NCBI GenBank assembly: GCA_035307765.1
Contig: DATGHU010000048.1
Coordinates: 1 to 64,000 of the forward strand
Reading direction: 5' to 3'
From: a bacterium
GTDB taxonomy: Bacteria > Sysuimicrobiota > Sysuimicrobiia > Sysuimicrobiales > Segetimicrobiaceae
DNA length: 64,000 bases
The position numbers and the translations under genes were made by a program. Shown here piece after piece: positions 1 through 64,000 of the stretch (positions are counted from its first letter, which is position 1; every line of letters starts with the position of its first letter). Under the pieces are notes generated by a model. The model was not told where the DNA came from. It worked only from the letters and a program-made list of their open reading frames with translations, and made no database searches.

Positions 1-384
1 GACCTGCGCGTCGGTCACCAGTTGCTGGGTCGCCACGGCCTGCCGGGCCTGTGCCACTTCCGCCTCCGCCTGCCTCACACCCGCCTGGGCCTGGGCGACC
101 TGCGCGCTCGCCTCCTCGGGCTCCAACTCCGCCAGGACCTGACCCCTCCGCACCGGATCTCCCGCGCGTGCTGTCAAACGGAGTATCCGGCCAGCCGCTT
201 TTGTCACGACGTCTACAGGACTGGCCTCGATGGACGCGTCACCGGCGATCGGCCCGGGCGGGACGGATCGCCCGTACCACCACCACCCGCCCACTGCGAG
301 CGCGACCGCGCCCAACAAGATGCCGACCCTGGCCCGAATTGGCCAACGGGGCTTCGTCTGCGGCGAGCGTGCCATCGAGGTCAT
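1..384 (-). CDS. HlyD-family efflux adaptor, N-terminal part (cut by window start)
   Basis: Membrane fusion protein of the HlyD/EmrA/MacA type, which links an inner-membrane exporter to the outside. The visible 128 codons read without a stop. They give a basic N-terminus, one membrane anchor (about residues 19-36, rich in Gly, Ala and Val, ending in WWWYG), then a beta-barrel/lipoyl half-motif (VDVVTKAAGRILRL...GDPVRRGQVLAELEP) and the beginning of an Ala/Gln-rich coiled coil with repeats of the form AQAQAGVRQAEAEVAQARQA. The rest of the hairpin and barrel lie beyond position 1. The start is ATG at 384; a second ATG at 375 is also possible and neither has a clear ribosome binding site. The exporter partner is not in view. 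The family call is firm; the substrate is unknown. Confidence 0.85.
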   Translation of the reverse strand, partial: MTSMARSPQTKPRWPIRARVGILLGAVALAVGGWWWYGRSVPPGPIAGDASIEASPVDVVTKAAGRILRLTARAGDPVRRGQVLAELEPEEASAQVAQAQAGVRQAEAEVAQARQAVATQQLVTDAQV

Positions 385-589
385 GCGTAGATCACAGCTC
401 TGAATTCTGCTCGAGTCCCGAAAGCCCCTAGCGACAATGACGGACCAGACACCTTCGGGCGTGTGCTATCATCCCGGTGGGCGCAGGCCCTCTCACCGCC
501 CTTGTCGAGTTCTCCACGCGCCGCCCTGCGGGTCGCACGGCGTTCGGGATGGGTCCCGTACGGTGAGCATCGGACGCAACGGAGCCGAT

Positions 590-720
590 CTGCCCTTTGC
601 CGAGTATCTCCGCGGTCCCGCAAGAGCGACCTGGGTCTCGTGGTCGTCGGCGGGCCGTAGTCGACGGCGATCTGGCCGGACGCGTACCGGGCGCCGCCGC
701 CGCGGCAAGCGTATATTGTC
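590..720 (-). pseudogene. Broken heavy-metal-associated (HMA) domain remnant
   Basis: Read on the minus strand, this stretch gives ARYASGQIAVDY, nearly the same as VRYASGQVTVDY in the HMA domain of the metal ATPase just downstream (residues 132-143). Aligned by hand, bases 632-687 match 2917-2973 of the ATPase gene at 46 of 56 positions with one single-base gap. That gap breaks the reading frame, and the metal-binding CxxC part is missing. It looks like the decayed end of a duplicated or deleted ATPase or metallochaperone gene. The rest of 385-920 shows nothing else I can support. Confidence 0.55.
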
Positions 721-920
721 TCCATCATAGAACGGACAAGGATTTCCCTCAACACCGCTCCTGTTGGAAATGCGCATATCCGTCGCGTCCGATCAGATCC
801 GGCCCGTTGCTGAGAGTTCGTGGCTCCGGCCCGCATTGCTGAGCACCCCTGATCTTTCTGGACGCTCGGTACCCGGCGCTTTGCCTGGTGACGTCCTCTC
901 CGCTTACATCGCCCTTGGAC

Positions 921-3371
921 TCACGAAACGGCTAATGCGGGCGAGGCAGAGTTGCCAAACGATGATCCTTTGGACGCTGTAGGGATGGTCGCCAGGAGGC
1001 GGAGCCCGTTAAGGACGACGAGCACCGTGCTCCCTTCGTGGCCGACAACCGCAAGGGGAAGGCGCAGGTGTCCGAGGAGGGTCATGGTCACAAGGAAGAC
1101 AATCACGCCGAGAGCGAAGATCAGATTCTGACGAATCACCTGCCGCGTTTTCCGGCTGAGGGCGACGGCATAGGCCACCTGCCTCAGGTCGCTTGACATC
1201 AGGACGATGTCCGCCGTTTCAAGCGCCACATCGGTTCCGGCGACACCCATGGCGATTCCCACCGTCGCGGCGGCAAGCGCGGGGGCGTCGTTGATCCCGT
1301 CGCCCACCATGGCGACTTCCCCGAACTCCCGCCGCAGCGCGCGGATCGCCTCGGCCTTCTCCTGTGGCAACGTTTGCGCGCGGACCTCGTCTGCCCGGAC
1401 CTGTTCCCCGACCGCGTTGCCTACCGTCGTGTGATCACCGGTCAGCACGACCAAGCGGCGCACCCCGAGACGGCGCAGGGCCGCGCACGCTTCGGGAGCC
1501 TCCTGACGAAGCGGATCCGCAATACCGATCACGCCGAGCGCGCGCGATGATGCGACAAACACCGTTGTCTTTCCGCCTGCGCGGAGACGTGCGGCCGCAT
1601 CCACCAGCGACTCCGGGAGCACGATGCCATCGTCTCCGAGGAGGACCGCGGTTCCGATCACGATGGACTGGCCGCCCACCGTGCCACGAATGCCCTTGCC
1701 CGTGACGGTTTGAAATGTGTCGGGTTCCGGGAGCGGGGCCGGTGTTGCCCGAGCCGCGTCCACGATCGCAGTCCCCAACGGGTGCTCCGACCGCTGCTCG
1801 AGCGCGGCGGCGAGCCGAAGGAGTTCTCCGGATGCGATCCCATGGGCGGGGATGACATCAGTGACGCGGGGGCGCCCCAGGGTGAGCGTTCCGGTCTTGT
1901 CGAACGCGACGACCTTCACGCGCCCCATCCGCTCGAGGTGCACCCCGCCCTTGAATAGGATCCCCCGACGGGCGCCGTTTGTAATCGCGGCGAGAACCGT
2001 CGCGGGCGTGCCGACGACCAGCGCGCACGGTGAGGCCACGACCAACAGGGTCATCGCCCGATAGAACATGGCAACAAACGGCCGGTGAAAGAACAGGGTG
2101 GGGAGGGTAGCCAGCGCCGCCGATGCCGCCAGCACCGCGATGGCGTATCCCTGCTGGATCTGGTCGATCCGCTGCTGCGTTGTCGCCTTTTGACCCTGTG
2201 CCTCCTCGACGAGTGCGATGATCTTCGCCAGCGTCGTCTCTTGGGGGAGCGTGGCGACCCGCACCTCGAGCGCGCCGGTGATGTTGATGGTCCCGGCGAA
2301 CACCGGATCGCCCATCGCCCGTCCCACGGGGATCGACTCCCCGGTGAGGGCGGATTGATCAATCGAGGTGGTTCCGGCGAGGATGGTTCCGTCGATGGGA
2401 ATCCTCGCCCCAGGTTTCACCGCAATGACGTCGCCGACCTGGAGGGTCTCCACCGGAACGTGAACTTCCTGGCCGTTCCGCAGCAACACGGCCTCGTCCG
2501 GGCGCAGGGCCATTAGCGCTCGGATCGCCCGCCTGGTGCGCTCCATCGCGTGCGCTTCGAGGGTGGTGCTCAGCGAGAACAGGCACAAGAGGACCGCGCC
2601 TTCTTCCCAGAAACCGATCGCCGCCGCTCCCGCGGCCGAGGCGAGCATCAGAACGTTAATGTCCAGGGCGCCGCCCCGAATCGCCGCGACCGCCGTTCGG
2701 GTCGCCTGCCATCCCCCGGTGAGGTAGGTTGCGCCAAAGGCGGCGACCGCCCACGGACCGGCCCTGACAAGATGTTCGAGGGCGACTCCGACGATGAGGG
2801 CGAGAAAGGCGGCTCCGGTGAGCCCCGCCAGCTCGTGCCGTTTCCACCACGAGACGGGTTTGTCCGCGTCGGTCGAACGGACGGGCACCCCGAGGTCGCT
2901 GAGCCGCCGCCGGATCTGCGCCTCGTTGGCCGTCCGCGGGTCGTAATCGACGGTGACCTGACCGGAGGCGTACCGAACGTTGACGCCGAGCACGCCTGGG
3001 AGCCGGCGGAGGGCACATTCCACGGTCAGCGGGCAGGTCGAACAGGGCAGGAGGTGTGCCACGGGCAACTCGGAGCGAACGATCGTCTCAACGTCGAGAA
3101 GCCGCGCAGCCAGGTGGGCCGCCAGCCGCTGCGCGTTTTCACGCGACAGCACGCGGGGATCGTAGCCGACCCTCAGGCGGCCGCCCTCGAGGTCGAGGAT
3201 GAGGTCCACCACGCCGGCCCCTTGGGGTGCCCGGGCAACGCCCAGGGTCAGGCGGCGGTGGTCCCGTGCTGTGGGGACGCGCGGCAACGCCGCCTCGACG
3301 TAGGCAGGGACGGGGAGAATCACACGGTCCGCAGACCCTCGGGGCGCGGGGCTGCGAACCTCGACCGTCAT
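921..3371 (-). CDS. P1B-type heavy-metal-translocating ATPase (SPC/HEGxT subtype)
   Basis: Inner-membrane pump that exports transition-metal ions at the cost of ATP. The 816 residues hold all P-type landmarks: TGES 343-346 (actuator), SPC 447-449 in the ion-path helix, the phosphorylated aspartate in DKTGTLT 491-497, the HP dipeptide at 530-531, GDGINDAP 690-697, and HEGST at 778-782 in the last helices. SPC plus HEGxT is the signature of the P1B-4 group (CoaT/CtpD-like; cobalt, zinc or iron), rather than the CPC of copper pumps. The N-terminus carries an HMA domain with CSTC 110-113, and before it a second HMA-like fold (about 40-95) without cysteines. It lies 27 bases after a CBS-BON gene, so the two are probably co-transcribed. 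No obvious ribosome binding site precedes the ATG. The metal is an inference. Confidence 0.93.
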   Translation of the reverse strand: MTVEVRSPAPRGSADRVILPVPAYVEAALPRVPTARDHRRLTLGVARAPQGAGVVDLILDLEGGRLRVGYDPRVLSRENAQRLAAHLAARLLDVETIVRSELPVAHLLPCSTCPLTVECALRRLPGVLGVNVRYASGQVTVDYDPRTANEAQIRRRLSDLGVPVRSTDADKPVSWWKRHELAGLTGAAFLALIVGVALEHLVRAGPWAVAAFGATYLTGGWQATRTAVAAIRGGALDINVLMLASAAGAAAIGFWEEGAVLLCLFSLSTTLEAHAMERTRRAIRALMALRPDEAVLLRNGQEVHVPVETLQVGDVIAVKPGARIPIDGTILAGTTSIDQSALTGESIPVGRAMGDPVFAGTINITGALEVRVATLPQETTLAKIIALVEEAQGQKATTQQRIDQIQQGYAIAVLAASAALATLPTLFFHRPFVAMFYRAMTLLVVASPCALVVGTPATVLAAITNGARRGILFKGGVHLERMGRVKVVAFDKTGTLTLGRPRVTDVIPAHGIASGELLRLAAALEQRSEHPLGTAIVDAARATPAPLPEPDTFQTVTGKGIRGTVGGQSIVIGTAVLLGDDGIVLPESLVDAAARLRAGGKTTVFVASSRALGVIGIADPLRQEAPEACAALRRLGVRRLVVLTGDHTTVGNAVGEQVRADEVRAQTLPQEKAEAIRALRREFGEVAMVGDGINDAPALAAATVGIAMGVAGTDVALETADIVLMSSDLRQVAYAVALSRKTRQVIRQNLIFALGVIVFLVTMTLLGHLRLPLAVVGHEGSTVLVVLNGLRLLATIPTASKGSSFGNSASPALAVS

Positions 3372-3398
3372 CGGACGACTAGGGAGCTGAGGACGACG

Positions 3399-4088
3399 TC
3401 ACCTGATAACCTTCCCCAGGGCCAGATCGTCCATGCGAAACTCGAGTTGGTCGGCGTTCACGCCGATCACGCCGTCGATCGACTTGACCCAACGGATGAG
3501 GAGGTCACGATCGGTGCGGCGGTCCACCTCTCCGCACACGGTGATGACACCGTTGAGGCACGAGATGGACAGATCCTTGGGATCGATCCACAGGTCGCGA
3601 GCAAGCACCACGCGGACGGACTCGAGCAGCGTCTGATCACCGCGGGTGAACACCTTCAGGATATCCGCGCGGGTGACGATTCCCACGATCCGACCATCCC
3701 GGACGATCGGGATCCTGTTGATATCTTGCGTGAGCATCCGGTGCGCGAGGTCGTGCGCGGTGGTGTCCTCGGTCGCCGTGACGACGTTCTCGGTCATCAG
3801 CATCCCCGCCGTCGCCCCCTCCGCCTTTCTGTGCCGGTCAAGGACCCGCTCCAGCCGAAGCGACGATCCGTGCCAGGGGATCAACGGCCGCTGCGCGTGG
3901 GGTGTTTCTTCCTTGAGAAGAAGGTCGGCCTCGGTCACGATTCCGAGGAGCCGGCCGTCTTGATCCACGACCGGGAGGCCGCTGATCCCGTGTTGCAACA
4001 TGATCGCCACGATCTCTTGAAACGGCGTGTCGGGGCCGACGGTGATTACCGAGTCGCTCATGATTTCCTTTGCTGTCACTTGTCGCAT
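3399..4088 (-). CDS. CBS-pair and BON domain protein
   Basis: Cytoplasmic sensor-type protein of 229 residues. Two CBS domains (first about 5-60, containing ISGLPVVDQDGRLLGIVTEADLL; second about 95-150, with INRIPIVRDGRIVGIVTRADIL) form the usual adenosyl-ligand-binding pair. A C-terminal BON domain (about 165-225) follows. I start at ATG 4088 because GGAGG sits seven bases upstream; the frame is open further upstream but lacks a ribosome binding site. It is paralogous to the second half of the fusion at 5,873-7,066 and probably shares a transcript with the metal ATPase. CBS proteins of this form are common in hypoxia and starvation gene sets; the ligand is unknown. Confidence 0.9.
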   Translation of the reverse strand: MRQVTAKEIMSDSVITVGPDTPFQEIVAIMLQHGISGLPVVDQDGRLLGIVTEADLLLKEETPHAQRPLIPWHGSSLRLERVLDRHRKAEGATAGMLMTENVVTATEDTTAHDLAHRMLTQDINRIPIVRDGRIVGIVTRADILKVFTRGDQTLLESVRVVLARDLWIDPKDLSISCLNGVITVCGEVDRRTDRDLLIRWVKSIDGVIGVNADQLEFRMDDLALGKVIR

Positions 4089-4323
4089 CGTCACGCCTCC
4101 GGCACAGTCCGATCGGCCCAAAATCGCTCGACCCGGCCCCCGTAATCGCTCCCCGAGCTCCGCCTGTAACCCTTCCGGTCCAAGCATGACAGTTGCGCGA
4201 CGGCTCATCTATCGGTCGTCCAGACGAACGTCCATCGGGTCGTCACCCGATCCCGCCGGTCCTGAGATTTCAGATCGGATGCAAGTTGCGGGCAGCGAGG
4301 AGGGTCAAGGGGGGATTAAGCGG

Positions 4324-4485
4324 CTACAATTTCAGGAGCTCCAACACCCTGTACATCAGCACGGCGGGCCAAAAAAGAGCTTTGAAGAACCCGAGCACCC
4401 CAGCCCAGAATGTGGTCGCATGTTGCCAGTAGTAGACGAGTGCGCCGATAAACGCCATACCGTAGATACCGCCTGAGGCGCCCAT
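4324..4485 (-). CDS. Small membrane protein, 53 residues
   Basis: Unrecognised small protein. It has a Gly-rich start (MGASGGIYGM) and one or two membrane-spanning stretches (about residues 8-22 and 26-46) full of Phe, Trp, Tyr and Leu, ending in RVLELLKL. The start ATG at 4485 is preceded by a very purine-rich GGGGGGAGAGGA. It stands alone on the minus strand between the CBS-BON gene and the response regulator, so it may belong to the same stress set. No function is claimed. Confidence 0.6.
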   Translation of the reverse strand: MGASGGIYGMAFIGALVYYWQHATTFWAGVLGFFKALFWPAVLMYRVLELLKL

Positions 4486-4623
4486 TCCTCTCCCCCCTCG
4501 GTGACGATGCGAAGATGGCCTGGTGTCATTGATCATCCCGTGCCCCCCAACGTGGTGGGACGTTTCCGAAAATCAGTGTCCTGCTGGTCGCCGATCCGAT
4601 CAAGGCGAGCGATGGCCGGCGCC

Positions 4624-4644
4624 GGAGTTCAGGAGAGGAACTCC
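4624..4644. repeat. Perfect 7-bp inverted repeat
   Basis: GGAGTTC and GAACTCC are separated by seven bases. It lies in the roughly 310-base gap (4486-4797) between the response regulator gene and the 53-residue membrane protein gene. It could be a hairpin or a dyad operator; it has no T-run, so it is not a normal terminator. The rest of this gap shows nothing I recognise. Confidence 0.35.
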
Positions 4645-4797
4645 ATCGGGAAAGTGGGTCGTTTCGCCGGCGACTCCGAAGAGGCGAGGAGCATCTTCAC
4701 CACCGACGGCCGTCGGCCCCCCAACCACGCCTTCCCTCGCCGGGGCGGGGTACGGGCAATCGGCTTCGCGGCGATCGGCGGTGCCGGGAGCGTGGTG

Positions 4798-5466
4798 CTA
4801 TGGTTCGATCAGGCCCTTTCGAATCGCGTACCGGACGAGCATGGTGCGGTCGTGCAGGTTGAGTTTCTCCATGATGTGCGCCCGATGCGTCTGAACCGTT
4901 TTCACGCTGATGTACAATTTCTGGGCGATCTCCTGGTTCGTCGCCCCTTCGGCGACGACGGTGAGGATTTCTTTCTCCCGGTCGGTGAGGCCATCGTAGG
5001 TCTCGCGTCCTTCGCCGGTTTCCACGCGCTTGAGGTAATCCGCGACCACGGCCTTCGCCACGGAAGGGTAGAGGAACGCCTCCCCCCGCCGGGCGGCTCG
5101 GATCGCTTGAACGAGATCGGTTGCCGCCGCCCGCTTCAGCACGTACCCCGAGGCGCCCGCTTTGAGCAATTGGAACACGTACGAGTCGTCCTCGTGCATC
5201 GTCAACGCGAGCGTGTGGGTCGCGGGGAGAGCGGCCCTGATCTGCTTCGTCGCTTCGATCCCGTTAATCTTGGGCATGCTGATGTCGAGTACGGCGACGT
5301 CCGGCTTCAGTTTCTTCGCCTGCTCGATCGCCTGCAGGCCGTCCTCCGCCTCTCCCACGACCTCGAGATCCGGCTCTGCCGTCAAGATCCTTTTGACGCC
5401 TTCGCGGACGATCGCATGGTCATCGGCGATCAGCACTCGGATTTTTGCACCTTTGCTCTCTGCCAT
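4798..5466 (-). CDS. NarL/LuxR-family response regulator
   Basis: DNA-binding response regulator with an N-terminal receiver and a C-terminal LuxR-type helix-turn-helix. The receiver has the acidic pair in LIADDHA, the phospho-acceptor aspartate in VAVLDISMP and the conserved lysine in GYVLKRA. The DNA-binding part shows LTDREKEILTVVAEGATNQE and KTVQTHRAHIMEKL. ATG 5466 is chosen because GGGGTG lies eight bases upstream; ATG 5472 is also in frame. No histidine kinase gene is nearby, so it is an orphan. Between a CBS-BON/ATPase operon and a USP-CBS-BON fusion, it is the obvious candidate regulator of that set, much as DosR controls similar genes in mycobacteria; this is inference from context. 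Confidence 0.93.
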   Translation of the reverse strand: MAESKGAKIRVLIADDHAIVREGVKRILTAEPDLEVVGEAEDGLQAIEQAKKLKPDVAVLDISMPKINGIEATKQIRAALPATHTLALTMHEDDSYVFQLLKAGASGYVLKRAAATDLVQAIRAARRGEAFLYPSVAKAVVADYLKRVETGEGRETYDGLTDREKEILTVVAEGATNQEIAQKLYISVKTVQTHRAHIMEKLNLHDRTMLVRYAIRKGLIEP

Positions 5467-5872
5467 TGCCATTCACCCCGTGTTCGATTCGGATCCCAGG
5501 ACGGAACTCCTCCGAGGCGGTCTCTGTCTCCCTGCCCGACCACCATGTCCGTGCCGGACTCCCCTGCCGGGTTCGTTGACGAGCGCACCGGGCGCCATAC
5601 GGGTGGCAAAGCGTCCCCCGGAATCGGATCGAATCGCCCGGGGCAGGGTATGCCCTGGAGCCCGCTGAGTCGCGGTGACCATCTGGCTAACGGTTCGGGA
5701 TGCCCTCACGGTCCGGCCCGGGTGATGGCCGCGGATCTCAGTGGTCGCTCGCCACCGAGTCCCCGTTAGGTCCCGTGCAGTGCGCTCAGGGGTGCTTGCC
5801 GCGAACCCGTCGCGGCGTTGCATCTCGATACCAACCCGATGAGGGCACTCAGGTCGGGATTTGGTTCCCGTT
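5467..5872. other. Intergenic, no gene seen
   Basis: About 400 bases between two minus-strand genes. Open frames here are short or are extensions of frames antisense to the flanking genes, without ribosome binding sites. It should hold the promoter of the response regulator gene and the end of the USP-CBS-BON transcript, but I cannot point to a convincing promoter or terminator. Confidence 0.4.
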
Positions 5873-7066
5873 TTATGATCGATCTTGCCACCCGCGGCCG
5901 GCGGGTAATTTGATGCGTCGGTCGTCATTGCGGTAACGGAGTCCCCGCGTATCGACGTCGACCACGCCTTCCGTGGCCGCGGCCCAGCTCTTGACCAGTT
6001 CCGCTTCCGACCGCGTCGGCGCCTCCCCGGCGATCGACACGATCCCATCGCGCGTATCAATCGTGAGCGGCGTCGGGTCGATCCACAGATCGTGGAGAAG
6101 CCTCCAGCGCACATCCTCCGTGATCGCGGCGTCGGGCCGCACCAGCGTCCGCAGGATGTCTGCCCGCGTGACGATGCCGATCACCCGGCTGCTTTCGACG
6201 ATCGGGATTCGGTTGACGCCCTGGCCCGTCATCAGGTGGATCAGTTCGCGGACGGACGCGTCCGGCGGCGCGGTGACGACCGCAGACGTCATGAGCTCTG
6301 CTGCGGTCCTGGCGTGAAGTTTGCGATCTTCTCCCACCGGTTGCGCGAGGTGGTCGAGGAGGCCCGCCAGGCCAGGTCTCTTTTCCTCGGATTCGAGTTT
6401 CGAGACGAGATCTGTCTCCGAGATGATGCCCACCAGGCGGCCGAAATGGTCGACGACGGGTACGCCGCTCACGCGATGGGCAACCATGCACTCCGCCACT
6501 TCTTTCAAGTTGGTCTCCGGGGACACGGTGACCACCGGGGTGCTCATCAGCTCGCGTGCATGCATCACACAACCTCCCTGTCCACCCGGCACGAGGCCGG
6601 CGTGGTTGGAATTCTGTAATGCCGTTGGAGACATCGCGAGAACGGGGCACGGCGCTTGGCGCAGCACAGCCTCGGCAACACTCCCGATGACGGCCCGCCG
6701 CAATCCTCGGCGGGCGTGGGTGGCCATTACGATCATCCCCGCCTGCATCGCCCGAGCCATGGTGAGAATCTCGTGCTCCGGATGGCCGACGCACACGACC
6801 GTCTCCACGCCCACGCCCTGTCGGGCCGCCAGGGGGACGAACGTCCGAAACCACCAAAGCAACCTCCCCCGGATCTCCTCGAATTGCTGGTCCACATACC
6901 GGCCATCGACGACTCCCTCTTCGCTCTCTCTGGGGGAAACTACGTGCAGAAGCACGAGCGTCCCGCCGGTGCGCCGTGCGAAGTCGGCCGCGTAGGCCAC
7001 GGCGGGGAGCGAGACGTGGGACATGTCCGTCGGCACTAACAGCGCGCCGGAAGGCAGAGCTTCCAC
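5873..7066 (-). CDS. Universal stress protein - CBS pair - BON fusion
   Basis: A 397-residue three-part protein. Residues 1 to about 150 form a universal stress protein domain, with LLVPTDMSH at the start and the ATP-loop-like region ending in GSVAEAVLRQAPCPVL. From about 168, two CBS domains (VSGVPVVDHFGRLVGIISET and VNRIPIVESSRVIGIVTRAD) and then a BON domain follow, closely matching the separate protein at 3,399-4,088. The start is GTG 7066, with GAGGAGG seven bases upstream; upstream in-frame ATGs lack one. Within the gene, AGGGAGG lies seven bases before ATG 6565, exactly where the CBS part begins, so a free CBS-BON product may also be made. Role inferred: nucleotide-sensing stress protein. 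Confidence 0.88.
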   Translation of the reverse strand: MEALPSGALLVPTDMSHVSLPAVAYAADFARRTGGTLVLLHVVSPRESEEGVVDGRYVDQQFEEIRGRLLWWFRTFVPLAARQGVGVETVVCVGHPEHEILTMARAMQAGMIVMATHARRGLRRAVIGSVAEAVLRQAPCPVLAMSPTALQNSNHAGLVPGGQGGCVMHARELMSTPVVTVSPETNLKEVAECMVAHRVSGVPVVDHFGRLVGIISETDLVSKLESEEKRPGLAGLLDHLAQPVGEDRKLHARTAAELMTSAVVTAPPDASVRELIHLMTGQGVNRIPIVESSRVIGIVTRADILRTLVRPDAAITEDVRWRLLHDLWIDPTPLTIDTRDGIVSIAGEAPTRSEAELVKSWAAATEGVVDVDTRGLRYRNDDRRIKLPAGRGWQDRS

Positions 7067-7698
7067 GGGCGTACCTCCTCTTAGATTGCTGCCTCCAGGG
7101 TACGCTGGCGGCGAAGGTGCGGCCATCGGATCGGCGCTTGATTCGGGCTCGGGCACCCACCTGATTTGGTGGTTTGGCCTGCGGTGACCAATCGCGCGGG
7201 GTCGGTCCGCTAGGGCGCGGGGTGACCTCTACGCATGAGCCGTATTATGAACCAGCGGGAAGGGATGGAAGCGGTTGAGGCCGGCCAGGCCCCTCTAGAT
7301 GCTGCAACCGGACCGGCTGGACGCGATGGCCGAACCCCGGGGGAGGGGCCTTATCGGGCAGCCGACCGACAAATGCAATTGTTATGGAAGTTGCTTCAGC
7401 GCAAAGACGGGACCACGCACCCCGTGTGTACTGAAGGCGGCCCGGGGGGAGGCAATCAACCGGGCGGGACCCAGCAGGATGAGCCGATGGAGGGGATGCC
7501 ATCATATCGTGTTCGCACGCAGGACGATCCGTCAAAAGGACGCTGACGCACTGTCAGGGCGCCCGCGGGTTGTTCATCCACCATGGCCTAGATCCGACGG
7601 ATCGATGTGCGGGTATGTAAGACCTCGATACCAGGGAGGCGCACAGGATCGGTGTTACATTCAAGACGTGTATCTGCGGAGAGGAATGGAGGAGGACA
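7067..7698. other. Intergenic between divergent genes, no gene seen
   Basis: A 630-base divergent gap. A 103-codon plus-strand frame starting at 7235 has no ribosome binding site and a Gly/Pro/Arg composition without pattern, so I do not call it. The gap must carry promoters for the USP fusion (leftwards) and the hemerythrin operon (rightwards). I found no clean FNR-type or DosR-type palindrome by eye. Confidence 0.4.
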
Positions 7699-8415
7699 AT
7701 GTCCAAGGTGAGTGATGCGTTTCGGTACCATCACCGACAGCTGGCTGAGGAGTTGGCTCAGCACACGGCGGCGCTGACGGGAGGAGCTTCGCAGGGCGAT
7801 CCCGAGCCGCTCGTTCGCTTCCTCCGCCGGGAACTGCTGCCACACGCAACGGGCGAGGAGCGGTCCCTGTACCCGGTGGTCGAGCCGCTGCTGAAGGCAC
7901 ACGGCATGGCCACCGCCACGATGCGGATGGATCACCGAGCAATCGAACGCTATATACAGGCGCTCGAGCGCGCGGCAGCCGACGCGCGAGATACCCGGGA
8001 GGCCGGGCGTGCTCAGGCGCGTCGGGACCTGGCACGTCTGGCCTGGCAGTTGCAGGCAGTCTTCGAGGTCCATCTGGAGAAGGAAGAACAGATCTACCTG
8101 CCCCTGCTGGAGCGGTACGTATCGCAGACTGAACAACAGGACATCCTGGCGGACATGCACGAGACCCCACCAAAGCAGGGAACCGAGAAGGGAGACGCCA
8201 CCCTCGATGTCCGCTCCCTGCCGCCCGCCCGCCGCCACCCCCTCATTCTCGACACGTTCGATGGGCTGCGCTCCGGGCAGGCTTTCACGCTCGTGAACGA
8301 CCACGATCCCAAGCCTCTCTACTACCAGTTCCAAGCGGAACAACCGGGGAAGTTCACGTGGACGTATCTGGAGCAGGGGCCTGTGGTCTGGCGAGTGCGA
8401 ATCGGCCGGGTTTGA
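7699..8415 (+). CDS. Hemerythrin HHE domain fused to DUF2249
   Basis: Cytoplasmic non-heme di-iron protein, 238 residues. The four-helix HHE part (1-145) shows the expected ligands: H11/H12, H49 with E53/E54, H79, and H125 with E129/E130. After a linker, residues about 170-238 form a DUF2249 domain (LDVRSLPPARRHPLILDTFD... ending VWRVRIGRV). Hemerythrins of this type bind oxygen or nitric oxide or take part in iron-sulfur repair. A GGAGGAGG site precedes the ATG. It is the first gene of a plus-strand run with DUF59, cupin, NnrS-like and CopD-like genes, and the DUF59 start codon follows its stop directly. Ligand and partner are inferred. Confidence 0.9.
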   Translation: MSKVSDAFRYHHRQLAEELAQHTAALTGGASQGDPEPLVRFLRRELLPHATGEERSLYPVVEPLLKAHGMATATMRMDHRAIERYIQALERAAADARDTREAGRAQARRDLARLAWQLQAVFEVHLEKEEQIYLPLLERYVSQTEQQDILADMHETPPKQGTEKGDATLDVRSLPPARRHPLILDTFDGLRSGQAFTLVNDHDPKPLYYQFQAEQPGKFTWTYLEQGPVVWRVRIGRV

Positions 8416-8721
8416 ATGATCACCCGTCGCGATGTGGTCGAGATTCTCCGGCGGATCGTCGACCCGGAAATCGGACTGAACATTGTTGAGACGGGCCTCG
8501 TCTACGGGATCGACACGGCGAACGGCCGGGTCAGGGTGGTCATGACGATGACGACCCCGGCTTGTCCGGTCACCGGATACCTGACGGGAGAAGTCGAAAC
8601 CACCTTGCGGGAGAGTTTCCCCGAGGTTCAGGCCGTTGAGGTAGAGCTGGTGTGGGATCCCCCGTGGGATCCGCTGATGATGTCTGAGGATGCGCGGGAT
8701 CGCTTGGGGTGGACCGCGTGA
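8416..8721 (+). CDS. DUF59 / MIP18-type iron-sulfur maturation protein (SufT/PaaD-like)
   Basis: A 101-residue DUF59 protein. Features are the N-terminal helix with IVDPEIGLNIVETGLVYGI and the single conserved cysteine in MTTPACPVTGYL, typical of SufT and PaaD and used in Fe-S cluster delivery. The C-terminal VELVWDPPWDP is also usual. The ATG follows the hemerythrin stop codon without a gap, so the two are translationally coupled. Together they suggest maturation or repair of an Fe-S or di-iron target under nitrosative or oxidative stress. Confidence 0.92.
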   Translation: MITRRDVVEILRRIVDPEIGLNIVETGLVYGIDTANGRVRVVMTMTTPACPVTGYLTGEVETTLRESFPEVQAVEVELVWDPPWDPLMMSEDARDRLGWTA

Positions 8722-8758
8722 GCCCCCCACCGGCGCGTCGAAAGGAAGGAGCGTGGGT

Positions 8759-9115
8759 ATGTCACTTCTCGCATCCTACACGTCGGCCGTGGCGTTTCGG
8801 CGGGAGCGGTTCCAGCCCGCGGTCCTCGCTGAGACGGAGCGTATCCTGGTGTTACTGCTGTGTCTGGAACCGGGCCAGGCTATCGCGGTACATACGCCGG
8901 GGATTGATCTCGCACTTGTCGTCTTGGAAGGGGACGGGATGATGACAGTGGGAGATCGAGAGGATCCCATCTCACCCGGTGCCGTTGCCGTCGTGACCGC
9001 CGGGACGGCCCGCGGGCTCCGGGCCACGGGGCGTCTTGTGGCCCTCGCCGTGGCGAGTCCGCCGCCGACCGCAGCCGACCACGGAGCCGTTGGACGGAGT
9101 GGCCGGCCCGGGTAG
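8759..9115 (+). CDS. Small cupin-fold protein
   Basis: A 118-residue single-cupin protein. The central part (about 25-95) has the alternating pattern LEPGQAIAVHTPGIDLALVV, then GDGMMTVGDRE and ISPGAVAVVTAGT, which match the two cupin motifs, although the usual metal-binding histidines are mostly missing (one His in motif 1). Start ATG 8759 has GGAAGGA eight bases upstream. It sits inside the hemerythrin-DUF59-NnrS-CopD run. It may sense or bind a small ligand; function unknown. Confidence 0.75.
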   Translation: MSLLASYTSAVAFRRERFQPAVLAETERILVLLLCLEPGQAIAVHTPGIDLALVVLEGDGMMTVGDREDPISPGAVAVVTAGTARGLRATGRLVALAVASPPPTAADHGAVGRSGRPG

Positions 9116-9139
9116 CGCAGCCGTCACCCCTACCGGCCG

Positions 9140-10279
9140 GTGATCCGCCTGTCTTCCGCGATCCCTCCGATGGCGCGCCGGGGGCGGGGCGCGCGCGTGG
9201 AGCATCTGCCGTTTGTGTTCCTGAGCGTGCTCGCCCTGCTCGTCGGGCTCTGGGGTGGGCTTGTGCGCATCGGCTGGGTGATGCCTGACCTACGGGCCGG
9301 GCTCACGCTGGCTCATGGGCCGTTGATGGTCTCGGGGTTCTTGGGGACGCTCATCGGTCTGGAACGCGCGGCAGCACTGGCGCGCGTATGGGCCTACAGC
9401 GCCCCGCTCCTGGCTGGCGTTGGTGTGGTCGCCCTCTTGGCCGGGATGCCCGTTCCGATGCTCTTTGCTGCCGCGGGCCTCGGCCTCGTCGTCGCCTTCG
9501 GGCATCTCCTCAGTCGACAACCCGCCGCGTTCATGATCGTCATGGCCGCGGGAGCGGGGGCTTGGTTTGTCGGCAACCTGCTGTGGCTTGGGGGAGGCCC
9601 GATCGTCCAGACCGTCCCATGGCTCACTGGGTTCTTGATCCTGACGATCGTCGGAGAACGGCTGGAGCTCAGCCGCCTGGTACGTCCTTCGCGTGGCGCT
9701 CGGGCCGTACTGTTAGTCGCGGTGGGCGTTTATCTTGCCGGTCTGGTGCTGACGGTCCCGATCTTCGCCTTGGGGGAGCGGTTCGCCGGGGCGGGCATGA
9801 TCGGTATGTCGCTCTGGCTGTTGCGGTACGATATCGCCCGCCGCACGATTCGAGAACCGGGGCTGCCTCGGTTCATCGCCGCGAGCCTGCTGTCAGGCTA
9901 CGTGTGGCTGTTGATCGGCGGCGGGTTGTGGGTTGTCCTGGGCGGCGCCGTGGCGGGACCGACCTACGACGCGATGCTGCATGTGGTGTTTCTGGGGTTT
10001 GTCTTTGGGATGCTCTTCGCGCACGCGCCGATCATCGTGCCCGCAGTCTTGGGTCGGGCGGTCCCGTACTGGCCGGGGTTCTATGGGCACCTCGCGCTCT
10101 TGGATGTCTCGATCCTCCTGAGGCTCGGAAGCGATCTTGGGGGATGGACCGAGGGGCGGCGGTGGGGCGGACTGCTCGGCGTGCTCGCGATTCTGCTGTT
10201 TCTCGCGGCAACCGCGGGAGCCGCGGCTTCCGCCCGCCGTCTGCCCCCGCCCCCACAGGGGGGGATGCGGGGACAGTGA
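9140..10279 (+). CDS. NnrS-like heme-copper-type membrane protein
   Basis: Polytopic inner-membrane protein, 379 residues, with about eleven hydrophobic segments. It resembles NnrS: histidines sit in two helix contexts, LAHGPLMVSGFLGTLIGLER (near residue 55) and MLHVVFLGFVFGMLFAHAP (near 280-298), where NnrS binds heme/copper. NnrS proteins protect against nitric oxide and go with denitrification genes. The start is GTG 9140; ATG 9170 is an alternative. It overlaps the next gene by one base (TGATG). No nitric oxide or nitrite reductase is in view. Confidence 0.72.
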   Translation: MIRLSSAIPPMARRGRGARVEHLPFVFLSVLALLVGLWGGLVRIGWVMPDLRAGLTLAHGPLMVSGFLGTLIGLERAAALARVWAYSAPLLAGVGVVALLAGMPVPMLFAAAGLGLVVAFGHLLSRQPAAFMIVMAAGAGAWFVGNLLWLGGGPIVQTVPWLTGFLILTIVGERLELSRLVRPSRGARAVLLVAVGVYLAGLVLTVPIFALGERFAGAGMIGMSLWLLRYDIARRTIREPGLPRFIAASLLSGYVWLLIGGGLWVVLGGAVAGPTYDAMLHVVFLGFVFGMLFAHAPIIVPAVLGRAVPYWPGFYGHLALLDVSILLRLGSDLGGWTEGRRWGGLLGVLAILLFLAATAGAAASARRLPPPPQGGMRGQ

Positions 10280-10767
10280 TGTCGTGGTACGAGGTCAGCG
10301 TGACCCTGCACATCCTCGCCGCCTGCATCTGGGTCGGCGGCATGATCTTCCTGGCCCTCGTCGTGTTGCCGATTCTCCGGCAGCGGGAGTATCGGTTCGT
10401 GGCGGGGCCGCTGATCCGGGGGGCGGGAGTGCGTTTTCGCTGGGTTGGGTGGATGGCGGTTGCGACGCTGGTGCTGACCGGACTCGCCAATCTGCGGTTT
10501 AGGGGGTACGGCTGGACTCAGTTGCGCGACGGGAGCGGGTGGCAGGGATGGTTCGGCCACACGCTGGCGGCGAAGCTCATCCTCGTGGCGGCCGTCGTGG
10601 TCATTAGCGCGGTTCACGATCTTGTGCTCGGGCCCGTAGCGGCGGAGCAACTCGATACCGCAGCCGCGCAGCGACTCCGGCGACGGGCAGCCTGGATGGG
10701 CCGCGTTGTCCTGCTGTTCTCGATCGCTGTGGTGGCGCTCGGGGTCATCCTCGTCCGCGGCGTCTGA
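10279..10767 (+). CDS. CopD-like copper-resistance membrane protein
   Basis: A 162-residue, four-helix membrane protein. The opening VTLHILAACIWVGGMIFLAL with its histidine and WVGG is characteristic of CopD/YcnJ and related heme or copper membrane proteins. A second histidine lies in WFGHTLAAKLILV and a third in ISAVHDLVLGP. It starts within the stop codon of the NnrS-like gene (one-base overlap), so they are translationally coupled. Probable role: copper import or heme-linked redox function beside NnrS; family call moderate. Confidence 0.75.
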   Translation: MSWYEVSVTLHILAACIWVGGMIFLALVVLPILRQREYRFVAGPLIRGAGVRFRWVGWMAVATLVLTGLANLRFRGYGWTQLRDGSGWQGWFGHTLAAKLILVAAVVVISAVHDLVLGPVAAEQLDTAAAQRLRRRAAWMGRVVLLFSIAVVALGVILVRGV

Positions 10768-11441
10768 GGCGCTCCCTGGTTGGATCAGTCCCTGGGCGGT
10801 CGGTGCGGGCGCTCCCGCCAACTCCGTCGCCAGGTTCGCGCAGACGGCGACCCGCATCGCGCTCCCTCAGGTGTGGGCACCTTTCAGCCATAATGGACGG
10901 GCTGGGGTTCCCGCCACCCGCCCGTCCACAAAAGGACATAAGCCGCCGTTCGCCAGCGCCGGGTTCGGGAACCGCCTGCGCTGGCTCGCACCGGGCCGCG
11001 AGACAATCCTCGAAGGGTGAACTCGCCACAAGGTGCGTGTGGATGCGGAACGCCCGACCTCGCCGCCATGGCGATTTTGAGACGTCTGCTCCATCTGTTG
11101 AGACTGGGAAGGTTGCCCCTGGTCACCGCACTCAATGAGAAGTTTAGTCACCGGACGTCCGCTCAGGTAGGGCTTTGCGGGGCCAGCGGACCCCTGGTAA
11201 TCCCCCGCCGCAGCACCCAATTGCCGACTGCCTTCCGCATCGCGGCTCACAAAGGATCCTAAGTACAGGCGCCAGGCCGCACCGGGACGAGGCGTACCGG
11301 ACGACGGCCTCATATCGGAAGCGATCTGCCTTTCCCGCAGTATCCCCGGATACACTGACCGCCTGATGGTGAGCGAACCGCGGGCCGTGTAACGTAGGAG
11401 GTAGTAGAGTTGCCGGGAGCAGGGAAGGAGGCTTTGGGAAT
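10768..11441. other. Intergenic, no gene supported
   Basis: About 670 bases without a supportable gene. Minus-strand frames at 10,867-11,355 lack ribosome binding sites and show Arg/Pro/Ser-rich sequence without domain pattern. The last 50 bases lead into GGAAGGAGG, the ribosome binding site of the DsrE-like gene. The promoter of the sulfur operon must lie here. Confidence 0.4.
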
Positions 11442-11870
11442 ATGCAGGTCCAGTCGAACGGTGGCACGACCGGTAAGATGTCGATCATCATGTTTAGCGG
11501 GACGGCCGACAAGTTCATTCCCCTGGGGGTCGTTTCACAGGCCGCAGCGGCCATGGGAATGCAGGTGAACATTTTCGTCACGGGATTCGCGTTGTTGGGT
11601 TTTACAAAGAAGCCCCATGACCTGCCATTCCCAGCAGAGTTTGCCAACATGGCGCCCGCGCTGGCCAAAGGCATGCAGGCGAACCGCGTCGGAGCATGGG
11701 ACACGATGCTGGTGCAGGCCAAAGAACTGGGCGCGAAAGTCTACGCGTGCTCGATGATGGCCAGCGTGATGGGGCTGGTCAAGGCCGATTTTAACGATCT
11801 GGTTGACGACGTCGTTGGAGCCGCGGCGTTCCTCCAGGCGTCCGAGAACGGCCAAACGCTCTTCATCTGA
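11442..11870 (+). CDS. DsrE/DsrF-like (DsrE2-type) sulfur-carrier-associated protein
   Basis: A 142-residue protein of the DsrE fold. It opens with MSIIMFSGTADKFIPLGVVS and carries the key cysteine C103 in VYACSMMASVMG, the position that takes up persulfide in DsrE-type proteins. The stretch FVTGFALLGF is a hydrophobic segment typical of the DsrE2 subgroup, which can associate with the membrane. GGAAGGAGG lies about ten bases before the ATG. The next genes are TusA and an SQR-like flavoprotein, the usual partners in persulfide trafficking. Confidence 0.88.
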   Translation: MQVQSNGGTTGKMSIIMFSGTADKFIPLGVVSQAAAAMGMQVNIFVTGFALLGFTKKPHDLPFPAEFANMAPALAKGMQANRVGAWDTMLVQAKELGAKVYACSMMASVMGLVKADFNDLVDDVVGAAAFLQASENGQTLFI

Positions 11871-11879
11871 GGTGCCGTG

Positions 11880-12125
11880 ATGGATGGAGCGACCGCAGAC
11901 CGTACGCTCGTGGATTCACGGGGGTCATCGTGCCCCGGCCCGATCACAGATCTGGCCATGGCATACCGACGCGCGAAGGTGGGTGACGTGATCGAGTTGT
12001 GGGCGACCGACCTCGGGGTCAAGGCGGACGTGCGGGCATGGGCGGCGAAGACGGGGAACGAGATTGTGTCCATGGAGGACAGAGAGAACGTGATCGTCAC
12101 GGTTCTCCGAATCGTGAAGCGGTGA
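11880..12125 (+). CDS. tusA: TusA-family sulfur carrier
   Basis: An 81-residue sulfurtransferase. The persulfide-forming cysteine is C18 in the family motif SSCPGPI, followed by the typical helix (TDLAMAYRRAKVGDVIELWA) and an acidic C-terminal half. ATG 11880 is chosen, with GAGG seven bases upstream; GTG 11877 is also possible. It lies nine bases after the DsrE-like gene and a few before the SQR-like gene, giving a DsrE-TusA-flavoprotein relay in which sulfane sulfur made by the flavoprotein could pass to TusA and DsrE. Confidence 0.93.
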   Translation: MDGATADRTLVDSRGSSCPGPITDLAMAYRRAKVGDVIELWATDLGVKADVRAWAAKTGNEIVSMEDRENVIVTVLRIVKR

Positions 12126-12131
12126 GGCGGT

Positions 12132-13331
12132 GTGATCATGAAGAAGCGGGTGCTGATCATTGGGGGAGGCACGGGGGCCACGATGCTGGCCAACTCGCTG
12201 GACAAGCGACGGTTCGACGTGACGGTGCTGAGTCAGTCACCGGTGCACGTCTTCCAGCCGGCGTTTCTGTACATCGCGTTCAAGAACGGGAACCCAAATA
12301 TGGTTCGGGACGAGCGGCGTTTGCTGGCGCGGCACGTCCGCTTCATCCAGGAACCGGTGACCCGCATCGACCTGCGCGGGCACGTGGTCATCACTGCCGG
12401 CGGGGCGAGGTACGACTACGATTCCATCGTCGTGGCCACGGGCGTGACGACAGATCCATCGCAGATCCCTGGACTCCGCGACCTCGACGACGAATTCGGC
12501 AACTACCACACAACCGTCGCGCAGGCGCAGAAGGTGTGGAGGCACCTCGATGCCTTCCGCGGTGGCACGATCGTGCTGGGGCAGAGCTCCCCGATTACCA
12601 AATGTCCGCCGTCGCCGGTCGAGGGCATCCTGCTCACGGAGGAGCTTTTGCACAAGAGGGGGCTCAGGGAGCAGACAAGGCTCGTCTTCATTTCCCCGTA
12701 TCCGCGCGCCTATCCGGCGGAGCCGATGAACGAGATCGTCGAGCCGATCCTCCGGGCTCGCGGTATCGAGATCTTCCCGTTCTTCGACGTGGACCGCATC
12801 GACCCAGGAACCCGGACGATCTACTCAATCGAAGGAGAACAGATCCAGTATGACCTGCCCATCATCATCCCCCCGTTCATGGGTGCTGATATCGCGTACG
12901 AGCCCGCCACCGTCGTAGACGCGAACCGTTTTGTGGTGACCAACAAACTGACACTCCACATCGAGGGGGTTGACGACGCATTTGCCATCGGGGACGCGAC
13001 GAATCTGCCGACCTCGAAGGCGGGCGTGGGGGCGCATCTCGAGGCGAAGGTGGTGGCAGAACTCCTGGGCGGGGGCCAGGCGGAATTCAGCGGCCGGACT
13101 CATTGTCCGGTCGACCTAGCCTACGGTCGGGGGACCTTTGTCATCGGTTCGTATACAGCCCCGGTGCTCAAGTACCCGCCGAGCCGCCTCAACCACATCA
13201 TGAAAATGATGATGGCGTACATCTACTGGCTGAGTTTGCGAGGGACCCTGGACCCTGTTTTCGATTGGTATTTCAAACGCACGAGCCCCGATAGGTTCAC
13301 ACCGACCCACGTCGCGAAACGTCACGCGTGA
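12132..13331 (+). CDS. Sulfide:quinone oxidoreductase-like flavoprotein
   Basis: FAD-dependent disulfide reductase-fold protein, 399 residues. It has the dinucleotide-binding start VLIIGGGTGATMLANSL, a central IVVATG, and a C-terminal AIGDATNLPTSKAG that binds the flavin and marks the SQR group. I can find only two cysteines, C158 (SPITKCPPSP) and C325 (RTHCPVD), at the places where SQRs keep their redox-active pair. The C-terminus has an aromatic, hydrophobic segment (MMMAYIYWLSLRG) suited to membrane attachment. It starts at GTG 12132 or ATG 12138. It is probably membrane-bound and oxidises sulfide or a sulfane donor to quinone, feeding TusA. Confidence 0.87.
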   Translation: MIMKKRVLIIGGGTGATMLANSLDKRRFDVTVLSQSPVHVFQPAFLYIAFKNGNPNMVRDERRLLARHVRFIQEPVTRIDLRGHVVITAGGARYDYDSIVVATGVTTDPSQIPGLRDLDDEFGNYHTTVAQAQKVWRHLDAFRGGTIVLGQSSPITKCPPSPVEGILLTEELLHKRGLREQTRLVFISPYPRAYPAEPMNEIVEPILRARGIEIFPFFDVDRIDPGTRTIYSIEGEQIQYDLPIIIPPFMGADIAYEPATVVDANRFVVTNKLTLHIEGVDDAFAIGDATNLPTSKAGVGAHLEAKVVAELLGGGQAEFSGRTHCPVDLAYGRGTFVIGSYTAPVLKYPPSRLNHIMKMMMAYIYWLSLRGTLDPVFDWYFKRTSPDRFTPTHVAKRHA

Positions 13332-13360
13332 CGCTGAGCGTGACTCGTTGGAGGGTGCAC

Positions 13361-13609
13361 ATGACACATTTTAGGGTAGGAGAAACCGGGGCTGTGGACG
13401 TGCTGACCGCCAAGAGCTTCGACCTACTCGATCAGTGTGACAGCAGTGCGGCCACCCACCGCCTGCGTCATGCCATTAGCCGCGCCCAGAAGCGATACCG
13501 GCAGGTGAACGACCGAGACAGCCGCGGTTTCTACCACGGGCTCCTTACGGGATACGCGGTAGCCTTGAAGGCCCTTCAGGGCAGGATGAGTGGAATGCGC
13601 TCAGTCTAG
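13361..13609 (+). CDS. Small protein of unknown function
   Basis: An 82-residue protein with GGAGG six bases before the ATG. It is mostly helical and charged, with one Cys (LLDQCDSS) and the stretch RHAISRAQKRYRQVNDRDSR followed by GLLTGYAVALKALQ. No domain is recognised. It follows the SQR-like gene by about 30 bases on the same strand and may be the last gene of the sulfur operon. Confidence 0.65.
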   Translation: MTHFRVGETGAVDVLTAKSFDLLDQCDSSAATHRLRHAISRAQKRYRQVNDRDSRGFYHGLLTGYAVALKALQGRMSGMRSV

Positions 13610-13790
13610 GGCGGTGCCCGAGGTTCGCCGTTAACGGCCGACCTGCGATTGTGAAAGCATTTCCCTCCCCACATTGCCCCCCAATCCACCATTACCCAAC
13701 CAGCGCAAGCCAGGCCCGGACTCGGTCACGTTCACCGTTCCATGTTTCGTAGTCACGTGGTGCCGTTGCCCGAAGCGTGGGACCGCACCA

Positions 13791-14945
13791 TCATGCCAGT
13801 GAATAGCGGAGAGGGGTGAGGGACCTTGCCGTAGGTATCGACCGCGGCTCCCCGAATACAACCCACTCCGCAGCAAGCCGTCCGATTGCGGGTGAGGTTT
13901 GGAGACCCGACCCACCGACCCCGCAGGCTGAGATGACGGTGCGTTGGCCCGGCGTCGGGCCCACTTGCGCGAGGCCGTCGGGACTCACTGGATAGAGGCC
14001 GGCCCACCCCGCCGCCAGCCGAGCGCCATCCAGGAGGGGGAAGCGTAGCGCGAACTTCTCGGCAACGGCTTCAAGGAATGTGTAGTCGGTCGATCTGCTG
14101 TAGTTGTTTGGGTCAACGATGTCGTGAAGGGGTTCCTCGGTGTGCAGGCCCACGAGAAGCCGCGAGCGGGTATCGTGCCGGAGGTACAGTCCGTAGTCGC
14201 CAGAGTGCGGAATGTAGTCCATGACCGAGGGCATCACATACGCGAGGGGTCGCGGAAGATGCGCAAGCGTGACTTGGTGGCGCTGGGGCAACAACTTGAC
14301 CGGCGCTCCAAGCAGGGCCCCAATCTCGCCCGCCCATGCTCCGGCCGCATTAACGACAAAATCGCACTCCACCTCCCCCTGTGTCGTGATCAACCGGTGC
14401 CGGTGCAAGGCGCCTTTCTCCGCTCTGACGAGCGTGACTTGTGTCCGCACCTCGGCGTTGCGCCGTTTGGCGAGATCCGCAAGCAGGTTGCAATAGAGGT
14501 GTCCGTCGATGTAGCCGTCGCTTGGTCCGAACAAGCCTCCGATCACGTCGTCGCAATGCATGTGGGGGACAAGGCCGAGAACCTCACGTCTGCTGAGGGT
14601 GCGGGCGTCCCGGACGCCCAAGTTTCGTTGCATCTTGACGCTCGTTTCAAACGCCGCGAGTTCATCTGCCCGGTGGGCTAATCGCAGATACCCATTTCGG
14701 GTGACCGTTAGATTGTGGCGCCGTTCTAACGCGGAGAAGAACTCCATGCTACGGACGCGGAGTTCGATGTCGAGAGGGTCGAGGTATTGGGTCTCGATGA
14801 TGCCAACCGAAAGTCCAGATGAGCCGCTCGCGACGTATGCCCTCTCGAGGACGCGTACCGGCGAAGCCCCCAATTCCGCCAACTGAAGAGCCGTGGAGAG
14901 ACCGATCGCCCCTCCTCCAATCACGGCGACGGATGGTCCGATCAT
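13791..14945 (-). CDS. DadA/glycine-oxidase-type FAD-dependent amine oxidase
   Basis: A 384-residue flavoprotein of the DAO family (glycine oxidase, sarcosine oxidase beta, D-amino acid dehydrogenase). The FAD-binding GGGAIGLSTALQLAELGA sits at the very N-terminus, a middle FVVNAAGAW marks the second flavin contact, and CGVGGSGLQTSPAIGRLAAE near the C-terminus closes the fold. The start is ATG 14945; a TTG at 14966 is in frame but lacks a ribosome binding site. It stands alone; the 325-base gap to the next gene shows only a short inverted repeat CGGCTC-tc-GAGCCG at 14973-14986. Substrate unknown: a secondary or D-amino acid. Confidence 0.88.
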   Translation of the reverse strand: MIGPSVAVIGGGAIGLSTALQLAELGASPVRVLERAYVASGSSGLSVGIIETQYLDPLDIELRVRSMEFFSALERRHNLTVTRNGYLRLAHRADELAAFETSVKMQRNLGVRDARTLSRREVLGLVPHMHCDDVIGGLFGPSDGYIDGHLYCNLLADLAKRRNAEVRTQVTLVRAEKGALHRHRLITTQGEVECDFVVNAAGAWAGEIGALLGAPVKLLPQRHQVTLAHLPRPLAYVMPSVMDYIPHSGDYGLYLRHDTRSRLLVGLHTEEPLHDIVDPNNYSRSTDYTFLEAVAEKFALRFPLLDGARLAAGWAGLYPVSPDGLAQVGPTPGQRTVISACGVGGSGLQTSPAIGRLAAEWVVFGEPRSIPTARSLTPLRYSLA

Positions 14946-15270
14946 TCCCGATTCCGCTTTCGGCAATTTGTTCGGCTCTCGAGCCGCAAGTCACAGACCC
15001 GATTACGTGCTCGATCCGCGAAGGGGATGCTCCATTTTGAGGAGGCCTCCCCCGGTGATTCTCGCAGAACCATCTCATGGGACTGTCGGCACGATATCGC
15101 GCGGCACGGGGCCGACATCCAGAGCGCGACAAGTCGAGTGCCTCCAGGGATCGGGCTGAGGTCGCCCGGCCGCGCGCGCGGACTCAAACGCTCGGGGAAC
15201 GCGCACAGGCTGAGCGCGCGAGGCCGAGGCCCCCCGCAGGGGATTGCTGGTGAAACGCGAAAACGAGGGC

Positions 15271-16161
15271 ATGCATCTGGGCGTCGTTTTTCCCCAAACG
15301 GAGATCGGCACCGATCCCGTGCTGATTCGCGACTTCGCCCAGGCTGCCGAGTCATTGGGTTACCATCATCTACTCGTCTACGATCATGTGTTGGGTGCCA
15401 ATACGGCGACTCGTCCTTCGTGGCGGGGCCCCTACACCCTTAAACACACGTTCCACGAGCCATTCGTGCTATTCGGCCACCTCGCCGCGTCCACCCGCCG
15501 GATCGAGCTGGTGATTGGAGTCTTGATTCTCCCCCAACGCCAAACGGCACTTGTGGCAAAGCAGGCCGCTGCGGTCGACGTTTTGAGTGGGGGGCGGCTA
15601 CGGATGGGCATTGGTGTGGGGTGGAACGAGGTCGAATACGAGGCTCTCGGGGCGGACTTTCGCACGCGCGGGGCACGGATCGAGGAACAGATCACGGTTC
15701 TCCGGGCATTGTGGACCCAGGAGTCCGTGACGTTTCACGGGCGGTGGCACCGCATCTCAGACGCCGGCATCAATCCGCTGCCCGTTCAGCGCCCCATCCC
15801 CTTGTGGATGGGGGGTGAGGCAGATATGGTCCTGCACCGTGCGGCGCGCGTGGCCGATGGGTGGATGTCGAGCCGAGGCTTTCAGGCGCTCCCCGACCGA
15901 CCGGCGGGTTCAAGCAGAGAGGAGCAGGTGGGGCGTCTCCGTGCGCACCTGGCAGCGGGACGCCGCGACGCGGCGAGTCTGGGGATCGAAGGTCGCATTG
16001 CATTTCGGCAGAGCGGACCGGATGAGTGGCGTCGGGATATCGAGCGGTGGCGGAAACTGGGTGCTACCCATCTCAGTGTCGACACGATGCGCTCCGGTCT
16101 CTCGACCCCGCATGCGCATATCGACGCCATCCGGCGTTTTCATGAAGCGGTGGCGACCTGA
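15271..16161 (+). CDS. LLM-class (F420-dependent-type) oxidoreductase
   Basis: A TIM-barrel luciferase-like protein of 296 residues. Characteristic parts are the start LGVVFPQTE, the second-strand YHHLLVYDHVLG, VIGVLILPQRQTALVAKQAA, and RLRMGIGVGWNEVEYEALG, which is a strong mark of F420-dependent members. The C-terminal region LPVQRPIPLWMGG binds the cofactor phosphate. ATG 15271 is preferred to an upstream TTG 15244. It has no close operon partner. It suggests that the organism has F420 or an FMN equivalent; the substrate is not predictable. Confidence 0.9.
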   Translation: MHLGVVFPQTEIGTDPVLIRDFAQAAESLGYHHLLVYDHVLGANTATRPSWRGPYTLKHTFHEPFVLFGHLAASTRRIELVIGVLILPQRQTALVAKQAAAVDVLSGGRLRMGIGVGWNEVEYEALGADFRTRGARIEEQITVLRALWTQESVTFHGRWHRISDAGINPLPVQRPIPLWMGGEADMVLHRAARVADGWMSSRGFQALPDRPAGSSREEQVGRLRAHLAAGRRDAASLGIEGRIAFRQSGPDEWRRDIERWRKLGATHLSVDTMRSGLSTPHAHIDAIRRFHEAVAT

Positions 16162-16504
16162 CGGACTCGAGGGAAGCTCGAAGGGACTTCTGACCGATTT
16201 CGACTCGCGCTTCATGGTCCAGGTGGGGCGGACGCGGCGGCTCGGTTTCCCATTCCCCAGAATTGTTGGCTGAGCGGTACGGGAGCTTCTCCTAAATGGG
16301 TAAATGGGGCCCGCCACCCTGGGGCCAACGGCGGCGATGTTGTTTATTTAATGAAGCTGTTCGGAAGGGTCCCTCCCCGGGTGGCGAGCAGGGAGGTTGC
16401 TCGAGGGACTGGCGCCGATGGAATGGTGACCCGATCCTGCGCGGGATCCCCCCCGCACGGGATCGCGGTGTTGCTCGCGTCCTCGACAGAGAGAGGATAC
16501 GAAC
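16162..16504. other. Intergenic, no gene seen
   Basis: A 343-base gap. Near 16,433-16,466 it has closely spaced GATCC/GGGATC repeats that could fold into small hairpins upstream of the exported protein gene, but they match no RNA family I can name. A GAGAGAGG ribosome binding site lies at its end. Confidence 0.35.
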
Positions 16505-17164
16505 ATGCAAAAGTGGCGGCAGGCGCTCTTGGCGAGTGCCTTTGGACTGATCTCGGTCACTTTGAGCTTGCCGGCGGGGATGGCTGCGCCTCCGGCGCCA
16601 TCCGCGGAGCAGGTTCTCCATCGCATGCTGCTGATGATTGCCGGCATTCCCCGGGTGGTATCGGCGGATGCCGAGTTCAGGCTGCGGGTCGGGAAGGCGC
16701 TGAGCGCCCCCCCCGACTGCGTCTTCCACGGGACCGTGAAGGTCGTGCGTGCCCATCCCACCGTGAGGATTGGTGGTCGGACGGTTGGGTTGTTGTGTTG
16801 GATCGCGGATCGCTATGTGATCGGCCGGGGGTTTGAAGCCACCGAGCGCTTGGAGAGCTTTCTCTCACGATTCAAGTTCGATGTGTTGGGCGAAAAGATC
16901 GTGGAACATGACCGATACTACTTGGTTGAGGGGCAGGCGAAGGATCCTCGGAATGATCCTCGCGCGATGATTGGATGGATTGACTTCGACCAGGGACTGT
17001 TGGCCGAAGGCACGGTTCGTTACTTTTGGGGGAGCATCGATACCAAGCAGCGCTACACGCGTATGCAGAGGATTTGGATGCTGACCTACCAGTATCTGTA
17101 CAGTCCTCGATTCAACGCGTCGATGGAAATCTTGTACAGTCACATTCTTTTCAGTTCACAATGA
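16505..17164 (+). CDS. Exported protein of unknown function (possible LolA-like fold)
   Basis: A 219-residue secreted protein. Residues 1-27 are a Sec signal peptide (KWRQALLASAFGLISVTLSL then AGMAA). The mature part has alternating hydrophobic residues and many aromatics, e.g. GRTVGLLCWIADRYVIGRG, DRYYLVEGQAKDP and GWIDFDQGLLAEGTVRYFWG, which recall the beta-sheet of outer-membrane lipoprotein-sorting-type proteins, though this is a loose impression. Its GC content is clearly lower than that of genes in the right half of the window. No operon partner; function unknown. Confidence 0.72.
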   Translation: MQKWRQALLASAFGLISVTLSLPAGMAAPPAPSAEQVLHRMLLMIAGIPRVVSADAEFRLRVGKALSAPPDCVFHGTVKVVRAHPTVRIGGRTVGLLCWIADRYVIGRGFEATERLESFLSRFKFDVLGEKIVEHDRYYLVEGQAKDPRNDPRAMIGWIDFDQGLLAEGTVRYFWGSIDTKQRYTRMQRIWMLTYQYLYSPRFNASMEILYSHILFSSQ

Positions 17165-17411
17165 CGCCAGGTGTCGATTGCCCAAAGGAGCCCATGGGGC
17201 TGATGGAGATCTGGAGGGAAACTTCCCGCCGTGGAGAAGGAGCCTGCGCCCGGGGAGAGTGATCCTACCGCCGAATGTCATCGGGTGCGTCCGTGGACAT
17301 GAATGGTCGCGGGAATGTCGTCAGCTTCGGGGGGATGGGCAGAGCGCGCGAACGGGCAGGATGTCCGCCGCGCCTCGTCGAGTCACGGGGTTACCGGATC
17401 GGGAGGGGTTG

Positions 17412-18098
17412 ATGAGATTCCCAAATCCTAGATCTGCGGGGTCGGTGAGACTGCAACGGTATACACACGGGAGTCGACGTGCCGCCGGGGGAGGCCGCGC
17501 ACCGGTGAAGCGGATTATGCTCGGTGGCGCGATTGCGATCGTGCTGGGCTCGGCGGCGTTATCCGTTGTGGTTGGCTATGTTGCCAATGTTCCACCGGCG
17601 GACAGGCGGTCTGAGTCCTATGCAGGTCACGCCGACCCCGCGGTGATCGCGAAACTGAGGGTCGCGCAACCGAGGCGGCTAGACCCACTTCCCCCTTCGG
17701 CCGTAGCGGCGCCCGTTTCGCCACCCGTGCCGGACATGCCGGCTGGACGGCCCGACCTCCGGAGCGTCCCGCCGCGAGGGAGACCCACGGCGGCGTCCAC
17801 TTCAATTCGCGCGTCCATCTCGGCCGAACCGGTCATCGCTGCCTTGCAGCGACCCACCACGATTGCGTCGAGGATTTCCGAAGCAACGCGGTTTCATGTC
17901 CAGGTGGGCGTTTTTACGGACCGCCCGAGCGCGGAAGTCATCGTTCAACGGTTGCGGGCGCTTGGATTCGCAGTTCGGCTTGTTGGGGACCGGCCGTTCC
18001 TCGTATGGGTTGGGGGCTATCTGGATCGGACGACTGCGGAAAGCCTGCGCATGCATCTGCATGCGGTAGGGATCGACGCTACTCTGGCCCCCGGATAA
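17412..18098 (+). CDS. Membrane-anchored SPOR-domain protein
   Basis: A 228-residue protein: a basic N-terminus, one membrane anchor near residues 36-58 (GGAIAIVLGSAALSVVVGYV), a long Pro/Ala-rich linker, and a C-terminal SPOR domain (about 155-228) with FHVQVGVFTDRPSAEVIVQR and PFLVWVGGYLDRTTAESLRM. SPOR domains bind denuded peptidoglycan at division sites, so it probably acts at the septum. ATG 17412 follows GGGAGGGG. The preceding 247 bases carry no supported gene. It stands alone on the plus strand. Confidence 0.82.
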   Translation: MRFPNPRSAGSVRLQRYTHGSRRAAGGGRAPVKRIMLGGAIAIVLGSAALSVVVGYVANVPPADRRSESYAGHADPAVIAKLRVAQPRRLDPLPPSAVAAPVSPPVPDMPAGRPDLRSVPPRGRPTAASTSIRASISAEPVIAALQRPTTIASRISEATRFHVQVGVFTDRPSAEVIVQRLRALGFAVRLVGDRPFLVWVGGYLDRTTAESLRMHLHAVGIDATLAPG

Positions 18099-18361
18099 GC
18101 CTTTCACATCCTGCCAGAGTTTTTCGTCGGAACGCCCTGCCGGGCAGTTCACGGCAAGAGGCGACCCCCGGGAGGGTCATCGGTTACGGATTCACCTTGC
18201 GGGGGGCGTTACGGGCGAGGATTCCTTGAGATCGCCGCATTCATGACGCCAAACAAACCTGGCAGAGAGCGAAATCTGTGGTAGGCTAAGTGTAGGCACA
18301 ACATGCCCTGTCCTTCGGACAACGGCGGAGGCGACGCCGGGTGCACCAGATCTGAGGAGGA

Positions 18362-18574
18362 ATGATGGTCATGCGAAGAGATCAAAGGCAGACGGGCAAT
18401 ACGCGGATCGCCAAGCCGAGCAAGCTCGACGCGGTGCATCCCTCGATCGCGGCAAATGTTCGGCCGGGACCTTTTCCCTGGGACCGCTATCAACCGGGCA
18501 CCCGGAAGCCTTCGAACCGGGCGCTGCGCAGGTCGTTCGGGGCCAATGTGGGCTCCGGGACGCGGAAGAGTTAG
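18362..18574 (+). CDS. Small basic protein, unknown
   Basis: Up to 70 residues, rich in Arg, Lys and Pro (MRRDQRQTGNTRIAKPSKLD... NRALRRSFGANVGSGTRKS). A strong GAGGAGG lies just upstream; ATG 18371 (67 residues) has the best spacing, ATG 18362 and 18365 are in frame. No domain is recognised. The good ribosome binding site is the main support, so the call is tentative. Confidence 0.45.
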   Translation: MMVMRRDQRQTGNTRIAKPSKLDAVHPSIAANVRPGPFPWDRYQPGTRKPSNRALRRSFGANVGSGTRKS

Positions 18575-18733
18575 CCGCTCGAATCGGCAAAAGGTTTGCC
18601 ACAGGCAGGGGTCTTTCCATCGCACGACTTGACAAAAGTCGCCCCCCCACAACGCGGCGGCCGCGCTGCGCAGAGCGGTCACAATGACGATTGGCTGCGG
18701 GTCGCATCCCGACGCAGCTCGTAAGGGCAGGAT

Positions 18734-19060
18734 TTAATCTGCTGCTCCGGGCGACTCTGTAACTCGCGGGAGTAAGCGCGCTCTCTGCACGGGCCAGGGT
18801 GGGGAGGGTGGCGAGGACGAGCAAAACTCGCCCCGACCCGGTCCTGGCATGATCCCCGGCACACCCTCAACCAGCGGCGTCAAGGCGAAGCTTAGCCCGA
18901 CATTCTTCCCGATCGGACGTTCCCTTTTCCTATCGATGACGGCACGTTCATCAACCCCACGGCCCCGCGCTGTCCACGTCGCCGGGCCGGACGGTTGTTC
19001 CCCCCAAGCGCTCCAGATGGCACCCCCGTTCTCGGGATCTCCGTGCGATGCCCACCTCAT
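18734..19060 (-). CDS. Doubtful small protein in a gene-poor stretch
   Basis: A 108-codon frame starting at ATG 19060 behind AAGGGGAGG (very short spacing). The first 70 residues look mixed and protein-like (ENGGAIWSAWGEQPSGPATW, then RGVDERAVIDRKRERPIGKN), the rest is Pro/Ser-rich. No domain is recognised. It lies in a 770-base gap (18,575-19,347) that otherwise shows nothing I can name. Confidence 0.25.
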   Translation of the reverse strand: MRWASHGDPENGGAIWSAWGEQPSGPATWTARGRGVDERAVIDRKRERPIGKNVGLSFALTPLVEGVPGIMPGPGRGEFCSSSPPSPPWPVQRARLLPRVTESPGAAD

Positions 19061-19347
19061 GACCTCCCCTTCGTACTGACGAGATTCAACGCGTTCCCGA
19101 GGTGCTGATTCATCGGATCTGATGAAGGGGGAGGGCGCACAGGCGGTCAACGATGCCTCTCGACAAGGCAATGAATCGATCGGGCGATCCACCCCCAAGC
19201 AGAGGCGTGGATGCCGTCGGCCTGCGGGACAAAGACACGCGTAATAGGTGCCCGGGTCGGCAATGGCCACGGAGTTGAAGAGTCGCGCTGGTGCACGTCC
19301 AGATGAGATCGTCCATGGATCTGAGTTTGTGTGGAGGGAAGAATTGA

Positions 19348-19851
19348 ATGACTGAGCCCCGACGACACCCCGCGAAGGTCCGCGTTCCCCCGGCGTGGGG
19401 AGCGAGCATCATCGCCGGGGCTGGTGCCGGCGCGGTGGCAAGCTTCGCCAGTGTGGCCGTGGGGATCCTCATCCACCGGCAGGCACAAATGTTGACATTT
19501 TGGGCCGCGCTCAGCGCCGGCATTTTCGGCGGCTTTCTCTATGGCTGGTTGGGGCGAATTGCCCGCCGACCTGCGGCAGCGCTGTGGGTGATCACTTTGG
19601 TCGACGCGACGACCGGAAGCTTTCTAATCGCGTTCCTGCCGCTGGTGTCTGGGACCCACTCATTGCTGAGGGCCCCCGTCGTCGGTGCCATGGCGCCGTT
19701 GCGGCCTCTCATCGCCCTTGTGAGTGTCGAGCATTTGGGTGGACGGAATTTTCTCGCGCCATCCTCTCTCTCTGATATGGCGACACTCTACCTCAGTGCC
19801 GTCGCAGTGTCAGTGCTTGTGCCGAGGTGGGCGAAGCCGAGAGATCGGTGA
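19348..19851 (+). CDS. Membrane protein of unknown function
   Basis: A 167-residue protein with about four hydrophobic segments: IIAGAGAGAVASFASVAVGI, LTFWAALSAGIFGGFLYGWL, ALWVITLVDATTGSFLIAFL and a last one near LYLSAVAVSVLV. The N-terminus is basic and cytoplasmic by the positive-inside rule. GGAGGGAAG precedes the ATG. It converges with an SRPBCC gene, with a hairpin terminator between them. No family is recognised. Confidence 0.7.
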   Translation: MTEPRRHPAKVRVPPAWGASIIAGAGAGAVASFASVAVGILIHRQAQMLTFWAALSAGIFGGFLYGWLGRIARRPAAALWVITLVDATTGSFLIAFLPLVSGTHSLLRAPVVGAMAPLRPLIALVSVEHLGGRNFLAPSSLSDMATLYLSAVAVSVLVPRWAKPRDR

Positions 19852-19942
19852 TCATGCAGCTTTGCGCGTTTTCACTCTATCTCCTGACGACATCCTGGGG
19901 AAAGTGGTTCGGTACACAGTGCATGGGGAATTGTCGGAGGGG

Positions 19943-19980
19943 CCGCAGGTGGGGCCTGTGGGCCCCCTCTGCGGGTTGTT
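19943..19980. terminator. Two-step hairpin terminator between convergent genes
   Basis: CCGCAG pairs with CTGCGG (19943-19948 with 19969-19974) outside a second stem GGGGCC/GGCCCC (19951-19956 with 19961-19966) closed by TGTG, followed by GTTGTTATTTC. It lies between the converging membrane-protein and SRPBCC genes and could serve both directions, although the T-run is imperfect. Confidence 0.6.
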
Positions 19981-20584
19981 ATTTCCGAGCCCCAACCGTG
20001 AGCCGCATGATCTCGGCACGGTCTCGGAGCGCGCGACTCATTTCTTCCAAACCGCGCTGCGCGTCGCCCTGCACGTTGCCTGAGAGAGAGGTAAGCAAGC
20101 CCGTAAAGGTTTCCTGGGCGATCAGGCGGGATCGGTCTGCACCGAGTGGCTCAAGGGTGAAGGTCTGGTCGCGGTCGAAGAGGCCACCCGTGAAGGTCTG
20201 CCCACGCCAGCGCAAGATGTGATTCGGTTGGACAGTCACTACCGTCGGTTGGAATTCAATCACGCCCGTTCCGGAGTGCAAAGTGATATCTAATTGTGCT
20301 CCCGTGCGAATCTCCCCCGTGGCCGGATAGACGTAGGGATTCCAAATCGTGTACCCGGCAAGATCGGTGAGAATCTGCCAGACAAGCTCGGGGGGGGCGT
20401 TGATCTCGACCTCCGCCTGCACCTGGTGCTGGGCGGTCAAGGCCGGGAACATCGTCAGGACGAGAATGGTCGAGAGGAGCGCAAGTGGGCGCGGTGGCGC
20501 GTGCGACGCGGTCGCGTTGGTGCCAGTGGCATCGGCTGATGGGAGGCTCAAGGCCGAGGTGACGCTGATCTCCGTCCGCCGCAT
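19979..20584 (-). CDS. SRPBCC-family (START-like) protein with N-terminal membrane segment
   Basis: A 201-residue protein. After a 30-residue leader, a hydrophobic segment (LALLSTILVLTMFPALTA) acts as signal peptide or anchor. The rest is a polyketide-cyclase/SRPBCC fold, with VEINAPPELVWQILTDLAGY, WNPYVYPATG, a middle LRWRGQ and a long C-terminal helix (GLEEMSRALRDRAEIMRL). Such proteins bind lipids or other hydrophobic ligands. GGGGGG lies six bases before the ATG. It is monocistronic. Ligand unknown. Confidence 0.82.
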   Translation of the reverse strand: MRRTEISVTSALSLPSADATGTNATASHAPPRPLALLSTILVLTMFPALTAQHQVQAEVEINAPPELVWQILTDLAGYTIWNPYVYPATGEIRTGAQLDITLHSGTGVIEFQPTVVTVQPNHILRWRGQTFTGGLFDRDQTFTLEPLGADRSRLIAQETFTGLLTSLSGNVQGDAQRGLEEMSRALRDRAEIMRLTVGARK

Positions 20585-21207
20585 TGACGCCCCCCTTCAG
20601 ATCCAGCAATCGAGGCAACGGAATCTTCAAGAAGTTACTACCCTACAATAAGGGGCTGCAACCTCATTCATTCGGACGAATCTTCGAGGTCAATCTTCCT
20701 CGTGTAAACTTCTGGGTATCTGCCGGGAAACGGATCGCTAACATTCCCCCGCAGGACCCGAGGCGGATCCTGTTGGGCCCAGCGGGCACATGCCACGTTC
20801 TTCGTCGAACCGGCGTGCGGCAATCGCGTTCCGGTGAGGGTTGTGCCAAGGCCGGACTGGACATCGGGTGCCGCATCAGCGGGGGGTAGACCGTTTGGAG
20901 GTGCTGGGGCTCGATCTCGGAGCCGCGGGGGCGGATGCGCACGGACTCTCTGGCGCGCCGGGGTTGGCGTGTGTTGGGGTCGACCTGCGCCGGAGCGATT
21001 GTCACCGCGGGTGTCACGTCGATCGTCATGCGGCGAAGGACGAGGCGGGCGACCGGGTGCGGCCGTGCGGGTGCGCGATCAATTGGAAACCGAGGGCATC
21101 GACCCATCCCGGTGTACGTGAATTTACGTTAAGCGGAGGTTTGCGTTGTTGACGGCTGCCCTCTCGGTCCGTGTTGTGGTCGTCGATCGATGTTGCAGGC
21201 GGTTCCG
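20585..21207. other. Intergenic, no gene supported
   Basis: A 620-base gap. Several overlapping 60-150 codon frames exist on both strands (about 20,664-21,152), but none has a good ribosome binding site or a recognisable domain, and they compete with one another. One plus-strand frame encodes a short hydrophobic patch (GSTCAGAIVTAGVTSIVM near 20,980), too weak to call. Confidence 0.35.
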
Positions 21208-22455
21208 TCATCCTGCCCGGGGACGCCGCATGTGCTTAGTGACGTTGGCCATGATCGGCACCGCTCCTCCCAGCGTGAGTGCCCCCAGGGTGAACGCCGA
21301 CTCGATTCTGGAAACCGTGATCACCAGGCCGAAAACGATTGGGCTGAGGATGGCGGCCAGCCGCTGCACGCTCTGGCGGATGCCAAAGGCCACCCCCCAG
21401 AGCTCGGGGGGGACCGATTCCACCATGAGGCTCATCGTCAGCGGTTGGGTGAAGCCGAGGCTCGCGCCCATCAGCGCCGATGCTAGCATCAGCGGCCAGA
21501 AGTGCCGCAACAGCGGCGTGACTCCAAGCGAAACTGCCGCCAGCGCCGTGGCGCCGACCAGCAGCGATCCGTAGCCGAACATCGCCACTCCGCGTGATAG
21601 CATTGAGCGGACCAACATCGAGCTCAGACTGACTGCGGCAATCACGATCCCGATCAGGGTTGCGGATAACCCGACTGTGTGCAGGTAGAGCGGATAGAAG
21701 GACTGTTGCAGCGTCTGTCCGCACCCCACCATGAACGAGATGAACAGGATGCCGGCCACTCCCCGCCGGCCGATGATTGTACGCGCGAGGGTGTGGGCCG
21801 TGGCCAGGGACACGATGTGCGCCGGGACCGTCGATATCACGCGCATGGACCCGGCGACCGCGAAAGCGGGCAACATCAAGATCCACACCACCGCGAACGC
21901 CGCCGCGTAGCCGAAGCGGCCGGCGATGTACCCGCCGATGACCGGGCCGACCACCGCGCCGGCGGAGTTCCAAAGTGAATAGTAGCCGTAGTTTCGGACC
22001 CGTGTACCGGGATTGCTGGCGGCGGCGACGATAGCCTGCGGCGCGACGGCAAACCCAATATTCGCGATTCCCATTAACATGTACGCTCCGGCCACTGCCC
22101 ACACGCTGTGCCATGCCGTGAGGATCATACCGGCCAGAGCGAACAGGATCACCGACCCTTTCGCGACCATGATGGGACCGCGCTCGTCCACCAGCGCCCC
22201 CGCATGGATCGAGATCAGCAATGGGATAACGCCGGAAATACTGACCACCCCTCCCACGATGATCACCGATGCGCCCTGCGAGGTGAGGTAGAGGGGAATG
22301 AATGGCGCCGCAACGTACCACGCCCCGTTGGAGAGGAACTGCAACGCGTTATTGAGCCAGAGGAGCGATCCCGGATCCACGGCGTCCCGGCCTGAAGCAG
22401 TCGGGACCGCCGCGGCGTCAGCCCCCGGCGCCGTTTGGGAATCTGACTCAACCAT
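21208..22455 (-). CDS. Major facilitator superfamily transporter
   Basis: A 415-residue inner-membrane protein with twelve predicted helices in two halves. The loop between helices 2 and 3 has the MFS-type GALVDERGPIMVAKG. Helix-5-like GAVVGPVIGGYIAGRFGYAA matches the drug-exporter group. It probably exports a small molecule by proton antiport, or it may be a sugar-type efflux carrier. It is alone on the minus strand, with gaps of more than 600 bases on both sides, so context gives no substrate. Confidence 0.88.
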   Translation of the reverse strand: MVESDSQTAPGADAAAVPTASGRDAVDPGSLLWLNNALQFLSNGAWYVAAPFIPLYLTSQGASVIIVGGVVSISGVIPLLISIHAGALVDERGPIMVAKGSVILFALAGMILTAWHSVWAVAGAYMLMGIANIGFAVAPQAIVAAASNPGTRVRNYGYYSLWNSAGAVVGPVIGGYIAGRFGYAAAFAVVWILMLPAFAVAGSMRVISTVPAHIVSLATAHTLARTIIGRRGVAGILFISFMVGCGQTLQQSFYPLYLHTVGLSATLIGIVIAAVSLSSMLVRSMLSRGVAMFGYGSLLVGATALAAVSLGVTPLLRHFWPLMLASALMGASLGFTQPLTMSLMVESVPPELWGVAFGIRQSVQRLAAILSPIVFGLVITVSRIESAFTLGALTLGGAVPIMANVTKHMRRPRAG

Positions 22456-23149
22456 CAGTCACCTGCGGGCGAGGATATCGCATGGGCTTCTCTGGCGCCG
22501 ACGCGGGTCCCTGTGGTCGGCGCATTCGCCAATGGTCCAGACGGACCATCGCACCGGAATCGACCCCCGACGTGCCCGCGTCAGTTGCATGGGCGGCCTT
22601 CCAGACGACGTCCGGGAACCGGCCCTGACCTAGATGCTGATCGGATGTTTCCCTTCTGTCCCGGAAGTGTCGGGATGTATTCCTCCATCGCGTGCACCGA
22701 GCGACGCGGCGAGAAATGCCAGGCCACAACGCGATCGGGATGAAACAGGGTCGCGGCGGCCGGGTTGGCATTCGACACGGCGCCACCGAGCAGGGAACTA
22801 CGAGCACGTGGGTGGGTTCGATCCCTCGTCGGGCGATCGGGGAGGAACAGCAGGACGGCGCGCGCCCCTGGGCGACGGCTTTGCCCGCGTGCGCAAGTCG
22901 TGGTGGACGACAATGGCCCGTTTACCTCACTGCGCCGTCTAGCAAGACACATCTGAGGTGATGACGCAATTCGGGGGCGCTCCCGCGCTGGCGTCCGCTC
23001 TCTGACGCTGTGACCGCAAGCGTTCGGGGATGGTGGGGGTGTTGACCGCGCCGAGCGAATTCACGAGATCTACACGACATCTTCAGGAGTTTGTCAAGTC
23101 GTTTCCCTAGTCTGAGCGTAGATCTTAAGGATTTGGAGGAGGGTCTCTC
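22456..23149. other. Intergenic between divergent genes, no gene supported
   Basis: About 690 bases between the divergent MFS and exported-protein genes. Minus-strand frames (e.g. 22,581-22,952) have no ribosome binding site or domain. The right end holds a TTGTCA at 23091 and TAGATC at 23119, too far apart to be a convincing promoter pair, and a strong GGAGGAGGG before the next gene. Confidence 0.35.
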
Positions 23150-23671
23150 ATGAGAAAACTCGTGGCAACGGTTCTCGGCATCCTGACGGCGACCTTGTCG
23201 ATCAGCGGTATCGGGCAGGCGCAGAGTGCGTCCGCCATCCAGGGAACGATTCAGGCGGTGGATTGTCAGACACGCGCGCTGGTCATGGATGCGGCGGATG
23301 GCACCCATGTGCTCCCTGCGGGACCCTATACGACGGCATTCGTGGATTCCACTGCGGTCGGTTTCTGTGCGCTTCAACAATACGTCGGTGACAATGCGAC
23401 CGTGACGGTCGCCCCGAGCGCCGGCCAACTTGTCGCTGAGCGCGTTGACGTGGACACGGCGGCAACCCCGGCTCCCGCGCCGGCCCCGGCTTCCGCCATC
23501 TCGGGTCTGCCCGCATGGGCGGGAATTGCTCTCGGGACGGTTCTCGTCGGCGGTCTCCTCTACCTTGCGATACACGGAGCCCAGACCGCGGCCCAAAACC
23601 AATCCGGGCAACAATGCTACGGTAACCCCGGGGGGCAGTGGTGCCGGGACGGCGGAGATCACAATCACTGA
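23150..23671 (+). CDS. Exported, membrane-anchored protein of unknown function
   Basis: A 173-residue protein. The signal peptide (KLVATVLGILTATLSISGIG then QAQSA) is followed by a compact beta-rich part (about 28-100: IQGTIQAVDCQTRALVMDA... VTVAPSAGQLVAERVDVDTA) that looks like an OB-type or DUF5666-like small domain. Then come an Ala/Pro linker (ATPAPAPAPA) and one membrane helix (about 125-145), with a Gly/Gln-rich tail ending in DHNH. GGAGGAGGG precedes the ATG and a strong terminator follows, so it is a single-gene unit. Function unknown. Confidence 0.75.
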   Translation: MRKLVATVLGILTATLSISGIGQAQSASAIQGTIQAVDCQTRALVMDAADGTHVLPAGPYTTAFVDSTAVGFCALQQYVGDNATVTVAPSAGQLVAERVDVDTAATPAPAPAPASAISGLPAWAGIALGTVLVGGLLYLAIHGAQTAAQNQSGQQCYGNPGGQWCRDGGDHNH

Positions 23672-23703
23672 GGGTGCCCGAACGGGTGGCGGTCGTCGGC
23701 GAT

Positions 23704-23745
23704 GGAGGGGCGGACCCGGATCCGCCCCTCCGTTCTGTCCCCCCC
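23704..23745 (+). terminator. Hairpin terminator
   Basis: A perfect 11-bp stem, GGAGGGGCGGA (23704-23714) with TCCGCCCCTCC (23721-23731), and a six-base loop CCCGGA, followed by GTTCTGT. It lies 32 bases after the exported-protein gene and ends that single-gene transcript. The T-run is weak but the stem is very stable. Confidence 0.65.
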
Positions 23746-24052
23746 CAGGAAGGTGGCGCGGGGTCGACCAGTCCCCGAATCTCCCGCAATTCGCCGCAGT
23801 GATGATAGAGAAGCAGTGAGCTCACCCCGCGAGGTGTTTCGTCCCGCCGGACAGCGGTTGGCGGTCCTTGGCGGAAAATCCGCTCCGGTATGTGCGGTGC
23901 GAGCTCCCATAATCCTCCCATCAACCGAGCGCACGTGTTGCGTGCGAACCTTGCGTAACTGCCGGCGCAGGAGTACACTTAATGCAGCTTCCCCTTCCTT
24001 GTGTCTACGATCGTACCCCAGGCAAGCGGTCGGTTCCCCGGAGGAGAAGGCA

Positions 24053-24202
24053 ATGGTCGAGTTTGCGCCGACTCCGGGGAGGTATCTTCATCGGTCTGAT
24101 CCAAACGCTGCCCCCCCCCAATGGCCGGCACTGCTCATGTACCGCAGGCGTGCTCCCGGGTTTGGGCCCTCGCGGAGAGCACGCCGGCCCTCGCGGATCT
24201 GA
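24053..24202 (+). CDS. Doubtful 49-residue protein
   Basis: ATG 24053 stands behind GGAGGAG with good spacing; the product (MVEFAPTPGRYLHRSDPNAA...) is Pro/Arg-rich and unrecognised. A run of nine C lies inside it (24111-24119); an indel there would join it to the open frame of the next gene. The remaining part of 23,672-24,225 shows only the terminator described above. Confidence 0.25.
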   Translation: MVEFAPTPGRYLHRSDPNAAPPQWPALLMYRRRAPGFGPSRRARRPSRI

Positions 24203-24225
24203 CGGCGGTTGTAAGGAGGACGACG

Positions 24226-24459
24226 ATGGCGCTGGACAACGAACGGAACCGCGTATTGGCCTCGTTACGGGATCGCTCAGATGGCGTCGACAGTTCTGTC
24301 CTGGTCGAGGGCCTTGGCTTGACCAAGGACGTAGTGGAGCGCCACCTTCTCTACTGCGTGGACTACGGGCTGGCGACCTGGAAGCGGCACCGGAATGGAT
24401 CGGGGGAAGCGACAATCACGGATCGCGGCCGAGACTATTTGCGTCGTCAAGAGGAATGA
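24226..24459 (+). CDS. Small winged-helix-like DNA-binding protein
   Basis: A 77-residue protein with AAGGAGG six bases before the ATG. The pattern RVLASLRDRSDGVDSSVLVE, GLTKDVVERHLLYCVDYGLA and ATITDRGRDYLRR is that of a winged helix of the MarR/ArsR/PadR-like kind: helix, recognition helix, wing, and the TxRGRxYL ending. It is followed within a few bases by the degenerate LAGLIDADG gene and then an XRE-type gene, so three DNA-binding-like genes are in a row. Target unknown. Confidence 0.75.
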   Translation: MALDNERNRVLASLRDRSDGVDSSVLVEGLGLTKDVVERHLLYCVDYGLATWKRHRNGSGEATITDRGRDYLRRQEE

Positions 24460-24466
24460 GACGACC

Positions 24467-25249
24467 GTGCGTCTGAGGGCGCCCAACGAGCAGGACCTCG
24501 AATTGCGGGAACGCACCGCGAAGATTCGGACTGCGGCGCGCGGCGGAAAGAGTTCCCTGGAAATCGCCGAGGTGCAACACCTTCCTCTGGCGGCGGTCGA
24601 GCGGATCTTGGCGCCGATCGAACACTCCCGCATCTCCGACCCGGTCTGCTTGCTTCAGAAGCAGCGGGTCACCGTGGGGACCGCTCCCGCTGAGATCCAG
24701 TTGTACTGGCTCGGATTCCTGATGGCTGCCGGGTACATCTGGGGGCAAGGAAGCTCTCTCGCGCTCGTGATCACGCTGGGCGCAGAGTCCCGCGCCCACA
24801 TCGAGACGTTCATGGCCGATCTCTCAACGGATCGGATCTATTGCGAGTTCTGCTACAGCAGCATTGTGGGGTGGCAGGTCTACTTGCGCGATCAGGATCT
24901 GTGCAAAGCCTTGTTCCCTTGGGGGGTGCCGTCGGAGCTCCACGGGAGCGATTCGGCGCTGCTCGACGATCTCCCGGGGGAACTGGCGATTCCATTCATC
25001 CGTGGGTACGTCGATGGAAACTGGCCCTTCATCCACTCCACAAACGGCCCGAAAGCGGGGGACTTCGCGGTGGAGGGGACCCCGGCCTTCCTTCATAGAC
25101 TGCACGCTATGATCAAGCGATGTTGGCGGATCCGCGGGGGGGCCGTCAGTTCGCGGGGCGGACGGACCACGCTCCGCTTCTCGGACCCGGGGGCCTGCCG
25201 CGTCATCCAAACCCACCTGAGCTCCTTCGTCTCGCGGGTCCGCACCTGA
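24467..25249 (+). CDS. Degenerate LAGLIDADG protein with N-terminal helix-turn-helix (WhiA-like idea)
   Basis: About 260 residues from GTG 24467 (an ATG at 24395 is in frame but overlaps the previous gene). Residues 10-50 look like a helix-turn-helix (RERTAKIRTAARGGKSSLEI, then LAAVERIL). Residues 75-255 follow the LAGLIDADG fold: motif 1 WLGFLMAAGYI (81-91), VYLRDQDLCKALFPWGV (138-154), motif 2 FIRGYVDGNW (177-186), and a final sheet/helix repeat. The catalytic acid of motif 1 is replaced by Ala (A88) and that of motif 2 by Asn (N185), so DNA cleavage is unlikely. WhiA, a sporulation and division regulator, also has a catalytically dead LAGLIDADG domain plus HTH, in the other order. I infer a DNA-binding regulator. 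There is no sign of an intein or intron. Confidence 0.72.
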   Translation: MRLRAPNEQDLELRERTAKIRTAARGGKSSLEIAEVQHLPLAAVERILAPIEHSRISDPVCLLQKQRVTVGTAPAEIQLYWLGFLMAAGYIWGQGSSLALVITLGAESRAHIETFMADLSTDRIYCEFCYSSIVGWQVYLRDQDLCKALFPWGVPSELHGSDSALLDDLPGELAIPFIRGYVDGNWPFIHSTNGPKAGDFAVEGTPAFLHRLHAMIKRCWRIRGGAVSSRGGRTTLRFSDPGACRVIQTHLSSFVSRVRT

Positions 25250-25256
25250 AGGAACT

Positions 25257-25619
25257 GTGATCGAAAGAGCACGACGGTTCCGTGACATCGGGCGAAGGTC
25301 CCACGGGGAGAGATTGCGGTTGGATCATCACGCACGGCGGACCCAGGAGTGGAAGGAAAGTAACCCGCTCAAGCGGCGGCGGGTTGCGGGTCGACTATCC
25401 ACCCATCAGGTGGCGGAGATACTGGGCATCACGAATGCGCAGGTGTTGGAATTGGAAGCGGGCGCATCACCCACAGATCTCGAGATGATGATGGTGACCA
25501 GAGGCTCGGGGATTACGAAGACACAGTGGACCGCGTGGGAACGTGCGATGCCATGTGGCCCTGAGCCCGAAACATCCTCCGCCCCTCCGATCCTCGACGC
25601 ACGCCGCCCCGCGGTGTGA
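25257..25619 (+). CDS. XRE-like helix-turn-helix protein
   Basis: A frame of 120 residues beginning at GTG 25257, seven bases after the previous gene. Residues about 38-72 (LKRRRVAGRLSTHQVAEILG, ITNAQVLELEAG) form a clear Cro/C1-type helix-turn-helix; WTAWERAM follows. The N-terminal 35 residues are Arg-rich and may not be translated if a later start is used. It is the third gene of the DNA-binding trio. Confidence 0.6.
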   Translation: MIERARRFRDIGRRSHGERLRLDHHARRTQEWKESNPLKRRRVAGRLSTHQVAEILGITNAQVLELEAGASPTDLEMMMVTRGSGITKTQWTAWERAMPCGPEPETSSAPPILDARRPAV

Positions 25620-25952
25620 CGCAAGCGTCACCGCAGTGAGCAAACCTTGTTCCCCCGCGAGCGCCGGCCGGGAGCGCCAATCGGCGGGTGCGGGCCGCGA
25701 TCGAGGAGTGCGAATCCCCGAATCGACAGCGACTCCCAGGTAGGGAACGGGGCCACGCTCGACCCCGAGCCGCCCCAGGGAATGATTTGCTCGCGGGGCA
25801 CCGGCAAGGTATAATCCCGGCGATCGCCGTTCACGAACCACCAACGCCCCGGCGGTTACATTAGGGCGTCGACACTCGCTGCATCTCAAAAGCGGAAGGA
25901 AAAGGGGTTCTGCGATCCGGGTACAACCCGCGAGCATGCGAGGAGGTGACCG
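25620..25952. other. Intergenic, no gene seen
   Basis: A 333-base gap between two plus-strand genes. It carries nothing recognisable apart from the GAGGAGGTGA ribosome binding site at its right end. Antisense frames here have no ribosome binding site. Confidence 0.35.
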
Positions 25953-26165
25953 ATGTGGTTGAATGTGAAGGGGAAGGGGCACCTTATCAACTTGGATCAC
26001 GTCATGGAGATCAAGGCGATGCTGACCCATGGAAAAAGTGCCCTGCAGGCGATCCTTCCAAACGGTGAGGCACTGGTGGTTCGCGAATATGGAGCGCCCC
26101 AGGACGCAGCGTCCGTACTGGACCGAATCGCCGAGGCGCTGGAGCCCAAGGTCTATTCAGTTTAA
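25953..26165 (+). CDS. Small conserved-looking protein, unknown
   Basis: A 70-residue protein with an excellent GAGGAGGTGA site. The sequence (MWLNVKGKGHLINLDHVMEI, SALQAILPNGEALVVREY, VLDRIAEAL) has the beta-strand/helix rhythm of a small folded domain and normal composition. No family is recognised. It is monocistronic. Confidence 0.65.
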   Translation: MWLNVKGKGHLINLDHVMEIKAMLTHGKSALQAILPNGEALVVREYGAPQDAASVLDRIAEALEPKVYSV

Positions 26166-26398
26166 GCGCACCCCCTGGGCAGGGTCGTAGGGTACGGCGC
26201 GCCGCCGGACTCCCCTCGCATCCGCCCCGCACGTACCCGAGCACCGGTGGCCCGTTTATTCGCCCCAACGAGTTCGTCTCTCCCTGGAATCTGGAATTCT
26301 TCCCGTTCGGCGATGTGTGCCCGCCGCCTTCGGCTTCGATAGGGGACGCAGGTGGTCTGCGGGCGCCGTCAAATTTCTCCGTAAGTGAGGTGAGGCCG

Positions 26399-27637
26399 AT
26401 GCGACGGATGCTCACGGTGTCCATGCTGCTCATGCTGATTGCGTGGACCGCGGCGGAGGGCCAGGGGAATCCCATCGTCATTGGTGCCGTCTACCCCACC
26501 GCCGGACCTCAGGGCAGGATCGGAGCCGGCATTGATGAGTTCCACGGGCTGCTGCTCGCGGCCGCCTACGTGAATGCGAATGGCGGCGTCGGGGGACGAC
26601 CCCTCCAGATCCGGCTGGCGCCCGCCGACTCATCCGATGCCGCCCCGGACGCGGTCGAGCAGCTGGCCCGCCAGGACATTGCGGTAATCGTCGGCACCTA
26701 CGGCAGCACGATTGCCCGTCCCGCCGCAGAGACCGCGGCCCGACTGGGGCTTTTGTTTTGGGAAACGGGGGCGGTCGGCGAGATCGGAACGGCGGCGGCG
26801 CCGGGTAGGTACTTCTTCCGTGTGGCTCCGAGCGGGGCGCTCCTTGGCCAACAGGCGGTGGCATTCGTTCGTGACCGGGTGGTCCCGCGTTTGCACCGCC
26901 TCGAGCCGCTCCGATACAGCGTGGTTCATGTAGACGATGCGTTTGGGCGAGCGGAGGCCCAGGGAGAGGTAGCGGAACTCCGGCGCTCACACCTCCCGAT
27001 TGCCGCCGTGTTGGCGTACGACCCGTGGCACGCGACCTACGGCGAGCTGGTCCGGGAGATCGCCCGGGCGCACACGGATGTCCTGGTGTTGGCAGGGTAT
27101 ATGGATGATGCCGTTGCCCTGCGCGAGGCCGTCATCCGCGCCCACGTGCCGCTGGTCGTCAACATCGGCGGGTGTTCCGCCTACATCATGCCCGAGTTCG
27201 GCAAGCGGTTGGGATGGAAGGCCGTGGGCGTGTTCTCATCCGATAAGACCGGCGGCGATGTCCTGCCGACGGATGGTCTGTCTTCGGAGGCAGCGCAAGA
27301 GCTCCGTTGGGCCCGGCAAGAGTTCAGCCGCCGTTACGGCCATCCGCTGTGGGAGCCCGGGTTGTCCGGATTTTCCGGCGGGATCGCGCTTTTTCAACAG
27401 ATCCTGCCGCGGGCCCGAGATCTCTCCGCGGCCGCGGTCGCCTCTGCGATCCGGGCGAGGACGCTCCCCTTCGGCAGCCTGCCCAACGGCAGCGGGTTGG
27501 CCTTCGGGTCCCCGGGGTCGGTGCTGGCGGGGGAGAATCTTAGGGCGGCGAGCGTGGTCTGGGAATGGATCGCCCCCGATACGCGGGTTCTGGTCTGGCC
27601 CCCCGCCTTTGCCACCCACCCGATCGTGTTCCCGTGA
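26399..27637 (+). CDS. Orphan periplasmic binding protein (Leu/Ile/Val-type, LivK-like)
   Basis: A 412-residue periplasmic protein. Residues 1-22 are a signal peptide (MLTVSMLLMLIAWTAAEGQG). The mature part follows the type-1 periplasmic-binding fold: IVIGAVYPTAGPQGRIGAGI, AAAYVNANGGVGGRPLQIRL, a mid IAVIVGTYGSTIARPAAE, and a C-terminal FSGGIALFQQILPRA. The family mostly binds branched-chain amino acids, amides or urea. No permease or ATPase is adjacent, so it is an orphan, either serving a remote transporter or acting as a sensor. GTGAGGTGAGG precedes ATG 26399. Confidence 0.87.
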   Translation: MRRMLTVSMLLMLIAWTAAEGQGNPIVIGAVYPTAGPQGRIGAGIDEFHGLLLAAAYVNANGGVGGRPLQIRLAPADSSDAAPDAVEQLARQDIAVIVGTYGSTIARPAAETAARLGLLFWETGAVGEIGTAAAPGRYFFRVAPSGALLGQQAVAFVRDRVVPRLHRLEPLRYSVVHVDDAFGRAEAQGEVAELRRSHLPIAAVLAYDPWHATYGELVREIARAHTDVLVLAGYMDDAVALREAVIRAHVPLVVNIGGCSAYIMPEFGKRLGWKAVGVFSSDKTGGDVLPTDGLSSEAAQELRWARQEFSRRYGHPLWEPGLSGFSGGIALFQQILPRARDLSAAAVASAIRARTLPFGSLPNGSGLAFGSPGSVLAGENLRAASVVWEWIAPDTRVLVWPPAFATHPIVFP

Positions 27638-27793
27638 GGGGGGGCTTGGTCCAGCCCGCGGGGGCAAAGGACGATCCCTCTCCGGGGTGAGGATCCCCCC
27701 GGCCTCACCGACCGCGTCGCCGGGCCGGAGCGAGCGACCGCTCCCCGCGTCCTTTCACGAGCCCCGGCGTCGGCCGGTTGATCGCGATCGATC

Positions 27794-28351
27794 CTATCTC
27801 CAGAATCCTGCCACCCACGCCCAACCGCCCGGCCGGCGGGCCCAATGCCCCGGCACCCAGACTGCCCCTCGCCAAGGTGCCGGCGCCCAACGCCCCGATA
27901 TCCAAGCCCACCCTCCGCCGTTCCACCGCCAGGCTCCCGCAATCCACACCGCGCCGACGAATGGAGGCGCGACAACGGCCTCCACCTGCACCGGGGGCGG
28001 CGGAGTCACGACAACCGCGACCCCCTGCCAATGACCGCGTACCCAAACCCAACCGTACCAGCGGTGAACCCAGCGTCCCGGTACCCACGCCGCGCCGGGG
28101 TACGGGGTGAGCTCCCACCGACCTGCGATCCACGTCCATCCAGTCGGCTGGTAGTACCAGTACCCCGGCACCCAGACGTAGCCGACGCTCGGCGGCGGCG
28201 TGGCGATATCGCCAGGCGGCAGAGGGGGTGGTCCGGGGGCGATCACCTCTCCCCGGTCACCGTTACCCTCGGCGAATGCGGAATTTGCCGCCGTCAGCAC
28301 ACCGAAACCGACCGCCACCAGCATGCCTGCCGCGCCGAGCTTCCGGATCAT
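27794..28351 (-). CDS. Exported WxxGxW/YXWGHW-repeat protein
   Basis: A 185-residue secreted protein. A signal peptide (AAGMLVAVGFGVLTAANSAFA) is followed by a Pro-rich stretch and then tandem aromatic repeats of about 14 residues: VWVPGYWYYQPTGWTWIAGR, WVPGRWVHRWYGWVWVRGHW, VWIAGAWRWNGGGWAWISGR, VWVPGHWARRPGGWAWVAGF. This is the YXWGHW (BcpO-type) repeat family, found in cell-envelope proteins of unknown role. GGGGAGGAG precedes the ATG. It is alone on the minus strand, convergent with the orphan binding-protein gene. Confidence 0.85.
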   Translation of the reverse strand: MIRKLGAAGMLVAVGFGVLTAANSAFAEGNGDRGEVIAPGPPPLPPGDIATPPPSVGYVWVPGYWYYQPTGWTWIAGRWELTPYPGAAWVPGRWVHRWYGWVWVRGHWQGVAVVVTPPPPVQVEAVVAPPFVGAVWIAGAWRWNGGGWAWISGRWAPAPWRGAVWVPGHWARRPGGWAWVAGFWR

Positions 28352-28475
28352 GATCTCCTCCCCGTTCGGCTTTGAAATCTCTTGCGGTCCATGGCCGCGA
28401 CCCTCCCCAAAAGCGCCGGTAAGGGTTGAAAAAGTTCCCCCAAACCCTAAGGGATCCGCCCGACCGATTCCCTAT

Positions 28476-28499
28476 CCGCACCCATTGTGGTGCGGTTTT
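28476..28499 (+). terminator. Terminator-like hairpin
   Basis: CCGCACC (28476-28482) pairs with GGTGCGG (28489-28495), with a six-base loop and TTTT directly after, in plus orientation. It lies in the 347-base gap 28,352-28,698, on the promoter side of the WxxGxW-repeat gene, so it may close plus-strand read-through from the left. A second, looser repeat, TCTGGGC...GCCCAGA (28509-28548), with an A/T-rich loop follows. Confidence 0.4.
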
Positions 28500-28698
28500 G
28501 GAGAGATTTCTGGGCATATGAGTGATGAAGTTGATAATAAAGCCCAGATTGCTCGGACAGGCGAGTTCCCATGATCGCGGATGGCTGTTTTCGATCAGCT
28601 CTCGATCCGGAGCACGCGGGCGATGGCAAACCCCCGCGCCCAAGGGTAGGATAGGAGTCCAGGGTGACGTGGCGCCTGGGAATAGGCGGTTTGATGAT

Positions 28699-28857
28699 AT
28701 GGCGATCGGGTGGTATCCGGCGCGGTGCGCAAAGTGCTTAAAGCGGTTTGTTCCGAAGAGCCGCCGGAGTAAGGTGTGTCAGGAGTGTGCCGCCAAAAAC
28801 AAGCAGCACCGTCGCGGACGAAGAGACGCGATCAAGACCCGGTCGGCCCAGGAGTAG
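28699..28857 (+). CDS. Small zinc-ribbon protein
   Basis: A 52-residue basic protein: MAIGWYPARCAKCLKRFVPK, then KVCQECAAKNKQ, a CxxC-x(17)-CxxC zinc ribbon, with an Arg/Lys-rich tail. ATG 28699 is the natural start although its ribosome binding site is weak. Similar small ribbons bind nucleic acid or other proteins; function unknown. Confidence 0.55.
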   Translation: MAIGWYPARCAKCLKRFVPKSRRSKVCQECAAKNKQHRRGRRDAIKTRSAQE

Positions 28858-28921
28858 GGTCGCCGGGCCGTCGGAACGCGGGGCGCTCGTCTGGTCTCCT
28901 CCGCGGAAGCCGAGATGTGCT

Positions 28922-29929
28922 TCAGGGTCTCCGGTGCCGACGGCTTAGCCCCATCTTGCATGCGAGGTCGAACGCGCTCCACATCGCGCCGACGTTGGCG
29001 ATGCCCTGACCGGCTATGTCGAACGCCGTGCCGTGGGCGGGGGTCGTGACGGGGATAGGCAATCCTCCGGCGACGGTCACGCCCCGATCGAATCCCATCA
29101 GCTTCATCGCGATCTGACCTTGATCATGGTACTGGGTCACAATCGCGTCGTATCGCCCGTCGCGTCCCTTGAGGAAGATCGTGTCCGCCGGGAACGGCCC
29201 GTCGGCCGGGGTGCCGCGCTGGCGCGCGAGTTCGATGCCTGGGAGAATGATGTCGATCTCTTCCCGACCAAAGGCGCCGCCCTCGCCGTTGTGGGGATTG
29301 AGGCCGCATACGGCGATTCTCGGACGGGTCACCCCGTTTTGCCGGAGCACCCCCGCGATCAGCTCAATCGCCTCTGCGACCCGCTGGGGGGTGAGCAATC
29401 CGCTCACCTCGCTCAGTGCGACGTGCGAGGTGACGCGCGACGTCCACAACGTGCCGAGCACATTGCACTCGCCCATCGGGCCGCGGTAGGCTATCTGGTC
29501 GGCAAACCAGTGCAGCTCGTCCGACTGACACATGCCGGCGAGGTGGAGGGACGTCTTGTTCAGGGGCGCAAAGCACAACGCGTCGGTGCGGCCGTCCCGG
29601 GTGAGCTCAATGCCTACTCGCAGCGCGTCGAGGCAGTACTGTCCGCCCTCGCGACTGGCCCGTCCCCTCGGGAACGCCCCGGTCACGCCCCCGCGGTGCG
29701 GAGAGAGGATCGGGAGGCCCCGCGCAAAGTCCGCGGCTTCGAACGATTCCGCCGTGGTGTACGGGACGTCCACGTCCGCGATTTTCATGCCGTGGTGAAA
29801 CTCCTCGCGATCGGCGATCACGTAGATCTCCGCGCGGGCGCGGATCGCCGGGTCCCCTAACAGCTTCGCGACCAGCTCGGGGCCGATGCCGGCGGGATCA
29901 CCCGCCATCATGGCAATGCGCGGTCTCAT
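28922..29929 (-). CDS. pdxA: PdxA-family 4-phosphohydroxythreonine dehydrogenase (possibly PdxA2-type)
   Basis: A 335-residue NAD-dependent, metal-dependent dehydrogenase-decarboxylase. It begins MRPRIAMMAGDPAGIGPELV, the family signature, and has the metal/substrate histidines H169, H213 (NPHNGEGGAFG), H268 (YHDQGQIAMK) and H299 (VTTPAHGTAFDIAG). In vitamin B6 synthesis PdxA oxidises 4-phosphohydroxythreonine; PdxA2 paralogues act in sugar-acid breakdown. No other pyridoxine genes are near, and the neighbours are catabolic, so PdxA2 use is possible. The start is ATG 29929, with GGGGGAGG 13-15 bases upstream. It is divergent from the acyl-CoA synthetase gene. Confidence 0.92.
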   Translation of the reverse strand: MRPRIAMMAGDPAGIGPELVAKLLGDPAIRARAEIYVIADREEFHHGMKIADVDVPYTTAESFEAADFARGLPILSPHRGGVTGAFPRGRASREGGQYCLDALRVGIELTRDGRTDALCFAPLNKTSLHLAGMCQSDELHWFADQIAYRGPMGECNVLGTLWTSRVTSHVALSEVSGLLTPQRVAEAIELIAGVLRQNGVTRPRIAVCGLNPHNGEGGAFGREEIDIILPGIELARQRGTPADGPFPADTIFLKGRDGRYDAIVTQYHDQGQIAMKLMGFDRGVTVAGGLPIPVTTPAHGTAFDIAGQGIANVGAMWSAFDLACKMGLSRRHRRP

Positions 29930-30169
29930 AGGTGCGCGTTCGCCTCCCCCATTCGTTCGGGACACAGCGCGTTTCGGCCCTCCGTGGGTCACTTCGCGCG
30001 CCCCCGCGGCGTCACCTGGCCTTGAGCGCGATCGACCCGGCGCGGTCGGCAATGCCCCCGGCGACGGCCCGGGGGACTTCGTTTGCCCGGCAGCGAACTC
30101 GGGGGTGCTGCGAGATCCGAGCTCAAGGGTCCCGCAGCCGGTGAGCCGAACGGGTGAGGAGGTGTACCC

Positions 30170-31810
30170 ATGCCCGCGCCTTCCTATGTGCACGGCGCCA
30201 GCGAGATTCCGCTCCTCGGCGAGACGATTGGGGCGAACCTGTGGCGTACCGTGGAGCGGTTCCCAGAGAGCGAGGCGCTCGTCGTGCGCCATCAGCACTA
30301 CCGGGCCACTTACCGAGAGTTCTGGGACCAGGTGACCCGGGCGGCGCGGGGCCTGATGGTCCGGGGGATTCGGAGGGGCGATCGGGTCGGGATCTGGGCC
30401 CCCAACCGCGCGGAATGGGTGGTCGTGCAGTATGCGACCGCCCGTATCGGCGCGATCCTGGTGAACATCAACCCGGCGTACAAAACGACCGAGCTCGAAT
30501 ACGCCCTCAGGCAGTCAGAAGTCAGCGTCCTCGTCCTTGCCCGCGGGTTCCGGCAGTCGAATTACGTCGCCATGCTCGAGACGGTCCGAGCTCGGTGTCC
30601 GGATCTTCGAGACAGCCTCGTGCTCGACGACGGCTGGGAGGGTCTCCTGGCGGATGCCGACCGCGTCGCCGCGGCAGATCTCGCGGCGCTCGAGGCGACC
30701 CTCCAGTTTGACGATCCCATCAATGTCCAGTACACGTCGGGGACCACGGGGTTCCCCAAGGGGGCGACGCTTTCGCATCACAACATTCTCAACAACGCAT
30801 TGTTCATCGGGGAAGCGCTGCACTACTCGGAGCGCGACCGGGTGTGCATCCCGGTACCGTTCTACCACTGCTTCGGGATGGTCTTGGGGAACTTGGCGTG
30901 CACGACGCACGGATCGTGCATGGTCGTCCCCGGGGAGGCCTTTGACCCCCTCGGCGTGCTGGAAACGGTCCAGGCGGAGCGCTGCACTTCCCTGTACGGC
31001 GTCCCGACGATGTTCATCGGCGAACTTGACCACCCGCGCTTCTCCCAGTTCGACCTGTCCAGCCTCCGCACCGGGATTATGGCCGGCTCCCCCTGCCCGG
31101 TCGAGGTGATGAAGAAGGTGCAGGCACAGATGGGCATGAGGGAGGTGACCATCTGCTACGGAATGACCGAGACGTCGCCGGTGTCGACCCAGAGCGCCCT
31201 CGACGATCCACTCGACAAGCGCGTGACGACCGTGGGGCGCATCCACCCCCACGCCGAGATCAAGATCGTCGATCCTGCCACGGGCGGGACCGTTCCGCGG
31301 GGGACCCCGGGCGAACTGTGCACCCGGGGGTATTTGGTGATGCTGGGATACTGGAACAACCCCGCGGCGACGCGCGATGCCATCGACGCGGCCCGCTGGA
31401 TGCACACCGGCGATCTTGCGACGATGGACGACGAAGGGTACGTGAACATCGTTGGGCGCATCAAGGACATGATCATTCGGGGCGGCGAGAACATCTACCC
31501 GCGGGAGATCGAAGAGTTTCTGTACGGGCATTCGGCGGTGGCCGACGTCCAGGTGATCGGCGTGCCGAGCCGGGAGTACGGTGAGGAGGTCATGGCCTGG
31601 ATCAAGTTGCGCGAAGGCGCCGTGGCGACCCCAGAAGAGTTAACGACATTCTGCCGGGGCCGGATCGCCACCTTCAAGATCCCGCGCTTCTGGAAGTTCA
31701 CCGACAGTTTTCCCATGACGGTGACCGGGAAGATCCAAAAGTTTCGGATGCGCGAGATCGCCGTGTCCGAGCTGGGCCTGGAGCAGGCGGCCGGGATTCG
31801 CACCGCCTAG
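30170..31810 (+). CDS. Fatty-acyl-CoA synthetase-type AMP-binding protein
   Basis: A 546-residue adenylate-forming enzyme that makes acyl-AMP and then acyl-CoA. The AMP-binding motif [11 protein letters not shown] is at 188-198, YGMTETSP near 330, and the C-terminal hinge and catalytic regions [20 protein letters not shown] and [11 protein letters not shown] are present, including the conserved lysine. [17 protein letters not shown] and the overall length match the medium/long-chain group. GGAGGTG precedes the ATG. It is followed by a small membrane-protein gene. Substrate: a fatty or other carboxylic acid. Confidence 0.93.
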
Positions 31811-31867
31811 GCCGCATGGGCGTGGGGGGGTGCCGCCCGTCGACGACGTCGCAACCGGAGGCGGTTC

Positions 31868-32056
31868 ATGCGCGGGGGGCAGAAGATCATCGGCGCGGTG
31901 ATGTGCGTCACCGGCACGGTGTGGGTGTTGCAGGGAATCCGCGTGCTGCCGGGGAGCTTCATGACCGGTTCATCGTTCTGGGCGATCGTCGGCGCGGTGG
32001 TGGCCGTGGCGGGGATCGCCGTCTTCATCGGCCTGGCGCGGCCCGGTACCCGCTAG
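31868..32056 (+). CDS. Small two-helix membrane protein
   Basis: A 62-residue protein with GGAGG six bases before the ATG. Two hydrophobic segments, IIGAVMCVTGTVWVLQGIRV and FWAIVGAVVAVAGIAVFIGL, are joined by LPGSFMTGSS; the pattern recalls small DUF-type proteins often found beside acyl-CoA genes. It lies about 57 bases after the acyl-CoA synthetase gene. Function unknown. Confidence 0.72.
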   Translation: MRGGQKIIGAVMCVTGTVWVLQGIRVLPGSFMTGSSFWAIVGAVVAVAGIAVFIGLARPGTR

Positions 32057-32115
32057 TGCAGGGCGTCACAATTAGGCCGCGTTGAGCGTTCTAAATGTGA
32101 CAGGAGGAAATCGCC

Positions 32116-32514
32116 GTGAAGATCAAAGTGACCAGCATCTACGTGGACGATCAAGCGAAACCCCTGCGCTTCTACACCGGCGTCCTCGGCTTCGTGAAGA
32201 AGGCGGATTTCACGCAGGGGCCGTTTCGGTGGCTCACCGTGGCCTCGGCCGAGGAGCCGGACGGCACCGAGCTGCAGCTTGCCCCCAATAACAATCCGGC
32301 CGCTCGGGCCTACCAGCAGGCGATGTTCGAGCAGGGCCAGCCGGCCGCCATGTTCTATGTGGATGACGTGCAGCGCGAGTACGACCGCATGAAACCGCTA
32401 GGCGCGGAGTTCAGCATGCCCCCGACCAAAGTGACCGGTTCGACCATCGCCATGCTGAACGACACCTGCGGCAACCTGATCCAAATCGCTGCGCTCGACC
32501 GTTGTCAGAGGTGA
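32116..32514 (+). CDS. VOC-family (glyoxalase-like) protein
   Basis: A 132-residue vicinal-oxygen-chelate protein: VTSIYVDDQAKPLRFYTGVL, GFVKKADF, then the second half ending in GSTIAMLNDTCGNLIQIAAL. The usual metal-binding histidine near the start is replaced (SIYVDD), so a plain glyoxalase I function is unlikely; many such members are resistance or unknown proteins. The start is GTG 32116, with AGGAGG eight bases upstream. Confidence 0.88.
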   Translation: MKIKVTSIYVDDQAKPLRFYTGVLGFVKKADFTQGPFRWLTVASAEEPDGTELQLAPNNNPAARAYQQAMFEQGQPAAMFYVDDVQREYDRMKPLGAEFSMPPTKVTGSTIAMLNDTCGNLIQIAALDRCQR

Positions 32515-32853
32515 TCAGCTGATCGCGGACGCGGCCCGCGCTGCGCGCGACATTGATGACTGGCAAGTCCTCTTCCTCGGCCGCTCGGATCGCGCCTCAC
32601 TGACATCTGGTCCTCTGCGGCGTGCAGACGGGCGCGAGGTCAGGATCCGCTCGAGCGGTGGCGGAAATGTGCCCGAGCCGCCTCCGGCCATGGTCCATAA
32701 GGCAGCGTCTGCTTGACGCCCTAGACTAACGACTCCCAGGGCCTTGCCGGCCCGGCGTTTCGACCCCCGCCGGCGAGTTCGATTTCGCGACCCTCTAGCC
32801 GCCTTCGGCTGAGGCTGCCGGAGGCAGGATAAGGCGGTACGCGACCGAATACA
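32515..32853. other. Intergenic, no gene seen
   Basis: The left part of the gap before the GntR gene. It holds no supportable frame. A 12-bp palindrome GATCAGCTGATC overlaps the end of the VOC gene (about 32,512-32,526) and has no clear role. Confidence 0.3.
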
Positions 32854-32869
32854 ATCTTGTATACAAGAT
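32854..32869. promoter_or_regulatory. Perfect 16-bp palindrome, probable GntR operator
   Basis: ATCTTGTATACAAGAT is fully self-complementary and lies 51 bases before the GntR/FCD regulator's start codon. FCD-type GntR proteins bind palindromes of the kind TTGTATACAA, and the centre TATACA could double as a -10 element, so binding would block transcription. Autoregulation, and control of the ureide operon downstream, is the likely role; this is inference. Confidence 0.7.
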
Positions 32870-32919
32870 CACGATCATCTCCAGGCACGGGTGCACTCCG
32901 GCCGGAGAGAGGCTTGTGA

Positions 32920-33654
32920 ATGGGCACCGTGGATGGCGGCCTGGATTCGCTGGTCAGAGTCTCCTCCGGCGCTCGCCCCCGAGAGGGGCAAGGGACGCCG
33001 GGAAGAGTGTTCCGCGCCGAGTCTGTGTACAACGTGCTGAAGGAACGGATCCTTAACTATCAACTGCGCCCCGCGCAGCGGATCGGCGAGATCCAGGTCG
33101 GCAATGAGCTTGGCGTCAGCCGGACACCGGCGCGCGAGGCGCTGCGCCGGCTGGAGCAGGAGGGGTGGCTGATCCTGGTCCCGCGGCAGGGGTACTACGT
33201 CCGTGCCTATACCCTGCGGGAGTTCGACGAGATCTACGACCTGCGGGTGGCGATCGAGCGCCATGCCTCGCGGACGGCCGCGGAGTTTGCCCCCCTTGCG
33301 TCGCTGTCCCGCGTGGCGGAGGATTGGGGCGCGCTTGAGGCCAGGCAACCGGCGATGACCCTGCTCGATTGGCTCGACGCCGATGAGACGTTCCACACTC
33401 TGGTGGCTGAGGCCGGCGGGAACCGAAGGTTGGTGGCAATGCTTCAGCGGATTAACGAGCGCCTCCGCATCATCCGTCGCATCGATTACACGAGACCCGA
33501 GCGGGCGACGCTCACGCGGGCCGAGCACCTGGAGATCCTCGAGCTCATCCAGGCACGCCGGGCCGCCGCCGCCGCCGACCGGATGGAGCAGCACATCTTG
33601 TCGAGCAAAGAGAGCGTGAGAGCCCTGGCTCAAATCTATTTCGTCCAGGAGTAG
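32920..33654 (+). CDS. GntR-family transcriptional regulator, FCD type
   Basis: A 244-residue regulator. The winged helix (about 28-95) contains SVYNVLKERILNYQLRPAQR, LGVSRTPAREALRRLEQEGW and LVPRQGYYVRA. The FCD effector domain (about 105-235) carries the metal-binding pattern: an acidic DLRVAIERHA, DETFHTLVAEAGGN and a final histidine helix. GGAGAGAGG lies upstream of ATG 32920. It starts nine bases after a palindrome-bearing promoter region ends and reads directly into fdrA, so it probably controls the ureide operon in response to a pathway acid. Confidence 0.92.
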   Translation: MGTVDGGLDSLVRVSSGARPREGQGTPGRVFRAESVYNVLKERILNYQLRPAQRIGEIQVGNELGVSRTPAREALRRLEQEGWLILVPRQGYYVRAYTLREFDEIYDLRVAIERHASRTAAEFAPLASLSRVAEDWGALEARQPAMTLLDWLDADETFHTLVAEAGGNRRLVAMLQRINERLRIIRRIDYTRPERATLTRAEHLEILELIQARRAAAAADRMEQHILSSKESVRALAQIYFVQE

Positions 33655-33663
33655 CCCAACCGT

Positions 33664-35274
33664 ATGGGGCAGATCGTGCGAAACCGGATCTTCAAAAACG
33701 CGTACCGGGACTCCGTGGAGCTGATGCGCATCGCCGCCGAGCTGGAGCGGCTTCCCTCCGTGTCGCGGGCCGGGATGATGATGGCCACCCCGGCGAACCG
33801 CGAGGTGCTGGTCGATGCCGCGCTCCTCGATCCGGCGGCGGAGGGCGCGGGTCCCAGTGACCTGATCGTGGCCGTCGCCGCAGAGGACGAGGCGGCGGCC
33901 ACGAGCGCCCTCGATCGCGCCACGGCGCTGCTCGCCGGCTCGGGCGACGCGCGTCCCTCCGAACAGCGGGCGCGGGTCGCCGCGACGATCTACGAGGCGC
34001 TGGTTGGGCTGCCCACGGCCAACCTCGTGTTGGTCTCGACCCCGGGCCCCTACGCCACGGCGGAGGCCCTGAAAGCGCTCAAGCGCGGCCTGCACGTATT
34101 TTTGTTCAGCGATAACGTGCCGGTGGCCGACGAGATCGAGCTTAAGCAGCTGGCGGAGCGCAAGGGGTTGTTGGTAATGGGACCGGACTGCGGAACGGCG
34201 ATCATCGACGGGATTCCGCTCGGGTTCGCGAACGTCGTCCGCCCCGGGCGCATCGGCCTCATTGGCGCCTCCGGCACCGGCCTGCAGCAGGTGTCCTGCC
34301 TCGTCGACCGGTTGGGGGAAGGGATCTCCCAGGCGATCGGGGTCGGCGGGCGCGACCTGGACGAGCGCGTCGGCGGGCGGATGACCCTGGCGGCGCTGCG
34401 CCGGCTTGCCGCGGACGGGGGTACCGCGGTGATCGTCCTCATCTCCAAGCCGCCGGCCCCGGCGGTGGCGCAACGGGTGCTGGCTGAGGCCCGCGGCTGC
34501 CCCAAGCCGGTCGTGGCCAACTTCCTCGGCGGAGATGCCGAGGCGGGGGTGGGGGGAGTCCTGTTCGCCGAGACCTTCGAAGACGCGGCGCGGACGGCGG
34601 TGGCCCTGGCCCGAGGGGTCTCATCCCCCGGCGAGGCGCCGGAAGCCGGGACGCCCCAGCGGGAGGCCTCCGGTCGAGACCCTGGCCTGCGGTTGGCTCC
34701 GGGACAGGACGCCATTCGCGGCCTGTACTGTGGGGGGTCACTGGCCGGGGAGGCGAAGCTCATCCTTCACCGCCTGCTCGGCGGGACCCGGGCCCAGCGC
34801 TACACGGTGATCGATCTCGGGGATGACGAGTACACCGTCGGCCGACCGCACCCGATGATCGATCCGCGCCTCCGGAACCAGTTCATCGTCGACGCGGCCC
34901 GGGATCCGCAGACCGCGGTCATCCTGCTCGACGTGGTCCTCGGGTACAATGCGCACCCGGATCCGGCGGGCGCGCTCGTCCCGGCGCTCGAGGAGGCCAG
35001 GCGCGAAGCCGGGCGCGCCGGGCGCCAGGTTGCCTTTGTCGCTTCAGTCTGCGGCACGGCGGCCGACCCTCAGGGTCTCGGCCGCCAGGAAGCGTGCCTG
35101 GAGTCGGCGGAGGTCCTCCTGGCCCCCAGCAACGCGCAGGCGGCCCAACTGGCGGCTCGCCTCGTCGGGGCGGGCGCCCCCGCGACGCGGCCGGCGCAGC
35201 CGGTCAGGCTCGACCCACACCGCACCGGCGGGACGCCGAATGCTCCACGCGGTTCCGGGGGGGAGGGCGGATGA
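33664..35274 (+). CDS. fdrA: FdrA-family acyl-CoA-synthetase-like protein (oxalurate/ureide transcarbamoylase subunit)
   Basis: A 536-residue protein related to succinyl-CoA ligase but used differently. Signatures are MGPDCGTAIIDGIPLGFANV (about residues 176-195), GRIGLIGASGTGLQQVSCLV and SQAIGVGGRDLDERVGG. In E. coli, FdrA (AllF) with the DUF1116 protein AllG and the DUF2877 protein AllH transfers the carbamoyl group of oxalurate to phosphate, and carbamate kinase then makes ATP. Here FdrA is followed by a DUF1116 gene (four-base overlap) and carbamate kinase, but no DUF2877 gene is present. Substrate therefore uncertain: oxalurate or another ureide. Confidence 0.9.
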   Translation: MGQIVRNRIFKNAYRDSVELMRIAAELERLPSVSRAGMMMATPANREVLVDAALLDPAAEGAGPSDLIVAVAAEDEAAATSALDRATALLAGSGDARPSEQRARVAATIYEALVGLPTANLVLVSTPGPYATAEALKALKRGLHVFLFSDNVPVADEIELKQLAERKGLLVMGPDCGTAIIDGIPLGFANVVRPGRIGLIGASGTGLQQVSCLVDRLGEGISQAIGVGGRDLDERVGGRMTLAALRRLAADGGTAVIVLISKPPAPAVAQRVLAEARGCPKPVVANFLGGDAEAGVGGVLFAETFEDAARTAVALARGVSSPGEAPEAGTPQREASGRDPGLRLAPGQDAIRGLYCGGSLAGEAKLILHRLLGGTRAQRYTVIDLGDDEYTVGRPHPMIDPRLRNQFIVDAARDPQTAVILLDVVLGYNAHPDPAGALVPALEEARREAGRAGRQVAFVASVCGTAADPQGLGRQEACLESAEVLLAPSNAQAAQLAARLVGAGAPATRPAQPVRLDPHRTGGTPNAPRGSGGEGG

Positions 35275-36728
35275 CAGCGGGTTCGCCGCCGGCCGGCCCT
35301 CGATTGTTCCCGGACGGGCTGCGGGCGCTGAACGTCGGACTGGCGGGCTTTGCGGAGCCACTCCGCGCCCACGGCGCGGAGTGCGTGCAGGTCGCGTGGC
35401 GGCCCCCCGCGGAGGCGGACCGTGACCTCGGACTCCTGGTCGCCCGATTGGAGGATGATCCGGACGATCCGATCGGTGGCCTGGTCGCCCGCGCGAACGC
35501 CGACGCGGTTAAGCAGATCCTTGAAGGCCGCCCGGTCCTGCTCGACGTGCAACCGGCCGAGAGCGTGATCCCGGGGATGACCCCGCGCATGTTGCTGCAC
35601 AGCGGACCGCCGATCGAGTGGTCGCGGATGTGTGGACCGATGCGGGGGGCGGTGACCGGGGCCATCCTTTTCGAGGGGTGGGCGCGCGCCCCCGAAGAGG
35701 CGGAGGCGATGGCCGCGGGCGGGGGGATCCAGTTTTCGCCCTGCCACCAGCACCGAGCGGTCGGGCCGATGGCGGGCGTCGTCTCCCCATCGATGCCGGT
35801 GTTCGTCGTGGAAAACGCCGCCCACGGCAACCGCGCGTTCGCCACGTTGAACGAGGGGCTGGGAAAGGTGCTGCGCTACGGCGCCTTCGATGCGGACGTG
35901 ATCCGACGGTTGAGGTGGTTCACCGAGACCCTCGGTCCGGCGCTCGGCCGCACCTTGCGGTCGGAGGGTTCGGTCGACCTGGCCGGCCTGACCGCCCAGG
36001 CCCTGCAGATGGGGGATGAGTGCCACAACCGCAACGCCGCCGCAACGTCGCTCTTTGTCCGAACGCTCGCGCCCGCGCTGGTTCGGGTCGTCGAGCGCGC
36101 GGACGCCGCCGCGGCGCTGGACTTCATCCGGGGCAACGACCACTTTTACCTCAACCTTTCGATGGCCGCCTGCAAGGCGACGCTCGACGCCGCCCACGGA
36201 CGCGACGGCTCGACGGTGGTCACGGCGATGTCGCGGAACGGTGTCGAGTTTGGGATCCGCATGAGCGGGACCGGGGACACGTGGTTCACCGCGCCGGTGC
36301 CCGTGCCGGAGGGTCTGTACTTTCCCGGCTACGGACCCGCGGACGCCAACCCGGATCTGGGCGACAGCGCGATCACGGAAACGTGCGGGCTGGGGGGATT
36401 CGCGATGGCCGCGGCGCCGGCGATCGTCCGGTTCGTGGGGGGGACTCCCAGCGACGCGTTGGAAACGACCCGCGAGATGTACCGGATCACCCTGACCCGC
36501 CATCCAGGGTACACGATCGCCGGGCTCGGATTCGCCGGCACGCCCACGGGCATCGATGCCCGGCGCGTGGTCGAAAGCGGCACCCTGCCGGTGATCAACA
36601 CGGGGATCGCGCACCGCAAGCCGGGGATCGGGCAGATCGGCGCCGGGATCACCCGGGCGCCGCTTGCCTGCTTCGCCGACGCCATCCGGGAACTGGGACG
36701 TCGGCTCGGCCTCGGGGGGGCGCGGTAA
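35271..36728 (+). CDS. DUF1116 protein (YlbE/AllG-like)
   Basis: A 485-residue protein. Typical stretches are QVAWRPPAEADRDLGLLVAR, ESVIPGMTPRMLLHSGPPIE, MGDECHNRNAAATSLFVRTL and the long C-terminal conserved part ending with INTGIAHRKPGIGQIGAGI. It starts at ATG 35271, overlapping the FdrA stop (ATGA), and overlaps the carbamate kinase start by one base, so the three are translationally coupled. In the E. coli allantoin pathway its homologue is a required part of oxamate carbamoyltransferase. By itself it has no known activity. Confidence 0.92.
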   Translation: MTAGSPPAGPRLFPDGLRALNVGLAGFAEPLRAHGAECVQVAWRPPAEADRDLGLLVARLEDDPDDPIGGLVARANADAVKQILEGRPVLLDVQPAESVIPGMTPRMLLHSGPPIEWSRMCGPMRGAVTGAILFEGWARAPEEAEAMAAGGGIQFSPCHQHRAVGPMAGVVSPSMPVFVVENAAHGNRAFATLNEGLGKVLRYGAFDADVIRRLRWFTETLGPALGRTLRSEGSVDLAGLTAQALQMGDECHNRNAAATSLFVRTLAPALVRVVERADAAAALDFIRGNDHFYLNLSMAACKATLDAAHGRDGSTVVTAMSRNGVEFGIRMSGTGDTWFTAPVPVPEGLYFPGYGPADANPDLGDSAITETCGLGGFAMAAAPAIVRFVGGTPSDALETTREMYRITLTRHPGYTIAGLGFAGTPTGIDARRVVESGTLPVINTGIAHRKPGIGQIGAGITRAPLACFADAIRELGRRLGLGGAR

Positions 36729-37687
36729 TGGACCGCCGGGCGGTCATTGCCGTCGGGGGAAACGCGCTGATCAGGGACGGGCAGGCCGGCACCATCGCCG
36801 AGCAGTTTGAAAACGCTCGGGCCACGGTCCGTCCCATCGCCGCGCTGGTCGCGGACGGCTGGAAGATCGTGGTGACGCACGGGAACGGGCCCCAGGTTGG
36901 GTTCATCCTGCTCCGCTCGGAGCTGGTGGGAGCGTCGGCACCGGTCCCCCGGCTCTCGCTCGACATGTCCGTCGCCGATTCCCAGGGCGGGATCGGGTAC
37001 ATCATGGACAGTTCGTTTACGAGCGAGCTCGCGCGCCTCGGACTCCGCGACCGCGTGGCCTGCGTCCTCACCCATACGGTCGTCGCGTCGGACGACCCGG
37101 CCTTCAAAAAGCCGAGCAAGCCGATCGGCCCCTGGTACACGCCCGAGCAGGCGGCGGTCATGCAGCAGCGGGAGGGTTGGGTGATGGTGGAGGATGCCGG
37201 CCGGGGGTATCGGCGGGTCGTCCCCTCTCCCCGACCGCTGCGGATCGTCGAGGTGCCCCAGATCCGCGCGTTGGTGGAGCGGGAATTCGTGGTGATCGCG
37301 GTCGGCGGTGGGGGAATCCCCGTCGTGGAACCCGCCCCGGGCGAATACCAGGGCATCGAGGCGGTCATCGACAAGGACCTCGCCTCGGCGCTGCTGGCCG
37401 AGGCGCTCGATTTCCCGATGCTGATCGTTTCCACCGGGGTGGACCAGGTGGCCCTGCACTTCCGCCAGCCGAACCAGCGGTTCATCGATCGCATGACCGT
37501 GTCGGAGGCGCGGCGGGCCCTGGAGGCCGGCGAGTTTCCCGCGGGCAGCATGGGGCCGAAAATTCAGGCCGCGATCGGCTTTCTGGAGCGCGGAGGAAAA
37601 GAGGTGCTGATCACCTCACCGTACCGGCTGGCGCAGGCAGTGGCGGGCGCGACCGGCACGCGGATCGTGCCGGACCCGCAGGGGTGA
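36728..37687 (+). CDS. arcC: Carbamate kinase
   Basis: A 319-residue amino-acid-kinase-fold enzyme. It shows AVGGNALI at the start, VTHGNGPQVG, VAVGGGGIPV-like IAVGGGGIPVVE, and IDKDLASALLAEAL, which binds nucleotide; the C-terminal SMGPKIQAAIGFLERGGKEV is also diagnostic. It converts carbamoyl phosphate and ADP to ATP, CO2 and ammonia. With FdrA and DUF1116 upstream it conserves the energy of a ureide bond. It starts within the DUF1116 stop codon (TAATG). Confidence 0.96.
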   Translation: MDRRAVIAVGGNALIRDGQAGTIAEQFENARATVRPIAALVADGWKIVVTHGNGPQVGFILLRSELVGASAPVPRLSLDMSVADSQGGIGYIMDSSFTSELARLGLRDRVACVLTHTVVASDDPAFKKPSKPIGPWYTPEQAAVMQQREGWVMVEDAGRGYRRVVPSPRPLRIVEVPQIRALVEREFVVIAVGGGGIPVVEPAPGEYQGIEAVIDKDLASALLAEALDFPMLIVSTGVDQVALHFRQPNQRFIDRMTVSEARRALEAGEFPAGSMGPKIQAAIGFLERGGKEVLITSPYRLAQAVAGATGTRIVPDPQG

Positions 37688-37715
37688 CCGCGGAGATTCG
37701 ATAGGGGGGGGAGCG

Positions 37716-38420
37716 GTGGTGGCGATGATACAGGCGGAACCGTACGACTTCGATTTCGATCCCAGGGCAGCGGCCCTGCTCATCATCGATATGCAGAGGG
37801 ATTTCGTGTACCCGGGAGGGTTCGGGGCGGCGCTTGGGAACGACACCTCGTTCCTGCTGCGGGCGGTGGCCCCCACCGAGCGCGTGCTGCACGCCGCCCG
37901 ACGGGCAGGGATGTTCGTGGTGCACACCCGCGAAGGCCACCGGGGGGACCTCTCAGACTTGCCCTCGGCGAAGAAGGCGCGCGGCCGCTTGAAAGTCGGG
38001 ATCGGGGATCCCGGGCCGATGGGCCGGATTTTGGTGCGGGGCGAATACGGACACGACATCGTGGACGAACTCCGGCCCGCCCCCGGCGAGCCGGTGGTGG
38101 ACAAGCCGGGAAAGGGGGCGTTCTACGCGACCGATCTGGATGCGATCCTGCACGCTCGGGGGATCAGGCAGCTGATCGTCTGCGGGGTGACCACCGAGGT
38201 GTGCGTGCACACCTCGGTGCGCGAGGCCAACGATCGCGGCTACGACTGCCTCGTGCTCGAGGACTGCGTGGGGTCGTATTTCCCGGAGTTCCAAGAAGTT
38301 GGAATCAAGATGATCAAGGCTCAGGGCGGGATCTTCGGCTGGGTCAGCGACTCGGCCCGGTTCGTTGAGGCTTTGGCGAAGGCCACGAGCGCGCCAGCGA
38401 CCAGCTCAGCACGAGGCTGA
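37716..38420 (+). CDS. Isochorismatase-fold amidohydrolase, biuret-hydrolase (BiuH)-like
   Basis: A 234-residue cysteine hydrolase. The catalytic triad positions are D25 (LLIIDMQRDF), K130 (VVDKPGKGAF) and C163 (VTTEVCVHTSVREANDRGYD). The stretches HTREGHRGDLSDLPSAKK and GIGDPGPMGRILVRGE are, as I recall them, close to biuret amidohydrolase BiuH and to ureidoacrylate-type hydrolases. BiuH splits biuret to allophanate and ammonia. It lies 28 bases after carbamate kinase, with a GTG start behind GGGGGGGGAG. A substrate in the biuret/ureide class is likely, exact compound unproven. Confidence 0.88.
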   Translation: MVAMIQAEPYDFDFDPRAAALLIIDMQRDFVYPGGFGAALGNDTSFLLRAVAPTERVLHAARRAGMFVVHTREGHRGDLSDLPSAKKARGRLKVGIGDPGPMGRILVRGEYGHDIVDELRPAPGEPVVDKPGKGAFYATDLDAILHARGIRQLIVCGVTTEVCVHTSVREANDRGYDCLVLEDCVGSYFPEFQEVGIKMIKAQGGIFGWVSDSARFVEALAKATSAPATSSARG

Positions 38421-38453
38421 CGTCCGGCGGCTGCCGGGGGGAGGGGTGGCATC

Positions 38454-40034
38454 TTGGCATCGGCGAGCGAATTTCGACCGCGGTTGTGGGTGCCCGGAGA
38501 CTGGAACGCCTTCTTTGGTCTGTTTACGAACGTCGCACTCAACGTCATAGTGCTGTCCAGCCTGGCGCTGGGGGTCCTCAAGCTGCCGCCGAACGTCGTG
38601 TTCGGCCGCATCCTGCCGGCGTTGGGCATCGCGCTCCCACTCGGCAACATCTTCTACGCCTACCTCGCCTACCGGTTGGCGAAGCAGGAGCGACGCGACG
38701 ACGTGGCCGCCATGCCCTACGGGCCCAGCGTGCCACATATGTTCATCGTCGTGTTCGTGATCATGCTGCCGATCGCGCTCAAGACCGGCGACCCGATCAA
38801 AGCCTGGGAAGCCGGCCTGGCGTGGTGCTTCATCATCGGGTTGATCATCCTGCTGGGCGCGTTCATCGGCCCGGCGATCCGCGCGTTCACCCCCAGGGCG
38901 GCGATGCTGGGCACGCTGGCCGGCATCTCCATCGCGTTCATCTCGATGCGCCCGGCGTTCCAGATGTGGGAGGCGCCGTGGATCGCCTTCGTCTCATTGG
39001 CCATCATCCTGGTGAGCTGGGTGGCAAACGTCCGGCTCCCGTTTGGCGTCCCCGGCGGGCTGGCGGCGGTCGTGATCGGGACCGCCGTCGGCTGGGTGGC
39101 GGTGCTGCTGGGCTGGACCGGGATCCTCGTGCCCTCGGCGGTCGGCGAGTCATTTCGGCAGTTCGGGCTGCACCTGCCGATTCCCGGGACGGAGGTGCTG
39201 CGGGGACTGCGTGATGTCGGGCCCCTGCTGGCGACGGCGATTCCGCTCGGCGTGTACAACTTCACCGAGGGGATGAACAACGTGGAGAGCGCCGCGGCGG
39301 GAGGTGACAGCTACAACCTCCGCTCGATTCTGCTCGCGGACGGCATCGGCGCGGTCATCGGCTCGTTCCTGGGGAGCCCCTTCCCGCCGGCCGTATACAT
39401 CGGGCACCCCGGGTGGAAGGCCGTGGGGGGACGGATCGGCTATTCCCTCGCGACCGGCATCGTGACCGCGCTGGTAGCCTTCCTGGGGTTGGTGGCGCTG
39501 CTGTTGGCCCTGATTCCGATCCAGGCGCTGGTACCGATCCTGCTGTTCATCGGGTTGGTGATCGGCGCCCAGGCGTTTCAGACGACCCCGGCACGCCACG
39601 CGCCCGCGGTGGTGCTGGCGCTCCTGCCCAACATTGCCCTGTGGGCCAAAGGCCTTGTGGACGATGCCCTGCAGGCCGCTGGAGCCGATCCCGGGAAACT
39701 TGGGCTGGATAAGCTCGGCGTCGGCGACATCTATCACGGGATGTCGCTGTTCGGCGGTGGGGCCGTGCTCGCCGGCATGGTGCTGGGGGCGATCGCCGCC
39801 TTTGTCATCGACCGCGAGTTCAATCGCGCGGCGGTCGTCGCCGTCACCGCCGCGGTGCTTTCGTTCGTCGGCCTGATCAACACGGCCGGCCCGGTGGGCT
39901 GGAACGTCTCGCCCCCGGTCACGCTCGGCTACCTGCTGATGGGGGTGTGCTTCACGATGGTGTATCGGCGGGTCGGACACATGGCGGCCGCGACGGCGCC
40001 CCCGCTCGAGGTCGAGGGGGTGGGGCGCGGGTAG
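38454..40034 (+). CDS. NCS2-family (nucleobase/ureide) permease
   Basis: A 526-residue inner-membrane protein with about twelve to fourteen helices. It resembles the AzgA/xanthine-uracil permease superfamily: GVYNFTEGMNNVESAAAGGD is the substrate-site region, followed by PFPPAVYIGHPGWKAVGGRI and FIGLVIGAQAFQTTPARHAP. Start: TTG 38454 behind GGGGAGGGG. It probably brings in the ureide or nucleobase-like substrate degraded by the neighbouring enzymes. Specific substrate unknown. Confidence 0.9.
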   Translation: MASASEFRPRLWVPGDWNAFFGLFTNVALNVIVLSSLALGVLKLPPNVVFGRILPALGIALPLGNIFYAYLAYRLAKQERRDDVAAMPYGPSVPHMFIVVFVIMLPIALKTGDPIKAWEAGLAWCFIIGLIILLGAFIGPAIRAFTPRAAMLGTLAGISIAFISMRPAFQMWEAPWIAFVSLAIILVSWVANVRLPFGVPGGLAAVVIGTAVGWVAVLLGWTGILVPSAVGESFRQFGLHLPIPGTEVLRGLRDVGPLLATAIPLGVYNFTEGMNNVESAAAGGDSYNLRSILLADGIGAVIGSFLGSPFPPAVYIGHPGWKAVGGRIGYSLATGIVTALVAFLGLVALLLALIPIQALVPILLFIGLVIGAQAFQTTPARHAPAVVLALLPNIALWAKGLVDDALQAAGADPGKLGLDKLGVGDIYHGMSLFGGGAVLAGMVLGAIAAFVIDREFNRAAVVAVTAAVLSFVGLINTAGPVGWNVSPPVTLGYLLMGVCFTMVYRRVGHMAAATAPPLEVEGVGRG

Positions 40035-40042
40035 CCGCCGCG

Positions 40043-40417
40043 ATGGGGTTCGACCTGTTTGTCAACGGCACCCTGATGCGAGGGCTCGCCCTCGCTGGGA
40101 ACCTGGCGGGGGCGGAGTTTCTCGGGGAGGCTCAGACGGCGGCGATCTACCGCCTCTATTCGATTGACGACCGGCATCCCGGGATGTTCGAGGTCCCGGA
40201 AGGAGGGGTCTCCGTGGCCGGGGAGCTGTACCGCGTCAGCGACGATGTGTGGCGGCGCGTCGAGGCCGGCGAGCCCCCGGGGCTGTACCGCGGGACGGTG
40301 CTCCTCGAGGACGGCCGGCGGGTCGACGGCATGCTCTATCCTCGCGAACTGGCCGAAGGCCGGCATCGCGATATCTCCGCTCACGGGAGCTGGCGGGGCT
40401 ATATGTCCGCGCGGTGA
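40043..40417 (+). CDS. Stand-alone homologue of the allophanate hydrolase C-terminal domain
   Basis: A 124-residue protein of the gamma-glutamylcyclotransferase-like fold. LFVNGTLMRGLALAGNL at the start, AAIYRLYSIDDRHPGMFEV, then GELYRVSDDVWRRVEAG and a final ISAHGSWRGYMS match what I recall of the C-terminal domain of AtzF/DUR1,2 allophanate hydrolase, which finishes allophanate breakdown by decarboxylating the first product. Here it is free, with no amidase domain attached and none in the locus. It starts nine bases after the permease. A matching decarboxylase or lyase step on a carboxylated urea is the simplest guess. Confidence 0.82.
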   Translation: MGFDLFVNGTLMRGLALAGNLAGAEFLGEAQTAAIYRLYSIDDRHPGMFEVPEGGVSVAGELYRVSDDVWRRVEAGEPPGLYRGTVLLEDGRRVDGMLYPRELAEGRHRDISAHGSWRGYMSAR

Positions 40418-40495
40418 GCGGGGAAACGATCGGCGACCGCGTATTCATACCGCGGGGGTAGTGGAGTAAAACGCACACAGGAGGAGGGAGAACGT

Positions 40496-41059
40496 ATGCG
40501 CATTGCCGCCGTTGCCATCGCGCTGGCCCTGTGTATGGGCTTTGCGCCGACCGTGCGCTCGCTGGGGGCCTCGCCCACACCGAGCACGGTCTCGGTGACC
40601 ATCAGTCCGGGCGGGCATGCCTCGGCCGTGGGGTTCTCGACGCTGACATTTGGCTACTCGCCCGCGGCCATCACCGTCAAGCCGGGAACGACCGTGGTGT
40701 GGACCAACAAGTCGGTTTTGCCTGAGCCGCACTTCGTGACATTTCTGACCCCCGACCCCAAGACGGGGGAACTGCACGGAGGGCCGCCATTCGTGGCCGC
40801 GCGGCCGAAGCCGGGCAAGGAGGGTTCCAAAGACCCGAAGGACATGGAGTTTGTGGAGGACCCCTTCTACGTGCTGCCCTCGGAGGTGACCGGTGCGCCA
40901 TTTCGGAACAGCGGCTACCTCTGGCCGGCGCGGTTGGGCCCGCCCGGCGCGCAGTCGAGTTGGAAGACCACCTTCACGGCCAAGGACGCCGGGAAGACGT
41001 TCATCTACACGTGCGTCATCCACCCTTGGATGGTGGGGAGGGTGACCGTCACGAAATAG
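40496..41059 (+). CDS. Exported plastocyanin-like cupredoxin
   Basis: A 187-residue secreted blue-copper-type protein. Signal peptide 1-25 (AAVAIALALCMGFAPTV). The copper ligands are H79 (LPEPHFVTF), C173, H176 and M179 (YTCVIHPWMVG), a complete type-1 site. About 60 residues between the first and last ligand groups form an unusually long insert (GGPPFVAARPKPGKEG and on). It is an electron carrier or copper-binding periplasmic protein. GAGGAGGG precedes the ATG. It has its own terminator and is followed by the broken peptidase gene. Confidence 0.88.
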   Translation: MRIAAVAIALALCMGFAPTVRSLGASPTPSTVSVTISPGGHASAVGFSTLTFGYSPAAITVKPGTTVVWTNKSVLPEPHFVTFLTPDPKTGELHGGPPFVAARPKPGKEGSKDPKDMEFVEDPFYVLPSEVTGAPFRNSGYLWPARLGPPGAQSSWKTTFTAKDAGKTFIYTCVIHPWMVGRVTVTK

Positions 41060-41070
41060 ACGCGCGGCAG

Positions 41071-41109
41071 AGCGGGGGCGGCCGGCGAGGGACCGCGACC
41101 GCCCCCGCT
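41071..41109. repeat. 11-bp perfect stem hairpin
   Basis: AGCGGGGGCGG (41071-41081) pairs with CCGCCCCCGCT (41099-41109) across a 17-base loop, twelve bases after the cupredoxin stop. It has no T-run. It is the first of three strong hairpins in a 170-base gap, and probably stabilises the cupredoxin message end or pairs with the terminator. Confidence 0.65.
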
Positions 41110-41117
41110 CCGGTTCT

Positions 41118-41146
41118 GGCCCCGGGGTTCGACGCGGGGCCTTTTT
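41118..41146 (+). terminator. Rho-independent terminator after the cupredoxin gene
   Basis: GGCCCCG (41118-41124) pairs with CGGGGCC (41135-41141) over a ten-base loop and is followed by TTTTTCT. This is the clearest intrinsic terminator in the window and ends the cupredoxin transcript. Confidence 0.82.
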
Positions 41147-41160
41147 CTGTCCCTTTCGGA

Positions 41161-41194
41161 GCCCGGCCGGGAAACGCTCATGTCCCGGCCGGGC
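41161..41194. repeat. 12-bp perfect stem hairpin
   Basis: GCCCGGCCGGGA (41161-41172) pairs with TCCCGGCCGGGC (41183-41194) over a ten-base loop. It lies between the terminator and the P1-peptidase start. It could insulate the peptidase gene from upstream read-through. Confidence 0.65.
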
Positions 41195-41233
41195 GTTGGT
41201 TCGCCTCTGGATGAGCGTGGGGGAGACAAGCCG

Positions 41234-42309
41234 ATGGGGAGAGCGCGCGTGCGGGACCTGGGGATCGCCATCGGGCAGATGCCCACCGGTTCCCACAATG
41301 CCATCACGGACGTGCCGGGGGTGCTGGTCGGGCACCGCACGCTGATCTGGGACACGCCGCGGATGGCGCGCACGGGGGTGACGATGGTGATCCCCCGCGG
41401 CGGTGCGGTCTGGCGGGACCCCGTCTTCGCCGCCCACCACTCGTTCAACGGAAACGGCGAAATGACCGGACTGGTGTGGCTGGAGGAGGCGGGCCTGCTG
41501 GACGGCCCGATCGGCATCACCAACACGCACGCGGTGGGGTGGTGCGGGACGCGCTCGTGGGCTACGGCGTGGAGCGCGGGTATGTCACGGGCTTCACCCT
41601 GCCGGTGGTGGCGGAGACCTTCGACGGCTGGCTGAACGACATCAACGCGTTCCACGTCGAGCGGCACCACGCCTACGACGCCCTCGCCGCCGCGGCGGGG
41701 GGGGCCGTCCCCGAGGGGAACGTGGGCGGCGGCACGGGGATGCGGTGCCACGGGTTTAAGGGCGGGATCGGGACGTCTTCCCGGCTTGTCGAGAACGAGG
41801 CGGGGAGGTATGTGGTCGGCGCGCTTGTCCAGGCGAATTACGGGAGCATGCGCCACCTCCGGGTGGACGGCGTCCCGGTGGGGCGCGAGCTGGACCCGCG
41901 GGGGGCCGCCCCGAGCCCGGGCGGATCGATCATTGTGATCGTCGCCACCGACGCGCCGCTGTTGCCCGGTCAATGCCGGCGCTTCGCCCAGCGCGCCACC
42001 GTGGGTTTGGCCCGGGTCGGGGGGGTCGGGTATAACTCCAGCGGCGACATTTTCCTCGCGTTCGCCACCGGGAACCACCTGCCGGCCGTCTCTCGGACGC
42101 GGACGCTGCACGACCTGCGCATGCTGCCGCACGAGTATCTCAATCCGTTCTTCGATGCGGTGGCCGAGGCGGTGGAGGAATCGATCCTCAATGCGCTCGT
42201 CGCCGCGGAGACGATGGTGGGGTTCAAAGGGACCGCTCACACACTCCCCTTGGACGAACTCGCGGCGATCATGGCCCGCTACCGTCCGCGGGAGGAGCGG
42301 GAGGCCTGA
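41234..42309 (+). pseudogene. P1-family (DmpA-type) aminopeptidase, frameshifted
   Basis: N-terminal nucleophile hydrolase of the DmpA/P1 family (L-aminopeptidase/D-esterase). The first part (from ATG 41234) reads AITDVPGVLVGHRTLIWDTP... GPIGITNTHAVGW and then loses its frame. The second part continues one base over with VVRDALVGYGVERGY, GNVGGGTGMRCHGFKGGIGT and the catalytic-Ser region SPGGSIIVIVATDAPLLP, on to the normal C-terminus. The family expects GVGVV at the join: four G stand at 41536-41539, and a fifth would restore the frame. Either a real one-base deletion or an assembly error in a G-run. The residues needed for self-cleavage appear present. Peptide or ester substrate unknown. Confidence 0.85.
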
Positions 42310-42396
42310 CCGGGGAACGCGACTCGGCGGACCCCGCGGGGGGAGGGTCTTCGGGGCGAAGGCGGGGAGACGACGGCTCGTCGAGAGGAGGACCGC

Positions 42397-42855
42397 ATGT
42401 CGACAGGGATGCCCATCGGCGACGGGGATCCGGGGAGGGAGGTCCAGGGAGAGGCCGGGATCCTGACCGTCCGCGCCGGCCAGGCGCGCCGAACGTGGAA
42501 CGGCATTCAGTACCTGACCGGACTGTCCGGCAAGAACGTCGGCGCGAGCCAGCTCTCGATGAATGTCGCGACGATTCCTCCGGGCGGCATCGCCTCCGCG
42601 CACATCCACGTGGGATTCGAGGTGATGCTCTACATCCTCGAGGGCCGCGTCCGGCACGAGTACGGGCCGGGATGCCAGCGCATCATCGATAACGAAGCGG
42701 GTGACTTCATCTTCATCGCCCCCGGGGTACCGCACGAGGTCGTCAACTTGAGCGACACGGACCCCGTCGTCGCGGTCGTGGCGCGGTCCGACGCATCGGA
42801 ATGGGAGCACATCATCCGGTACGACCGCGCGCAGGCGCGCCCCGCGACGGACTGA
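42397..42855 (+). CDS. Cupin-domain protein
   Basis: A 152-residue single-cupin protein. The two cupin motifs are clear: PGGIASAHIHVGFEVMLYIL with its histidines and glutamate, and NEAGDFIFIAPGVPHEVVNL with the final histidine. All four metal-binding residues seem present. GAGGAGG lies before the ATG. It follows the peptidase gene on the same strand. Likely a metal-binding enzyme or regulator; substrate unknown. Confidence 0.85.
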   Translation: MSTGMPIGDGDPGREVQGEAGILTVRAGQARRTWNGIQYLTGLSGKNVGASQLSMNVATIPPGGIASAHIHVGFEVMLYILEGRVRHEYGPGCQRIIDNEAGDFIFIAPGVPHEVVNLSDTDPVVAVVARSDASEWEHIIRYDRAQARPATD

Positions 42856-42871
42856 ACGGTCACCCCGGGTC

Positions 42872-43786
42872 CTACTCGGCCGACGGTGCCCCCATGATCG
42901 CCGAACGCTGGATGTCCTCGTAGCGGACCTTCGCCACGTCGAACCCCTCCAGGTTGGCCGCCAGTTTCTTGAAGGTCTGCTCGAAGCTGGGCAGGGTCTT
43001 GCGCTGTCGCGTCAGGGGGGTGGTCCGCGACAGGACGAAGTTCTTCACGTAGGGGTGGCTGAGGCCCCGCTTCTTGAGCCTGGCGACCACCTCCCCCAAG
43101 ACCTCATCCGCGTGACGGACCATCGCGGCACGCTCTTCGCGCTCGGGAAGGGTCTTGGGGAACGCGCCCTTCAAGAACTTGTCGACCCGGCGGAGGATGG
43201 GTGCAAACGCCCCGCCGGCGAAGCGCTTGTTGCTCTCGTAGAGCAACCCGAGCGTGATAAAGTGTGCGGCTTCGAACTGGAAGGTGTAGTCCTCCTCCCC
43301 GCGCGATGGGGCCTCCTCGACCAACCCCCGGTACATGCGGATGACCTCGAGGGACTTTTCCTTCAGGTTGTGCGCCTTCTCGGTGTTGAGCGCAAGGATC
43401 TGGAAGGCCACTTCCGGCTCGGGGACGACGATCGAGGGGATCATGACCCCCCGGAGTTTTTCCGCAACCGTGCGGCGGTGGTTGCCGTTGGGGGTCCAGT
43501 ACACGCCCGGGCCGGGCGACATGACGACGATGGGGTCGACGAATCGGTCGAGTTTTTTGACGGCCGTCAACAGGCGTTTGACATGGGTGGGGGAGAGGTC
43601 CCGTTGGTAGGGGGTGGGCTCGACCTTCGCGAGGGGGAGCAGGCAGAAGATGTGCCAGTGGTCCCCGACCGGTTCCCGGTAGATGGCCAAGGTCCGGCCG
43701 CCGTCACGGTCGATCTGTTCGGCCAGGGCCACGGCGTGCTTCGATGGGGTTTCGTCGGGAAAGACCGCCCAGTGTGCCATCGCCAT
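42872..43786 (-). CDS. Stand-alone ParB/Srx-superfamily protein
   Basis: A 304-residue protein. Its N-terminal third matches the ParB N-domain: TPYQRDLSPTHVKRLLTAVK, FVDPIVVM, then the nucleotide-binding-like NGNHRRTVAEKLRGVMIPSI and EVAFQILALNTEKAHNLKEK. Unlike chromosome-partition ParB it has no central helix-turn-helix; the rest is a helical domain rich in Lys and Arg (DKFLKGAFPKTLPE... VVARLKKRGL). ParB-fold proteins bind CTP or ATP. It is alone on the minus strand between a cupin and an M20 gene, with no ParA. Function unknown; not a segregation system. Confidence 0.78.
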   Translation of the reverse strand: MAMAHWAVFPDETPSKHAVALAEQIDRDGGRTLAIYREPVGDHWHIFCLLPLAKVEPTPYQRDLSPTHVKRLLTAVKKLDRFVDPIVVMSPGPGVYWTPNGNHRRTVAEKLRGVMIPSIVVPEPEVAFQILALNTEKAHNLKEKSLEVIRMYRGLVEEAPSRGEEDYTFQFEAAHFITLGLLYESNKRFAGGAFAPILRRVDKFLKGAFPKTLPEREERAAMVRHADEVLGEVVARLKKRGLSHPYVKNFVLSRTTPLTRQRKTLPSFEQTFKKLAANLEGFDVAKVRYEDIQRSAIMGAPSAE

Positions 43787-43951
43787 CCGCCTCCCCCAGA
43801 TTCGATGAGCCGGGGGGCCTCGCTCCCCCTGCGGCCATCATCCCTCCATTCGGTCCCGGCCGCCCACCCCCCCCTGTGAGGGGTCGCGCGCCGCGCCGCC
43901 GAATCCTTCGAACCGTTCGAGGCGGCCACGCCGTGGATCGAGGAGGGTTTC

Positions 43952-45529
43952 ATGCGCCACGTCCCAGGGGAAAAGCAGACTGCGCTCCGGTGGGTGGACC
44001 AGGAAGCCGGTCGGCTCTCCCGGTTTTCGCAGGAGATCTGGAATTACGCCGAGCCTGCCTTTCGCGAGTATAAATCGGCCAAGGCCTATTGCGATCTGCT
44101 GCGGCGCGAAGGCTTTGCGGTGGAGGAGGGGTCGGGCGGAATGCCCACCGCGTTCGCCGCGAGCTACGGCGAAGGGGAGCCCGTTCTGGGTGCGTACGCC
44201 GAATACGACGCGGTGCCGGAGAACTCTCAGCAACCGGTTCCCTACCAGGCCCCCCGCGACGGGCTGCACCCTTGGGCGGCGGGGCACACCGATCCCCATT
44301 CCGCCTTGGGCGCCGCCGCGCTGACGGGCGTGCTCGCGGCCAAGGCCGCGATGCGGACGCACGGGCTGCGGGGAACCCTGCGGTTCTTCGGGGAGCCCGC
44401 CGAGAAGGTATGCGGGTCCAAGCCGGTGCACGCCGCCAAGGGGTACTACGACGGGGCCGACGCGTACGTCGCGTATCATCCCAGCCCGTACAACACCGTC
44501 GCCTGGGAGACGCACTGCGGCTCGTACTGGAGCCAGCTCTTCACCTTCGAGTGCCTGACCCCCGAGACGTGGGTCGACCAGTCGCTGCTGCCTTTCCGGC
44601 ATGCCCATGCCGCGCCCCGGTGTCCGGGAGCGCTCGACGCCGTGTGCCTGATGTACACGACGACCAAGTACCTCAAAGAGGCGATGTTCCCGCACACCGG
44701 AACGTGGACGCTCAACGAGTTCATCATGGTGGCCGGGCAGTGCACGTCGGACAACCTGCCCCCGCGGATGAGCGCCATCCAGTATGCATGGCGGTCGCCC
44801 AGCCTGGCGATCCAAGAGCGGATCGCCCAGGTCTTGGAGCACAACGCCCAACACGTGGCGCAGGTCACCGGGTGTCGGGCGTCGAGCCGCTGGGTGACCA
44901 AGACCCGGGTCGGCCTGCCGAATCTTGCCCTCGCCGATCTGGCCTATCGGAACCTCGCGCTGGTCGGTCCTCCCGTCCTGGACGAGCCGGCCCGGCGGTT
45001 CGGGCGGGAGATCCAGAAGACCCTCGGGTTCACGCCGATGGAAGATCCGTTTGCCGGGAGCAGCCAGCGTCTCATCTCCCCTCAGGAGTACGAGGCAGTC
45101 CTGCGCGGTGGGATGCCCCCCTGGCAAACGAGCTTCACGTCGGACGACTATGTCGAGTATACGTGGCACGCCCCCACGGTCCGGGTGTTCACCGGGCGCC
45201 CCCGGTTGAAGCCGCCGGGCCCGGGATACGAGTACCCGGCCTGGGCTCACAACGCTCTGGGAGGAGTCCCGAGTTGCATCGACCCGATGATGTTGACCGC
45301 GGGGAAAACCATCGGCGCGACCCTTGTCGATCTGCTCACCCAACCCGACGAGCTGGCAAAGGCCAAGGCCGAATTCGCGGAGCGGACCGGTGGGGGCGTG
45401 GGGGGGCCCTCGTGGGTGGCCCCGCTGCTGCCGAGGGAGTTTGTCCCCCCAATCGACCTGCGGTGGCCGGAGTACGTGCGGACCCCACGGGGAGAGGAGT
45501 GGTGGATTCCCACGCCGCACGCCGGCTGA
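43952..45529 (+). CDS. M20-family amidohydrolase (AbgB-like)
   Basis: A 525-residue metal-dependent amidohydrolase. The M20 pattern is visible: VLGAYAEYDAVPE, then AGHTDPHSALGAAALTGVLA (normally AGHGCGH-like with metal ligands), FFGEPAEKVCGSKPVHAAKG with the glutamate pair reduced, and a closing SFTSDDYVEYTWHAPT and CIDPMMLTAGKTIGATLVDL. It is about 50-100 residues longer than usual M20 enzymes. AbgB splits p-aminobenzoyl-glutamate; close relatives split N-acyl amino acids. GAGGAGG precedes the ATG. Cytoplasmic; substrate unproven. Confidence 0.9.
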   Translation: MRHVPGEKQTALRWVDQEAGRLSRFSQEIWNYAEPAFREYKSAKAYCDLLRREGFAVEEGSGGMPTAFAASYGEGEPVLGAYAEYDAVPENSQQPVPYQAPRDGLHPWAAGHTDPHSALGAAALTGVLAAKAAMRTHGLRGTLRFFGEPAEKVCGSKPVHAAKGYYDGADAYVAYHPSPYNTVAWETHCGSYWSQLFTFECLTPETWVDQSLLPFRHAHAAPRCPGALDAVCLMYTTTKYLKEAMFPHTGTWTLNEFIMVAGQCTSDNLPPRMSAIQYAWRSPSLAIQERIAQVLEHNAQHVAQVTGCRASSRWVTKTRVGLPNLALADLAYRNLALVGPPVLDEPARRFGREIQKTLGFTPMEDPFAGSSQRLISPQEYEAVLRGGMPPWQTSFTSDDYVEYTWHAPTVRVFTGRPRLKPPGPGYEYPAWAHNALGGVPSCIDPMMLTAGKTIGATLVDLLTQPDELAKAKAEFAERTGGGVGGPSWVAPLLPREFVPPIDLRWPEYVRTPRGEEWWIPTPHAG

Positions 45530-45556
45530 CCCCGGCCCCGAGGCGGACGGCCGAGG

Positions 45557-46183
45557 TTACCGGCTCCGGTTGGGGAGCGCGAAGAAGAGGGCCAGCGCCA
45601 CGTTCGTCGCCAGGCTGGCGGGAACGCTCACCCAGGCCAGGCCGAACGAGAGGAGGTAGAGCGGCGGGCCGAACGCGTAGGCCCGCGTGATCGCGCGAAC
45701 CATCGCCGCATCGGCGCGGGAGTGCAGCAGCCGATGCCGGTGGCACGCGTACCGCCAGAGCAGGTTGAACACCACCGCGATCACCGTGAACGTCCCGCTG
45801 TAGACCAGCGCGGCCACTCGATCACCGCGCCGCTGAACGTACGCCGCGACCAGTGCCGTGGGAAAGGGCACGAACGTGACCCCTAACAGCAGCAGGCTGT
45901 TAAGGAGGAGCAGCGTGTGATCCGAGCGGCGGATGAGCGTGAAGAGGCGGTGGTGGTTGATCCACATGATCCCGATCGTGGCGAAACTCGTCAGGAACGC
46001 GAGGTAGGTCGGCCACTGAGCGAGGAGAGCGCGCAGCAGGTGCGACCCGCCGGTGGCGTCGCGGGGGACCTTGAGGTCCAGCACGAGGAGGGTGATGGCG
46101 ATGGCGAAGACCCCATCGCTGAAGGCTTCGATTCGTGCGGTCTCCCCGCTCTCCTCCGTGGGGTTTCGGACGGCGGTTCCCAT
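45557..46183 (-). CDS. TMEM175-family potassium channel (DUF1211)
   Basis: A 208-residue membrane protein with six helices. The family motif RIEAFSDGVFAIAITLLVLD (R17 to D36, containing FSDG) marks the pore helix, followed by TSFATIGIMWINHHRLF with conserved Trp, Asn and His. Bacterial members form tetrameric potassium-leak channels from one such unit per chain. It converges with the M20 gene. No ribosome binding site is obvious before its ATG. Confidence 0.93.
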   Translation of the reverse strand: MGTAVRNPTEESGETARIEAFSDGVFAIAITLLVLDLKVPRDATGGSHLLRALLAQWPTYLAFLTSFATIGIMWINHHRLFTLIRRSDHTLLLLNSLLLLGVTFVPFPTALVAAYVQRRGDRVAALVYSGTFTVIAVVFNLLWRYACHRHRLLHSRADAAMVRAITRAYAFGPPLYLLSFGLAWVSVPASLATNVALALFFALPNRSR

Positions 46184-46461
46184 GCCGATAGGTCTTCGAG
46201 GACACCGCGCGCATTCCCGCCGGGGAACGGCCAGGCGGGGGACGCTGCGGCCTCGGCGGCCGGACGGAAACGCCGCGCGGGCCGGTCAAGTCACCCGAGG
46301 CAGCACCAATCCCTTGCTTGGTGACCGCTGGCGAGGTGCCTGGGGGAGATATCCTCGAGTGCTGGGGCTCGGGTGCGGCATTGGTCGACGGCGTGCGGGC
46401 AGCGCGGGTGGAAATCACAGCCTCGCGGTGGGCCGCGGCCCGACAGGCCGGCGGCCCGCGA

Positions 46462-47526
46462 TCAGTGGCCGGGGCGCGCCGGAGGATGTTCTCCCACGGT
46501 GAGGATCAGCTTGCCCGTGACGTGGCCGGTCTCGAGCCGGGCGTGGGCCTCCCGAATCGTCTCTTCCCCGAGCTCACCGACCGTCGTGACGTGTGGGGCG
46601 GGAATGCGGCCGGCTTCGATCAGTGCGGTGAGGTCCGCCATCATCTCCCGGTACACCCGCCAGCGCACCGCCTCCCCGCTGCGCGCCCGGGCGCTGGTGG
46701 CCACGAAGTGGAACGTTCCGGACTTGGCCAGCAGCGGGCTTCGGTCCGGGCGCGAGACGTCGAGGCCGGGCCCGGGCGGCTCCTCCACGATGCTGACCAC
46801 CCGTCCGTCGAAGTCGAGAGCGCGAAGACAGAGCGTCTTCATGTCGGCGCCGACAAAGTCGAACGCCGCCGCGACGCCGCGCCCGCCGGTCCGCTCGCGG
46901 ACGTCGGCTTCGAGGACGTCGAGCGGACGCCCTCGGTACCCGATGAGATGATCCGCCTCCAGGCCCATGAGGTCGATCAGGTATCGCCGGCTCGTTTCTG
47001 TGCCGTAGGTCGCGATGATCGGCGACGCGCCGGCATGGCGCAGGAGCGGGATCGCGAAACTGCCCACGCCCCCGGCTCCCCCGGTGATCAGCACCGCCTC
47101 TCCCTGTTGAACCCGTGCCTTTCGCACGACCGATTCGTAGGCCGTGAGGCCGGCCACGCCGAGCGCGGCGGCTTGGGCGTGGCTGAGCCCTCTCGGCTTC
47201 GGGTGCACGAAGCACGGGGAGGTCGCGACGTAGGGGGCATAGGCCCCGTTGCTGCGCGGGCCGAACAATACCGCAAAGACCTCGTCTCCCGGCGCAAATT
47301 CGGTGACCGCCTCCCCGACCGCATCGATCGTGCCGGCAACATCGCGGCCCAGGATCGTCGGGAGAGCTACCGAGAGCCATCCCTGGCGCATCTTCCAATC
47401 GACCGGGTTCACCGCGATCGCCGCGACGCGGATGCGGACCTGTCCGGGTCCCGGCTGGGGCAGGGGCCACTCCGCCCAGCGAAGGTGCTCGACGCCGCCG
47501 AACGCATCCAGTACGATGGCCCTCAT
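46462..47526 (-). CDS. Medium-chain dehydrogenase/reductase, quinone-oxidoreductase-like
   Basis: A 354-residue MDR enzyme. RVAAIAVNPVDWKMRQGW, PTILGRDVAGTIDAVGEAV and the NADPH-binding VLITGGAGGVGSFAIPLLRH are typical of the NADPH:quinone oxidoreductase branch, which lacks zinc. The C-terminus is of the ETIREAHARLETGHVTGKLI type. The start is ATG 47526, chosen over a longer frame without a ribosome binding site. It is alone on the minus strand and divergent from the peptide-importer operon. Substrate: a quinone or unsaturated carbonyl. Confidence 0.93.
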   Translation of the reverse strand: MRAIVLDAFGGVEHLRWAEWPLPQPGPGQVRIRVAAIAVNPVDWKMRQGWLSVALPTILGRDVAGTIDAVGEAVTEFAPGDEVFAVLFGPRSNGAYAPYVATSPCFVHPKPRGLSHAQAAALGVAGLTAYESVVRKARVQQGEAVLITGGAGGVGSFAIPLLRHAGASPIIATYGTETSRRYLIDLMGLEADHLIGYRGRPLDVLEADVRERTGGRGVAAAFDFVGADMKTLCLRALDFDGRVVSIVEEPPGPGLDVSRPDRSPLLAKSGTFHFVATSARARSGEAVRWRVYREMMADLTALIEAGRIPAPHVTTVGELGEETIREAHARLETGHVTGKLILTVGEHPPARPGH

Positions 47527-47856
47527 CACCCTACACGCCCCTCCCGCCAGGCGGCCGGCCCGCGGCCCTCGGCCGTTTCCGCGTGAGCCGTTCCACGACC
47601 GGAGAGGTATTCGTCCCGGGTCCCCGGGATCACTTCCCGCCGCTCCCTCGGCGGTCGGGGGGCGCACCGGTTGGTCGATCGATGGCGGAGCCTCGACGAC
47701 AGGAGAGGGTCTCCCACGGTGAGAAGTTATGTGGAAAACCTCGGACGGTGCCAGGGGCGTGGGGAGGCTTCCCGCCCGCCCAACGTGTCGTGTGGCCGTT
47801 CATCGAACCCGCCGCACTTTGCGTGACCGTTCGATCCGAGAGGGGGAGGGAACCGA
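47527..47856. other. Divergent promoter region, no gene
   Basis: The 330-base gap between divergent genes. It contains the near-palindrome TCCCGGG-tc-CCCGGGA at about 47,613-47,628 and an A/T-rich patch GAAGTTATGTGGAAAACC near 47,723 that may be a promoter. A GGGGGAGGG site lies before the first binding-protein gene. Confidence 0.4.
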
Positions 47857-49515
47857 ATGAGCCGGTCCGGTCCATCGCGATCTCGTGGAGGGGGACGGTT
47901 CAGCCGTCGCGCGCTGTTGCGGGCCGCCGGGGGAAGCATCGTGCTGACCGCGGCGGGCGGCGTGCGGCCGTGGCGTTACGCCGAGGCCGCGTCGGCCCAG
48001 GACAGCAAGACGCTCCTAGTCGGCGCCGATCTCCACAACATCCGAACGCTCGATCCCGCCCGCACGATCGAAGTCACGGGCATGATGATCGAGAAGGTGG
48101 CCTATGACACGTTGATCACGTTCGACGGCGAGGACCTCAAGACGCCGAAGCCGCTCCTGGCGACGAGTTGGAAGGTCGGGCCCGACGGCCGATCGTACAC
48201 CTTCGCCCTGCGCTCGGGGGTGAAGTTTGTGAGCGGCAACGAACTGACGTCGGCGGACGTGAAGTGGTCGTTCGACCGCGTGCTCAACCTCAAGGCCAAT
48301 ACCCTGTTCCTGTTCAACGGCGTGCAGGAGGTCCTGGCGCCGGACCCCAGGACCGTCGTCATCCGGACCAAGGCCCCGCAGCCGTCGATCGTGCCGATCC
48401 TCTCGCATCCCGGATTGGGGATCGTGGACAGCAAGCTCCTGATGGAGAAGGGGGGCGATGCCGGTCCGGATGCCAAGAGCAAGGATCAGGCGGAACCGTA
48501 TCTGAACGGCCGATCGGCGGGCAGCGGACCGTTCGTCCTCACCAGCTACACCCCGGCGCAAGAGCTCGTGCTCGCCCGGAATCCGAATTACTGGCGCGGG
48601 GCCGCGGGGCTCGAGCACATCGTCGTGCGGCACGTTCCCGAGCCCGTCACCCAGGCGCTGCAGGTGGTGCGCGGCGACCTTGACCTGGCCACCAGCATCG
48701 GGATCGATCAGATCGCGCCCCTGCGCCGCGCGCCGTCGGTGGTCGTCAAGACCAGCCCGGCGGCGACGACGTTCTACGTGCTGATGAACGCGAATCCCGA
48801 GGTGGGGGGGCCGTTCGCGAACGCGAAGGTGCAGCAGGCGGTGCGGTACGCACTGGACTATCGCGGCATCATGTCGATCGCCGGACCCGGGGCCGTCCGA
48901 CTGGCCGGCGTGATCCCGACCCTGATGCCGGGGTCGCTCGATTCCAAGGAGGCGGTGAGGACCGACCCCGAGAAGGCGCGGGCGCTGCTCAAGGAGTCCG
49001 GCATCGCTCAGGTCAGGGGCAAGTTTTCGTATGCCAGCGACCAGGTCTCGTGGGGCATCCCCACCGCGATTCTGGCGCAGAAGATCCAGTCCGATATGGC
49101 GGCGGTGGGGATCGTGCTCGATCTGGAGGGTCTGCCGATCATCACCGCGCTCCAGCAGTACCGGGATGGAAAGAACCAGATCGGCGTGTGGGGGTGGGCC
49201 GCCGACTACCCGGATCCCAGCGACTTCCTCGTCTGGGCCCCCGGTCGCGTGGTGGGGAAGCGGGCGGGCTGGCTTCCATCGGCGACCCCGGCGGCCCAGA
49301 AGCTGGCCGCGCTGGCGGACGAGGCAGAGGCGGAGGTGGAGCCGCACAAGCGGGTGGCACTGTTGCAGGAGTTCGACCGGACGCTGGGGCAGGTCGGCCC
49401 GTTTGCGCCGCTGTTCCAGCCCGCCGTCCCATACGCCTACCGGGCGAACGTCGAGCGCGTCGCCTACCATACCGTGTGGGCGATTGACTTCTATCCAATC
49501 CGCAAAAGCGCGTAG
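47857..49515 (+). CDS. Peptide-type ABC importer binding protein 1 (family 5, Tat-exported)
   Basis: A 552-residue periplasmic or lipid-exposed binding protein of the DppA/OppA family. The N-terminus has a twin-arginine signal (SRRALLRAAGGSIVLTAAGG). The mature protein shows IRTLDPARTIEVTGMMIEKV, SADVKWSFDRVLNLKANTLF and the long C-terminal GVWGWAADYPDPSDFLVWAP typical of family 5. It and the next gene are paralogues with the same layout, side by side (22-base gap), followed by two permeases. Substrate unknown: peptide, opine or similar. Confidence 0.93.
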   Translation: MSRSGPSRSRGGGRFSRRALLRAAGGSIVLTAAGGVRPWRYAEAASAQDSKTLLVGADLHNIRTLDPARTIEVTGMMIEKVAYDTLITFDGEDLKTPKPLLATSWKVGPDGRSYTFALRSGVKFVSGNELTSADVKWSFDRVLNLKANTLFLFNGVQEVLAPDPRTVVIRTKAPQPSIVPILSHPGLGIVDSKLLMEKGGDAGPDAKSKDQAEPYLNGRSAGSGPFVLTSYTPAQELVLARNPNYWRGAAGLEHIVVRHVPEPVTQALQVVRGDLDLATSIGIDQIAPLRRAPSVVVKTSPAATTFYVLMNANPEVGGPFANAKVQQAVRYALDYRGIMSIAGPGAVRLAGVIPTLMPGSLDSKEAVRTDPEKARALLKESGIAQVRGKFSYASDQVSWGIPTAILAQKIQSDMAAVGIVLDLEGLPIITALQQYRDGKNQIGVWGWAADYPDPSDFLVWAPGRVVGKRAGWLPSATPAAQKLAALADEAEAEVEPHKRVALLQEFDRTLGQVGPFAPLFQPAVPYAYRANVERVAYHTVWAIDFYPIRKSA

Positions 49516-49537
49516 CGCCGCACAGACCGGAGGGGGG

Positions 49538-51205
49538 ATGAGCGTGAGCCAACAATCTCGAGGGGGACCAGCGCACGGCACCGAAGGCCTGCCGATCACC
49601 CGGCGCACCATGCTGCGCGTGGTGGGGCAGGGCATGGGCGTCGCGGCGGCGAGTCGCCTGGTGCCGATTCGCCGGGTCCGTGCCGCCTCCGCCGCGGACC
49701 GGGGGACGCTCGTGATGGCGCCGAGCTTCGTCATCCGAAGTCTCGATCCCGGCCACGCGCTGGAGCCGGTGGCGGAGATGATCTGTCACGCCGCCTACGA
49801 CTCCCTCGTCACCTTTGACGGGGAGGATCTCCAGACGCCGAAGCCGTCCCTGGCTACGGCCTGGAAGGCGTCGGGCGACGGGCGAACCTATACGTTCACG
49901 CTCCGTCCCAACGTGACATTTGCGAGCGGCAACCCCATGACCTCCGCCGACGTCAAGTGGTCCCTGGAGCGGGTCATCAATCTGAAATCGAACCCCACTT
50001 TCTTCCTCGACGGGGTTGAGGCGGTGGAAGCTCCCACCCCCCAGACCGTCGTGCTCCGGCTCAAGACGCCGCAGCCCTCGATCGTGCCGATTCTCTCGAG
50101 CGGCAGCCTCGCGGTGCTCGACAGCAAGTTTGTGACCGAGCACGGAGGGGACGCGGGCCCGGACGCCAAGACGAAAGACCAGGCGGAAGCCTATCTGAAC
50201 AGCCACTCCGCGGGGACGGGCGCGTTCACGCTGGACAGCTACATCCCGAACCAGGAGGTCGTGCTCGTCAGGAACCGTCAGCACTGGCGCGGTGCGGCGC
50301 AGATGGAGCGGATCGTGATCCGCAACATCCCGGAGGCATCGACCCAGGCGCTGCAGCTCGAGCGGGGCGACCTCGACATCGCGACGGGGCTCGGCCGGGA
50401 CAACGCGCAGACCCTGCGGCGCGTGCCGAGCATCACGGTGCGGTCGAGCCGGGTGGCGACGTCGTTTGTCTTCATGATCAACGAGGACCCGGAGTTGAGC
50501 GGGCAGCTGTCGAACCCGAAGGTGATTCAGGCGATCCGATACGCGCTCGATTACGATGGGCTGCTGACGATCGCCGGCCCCGGAGCGGTGCGGATGGCGG
50601 GGGTGATCCCCAACTCGCTCCCGGGCGCTTTGGATCCCCATGAGGCCGTTCGCACGGACCGGGAGAAAGCCCGCGCCTTGCTCAAGGAGGCCGGGCTGGG
50701 GGCCGTGACCGGGAAACTGATGTACTCCAGCGACGCCACCGCATACGGGATTCAGTACTCGGTCGTGGCGCAGAAGATTCAAGCCGATCTCGCGGCCGTC
50801 GGGATCACCATCGAGCTGAATGGGCTTCCCGGCGCCCTGAGCCTCCAGCAGTACCGCGATGCGAAGGCCCCCGCGCTGTTCGGCGGGTACGCCGCCGACT
50901 ATCCCGATGCCAGCGATTTCCTCGTCTACCTGCCCGGCCGATTGGTGGGGAAGCGCATGCGGTGGCCGGCCAGCGCCAGCCCCGCGGCGAAGGAGCTCGC
51001 GCAGTGGGGAGACGACGCTGAGGCGGAGGGGGATCCGCGAAAGCGGGTTGCGCTGCTCGAAAAAGTTCAGCGCCGCCTGCTCGAGATCGGCCCGTACGCG
51101 CCGCTCTTTCAGCCGGCGCTCCCGTGGGCGCACCGAGCGGATCTGCGGGGGGTGACGTTCCACAGCGTGTGGGGCGTCGACTTCCATGCGGTACGGCGCA
51201 CCTAG
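49538..51205 (+). CDS. Peptide-type ABC importer binding protein 2 (family 5, Tat-exported)
   Basis: A 555-residue paralogue of the preceding protein. Start ATG 49538 with GGAGGGGGG upstream. It has a twin-arginine signal (ITRRTMLRVVGQGMGVAAAS), then the same blocks: VIRSLDPGHALEPVAEMICH, SADVKWSLERVINLKSNPTF, YAADYPDASDFLVYLPGRLV. More than half of the residues appear identical to protein 1 by eye. A tandem duplication with possibly different ligands for one shared permease pair. Confidence 0.93.
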   Translation: MSVSQQSRGGPAHGTEGLPITRRTMLRVVGQGMGVAAASRLVPIRRVRAASAADRGTLVMAPSFVIRSLDPGHALEPVAEMICHAAYDSLVTFDGEDLQTPKPSLATAWKASGDGRTYTFTLRPNVTFASGNPMTSADVKWSLERVINLKSNPTFFLDGVEAVEAPTPQTVVLRLKTPQPSIVPILSSGSLAVLDSKFVTEHGGDAGPDAKTKDQAEAYLNSHSAGTGAFTLDSYIPNQEVVLVRNRQHWRGAAQMERIVIRNIPEASTQALQLERGDLDIATGLGRDNAQTLRRVPSITVRSSRVATSFVFMINEDPELSGQLSNPKVIQAIRYALDYDGLLTIAGPGAVRMAGVIPNSLPGALDPHEAVRTDREKARALLKEAGLGAVTGKLMYSSDATAYGIQYSVVAQKIQADLAAVGITIELNGLPGALSLQQYRDAKAPALFGGYAADYPDASDFLVYLPGRLVGKRMRWPASASPAAKELAQWGDDAEAEGDPRKRVALLEKVQRRLLEIGPYAPLFQPALPWAHRADLRGVTFHSVWGVDFHAVRRT

Positions 51206-51241
51206 GCGCCGCGGAGGACACCGGGTCGGGGCTGCGTCGGC

Positions 51242-52261
51242 GTGACCCTCCGCCGCTACATCATCCGGCGGGTGCTCCTCCTTCCGCCGATGCTCGTCGG
51301 CATCACGCTGTTGAGTTTCGTCCTTTCCCATGCCGTCCCCGCCGACCCCGTTTCGGCGAACCTTGGGGAGCAGGCGGCGGCGAATCCGGAGGTGGTAGCC
51401 GCCTTCCGGCACCGCTGGGGACTCGATCGCCCTCTGCCGCAGCAGTACGCGGTGTACCTGGGGCGGTTGGCCCAAGGCGACATGGGGATTTCGATCTCCA
51501 CCCACCAGCCGGTCACGACCGACCTCCGGCAGCACCTGCCGGCGACGATCGAACTGGCCGTGGCGGCGATGATCTTGAGCCTGCTGCTCGGGATCCCGTT
51601 GGGGATTGCCTCCGCGGTCCGCCGCGACACCGCGCTCGACCAGATCAGCCGGGGCGGGTCGTTGGTCGGGGTTTCCGTGCCGGTCTTTTGGCTAGGCCTG
51701 GTGGCGCTGCTGATCTTCTACGCCCGGCTCGGGTGGGTGCCCTCTCCCGGGCAGCTGAGCCCCCGCCTTCCCCGTCCGCCCTTTGTCACGGGGTTCATCA
51801 TGCTCGACGCCGCCCTCGCCGGGCGGATGGACATCGCCCGCGACGCGCTCGCGCACCTGGCGCTTCCGGCGCTCGTCCTGGCGGCGTACAGCGTCGGGGT
51901 GATCACCCGGATGATGCGCGGCAGCATGCTCGATGTGCTGGGCGAGGACTACGTCCGGACGGCCCGCGCCAAAGGCCTGTCGGGGCGGACCGTGACGCTT
52001 CGGCACGCGGCGCGCAACGCGCTGTTGCCGGTCCTGACCGTGATCGGGTTGAGCTTTGGCGGGTTGCTCTCGGGAGCCGTGGTCACCGAGAGCGTCTTTG
52101 CGTGGCCGGGCCTCGGTTCGTACGCGTTCCAGAGCGCGACCTCCTTGGATTTCCCCGCGATCATGGGCGTGGGGATCGTCGTGGCCAGCGTGTACATCCT
52201 CGTGAACTTGGTCGTCGACCTCGCCTACGCGGCCGTCGACCCCCGGATTCGGATGGGCTAG
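51242..52261 (+). CDS. ABC importer permease, DppB/OppB-type
   Basis: A 339-residue inner-membrane permease with six helices. RRVLLLPPMLVGITLLSFVL at the start, a large periplasmic loop with GQLSPRLPRPPFVTG, and the cytoplasmic EAA-like VRTARAKGLSGRTVTLRHAA motif that docks the ATPase. GAVVTESVFAWPGLGSYAFQ closes it. It starts at GTG 51242, 36 bases after binding protein 2. The partner permease follows six bases later. Confidence 0.94.
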   Translation: MTLRRYIIRRVLLLPPMLVGITLLSFVLSHAVPADPVSANLGEQAAANPEVVAAFRHRWGLDRPLPQQYAVYLGRLAQGDMGISISTHQPVTTDLRQHLPATIELAVAAMILSLLLGIPLGIASAVRRDTALDQISRGGSLVGVSVPVFWLGLVALLIFYARLGWVPSPGQLSPRLPRPPFVTGFIMLDAALAGRMDIARDALAHLALPALVLAAYSVGVITRMMRGSMLDVLGEDYVRTARAKGLSGRTVTLRHAARNALLPVLTVIGLSFGGLLSGAVVTESVFAWPGLGSYAFQSATSLDFPAIMGVGIVVASVYILVNLVVDLAYAAVDPRIRMG

Positions 52262-52267
52262 CGGGCG

Positions 52268-53149
52268 ATGGTATCGGACGCGACCGCGCTCGTCGGTCCC
52301 GCGCGGAGGTCGATCCTCGGGCGTCTGCTGCCTCGACCGTTCGTGCGATCCCCGCTGGCGCTCGCCTCGCTGGCCGCCGTCGCGCTCTGGATTCTCGTGG
52401 CGGTCTTCGCTCCGGCGATCGCTCCGTACAATCCGCTCGCCCAGGATATCGTTGGACGGCTGGCGCCGCCGAGCCCGGCCCACTGGCTGGGCACCGATCC
52501 CCTCGGGCGGGACATCCTGAGCCGCATCCTGTACGGGGCGCGGCTGTCGATTCCGGTCGGCATCACCGCGGTGGCCCTGGCGGTGGTGTCCGGCACGCTG
52601 ATCGGTAGCGTCGCCGGGGCGGCGGGCGGAGCCGTCGACGAGGTCATCATGCGCACGACCGATCTGATGCTGGCGTTTCCCACCGTGATCCTGGCGATGA
52701 TCATCTCCGCGGCGCTGGGCGCCGGGATCCGGAACTCGGTGATCGCCATCATGGTGGCCTGGTGGCCGTCCTACGCCCGCTTCGCCCGCGCGCTCGTCCT
52801 CTCCGCGCGGGAGCGCGAGTACGTCGAGGCCGCCCGGGCGGTGGGTGCGTCCGCGATCCGCGTGTATCTCCGGCACATCATGGTCAACATCCTGTCCCCG
52901 ATTGTGATTCTGGGCACGCTGGACGTCGGGCACGCCATCCTGACCTTCGCATCGCTGAGCTTTCTCGGACTGGGTCCCCCGCCGCAGATTCCCGAGTGGG
53001 GGTCGATGATCGCCACCGGCCGCGACTACCTCGACCAATGGTGGATCGGCACCTTCCCCGGTGCCGCGATCCTCAGCCTCGTGCTCGCGCTGAACATGGT
53101 GGGGGACAGCCTCCGCGACGCGCTGGATCCACGTCTGCGAAAGGGCTGA
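52268..53149 (+). CDS. ABC importer permease, DppC/OppC-type
   Basis: A 293-residue permease. The N-terminal helix (LASLAAVALWILVAVFAPAI) and its PSPAHWLGTDPLGRDILSRI loop are diagnostic of DppC. The EAA region is VEAARAVGASAIRVYLRHIM. The gene ends the importer operon: no DppD/DppF ATPase genes follow, so an ATPase encoded elsewhere must energise it. Confidence 0.94.
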   Translation: MVSDATALVGPARRSILGRLLPRPFVRSPLALASLAAVALWILVAVFAPAIAPYNPLAQDIVGRLAPPSPAHWLGTDPLGRDILSRILYGARLSIPVGITAVALAVVSGTLIGSVAGAAGGAVDEVIMRTTDLMLAFPTVILAMIISAALGAGIRNSVIAIMVAWWPSYARFARALVLSAREREYVEAARAVGASAIRVYLRHIMVNILSPIVILGTLDVGHAILTFASLSFLGLGPPPQIPEWGSMIATGRDYLDQWWIGTFPGAAILSLVLALNMVGDSLRDALDPRLRKG

Positions 53150-53267
53150 CGACCCTCGTCGGCCGGGGGTGGCATACCCCACCGCCGCCCCACGTTTTCC
53201 CTACCGGCGTCAGTTCGCTGCGCGCGGTCGTCAAGCGCGGCTCCTCGGCGCGCGGAGGGAGGATCGC

Positions 53268-54023
53268 ATGATGTGGCCGGCGATGGGCGGGGGGAGGTCG
53301 GAGACGGGCGGAGCGCCCGCGCCCATCGGTTCGCTGGTCCTCCGCGCTCCCGACGCGCCGATCGCCTACGTGGTGGACGGGTTCGCTCCACCCGCCCCGG
53401 CCGACGTCCTGCGGGTGCTGATCGTCTCCGAGGACCCGCAGAGGAGGGCGGAGGTCGCTGCGCTCCTCGCCGACGCACCCGAGTGTCGGGTCGTCGGCCG
53501 GACGAGTGCCGACCGTGACCTCCCCCGGGCCCTGGAGCGACTTCGCCCCGACGTCGTGGTGTGGGTCGCGGGCCCGGGTGGGGCTTTCTCCGACCGCTGG
53601 CCCGACATCGGAGGGGCGGCCCCCCCCGTGCTCGTCCTGGCGCCGGCGGATCCCACCGCGGACGTCGGATCCGCCGGCGGGGTCCAGGGCCTGCTTCCCC
53701 GTGATGTGGACGCGTCGAGTTTGACGGCTGCCCTCCAGGCGGTGGCGCAAGGGTTGATCGTCCTCGACCCGGTCTTCGCCAAAGGGCCGCGGACGCTTGT
53801 GGGCGGGACCTCGGCCGTTTTGCTCGAGGAGCTGACCCCCCGCGAAGTGGAGGTGCTGCGGCTCCTCGCGGAAGGCCTGCCCAACAAGCTCATTGCGCAG
53901 CAGCTTGGCATCAGCGAGCACACCGCGAAATTTCACATCGCCGCCATCTTCAGCAAATTGGACGCCCACACGCGCACCGAGGCCGTCGCCCGCGCGGCAG
54001 GATTGGGCCTGGTCGCGTTGTGA
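53268..54023 (+). CDS. NarL/LuxR-type regulator with a degenerate receiver
   Basis: A 251-residue protein. The C-terminal LuxR domain is normal: ELTPREVEVLRLLAEGLPNK, LGISEHTAKFHIAAIFSKLD. The receiver-like part (about 62-180) keeps LIVSEDPQRRAEVAALLADA but the phospho-acceptor aspartate is missing: where one expects DVVLMD it reads DVVVWVAGPGG, and the usual lysine is Arg (LLPRDVD). It probably works without phosphorylation, by ligand or by constant dimerisation. A long N-terminal extension precedes. Start ATG 53268 with GGAGGGAGG upstream. No kinase nearby; followed by an HtrA-like gene. Confidence 0.88.
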   Translation: MMWPAMGGGRSETGGAPAPIGSLVLRAPDAPIAYVVDGFAPPAPADVLRVLIVSEDPQRRAEVAALLADAPECRVVGRTSADRDLPRALERLRPDVVVWVAGPGGAFSDRWPDIGGAAPPVLVLAPADPTADVGSAGGVQGLLPRDVDASSLTAALQAVAQGLIVLDPVFAKGPRTLVGGTSAVLLEELTPREVEVLRLLAEGLPNKLIAQQLGISEHTAKFHIAAIFSKLDAHTRTEAVARAAGLGLVAL

Positions 54024-54113
54024 CCCGCTATGCCGAGCGCGCCGCCCCCAGCCAAACGGGTGGGGCGCGCCGCGCTCCTCTCGGGTACACTCTGACCCGG
54101 AGGTGGGACAACA

Positions 54114-55019
54114 ATGCGTGAGTTGGCAGCGGTGTCAGAGCAGTTGGCGGGAGTGATCGAAGCGACCGGCGCGAGCGTGCTCGGCGTGGAAGCCGGCTGG
54201 CGGTCTCGGGGGACCGGGGTGGTCTGGTCGGCGGACGGGCTGGTGGTGACGGCCGACCATGTCGTGCATCGCGAGGAGAGGGCCCGGGTTCGGCTGGCCG
54301 ACGGACGCCTCGTCCCCGCGGAGGTCGTTGGGCGTGATCCGACCACCGATCTTGCCGTGCTGCGGGTCCGCGATCTCGCGTTGAGCGCGGCCTCGTGGAC
54401 GGATTCCTCGGCCCTGCGGGTGGGGACCCTCATCGTGGCGCTGGGGCGGCCGGGACGGACACTGCGCGCGACGCTGGGAATCATCAGCGTCCTGGGGGAG
54501 GAGTGGCAGACACCCGCGGGCGGACGGCTCGATCGATATCTGGAGGCCGACGTCCGACTGTACCCGGGGTTCTCGGGCGGGCCGCTCCTCGACAGCGCGG
54601 GGGGCGTACTGGGCGTAAACACCGCCGGGCTTCGGCGCGGTGGGAGCCTTACGGTCGTGACCCCGACGATCCGCCGGGTGGCGGAGGCGCTGGTAACCCA
54701 CGGGCGGGTCCGGCACGGATACCTCGGCGTCGCCACCCACTCGGTGCGGCTCGCCGCCACGATCGCGGATCAACTCGGACAGGAGCGGGGACTTTTGGTC
54801 CTGGAGGTGGAGCCGGGAAGCCCGGCGGATCAGGGCGGCGTGCTCCTCGGCGACACCATCGCCGCGGTCGATGGCCAGCCCGTCCGGTATCCGGAGGAGT
54901 TGTTCGGGCTGTTGTCCGGGGAGCGCATCGGTCGCGCCGCCCCCCTCAGAATCGTCCGGGCTGGGACGGTGCAGCCCCTCACGATCACCGTCGGGGAACG
55001 ACTGCGGCGCACCGCCTAA
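54114..55019 (+). CDS. HtrA/DegP-like serine protease without signal peptide
   Basis: A 301-residue trypsin-fold protease with a PDZ domain. The catalytic triad is H49 (VVTADHVV), D79 (TTDLAVLRV) and S154 (PGFSGGPLLD). The PDZ domain (about 195-290) has GYLGVATHSVR and VEPGSPADQGGVLLGDTIAA. Start ATG 54114. No signal peptide or anchor is present, unlike most HtrA proteins, which suggests a cytoplasmic quality-control or regulatory protease. It follows the atypical regulator on the same strand with a 90-base gap. Confidence 0.93.
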   Translation: MRELAAVSEQLAGVIEATGASVLGVEAGWRSRGTGVVWSADGLVVTADHVVHREERARVRLADGRLVPAEVVGRDPTTDLAVLRVRDLALSAASWTDSSALRVGTLIVALGRPGRTLRATLGIISVLGEEWQTPAGGRLDRYLEADVRLYPGFSGGPLLDSAGGVLGVNTAGLRRGGSLTVVTPTIRRVAEALVTHGRVRHGYLGVATHSVRLAATIADQLGQERGLLVLEVEPGSPADQGGVLLGDTIAAVDGQPVRYPEELFGLLSGERIGRAAPLRIVRAGTVQPLTITVGERLRRTA

Positions 55020-55279
55020 GGGGCGGGGATCTCGTGAGTTCCTCAAGGCCGGGCCGGGGTCTGTCCGAGGGAGGGGGGCGGGCCCCGGCCGCTTTGGGGG
55101 CTCGACGCTGGCGATCGCGTCCCGGCTTCCCCAGTGTCGTGCGTCGGGTGTCGAATCTCAAACGCGGCCCTCGGCCGTCGCCGTGCCCGGGCTTTCTGAT
55201 CCGCATGAACCGCCGCGGGCGCGAACCGAGTGCGGCCGAGGGGAGGGGGGCCCCACCGCTGTCGGCCCGGGGACGCGTC

Positions 55280-55307
55280 TTGATCGTCGGCGTCTAGGGT
55301 GTATGCT
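55280..55307 (+). promoter_or_regulatory. Possible promoter giving a leaderless message
   Basis: TTGATC (55280-55285) and TATGCT (55302-55307) are separated by 16 bases, close to the -35/-10 consensus. The CRP-family start ATG 55314 lies seven bases after the -10, so transcription would start at or near the A of ATG. The short GAGGGT just before ATG may still act as a weak ribosome binding site. Confidence 0.45.
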
Positions 55308-55313
55308 GAGGGT

Positions 55314-55994
55314 ATGCCTGACCCGGCGGTGTTTCAGCAGAGCCCGTTGTTTGCCCACCTTTCGGCCGGCCCGCTCGCTCGGCTCGCGGCGCTGGCCCAG
55401 GCGCGTCGGTACGCCAAGGACCAGGTGATCTTTAGTGAAGGGGATCCCGGGTCGGCCCTCTATACCATTGTGAAGGGGCGGATCAAGATCGCGCGCAGTT
55501 CGCTCGACGGCAAGGAGCGGACGATCGCCCTGCTGGGGCGCGGGGACTTCTTTGGCGAATTGGCCCTGCTCGACGGAGACCCGCGCTCGGCCGATGCGAT
55601 CGCCGTCGAGGCCTCGGAGGTCCTGATCGTGCCCCGCGAGGCATTCCGTGGGTTTCTCCTGGAGCATCCCCAGGTGGCGATGGATCTGCTCGTCGTGCTG
55701 AGCCGGCGGCTGCGGCGCACCTCCCAGATTGTGCACGACGCGGCCTTCTTCGACGTCCGCGGGAGGCTGGCGCGTTTGCTGCTCGAGCTCGCCCAGGCTG
55801 AAGGGCAGGGGGCGTCCGCAGATTCCCTTGTGTGTCCGCTCCTCACCCAGGCCGAGTTGGCCAATATGGTCGGCGTCACCCGGGAGAGCATCAACAAATG
55901 GCTCCGCGTGTTCGTGCAGCAGGGCGCCATTGCCCGCAGGCGCGGCCGGCTCGTGGTGACCGATCCGGAAAGCCTCGAACGGGAGCTGGCCTAA
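55314..55994 (+). CDS. CRP/FNR-family transcriptional regulator
   Basis: A 226-residue regulator. The cyclic-nucleotide-binding fold holds VIFSEGDPGSALYTIVKGRI, GDFFGELALLDGDPRSADAI and IVPREAFRGFLLEHP. The C-terminal winged helix shows LLTQAELANMVGVTRESINK with the recognition helix ESINKWLRVFV. No N-terminal cysteine cluster is present, so it is CRP-like rather than oxygen-sensing FNR. ATG 55314 is preferred; GTG 55299 is in frame. It converges with the xanthine phosphoribosyltransferase gene. Confidence 0.94.
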   Translation: MPDPAVFQQSPLFAHLSAGPLARLAALAQARRYAKDQVIFSEGDPGSALYTIVKGRIKIARSSLDGKERTIALLGRGDFFGELALLDGDPRSADAIAVEASEVLIVPREAFRGFLLEHPQVAMDLLVVLSRRLRRTSQIVHDAAFFDVRGRLARLLLELAQAEGQGASADSLVCPLLTQAELANMVGVTRESINKWLRVFVQQGAIARRRGRLVVTDPESLERELA

Positions 55995-56008
55995 GGCGCA
56001 TCCCTTCT

Positions 56009-56578
56009 TTAGGCGAGCACAATCCGCTCCCCGCTCATGTCGGTGATGATCGCCAGCGCTTCGATCGGCACCCCCAGCGGCGCCAAGACCCCGCGTCCCC
56101 CTTCAAAGGCCTTTTCGATGACCACGCCAATCCCGACCACCGCCGCCCCCGCCGCGTCGGCCAGGCGGGCCAGCCCGAGGATCGTCTGTCCGGTGGCGAG
56201 GAAATCGTCGACGATGAGCACCCGGTCGCTGGGGGACACGTATTCCGGCGAGACGATCAGCTCGACCGTGCGGTGCTTGGTGTGCGACGGGGCGATCGTG
56301 AGCAGGACTTGGTCGGGCATGGTGATTGGTCTGGTCTTTCGCGCGTACACGACGGGGATGCCGAGGTGCTGTGCGGTACTGAGCGCCGGGGCGATTCCAG
56401 AGATTTCCGCGGTGAGGACCTTGGTGGCATGGGCTGGAGCGAAGCGGTGGGCGAGTTCGCGGCCGCATTCGTTCATGAGGACGGGGTCGATCTGATGGTT
56501 GATGAACCCGTCCACCTTGAGGATGCCCCCGCCGAGGTTCCGGCCTTCTTTCAAGATCCGGGCCTTGAGCGCGTCCAC
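56009..56578 (-). CDS. xpt: Xanthine phosphoribosyltransferase
   Basis: A 189-residue purine salvage enzyme that makes XMP from xanthine and PRPP. Signature blocks are LKVDGFINHQIDPVLMNECG, LTAEISGIAPALSTAQHLGI, VVYARKTRPITMPDQVLLTI and the PRPP-binding VLIVDDFLATGQTILGLARL. The start is GTG 56578, with AGGAGG six bases upstream; a TTG further up also lies in frame. Length equals that of known Xpt. The gene sits among unlinked genes, and a PurR or xanthine-riboswitch element is not apparent. Confidence 0.95.
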   Translation of the reverse strand: MDALKARILKEGRNLGGGILKVDGFINHQIDPVLMNECGRELAHRFAPAHATKVLTAEISGIAPALSTAQHLGIPVVYARKTRPITMPDQVLLTIAPSHTKHRTVELIVSPEYVSPSDRVLIVDDFLATGQTILGLARLADAAGAAVVGIGVVIEKAFEGGRGVLAPLGVPIEALAIITDMSGERIVLA

Positions 56579-56677
56579 GAGTTCCCTCCTGCTCAAACGT
56601 GCGGTGACGTGTCGGACGCGCCCCCGGACACTGAGCGAGCCGCGGCCCGCGCGGTATTGTCTAGGGCGTGTCGAACG

Positions 56678-57463
56678 TCACCGGCCTTCGAGCACCCGCA
56701 TCAACAGCCGCGTGTCGTTGGACGTCACCCCGTCGACGCCGAGCGCGAGGCAGCGGCGAAGCGCCGCCTCCTCGTCGACGGTCCAGACCGAGACCCTCAA
56801 TCCCGCGGCGTGCGCCTCGTCGACGTCCGATTGCGATACGTAGCGCCAATCGGGGCACAGCGCGTCCGCGCCCGCGGCCCGCGCCGCGGCCGGGGCATCG
56901 GCGAGGCGGGCCGCGTAGATAATTCCGGTTTGGAGCCGTGGGGCGAGCGCGTGGATCGTCCGGACGCACCGGTGATCGAACGACATCGCCAGGACGTCGC
57001 GTTCCATGCCGGCGCGGTCGACGAGATCGATGATCTGGCGCTCGATCCCCTCGTACGGCAGCGGATCGTTCTTGATCTCCAGCTCGACGACCGCGCGGTC
57101 GCGCGCGAGCTGGAGGACCTCCTCGAGCAACGGGATTCGTTCCCCGGCGAACTGGGGCCCGAACCAGCGACCGGCGTCTAGGCGGCGGAGCTCGGCGAGG
57201 GTAAGGGTTTCGACCGGCCCCTGGCCATCCGTGGTGCGGTCGACGCGCTGATCGTGAATCGTGACGATGGCGCCGTCGCGCGTGCGGCGGGCGTCGCATT
57301 CGAGCGCTCGGGCGCCCAGGTCGAGCGCGAGCCGGAACGCGGCGAGGGTGTTCTCCGGGGCGTGCTTGGACGCCCCGCGGTGGGCCACGCCAAGCGGCCG
57401 CCCCGCCCCCCAGAATCCGGTTTCCTCCGTCGTCGCGTCGCCGGTTCGGCGAGGTGTGTTCAC
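56678..57463 (-). CDS. Glycerophosphodiester phosphodiesterase
   Basis: A 261-residue GDPD-family TIM-barrel enzyme that splits glycerophosphodiesters into glycerol 3-phosphate and an alcohol. VAHRGASKHAPENTLAAFRL, ALECDARRTRDGAIVTIHD (metal and catalytic His) and ELEIKNDP are all present; the final WTVDEEAALRRCLALGVDGV is also typical. No signal peptide, so cytoplasmic (UgpQ-like). It is divergent from a UgpB-like gene and probably belongs to glycerol-phosphate use. The start is GTG 57463 with a weak ribosome binding site. Confidence 0.93.
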   Translation of the reverse strand: MNTPRRTGDATTEETGFWGAGRPLGVAHRGASKHAPENTLAAFRLALDLGARALECDARRTRDGAIVTIHDQRVDRTTDGQGPVETLTLAELRRLDAGRWFGPQFAGERIPLLEEVLQLARDRAVVELEIKNDPLPYEGIERQIIDLVDRAGMERDVLAMSFDHRCVRTIHALAPRLQTGIIYAARLADAPAAARAAGADALCPDWRYVSQSDVDEAHAAGLRVSVWTVDEEAALRRCLALGVDGVTSNDTRLLMRVLEGR

Positions 57464-57658
57464 GAAGTGTGCGAGTCCTCACCCGTCGGATTGCTGTTCG
57501 ACAATTGCCCGGCGCGCGGGCGGTTCCCTCCTCGCGGCGCGGCCCTCGCCGGCGGGCGGCGGCTGCGTGCCCCCGGGCGGCGGTCGGTGGCGGAGGGAGG
57601 ATTGCGGTGCGGACGCCCGGTATTCTGCTCATGAATGTTAGTCGAGGGAGGGGCTGCG

Positions 57659-58954
57659 ATGGTGAAGCGTCTGGGGATCGCCCTGCTTGCGCTGCTTGTC
57701 GCCGTGCCGCTGTGGGCGGCCGGACCGGCCGGCGCGGCGGTGGAACTCAAGTTCTTCTATCCCGTGAGCGTGTCGGGGCCGCTGGCGAAGGTGATGGACG
57801 GGTTGGTCGGCGATTTCAACCGCGCCCACCCCGGGATCTCCGTCACCCCCGTCTTCGCCGGCGGGTACGACGAGGCGATGGCCAAAACCCAAACCGCCGT
57901 CCTCGGCGGGTCTCCGCCCGACGTGGCGGTGCTGCTCTCCACCGATCTCTTCACCCTGCTCGACATGAACGCGATCATTCCGCTGGATGAGTTTGTGGAA
58001 CAGTCGGGCGGCGATCACTTCCGCAGCGACATCTTCGAGGCGTTCTGGCTGAACTCGCGGGTCGGCAAGACGACCTACTCGATTCCGTTTCAGCGCAGCA
58101 CGATCATCCTCTACTATAATAAGGACGCATTCGAGAAGGCGGGGTTGGATCCGGCCAAGCCGCCGAAGAACTGGACCGACCTGACCGAATACGCTCAGAA
58201 GCTGACCACGCGCGACGCGTCCGGTAACGTCACCCGGTGGGGAGTGGGGATCCCGACGACCGGGTTCACCTACTGGCTATTCCAGGGATTCGCCGCCGAG
58301 GCGGGGGCGAAGCAACTGGCGAACGGCGACGGCACCGCGGCGTTCTTCAACACACCCCAGACGCACGCCGCTTTGGACTTCTGGCTCAAACTTCAGGATA
58401 TGAAGGTCGAGCCGGGCAACGTCACGGATTGGGGGACGCTGCCGACGCAGTTCGTGGCGGGCAAGTTCGCTATGATCTACCATTCCACGGGCAGTCTGAC
58501 CTTCGTGAAAAGCAACGCCACCTTCCCATTTGGCACCGCGTTCATGCCGGCGGACAAACAATACGGCACCCCCACCGGCGGGGGAAACCTGTACATCTTC
58601 AAGAACATCCCTCGCGAGCGGCAGAAGGCGGCGTGGGAGTTCGTGCAGTGGATGACGGCACCGCAGCAGGCGGCGCGGTGGAGCGAGGCCTCCGGCTACG
58701 TGGCCGTGCGGAAGTCGGCGTTCAACATCGAGCTGTACAAGGCGTACACGGCGAAGTTCCCGCAGGCGCTGACGGCGCGCGACCAACTTCCGTATGCGCA
58801 GGCCGAGCTTTCCACGCACAACAGCGCCCAGGTCCAAAAGGTGCTCTCCGACAACCTGCAGGCGGCGCTGACCCGCGCCAAGACCGCGGATCAAGCGCTC
58901 GCCGCCGCGCAGCAGGAAGCCGACCAGATCCTCAGTCAGTTCAAGAAGAAATAG
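57659..58954 (+). CDS. UgpB-like extracellular solute-binding protein (family 1)
   Basis: A 431-residue periplasmic binding protein. A signal peptide (GIALLALLVAVPLWAAGPAG) leads into ELKFFYPVSVSGPLAKVMDG, YDEAMAKTQTAVLGGSPPDV and a mid region WLFQGFAAEAGAKQLANGDG, with a C-terminal EFVQWMTAPQQAARWSEASG. UgpB binds glycerol 3-phosphate or glycerophosphodiesters; the partner GDPD gene next door supports this. Permease genes (UgpA, UgpE) and the ATPase are not in view. ATG 57659 follows GGGAGG with seven-base spacing. Confidence 0.9.
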   Translation: MVKRLGIALLALLVAVPLWAAGPAGAAVELKFFYPVSVSGPLAKVMDGLVGDFNRAHPGISVTPVFAGGYDEAMAKTQTAVLGGSPPDVAVLLSTDLFTLLDMNAIIPLDEFVEQSGGDHFRSDIFEAFWLNSRVGKTTYSIPFQRSTIILYYNKDAFEKAGLDPAKPPKNWTDLTEYAQKLTTRDASGNVTRWGVGIPTTGFTYWLFQGFAAEAGAKQLANGDGTAAFFNTPQTHAALDFWLKLQDMKVEPGNVTDWGTLPTQFVAGKFAMIYHSTGSLTFVKSNATFPFGTAFMPADKQYGTPTGGGNLYIFKNIPRERQKAAWEFVQWMTAPQQAARWSEASGYVAVRKSAFNIELYKAYTAKFPQALTARDQLPYAQAELSTHNSAQVQKVLSDNLQAALTRAKTADQALAAAQQEADQILSQFKKK

Positions 58955-59007
58955 GCAACGCTTAGGGGCGGCCGCGGCCCGGCTGGCCGACGGCACGCCG
59001 CTCCCGA

Positions 59008-60504
59008 TTACCCGAGGTAGGCTCGCCGCACCGAGGCGTCGCCCAGGAGTCGGTCGGCGGGGCCCTCCATGACGACCCGGCCCGCCTCGAGCACGTAGGC
59101 CTGGTCCGCGGTTTCCAGCGCGAGGTGGGCGTTCTGCTCGACCAGGAGAATCGGTACGCCCCGAGCGTTGAGGTCGTGGATGATGTCGAAGATGCGCTCC
59201 ACGAGGATCGGCGCCAGGCCGAGCGAGGGTTCGTCGAGCATCAGGAGGCGGGGCCGCGACATGAGCCCCCGGGCGATGGCCACCATCTGTTGCTCGCCGC
59301 CGGAGAGCGTCCCGGCGCTCTGGCCGCGGCGCGTCCCCAGCGTCGGGAAGCGCTCCAGCATCGCCGCCAGGTCGCGCTCGACCTCTCGATCGCGGCGGGC
59401 GTAGGCGCCGGCGCGGAGGTTGTCGAGCACGGTCATCCGCGCCAGGACCTGGCGGCCCTCGGGGACGTGTGCCACCCCCCGGCTGACGATCCAGTCGGGA
59501 CGGGCCCCACCGATCGACTTGCCGTGCAAGCGGATCCGCCCGCGGTGGGGGCGGACCAGGCCCGAGACGGTGCGCAGCAGCGTCGTTTTGCCCGCCCCGT
59601 TCGCGCCGATGAGCGTGACGATCTGACCTTCCCTCACCTGGAGCGATACCTGGTGGAGGACCTCGGCAGGACCGTAGCCGGCGTCCACCTCATCAATCGC
59701 CAGCACCGTCGCCCCCGCCTCTGACCGGCGGGGAGCTGGCCGTCGCGTCGTCCGCCCGCCCAGGTACGCTTCCACCACGGCCGGGTCCGTCCGAACCTCC
59801 TGCGGCGTCCCCTGCGCGATCTTCCGGCCGAAGTTGAGGACGGCGATCCGGTCGCAGACCCCCATCACGAGCTTCATATCGTGCTCGATCAGGAGGATCG
59901 TGAGGCCGGCCTCCCGCCGCAGCCGGGTGATGAGGTCCATCATGGCCTGAGTCTCAGCCGGGTTCATGCCGGCGGCCGGTTCGTCGAGGAGCAGGAGCCG
60001 GGGCTCCGCGGCCAGAGCCCGCGCAATTTCCAGTCGGCGCTGATCGCCGTAGGGTAGCGAACCCGCCGTCTCCGTCGCTCGCCCGCCTAGCCCGACGAGT
60101 TCGAGCAACGCCGCCGCGCGTGCCCGCACACGGGCTTCTTCCGCCCGATGCGCGGACGTCCCCAGCACGGCCGCCAGCAGCGTCCCCCGCGTCCGTGCAT
60201 GCTCACCGACGACCACGTTTTCGAGGGCGGACATCTCCCGGAAGAGGCGGATGTTTTGAAAGGTCCGGGCAATCCCCATGGTGGCGACCCGGTCGGCGCT
60301 GCGGTGGCCGATCGTCTCGCCCTGGAACCGCACCCGGCCGGAGGTCGGAGGCAGAAACCCCGTCATGATGTTGAACAGCGTCGTTTTGCCGGCGCCGTTC
60401 GGCCCGATCAGACCAAAGATCTCTCCCTCCGCGACCGTGAAGGAGACGTTCTCCACGGCGGCGAGCCCGCCAAACGCCCGCGAGACCTGCTCACAGGCGA
60501 GCAC
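59008..60504 (-). CDS. livG/livF: Fused LivG-LivF-type ATPase of a branched-chain amino acid ABC importer
   Basis: A 498-residue protein with two complete ABC ATPase domains. First (LivG-like): Walker A GPNGAGKTT 34-42, signature near PYGDQRR 151-157, Walker B with DEP 174-176 and the LivG-type EHDMKLVMGVCDRI. A linker (about 250-268) leads to the second (LivF-like): Walker A GANGAGKTT 300-308, LSGGEQQ 400-406, DEP 424-426, and the LivF ending LVEQNAHLALETADQAYVLE. Normally these are two genes. No stop or strong internal ribosome binding site separates the parts, so one chain is expected. The gene overlaps LivM by 14 bases. Confidence 0.94.
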   Translation of the reverse strand: MLACEQVSRAFGGLAAVENVSFTVAEGEIFGLIGPNGAGKTTLFNIMTGFLPPTSGRVRFQGETIGHRSADRVATMGIARTFQNIRLFREMSALENVVVGEHARTRGTLLAAVLGTSAHRAEEARVRARAAALLELVGLGGRATETAGSLPYGDQRRLEIARALAAEPRLLLLDEPAAGMNPAETQAMMDLITRLRREAGLTILLIEHDMKLVMGVCDRIAVLNFGRKIAQGTPQEVRTDPAVVEAYLGGRTTRRPAPRRSEAGATVLAIDEVDAGYGPAEVLHQVSLQVREGQIVTLIGANGAGKTTLLRTVSGLVRPHRGRIRLHGKSIGGARPDWIVSRGVAHVPEGRQVLARMTVLDNLRAGAYARRDREVERDLAAMLERFPTLGTRRGQSAGTLSGGEQQMVAIARGLMSRPRLLMLDEPSLGLAPILVERIFDIIHDLNARGVPILLVEQNAHLALETADQAYVLEAGRVVMEGPADRLLGDASVRRAYLG

Positions 60505-61339
60505 GCCGCCACCTCCAGAGCCGCGGGCTCAGGACCCCGTTCGGCAGGTAGATCGTGACCAGGACGAGGATCGCGCCGTTCATGAGCAGACGGTATTCGC
60601 GCAAGAACCGTAGCGACTCCGGCAGAATTGTGAGGACCATCCCGCCGATGATCGGACCGAAGAAGCTCGCCGTCCCCCCGAAGATCGCGTAGGTCAGAAT
60701 GTTGACGGCTTCGGAGAAGCTCGCCTGAGCGGGGTTGATGATGTAGGTGAAGTGCACCGAGAGCCCGCCGGCGAGACCGGAGATGAGGCCGGCGAGGGCG
60801 AAGGCCAGCACCTTGTAGTAGGTGATCCGAATCCCCATCGCCTGGGCGGCGGTCTCATCCTGGCGGATCGCGGCGAACGCCCGCCCGACCTTCGACCGCT
60901 CCAGACGGTAGAAGAAGAATGCGGCCGCCAGCAAGATGCCGTAGACGTGCCAGAAGGTGACCAGCGCCGGAATTCCCACCAACCCCAACGCGCCCCCCGT
61001 GATCTTGAGGTTGAGGGCGACGACGCGGACGACCTCGCCGAAGGCGAGGGTGGCGATGGCCAGGTAGACGCCGCGCAGCCGGAGCGACGGAACCCCAATG
61101 ACGACCGCGACGAGCATCGCCAGCCCGGATCCGGCGAGAAGGGCGACCCACAGCGGGGTGTGATAGTTGCGAGTCAAGATCGCCGCCGCGTAGCCTCCGA
61201 TCGCTGCCAGGGCGGCGTTGCCGAGGGAGAGCTGGCCGGCCATCAGTGTGACGTAGATGGACAGGGCGAGGAGGGCCGCCACCCCGGCAAAGAGGATCAG
61301 CGTGCTGTAGGCGGCATAAAACGAAAGGATCACGGACAT
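60491..61339 (-). CDS. livM: Branched-chain amino acid-type ABC permease, LivM-like
   Basis: A 282-residue membrane protein with about eight helices. LAGQLSLGNAALAAIGGYAA is the LivM signature; GVYLAIATLAFGEVVRVVAL and the cytoplasmic FAAIRQDETAAQAMGIRITY, which docks the ATPases, follow. The start is ATG 61339 behind GGGGGGAGG. Gene order on the minus strand is livK, livH, livM, then the fused ATPase. Confidence 0.94.
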   Translation of the reverse strand: MSVILSFYAAYSTLILFAGVAALLALSIYVTLMAGQLSLGNAALAAIGGYAAAILTRNYHTPLWVALLAGSGLAMLVAVVIGVPSLRLRGVYLAIATLAFGEVVRVVALNLKITGGALGLVGIPALVTFWHVYGILLAAAFFFYRLERSKVGRAFAAIRQDETAAQAMGIRITYYKVLAFALAGLISGLAGGLSVHFTYIINPAQASFSEAVNILTYAIFGGTASFFGPIIGGMVLTILPESLRFLREYRLLMNGAILVLVTIYLPNGVLSPRLWRWRRARL

Positions 61340-61371
61340 CCCCGCCGCCTCCCCCCGCCGCCGATCCGCAT

Positions 61372-62262
61372 TCAGGCCTCGCGGCCCTGCTGCTGTCCTA
61401 ACAGGCCGGTGGGCCTCACGACCAGCACGAGGAACAGCAGCCCGAAGGCGACGCCGTCCCGGTAGCTGCTGTTCAGGTACTGGACGATCATGATCTCGCC
61501 GATGCCCATCACCAGGCCTCCCAGCACGGCGCCGGTGATGTCTCCCATGCCTCCGAGGATGATCGCGGCGAGCCCTTTGAGCCCGTAGGTGGTGCCCATG
61601 AATGGGGAGACGCTCCCCTGGAGGAGCATGCCGACCAACACCCCGGCGACACCACCGAGGGCGGAGCTGAGGAAGAACGTGAACAGCACCACCCGGTCGA
61701 ACGGCATCCCGAGGAGGCTCGCCGTGGCGGGGTTCTCGGCGACCGCCCGGATCGCCAGCCCCAGCTTGGTGCGGGTGAGGAGCAGGCGGAGGCCGACCAG
61801 CAGCAGGACCGTCGTGGCCAGGACGATGATCTGCAGGAGGCTGACGGTGACCCCGCCGCCGGAAATGAATCGGATGGGCACCGCACTCGGAGGATAGCTG
61901 AGCGGCTCCGATCCCCAGAGGATCTGCGCCAGATTGACCAGGATCAGGGCGATGCCGATGGAGGTGATCAGCGACGACAGGCGGCCGGCCTGGCGGACGC
62001 GGAGCGGGCGAAAGGCGATGCGGTCGATGGCGATGCCGAGGAGGCCGGTGCCGATCGAGGCACCGAGCAGGGCCTCGAGGAAGTTGGCATTCAGGCGGGT
62101 GAACAGCGTGTAGGCGAACAACGCGCCGACGGCCAGGATGGCGGCGTGGGCCAGGTTGATGATTTCGAGCACGCCGAAGATCAGCGTGAACCCGAGCGCG
62201 AACAGCGCGTAGACCGAACCGAGGGAGATGCCGTTGATCAGCTGTTGGAGGAAGACGACCAT
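61372..62262 (-). CDS. livH: Branched-chain amino acid-type ABC permease, LivH-like
   Basis: A 296-residue permease, eight helices. QQLINGISLGSVYALFALGF and TLIFGVLEIINLAHAAILAV are the family start, with the cytoplasmic IRAVAENPATASLLGMPFDR. ATG 62262 has no purine-rich site; the bases before it are pyrimidine-rich (CCCTTCCCCG), and a strong hairpin stands just upstream. That is unusual next to the well-placed sites of its neighbours and suggests translation is coupled to, or reduced relative to, the binding protein. Confidence 0.93.
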   Translation of the reverse strand: MVVFLQQLINGISLGSVYALFALGFTLIFGVLEIINLAHAAILAVGALFAYTLFTRLNANFLEALLGASIGTGLLGIAIDRIAFRPLRVRQAGRLSSLITSIGIALILVNLAQILWGSEPLSYPPSAVPIRFISGGGVTVSLLQIIVLATTVLLLVGLRLLLTRTKLGLAIRAVAENPATASLLGMPFDRVVLFTFFLSSALGGVAGVLVGMLLQGSVSPFMGTTYGLKGLAAIILGGMGDITGAVLGGLVMGIGEIMIVQYLNSSYRDGVAFGLLFLVLVVRPTGLLGQQQGREA

Positions 62263-62270
62263 CGGGGAAG

Positions 62271-62300
62271 GGGGGGAGGGGCCCTCGGCGCCCTCCCCCC
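62271..62300. repeat. 10-bp hairpin between livK and livH
   Basis: GGGGGGAGGG (62271-62280) pairs with CCCTCCCCCC (62291-62300) over ten bases. It sits in the 40-base gap between the livK stop and the livH start. Such hairpins often protect the upstream binding-protein message, so that livK is made in excess over the permeases. It lacks a T-run. Confidence 0.7.
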
Positions 62301-62302
62301 GC

Positions 62303-63445
62303 CTACTTCGAAGGGGTCAACTCGACGAATCGGCCGCCGCGCACCACCGCGACGTACGTGCGCGGCTGGATGACGTCCCGGTCCGGCCCGATGCTGATCC
62401 TCCCCAGCGGAGTTTCAAAGTTCTTGATCGTGGTAAGGGCCTGGGCGATCCTGCCGCGCTGCGCCTTGATGTCTTCGCCGCCCGTCAGGTTCGCACGACG
62501 GACCGCCTCGGCTACGACCAAGGCGCCCGCGTACGCCTGGGCGGCAAACTGGTTGGGCTCCTTCTTGTACGTGGCCCGGTACGAATCGTAAAACTTGAGG
62601 TTGACCGAAGTCGGCGCGCTCGGCACCCAGGCGGTGCCGACGATCAGCCCCTCCGCCGCCGCCCCCGCTCGGGTGATGATGTTGGTGTCGTTGAACCCGT
62701 TGCCGCCGATGAACGGGACGGTGATGCCGAGGTTGTGGGCCTGAATCAGGAGCAGGGTTCCTTCGCGAGCCAGGGCGCTGACCACGATCGCCTGGGGGTT
62801 GGCCGCCTTCGCTTTGGTGAGCTGCGCCGAGAAGTCGCTGTCCCCTCTGGCGAAGGTGATCGTGTCGGCGATCTGGATCCCATTCTTCTGCAGTTCCTCG
62901 GCGAACGTTTTGTAGCCCGATACCGTAAAGTCGTCGGCGTTATCGTAGAGGACGACGACCCGCTGGAGGTTGAGGGTTGCCTTTGCCACGGCGATCGACT
63001 TCGGGATCTGTACAGCCTCTGGCGCCGACACCCGGAAGATCGTCGGGCCGATCTGCGGGATGCCCTTGGCGGTATTGCTGACGCCGACGACCGGCACCCC
63101 CGCCTGCACGGCGAGCGGATCGGCACCGAATGCCTGCGAGCTCAGAACGGGGCCGAGGATGGCCGCGACCTGATCGCGCTGGATGAACTTTTGGAACACG
63201 TTAATCGCGCCGTCCCGCCCGCCGCCGGTGTCTTCAAGGATCGGATCGATCTTCACCTGTCCCTTGTCGTTGATTTGCTTGAACGCCAGCATGAAGCCGT
63301 TTCGGATCGGCTCACCGTACACCGAGATGTCGCCGGTGATGCCGACGGCGAGGCCGATCTTCACCGGTTGAGACTGCGCCGCCCACCCGGCCGACGCGGC
63401 GAGGGCCAGCACCAGTATCGGGATTCCCCATCGCTTTGCGATCAT
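62303..63445 (-). CDS. livK: Branched-chain amino acid-type binding protein, LivK-like
   Basis: A 380-residue periplasmic binding protein, the first gene of this importer operon. The signal peptide (AKRWGIPILVLALAASAGWA) is followed by VKIGLAVGITGDISVYGEPI, then QFAAQAYAGALVVAEAVRRA and VPVVGVSNTAKGIPQIGPTI. The family covers branched-chain amino acids, amides, urea and aromatic acids; the permeases and fused ATPase follow, so this is a complete importer. Actual ligand not predictable. Confidence 0.93.
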   Translation of the reverse strand: MIAKRWGIPILVLALAASAGWAAQSQPVKIGLAVGITGDISVYGEPIRNGFMLAFKQINDKGQVKIDPILEDTGGGRDGAINVFQKFIQRDQVAAILGPVLSSQAFGADPLAVQAGVPVVGVSNTAKGIPQIGPTIFRVSAPEAVQIPKSIAVAKATLNLQRVVVLYDNADDFTVSGYKTFAEELQKNGIQIADTITFARGDSDFSAQLTKAKAANPQAIVVSALAREGTLLLIQAHNLGITVPFIGGNGFNDTNIITRAGAAAEGLIVGTAWVPSAPTSVNLKFYDSYRATYKKEPNQFAAQAYAGALVVAEAVRRANLTGGEDIKAQRGRIAQALTTIKNFETPLGRISIGPDRDVIQPRTYVAVVRGGRFVELTPSK

Positions 63446-63585
63446 GCGCCACCGCCCGTGTTTCCGAAGAGGATACGACGATGTGGGGGCGATTCCTCCG
63501 GCGGGCCATCAAGGCCCGCGGCAGGAGGTGCGTGGACGCGCACGCAATGAACCCTGTCGATCGCCGCCGTCATCGAGGAGGGAGC

Positions 63586-64000
63586 ATGGAAGCGCAACCG
63601 GAGGGACCGTTGGGGTTGCGGGTGGGGCAGAAGGCCTCGCGAACGAAGTCGGTGACCGAGGCCGATCTCCGCATGTACGCGGAGATCACCGGCGACTACA
63701 ATCCGCTCCACTTCGACGACGCGTTCGCCGCCCGGACGCGGTTTCGCCGCCGCGTCGCCCAAGGCGGGATCACCGCCGGCCTCCTGAACGCGCTCGTGGC
63801 CATGGATCTTCCGGGCCCGGGGACGGTGTTCATGAGCCAGTCGCTCACCTACCGAGCGCCGGTCTTCGTCGGTGATCTGCTCACGGCTACGGTGGAGGTG
63901 GCGGGGCTCAAACCCGACAAACCCGTCTGCCACCTCACGTTCACGATCAACAACCAGCACGGCGAGGTCGTTCTGGATGCAGACGCGTGGACGTACACGC
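63586..64000 (+). CDS. MaoC-like (R)-enoyl-CoA hydratase, N-terminal part (cut by window end)
   Basis: The first 138 codons of a hot-dog-fold enzyme. VTEADLRMYAEITGDYNPLH and FDDAFAARTRFRRRVAQGGI carry the catalytic Asp and His (DxxxxH: D-YNPLH) of the MaoC/PhaJ group. The window ends before a stop, at about the usual family length of 140-150 residues. GAGGAGGG precedes ATG 63586. It stands divergent from the livK operon. Confidence 0.9.
   Translation, partial: MEAQPEGPLGLRVGQKASRTKSVTEADLRMYAEITGDYNPLHFDDAFAARTRFRRRVAQGGITAGLLNALVAMDLPGPGTVFMSQSLTYRAPVFVGDLLTATVEVAGLKPDKPVCHLTFTINNQHGEVVLDADAWTYT

Follow-up and report, generated by a model that had tools for sequence, protein, structure and literature searches.

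Three closely spaced genes at the locus

Within the window (the whole stretch of 64,000 nucleotides that was analysed), three open reading frames lay on one strand with a 7-bp gap at each junction, as the initial annotation had indicated when it placed the genes a few bases apart:

24226–24459, + strand: small winged-helix-like protein, 77 aa, with an ATG start and a strong Shine-Dalgarno sequence ('aaggagg'); partner of the a-type copy (gene 1)
24467–25249, + strand: helix-turn-helix (HTH)-LAGLIDADG protein without either catalytic acid, 260 aa, GTG start; the a-type copy (gene 2)
25257–25619, + strand: XRE-like small protein, 120 aa, GTG start; its status as a neighbour is not conserved (gene 3)

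The central ORF started with GTG in the window and with ATG at the same aligned residue in relatives. It was free-standing, and a search for intron families (Rfam) found none in the 19 kb around the locus, in agreement with the earlier statement that neither an intein nor an intron was present. The same search on nine relatives' loci returned tRNAs only and no intron. A paralogue of the a-type copy, referred to as b-type and 59% identical to it, was located on contig C33. The host belongs to Ca. Sysuimicrobiota, a little-known phylum from soil and hot springs that has been described (PMC11604079).

Fold and closest relatives of the central protein

The central protein has a LAGLIDADG fold with an N-terminal HTH. 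This architecture had been proposed from the sequence, and a phage protein family, a profile–profile comparison and a predicted structure all agreed with it. The family alignment comprised 34 near-complete Sysuimicrobiota members, which represented four of the seven groups at family level (f1–f7) that were covered. None of the 34 members and not the window protein matched a LAGLIDADG model of Pfam (LAGLIDADG_1 and LAGLIDADG_3 at the gathering score included), NCBIfam or PADLOC, and a PDB sequence search returned HTH-type matches and noise but nothing else. Some family members matched HTH_23, HTH_IclR or Sigma70_r4_2 in Pfam.

PHROG 4645, a phage endonuclease family, matched the window protein with an E-value of 5.3e-13 and two distant family members with 1e-9 and 3e-8. 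When the family profile was aligned to 25 phage HTH-LAGLIDADG proteins with hhalign, the match (99.5%, E 2.7e-22) covered 236 columns and ran from the HTH to the C-terminus. When run against other genomes, the family profile also retrieved inteins and canonical LAGLIDADG proteins, and from viral contigs it recovered proteins of the HTH-LAGLIDADG type. Judged by these sequence comparisons, the closest known relatives are the phage HTH-LAGLIDADG homing endonucleases of PHROG 4645, which are of similar length, have the N-terminal HTH followed by a two-repeat LAGLIDADG domain, and can be aligned end to end with the family.

A confident AlphaFold2 model (pLDDT 79.8, pTM 0.73), built on a 47-row alignment of mostly phage enzymes that could steer it, gave the LAGLIDADG fold. 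It showed a three-helix HTH and, C-terminal to it, two LAGLIDADG-type repeats (α-β-β-α-β-β-α), with one strand of the second repeat unassigned. The HTH was placed as follows:

24500–24613, + strand: N-terminal HTH, residues 12–49; model helices at residues 8–25, 30–36 and 41–48; aligns with the phage HTH

With this model, the top Foldseek matches were I-DmoI (2.5e-5), I-SceI (2.5e-5) and WhiA (2.7e-5), the PDB matches listed were LAGLIDADG proteins, and matches to the phage enzymes reached 2.8e-10. An earlier model, built with five close relatives and no phage enzymes, was poor (pLDDT 52); Foldseek ranked WhiA and meganucleases at the top for it, without significance.

Loss of the catalytic residues and gain of an invariant surface

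Three regions of the LAGLIDADG domain set the family apart from the phage enzymes:

24689–24733, + strand: first LAGLIDADG motif helix, residues 75–89, acid replaced by Ala88
24977–25024, + strand: second LAGLIDADG motif helix, residues 171–186, acid replaced by Asn185
24845–24892, + strand: β3–β4 hairpin, residues 127–142, a family-specific invariant surface with the pattern E-x-C-x-S-S-x-x-G-x-Q-x-Y-x-R-D

The replacement of both motif acids, which the initial annotation had pointed out, was confirmed at the codon level. Ala88 is encoded by 24728–24730, in 'YWLGFLMAAGYI', where ADG is expected in a LAGLIDADG enzyme, and Asn185 by 25019–25021, in 'FIRGYVDGNW', where DGDG is expected. None of the 34 members had an acid (D or E) at position 88 (A in 18, S in 8, C in 5 and T in 3), and at position 185 D was kept in 4 members and replaced by another residue in 30. 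In contrast, the phage set had D at position 88 and D at position 185 in 42 of 42 sequences each, a count that is partly biased because the second motif was contained in one retrieval pattern. The acids were likewise intact at six loci (L118–L123) fetched with a dead-family pattern that excluded the acids. Two lysines that were present in all 42 phage enzymes, K162 and K258, were found in 0 and 2 of the 34 dead-family members, respectively.

Other residues had instead become fixed. S131, G135, Y139, R141 and W152 were present in 34/34 dead-family members and E127 and Q137 in 33/34, and none of these was fixed in the phage set. The mean entropy of the β3–β4 region was 1.34 in the dead family versus 2.89 in the phage enzymes, the largest drop among thirteen regions, and that of the HTH was 1.86 versus 2.50. 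The β3–β4 strands of active LAGLIDADG enzymes are part of the DNA-contacting saddle, which makes this the pattern of a protein that binds one fixed ligand. The loss of the phage-fixed lysines together with the fixation of a polar surface indicates that the protein was repurposed and is not decaying, with β3–β4 as putative recognition strands.

Genes next to the orthologues

The order dead LAGLIDADG gene, RRM gene, DEAD-box helicase gene, all on the same strand, was found in 8/8 members of f2 (L069, L068, L073, L057, L058, L060, L056 and L064), a count that does not equal eight independent events since synteny within a family is inherited and the conserved linkages are few. The gap between the dead gene and the RRM gene was 26–56 bp in seven members; in G036 the copy was frame-split with looser spacing. 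The RRM gene beside the dead gene was the sole RRM gene of each f2 genome.

In four f1 cases (G000b, G009, G011a and G006d), the dead gene was followed on its own strand, after 102–137 bp, by a cold-shock (Csp) gene. The distance to a Csp gene was up to about 1.2 kb in G001a, G002b, G004, G039b and G042. Beyond the four closely spaced loci, f1 had three with a Csp gene within about 1.2 kb, and at two f6 loci the Csp gene was on the opposite strand. There were 2–8 CSD matches per genome, and by arithmetic (4 CSD matches, 3.8 Mb) the chance of a Csp gene within 500 bp of a gene was about 0.1% per gene. The Csp, RRM and DEAD-box genes have classical cold-shock or RNA-chaperone functions. The window copy had no Csp or RRM neighbour within about 8 kb, and many members, g2 and most of f6, had neither neighbour.

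A link between the absence of the dead family and the absence of cold-shock genes was considered and rejected: f3–f5 all have CSD genes without having the dead gene, which is thus not required for cold-shock genes. In f1, csp is apparently transcribed from a promoter of its own, and the Csp linkage there is an adjacency and not an operon. Footprinting upstream of the dead-family genes revealed no convincing operator; in f2 and f6, extended −10-like boxes near the start codon are no more than suggestive. A block of about 270 nt that was conserved beside several orthologues and appeared RNA-like was in fact the csp coding region.

These neighbours bear on the main rival to a DNA-binding regulator, an RNA-binding role, which we regard as unlikely. 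The protein would then be a maturase-like RNA-binding cofactor of the cold-shock, RRM and DEAD-box RNA chaperones, and its HTH would be a leftover or autoregulatory. The apparent operon with the RRM and DEAD-box genes throughout f2 is consistent with such a cofactor, as are the RNA binding of LAGLIDADG maturases, which share the fold, and the Foldseek matches of the model to the bI3 maturase (2ab5, E 6.2e-5) and I-AniI (1p8k). However, the family differs from the maturases in its added HTH, which is typically a DNA-binding element and is conserved; the closest relatives are DNA endonucleases, and the search of the flanks revealed no intron family. On balance, a cofactor of this kind has a minor share of the probability.

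Several further observations were made around the orthologues. A CspA-type cold-shock gene adjoined the dead gene on its downstream side in L040, L048, L052 and L078, with a promoter-like TGTCATACT box between the two genes in L040 and L048. In three f6 members, a small KOW/Tudor-like protein overlapped the start of the dead gene (L074:7677–7899, L070:7811–7994 and, upstream, L065). Several b-type/g3 copies had as a neighbour, encoded on one strand or the other, a small, very basic protein with the pattern M[AK][RK]P.Y...KRA.E.K.KAKR.AKLA (L045:7150–7351, L044:8672–8990, L046:669–921 and L048:8637–8886). Finally, a short protein with the pattern 'MWL[ND]...LINLD[HY]V' was encoded downstream of two dead-gene paralogues, at 25953–26165 in the window and at L046:2063–2333, with 36% identity.

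The flanking genes in the window

The initial annotation had presented the central gene as part of a trio, between a winged-helix and an XRE-type gene. Both flanking genes are present, but both assignments fell below the curated cut-offs: the best Pfam match of gene 1 had an E-value of 0.019, and gene 3 matched HTH_3 with an E-value of 0.0023 and 18.4 bits against a cut-off of 23, below the threshold for XRE. Gene 1 adjoined the a-type copy in 5/5 genomes of the genus and, in one other genus, the single copy of G007, but no other copies of the dead gene; its dN/dS was 0.03–0.11. It belonged to a multi-copy family in genomes of the same taxonomic family, with most copies located elsewhere; copies were also seen on contigs C46 and C41 of G000, the latter with in-frame stops. 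Gene 3 had a paralogue with 44% identity elsewhere in its own genome (G000:C30), and no homologue of it was linked to the dead gene in relatives. The trio is a local arrangement that does not hold as a unit, and within it the pair of genes 1 and 2 is conserved at the genus level.

A lineage-specific regulatory or toxin–antitoxin-like operon of the three window genes is improbable. The short gaps on both sides and the recurrent pairing of genes 1 and 2 would be expected of such an operon, but gene 3 is unlinked in relatives, gene 1 is found mostly elsewhere, no toxin domain was present, and the only matches to defence models (PADLOC) were weak and of the HTH type.

The dead family is one clade under purifying selection

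Within the genomes searched, the dead family was confined to Ca. Sysuimicrobiota, where it was present in 12/12 f1 genomes and in most of f2, f6 and f7, and absent from f3, f4 and f5. It formed one clade with UFBoot/SH-aLRT support of 100/100, which was present in 99% of the trees from 200 bootstraps, and the branching inside the clade largely tracked the taxonomic families. The acid-intact phage and bacterial relatives were distant, on a separate side of the tree, which was midpoint-rooted, with the active-to-dead direction inferred from known families. Neither result that the initial annotation had named as refuting, close relatives with intact acids and mobility or a predicted fold other than LAGLIDADG, was obtained. 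No dead-clade copy turned up when viral contigs were scanned with protein queries, and with its free-standing ORF and order-wide clade the family lacked the hallmarks of mobility.

The protein could also be the remnant of a selfish element, or an anti-homing protein, a cleavage-dead enzyme retained because it sits on the site that active homing endonucleases target and so keeps them from invading. Active-looking LAGLIDADG genes in the same order and the fixed recognition surface would fit this possibility, which the vertical, order-wide inheritance, the stable f2 neighbours, the distance of the active-looking genes on the tree and the lack of insertion into a conserved gene nevertheless make quite improbable. 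A decaying, pseudogene-like homing endonuclease without function, as the loss of both acids and the fragmented copies in G006, G036 and G033 might suggest, is strongly disfavoured by purifying selection (pairwise dN/dS 0.06–0.26), by ORFs that are intact in nearly all members, by the new invariant residues and by the position of the G006 breaks at contig ends.

The initial annotation had suspected an undescribed family turned to a cellular use. No model in the libraries searched described the family, and no description of it was found in the open-access literature searched. Together with the single clade and the low dN/dS, these results support a conserved, domesticated family that is undescribed by the libraries searched.

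A probable domesticated homing endonuclease and regulator

The central gene is probably a domesticated homing endonuclease that now serves as a DNA-binding regulator tied to cold-shock and RNA-chaperone genes. An HTH-LAGLIDADG enzyme of the PHROG 4645 type would have been acquired by the Sysuimicrobiota lineage before it split into families and would then have lost the metal-binding acids and the two associated lysines. The phage enzymes keep D88, D185, K162 and K258 and have a variable recognition surface, whereas the Sysuimicrobiota clade has lost these residues and fixed new ones. The product of this active-to-dead descent would be a vertically inherited, non-cleaving, sequence-specific regulator with DNA, not RNA, as its ligand. 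Recognition may be bipartite, as in WhiA: the N-terminal HTH would read one element and the dead LAGLIDADG saddle, with its fixed polar β3–β4 surface, a second one. Promoter-proximal binding would modulate transcription of the adjacent genes, and in orthologues the targets would be the RRM protein and the DEAD-box helicase, or CspA. The window gene is a genus-specific extra copy paired with the small winged-helix protein.

To our knowledge, WhiA is the lone bacterial homing endonuclease that has become a transcription factor. The analogy to WhiA drawn in the initial annotation was supported, as WhiA (DUF199; PF02650 HTH_WhiA and PF14527 LAGLIDADG_WhiA) also combines a cleavage-dead LAGLIDADG domain with an HTH, is chromosomal and vertically inherited, and was among the top structural matches. 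In contrast, the domain order of WhiA is LAGLIDADG followed by HTH (PMC3781837), the reverse of that in the Sysuimicrobiota family. None of the 34 dead-family members matched a WhiA Pfam model, and PF02650, the WhiA HTH, was not found in any of the 12 Sysuimicrobiota genomes tested. In Mycoplasma gallisepticum, WhiA binds a core motif with its HTH and an auxiliary motif with its HEN domain and represses the rpsJ operon (PMC11701221), and work on WhiA has not settled what its dead nuclease domain does (PMC3781837). The yeast HO endonuclease is likewise a LAGLIDADG homing endonuclease adopted by its host (PMC7282813), but it is still an endonuclease, whereas the Sysuimicrobiota family is without the catalytic acids.

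The family may represent a second domestication, independent of WhiA, that gave rise to a phylum-specific DNA- or RNA-binding regulator of cold-shock and RNA-chaperone genes with its own new recognition surface; we put this forward tentatively. With its domain order reversed and a catalytically intact relative in phages, the family would be an evolutionary replicate of the WhiA case that allows a site-by-site comparison of the residues lost and gained on domestication, and the new invariant surface on β3–β4 offers direct targets for mutation.

Other LAGLIDADG proteins

Two of the genomes with the dead family, G023 and G040, also had canonical, free-standing LAGLIDADG genes that retain the acids and are separate from the dead gene. 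In several Sysuimicrobiota genomes, a gene resembling V/A-type ATPase subunit B carried an intein containing a LAGLIDADG domain (L115, L116 and L217). Among the phage sequences, the HTH-LAGLIDADG protein was joined in one long ORF to a C-terminal DNA-methyltransferase-like region (L146, L151 and L171).
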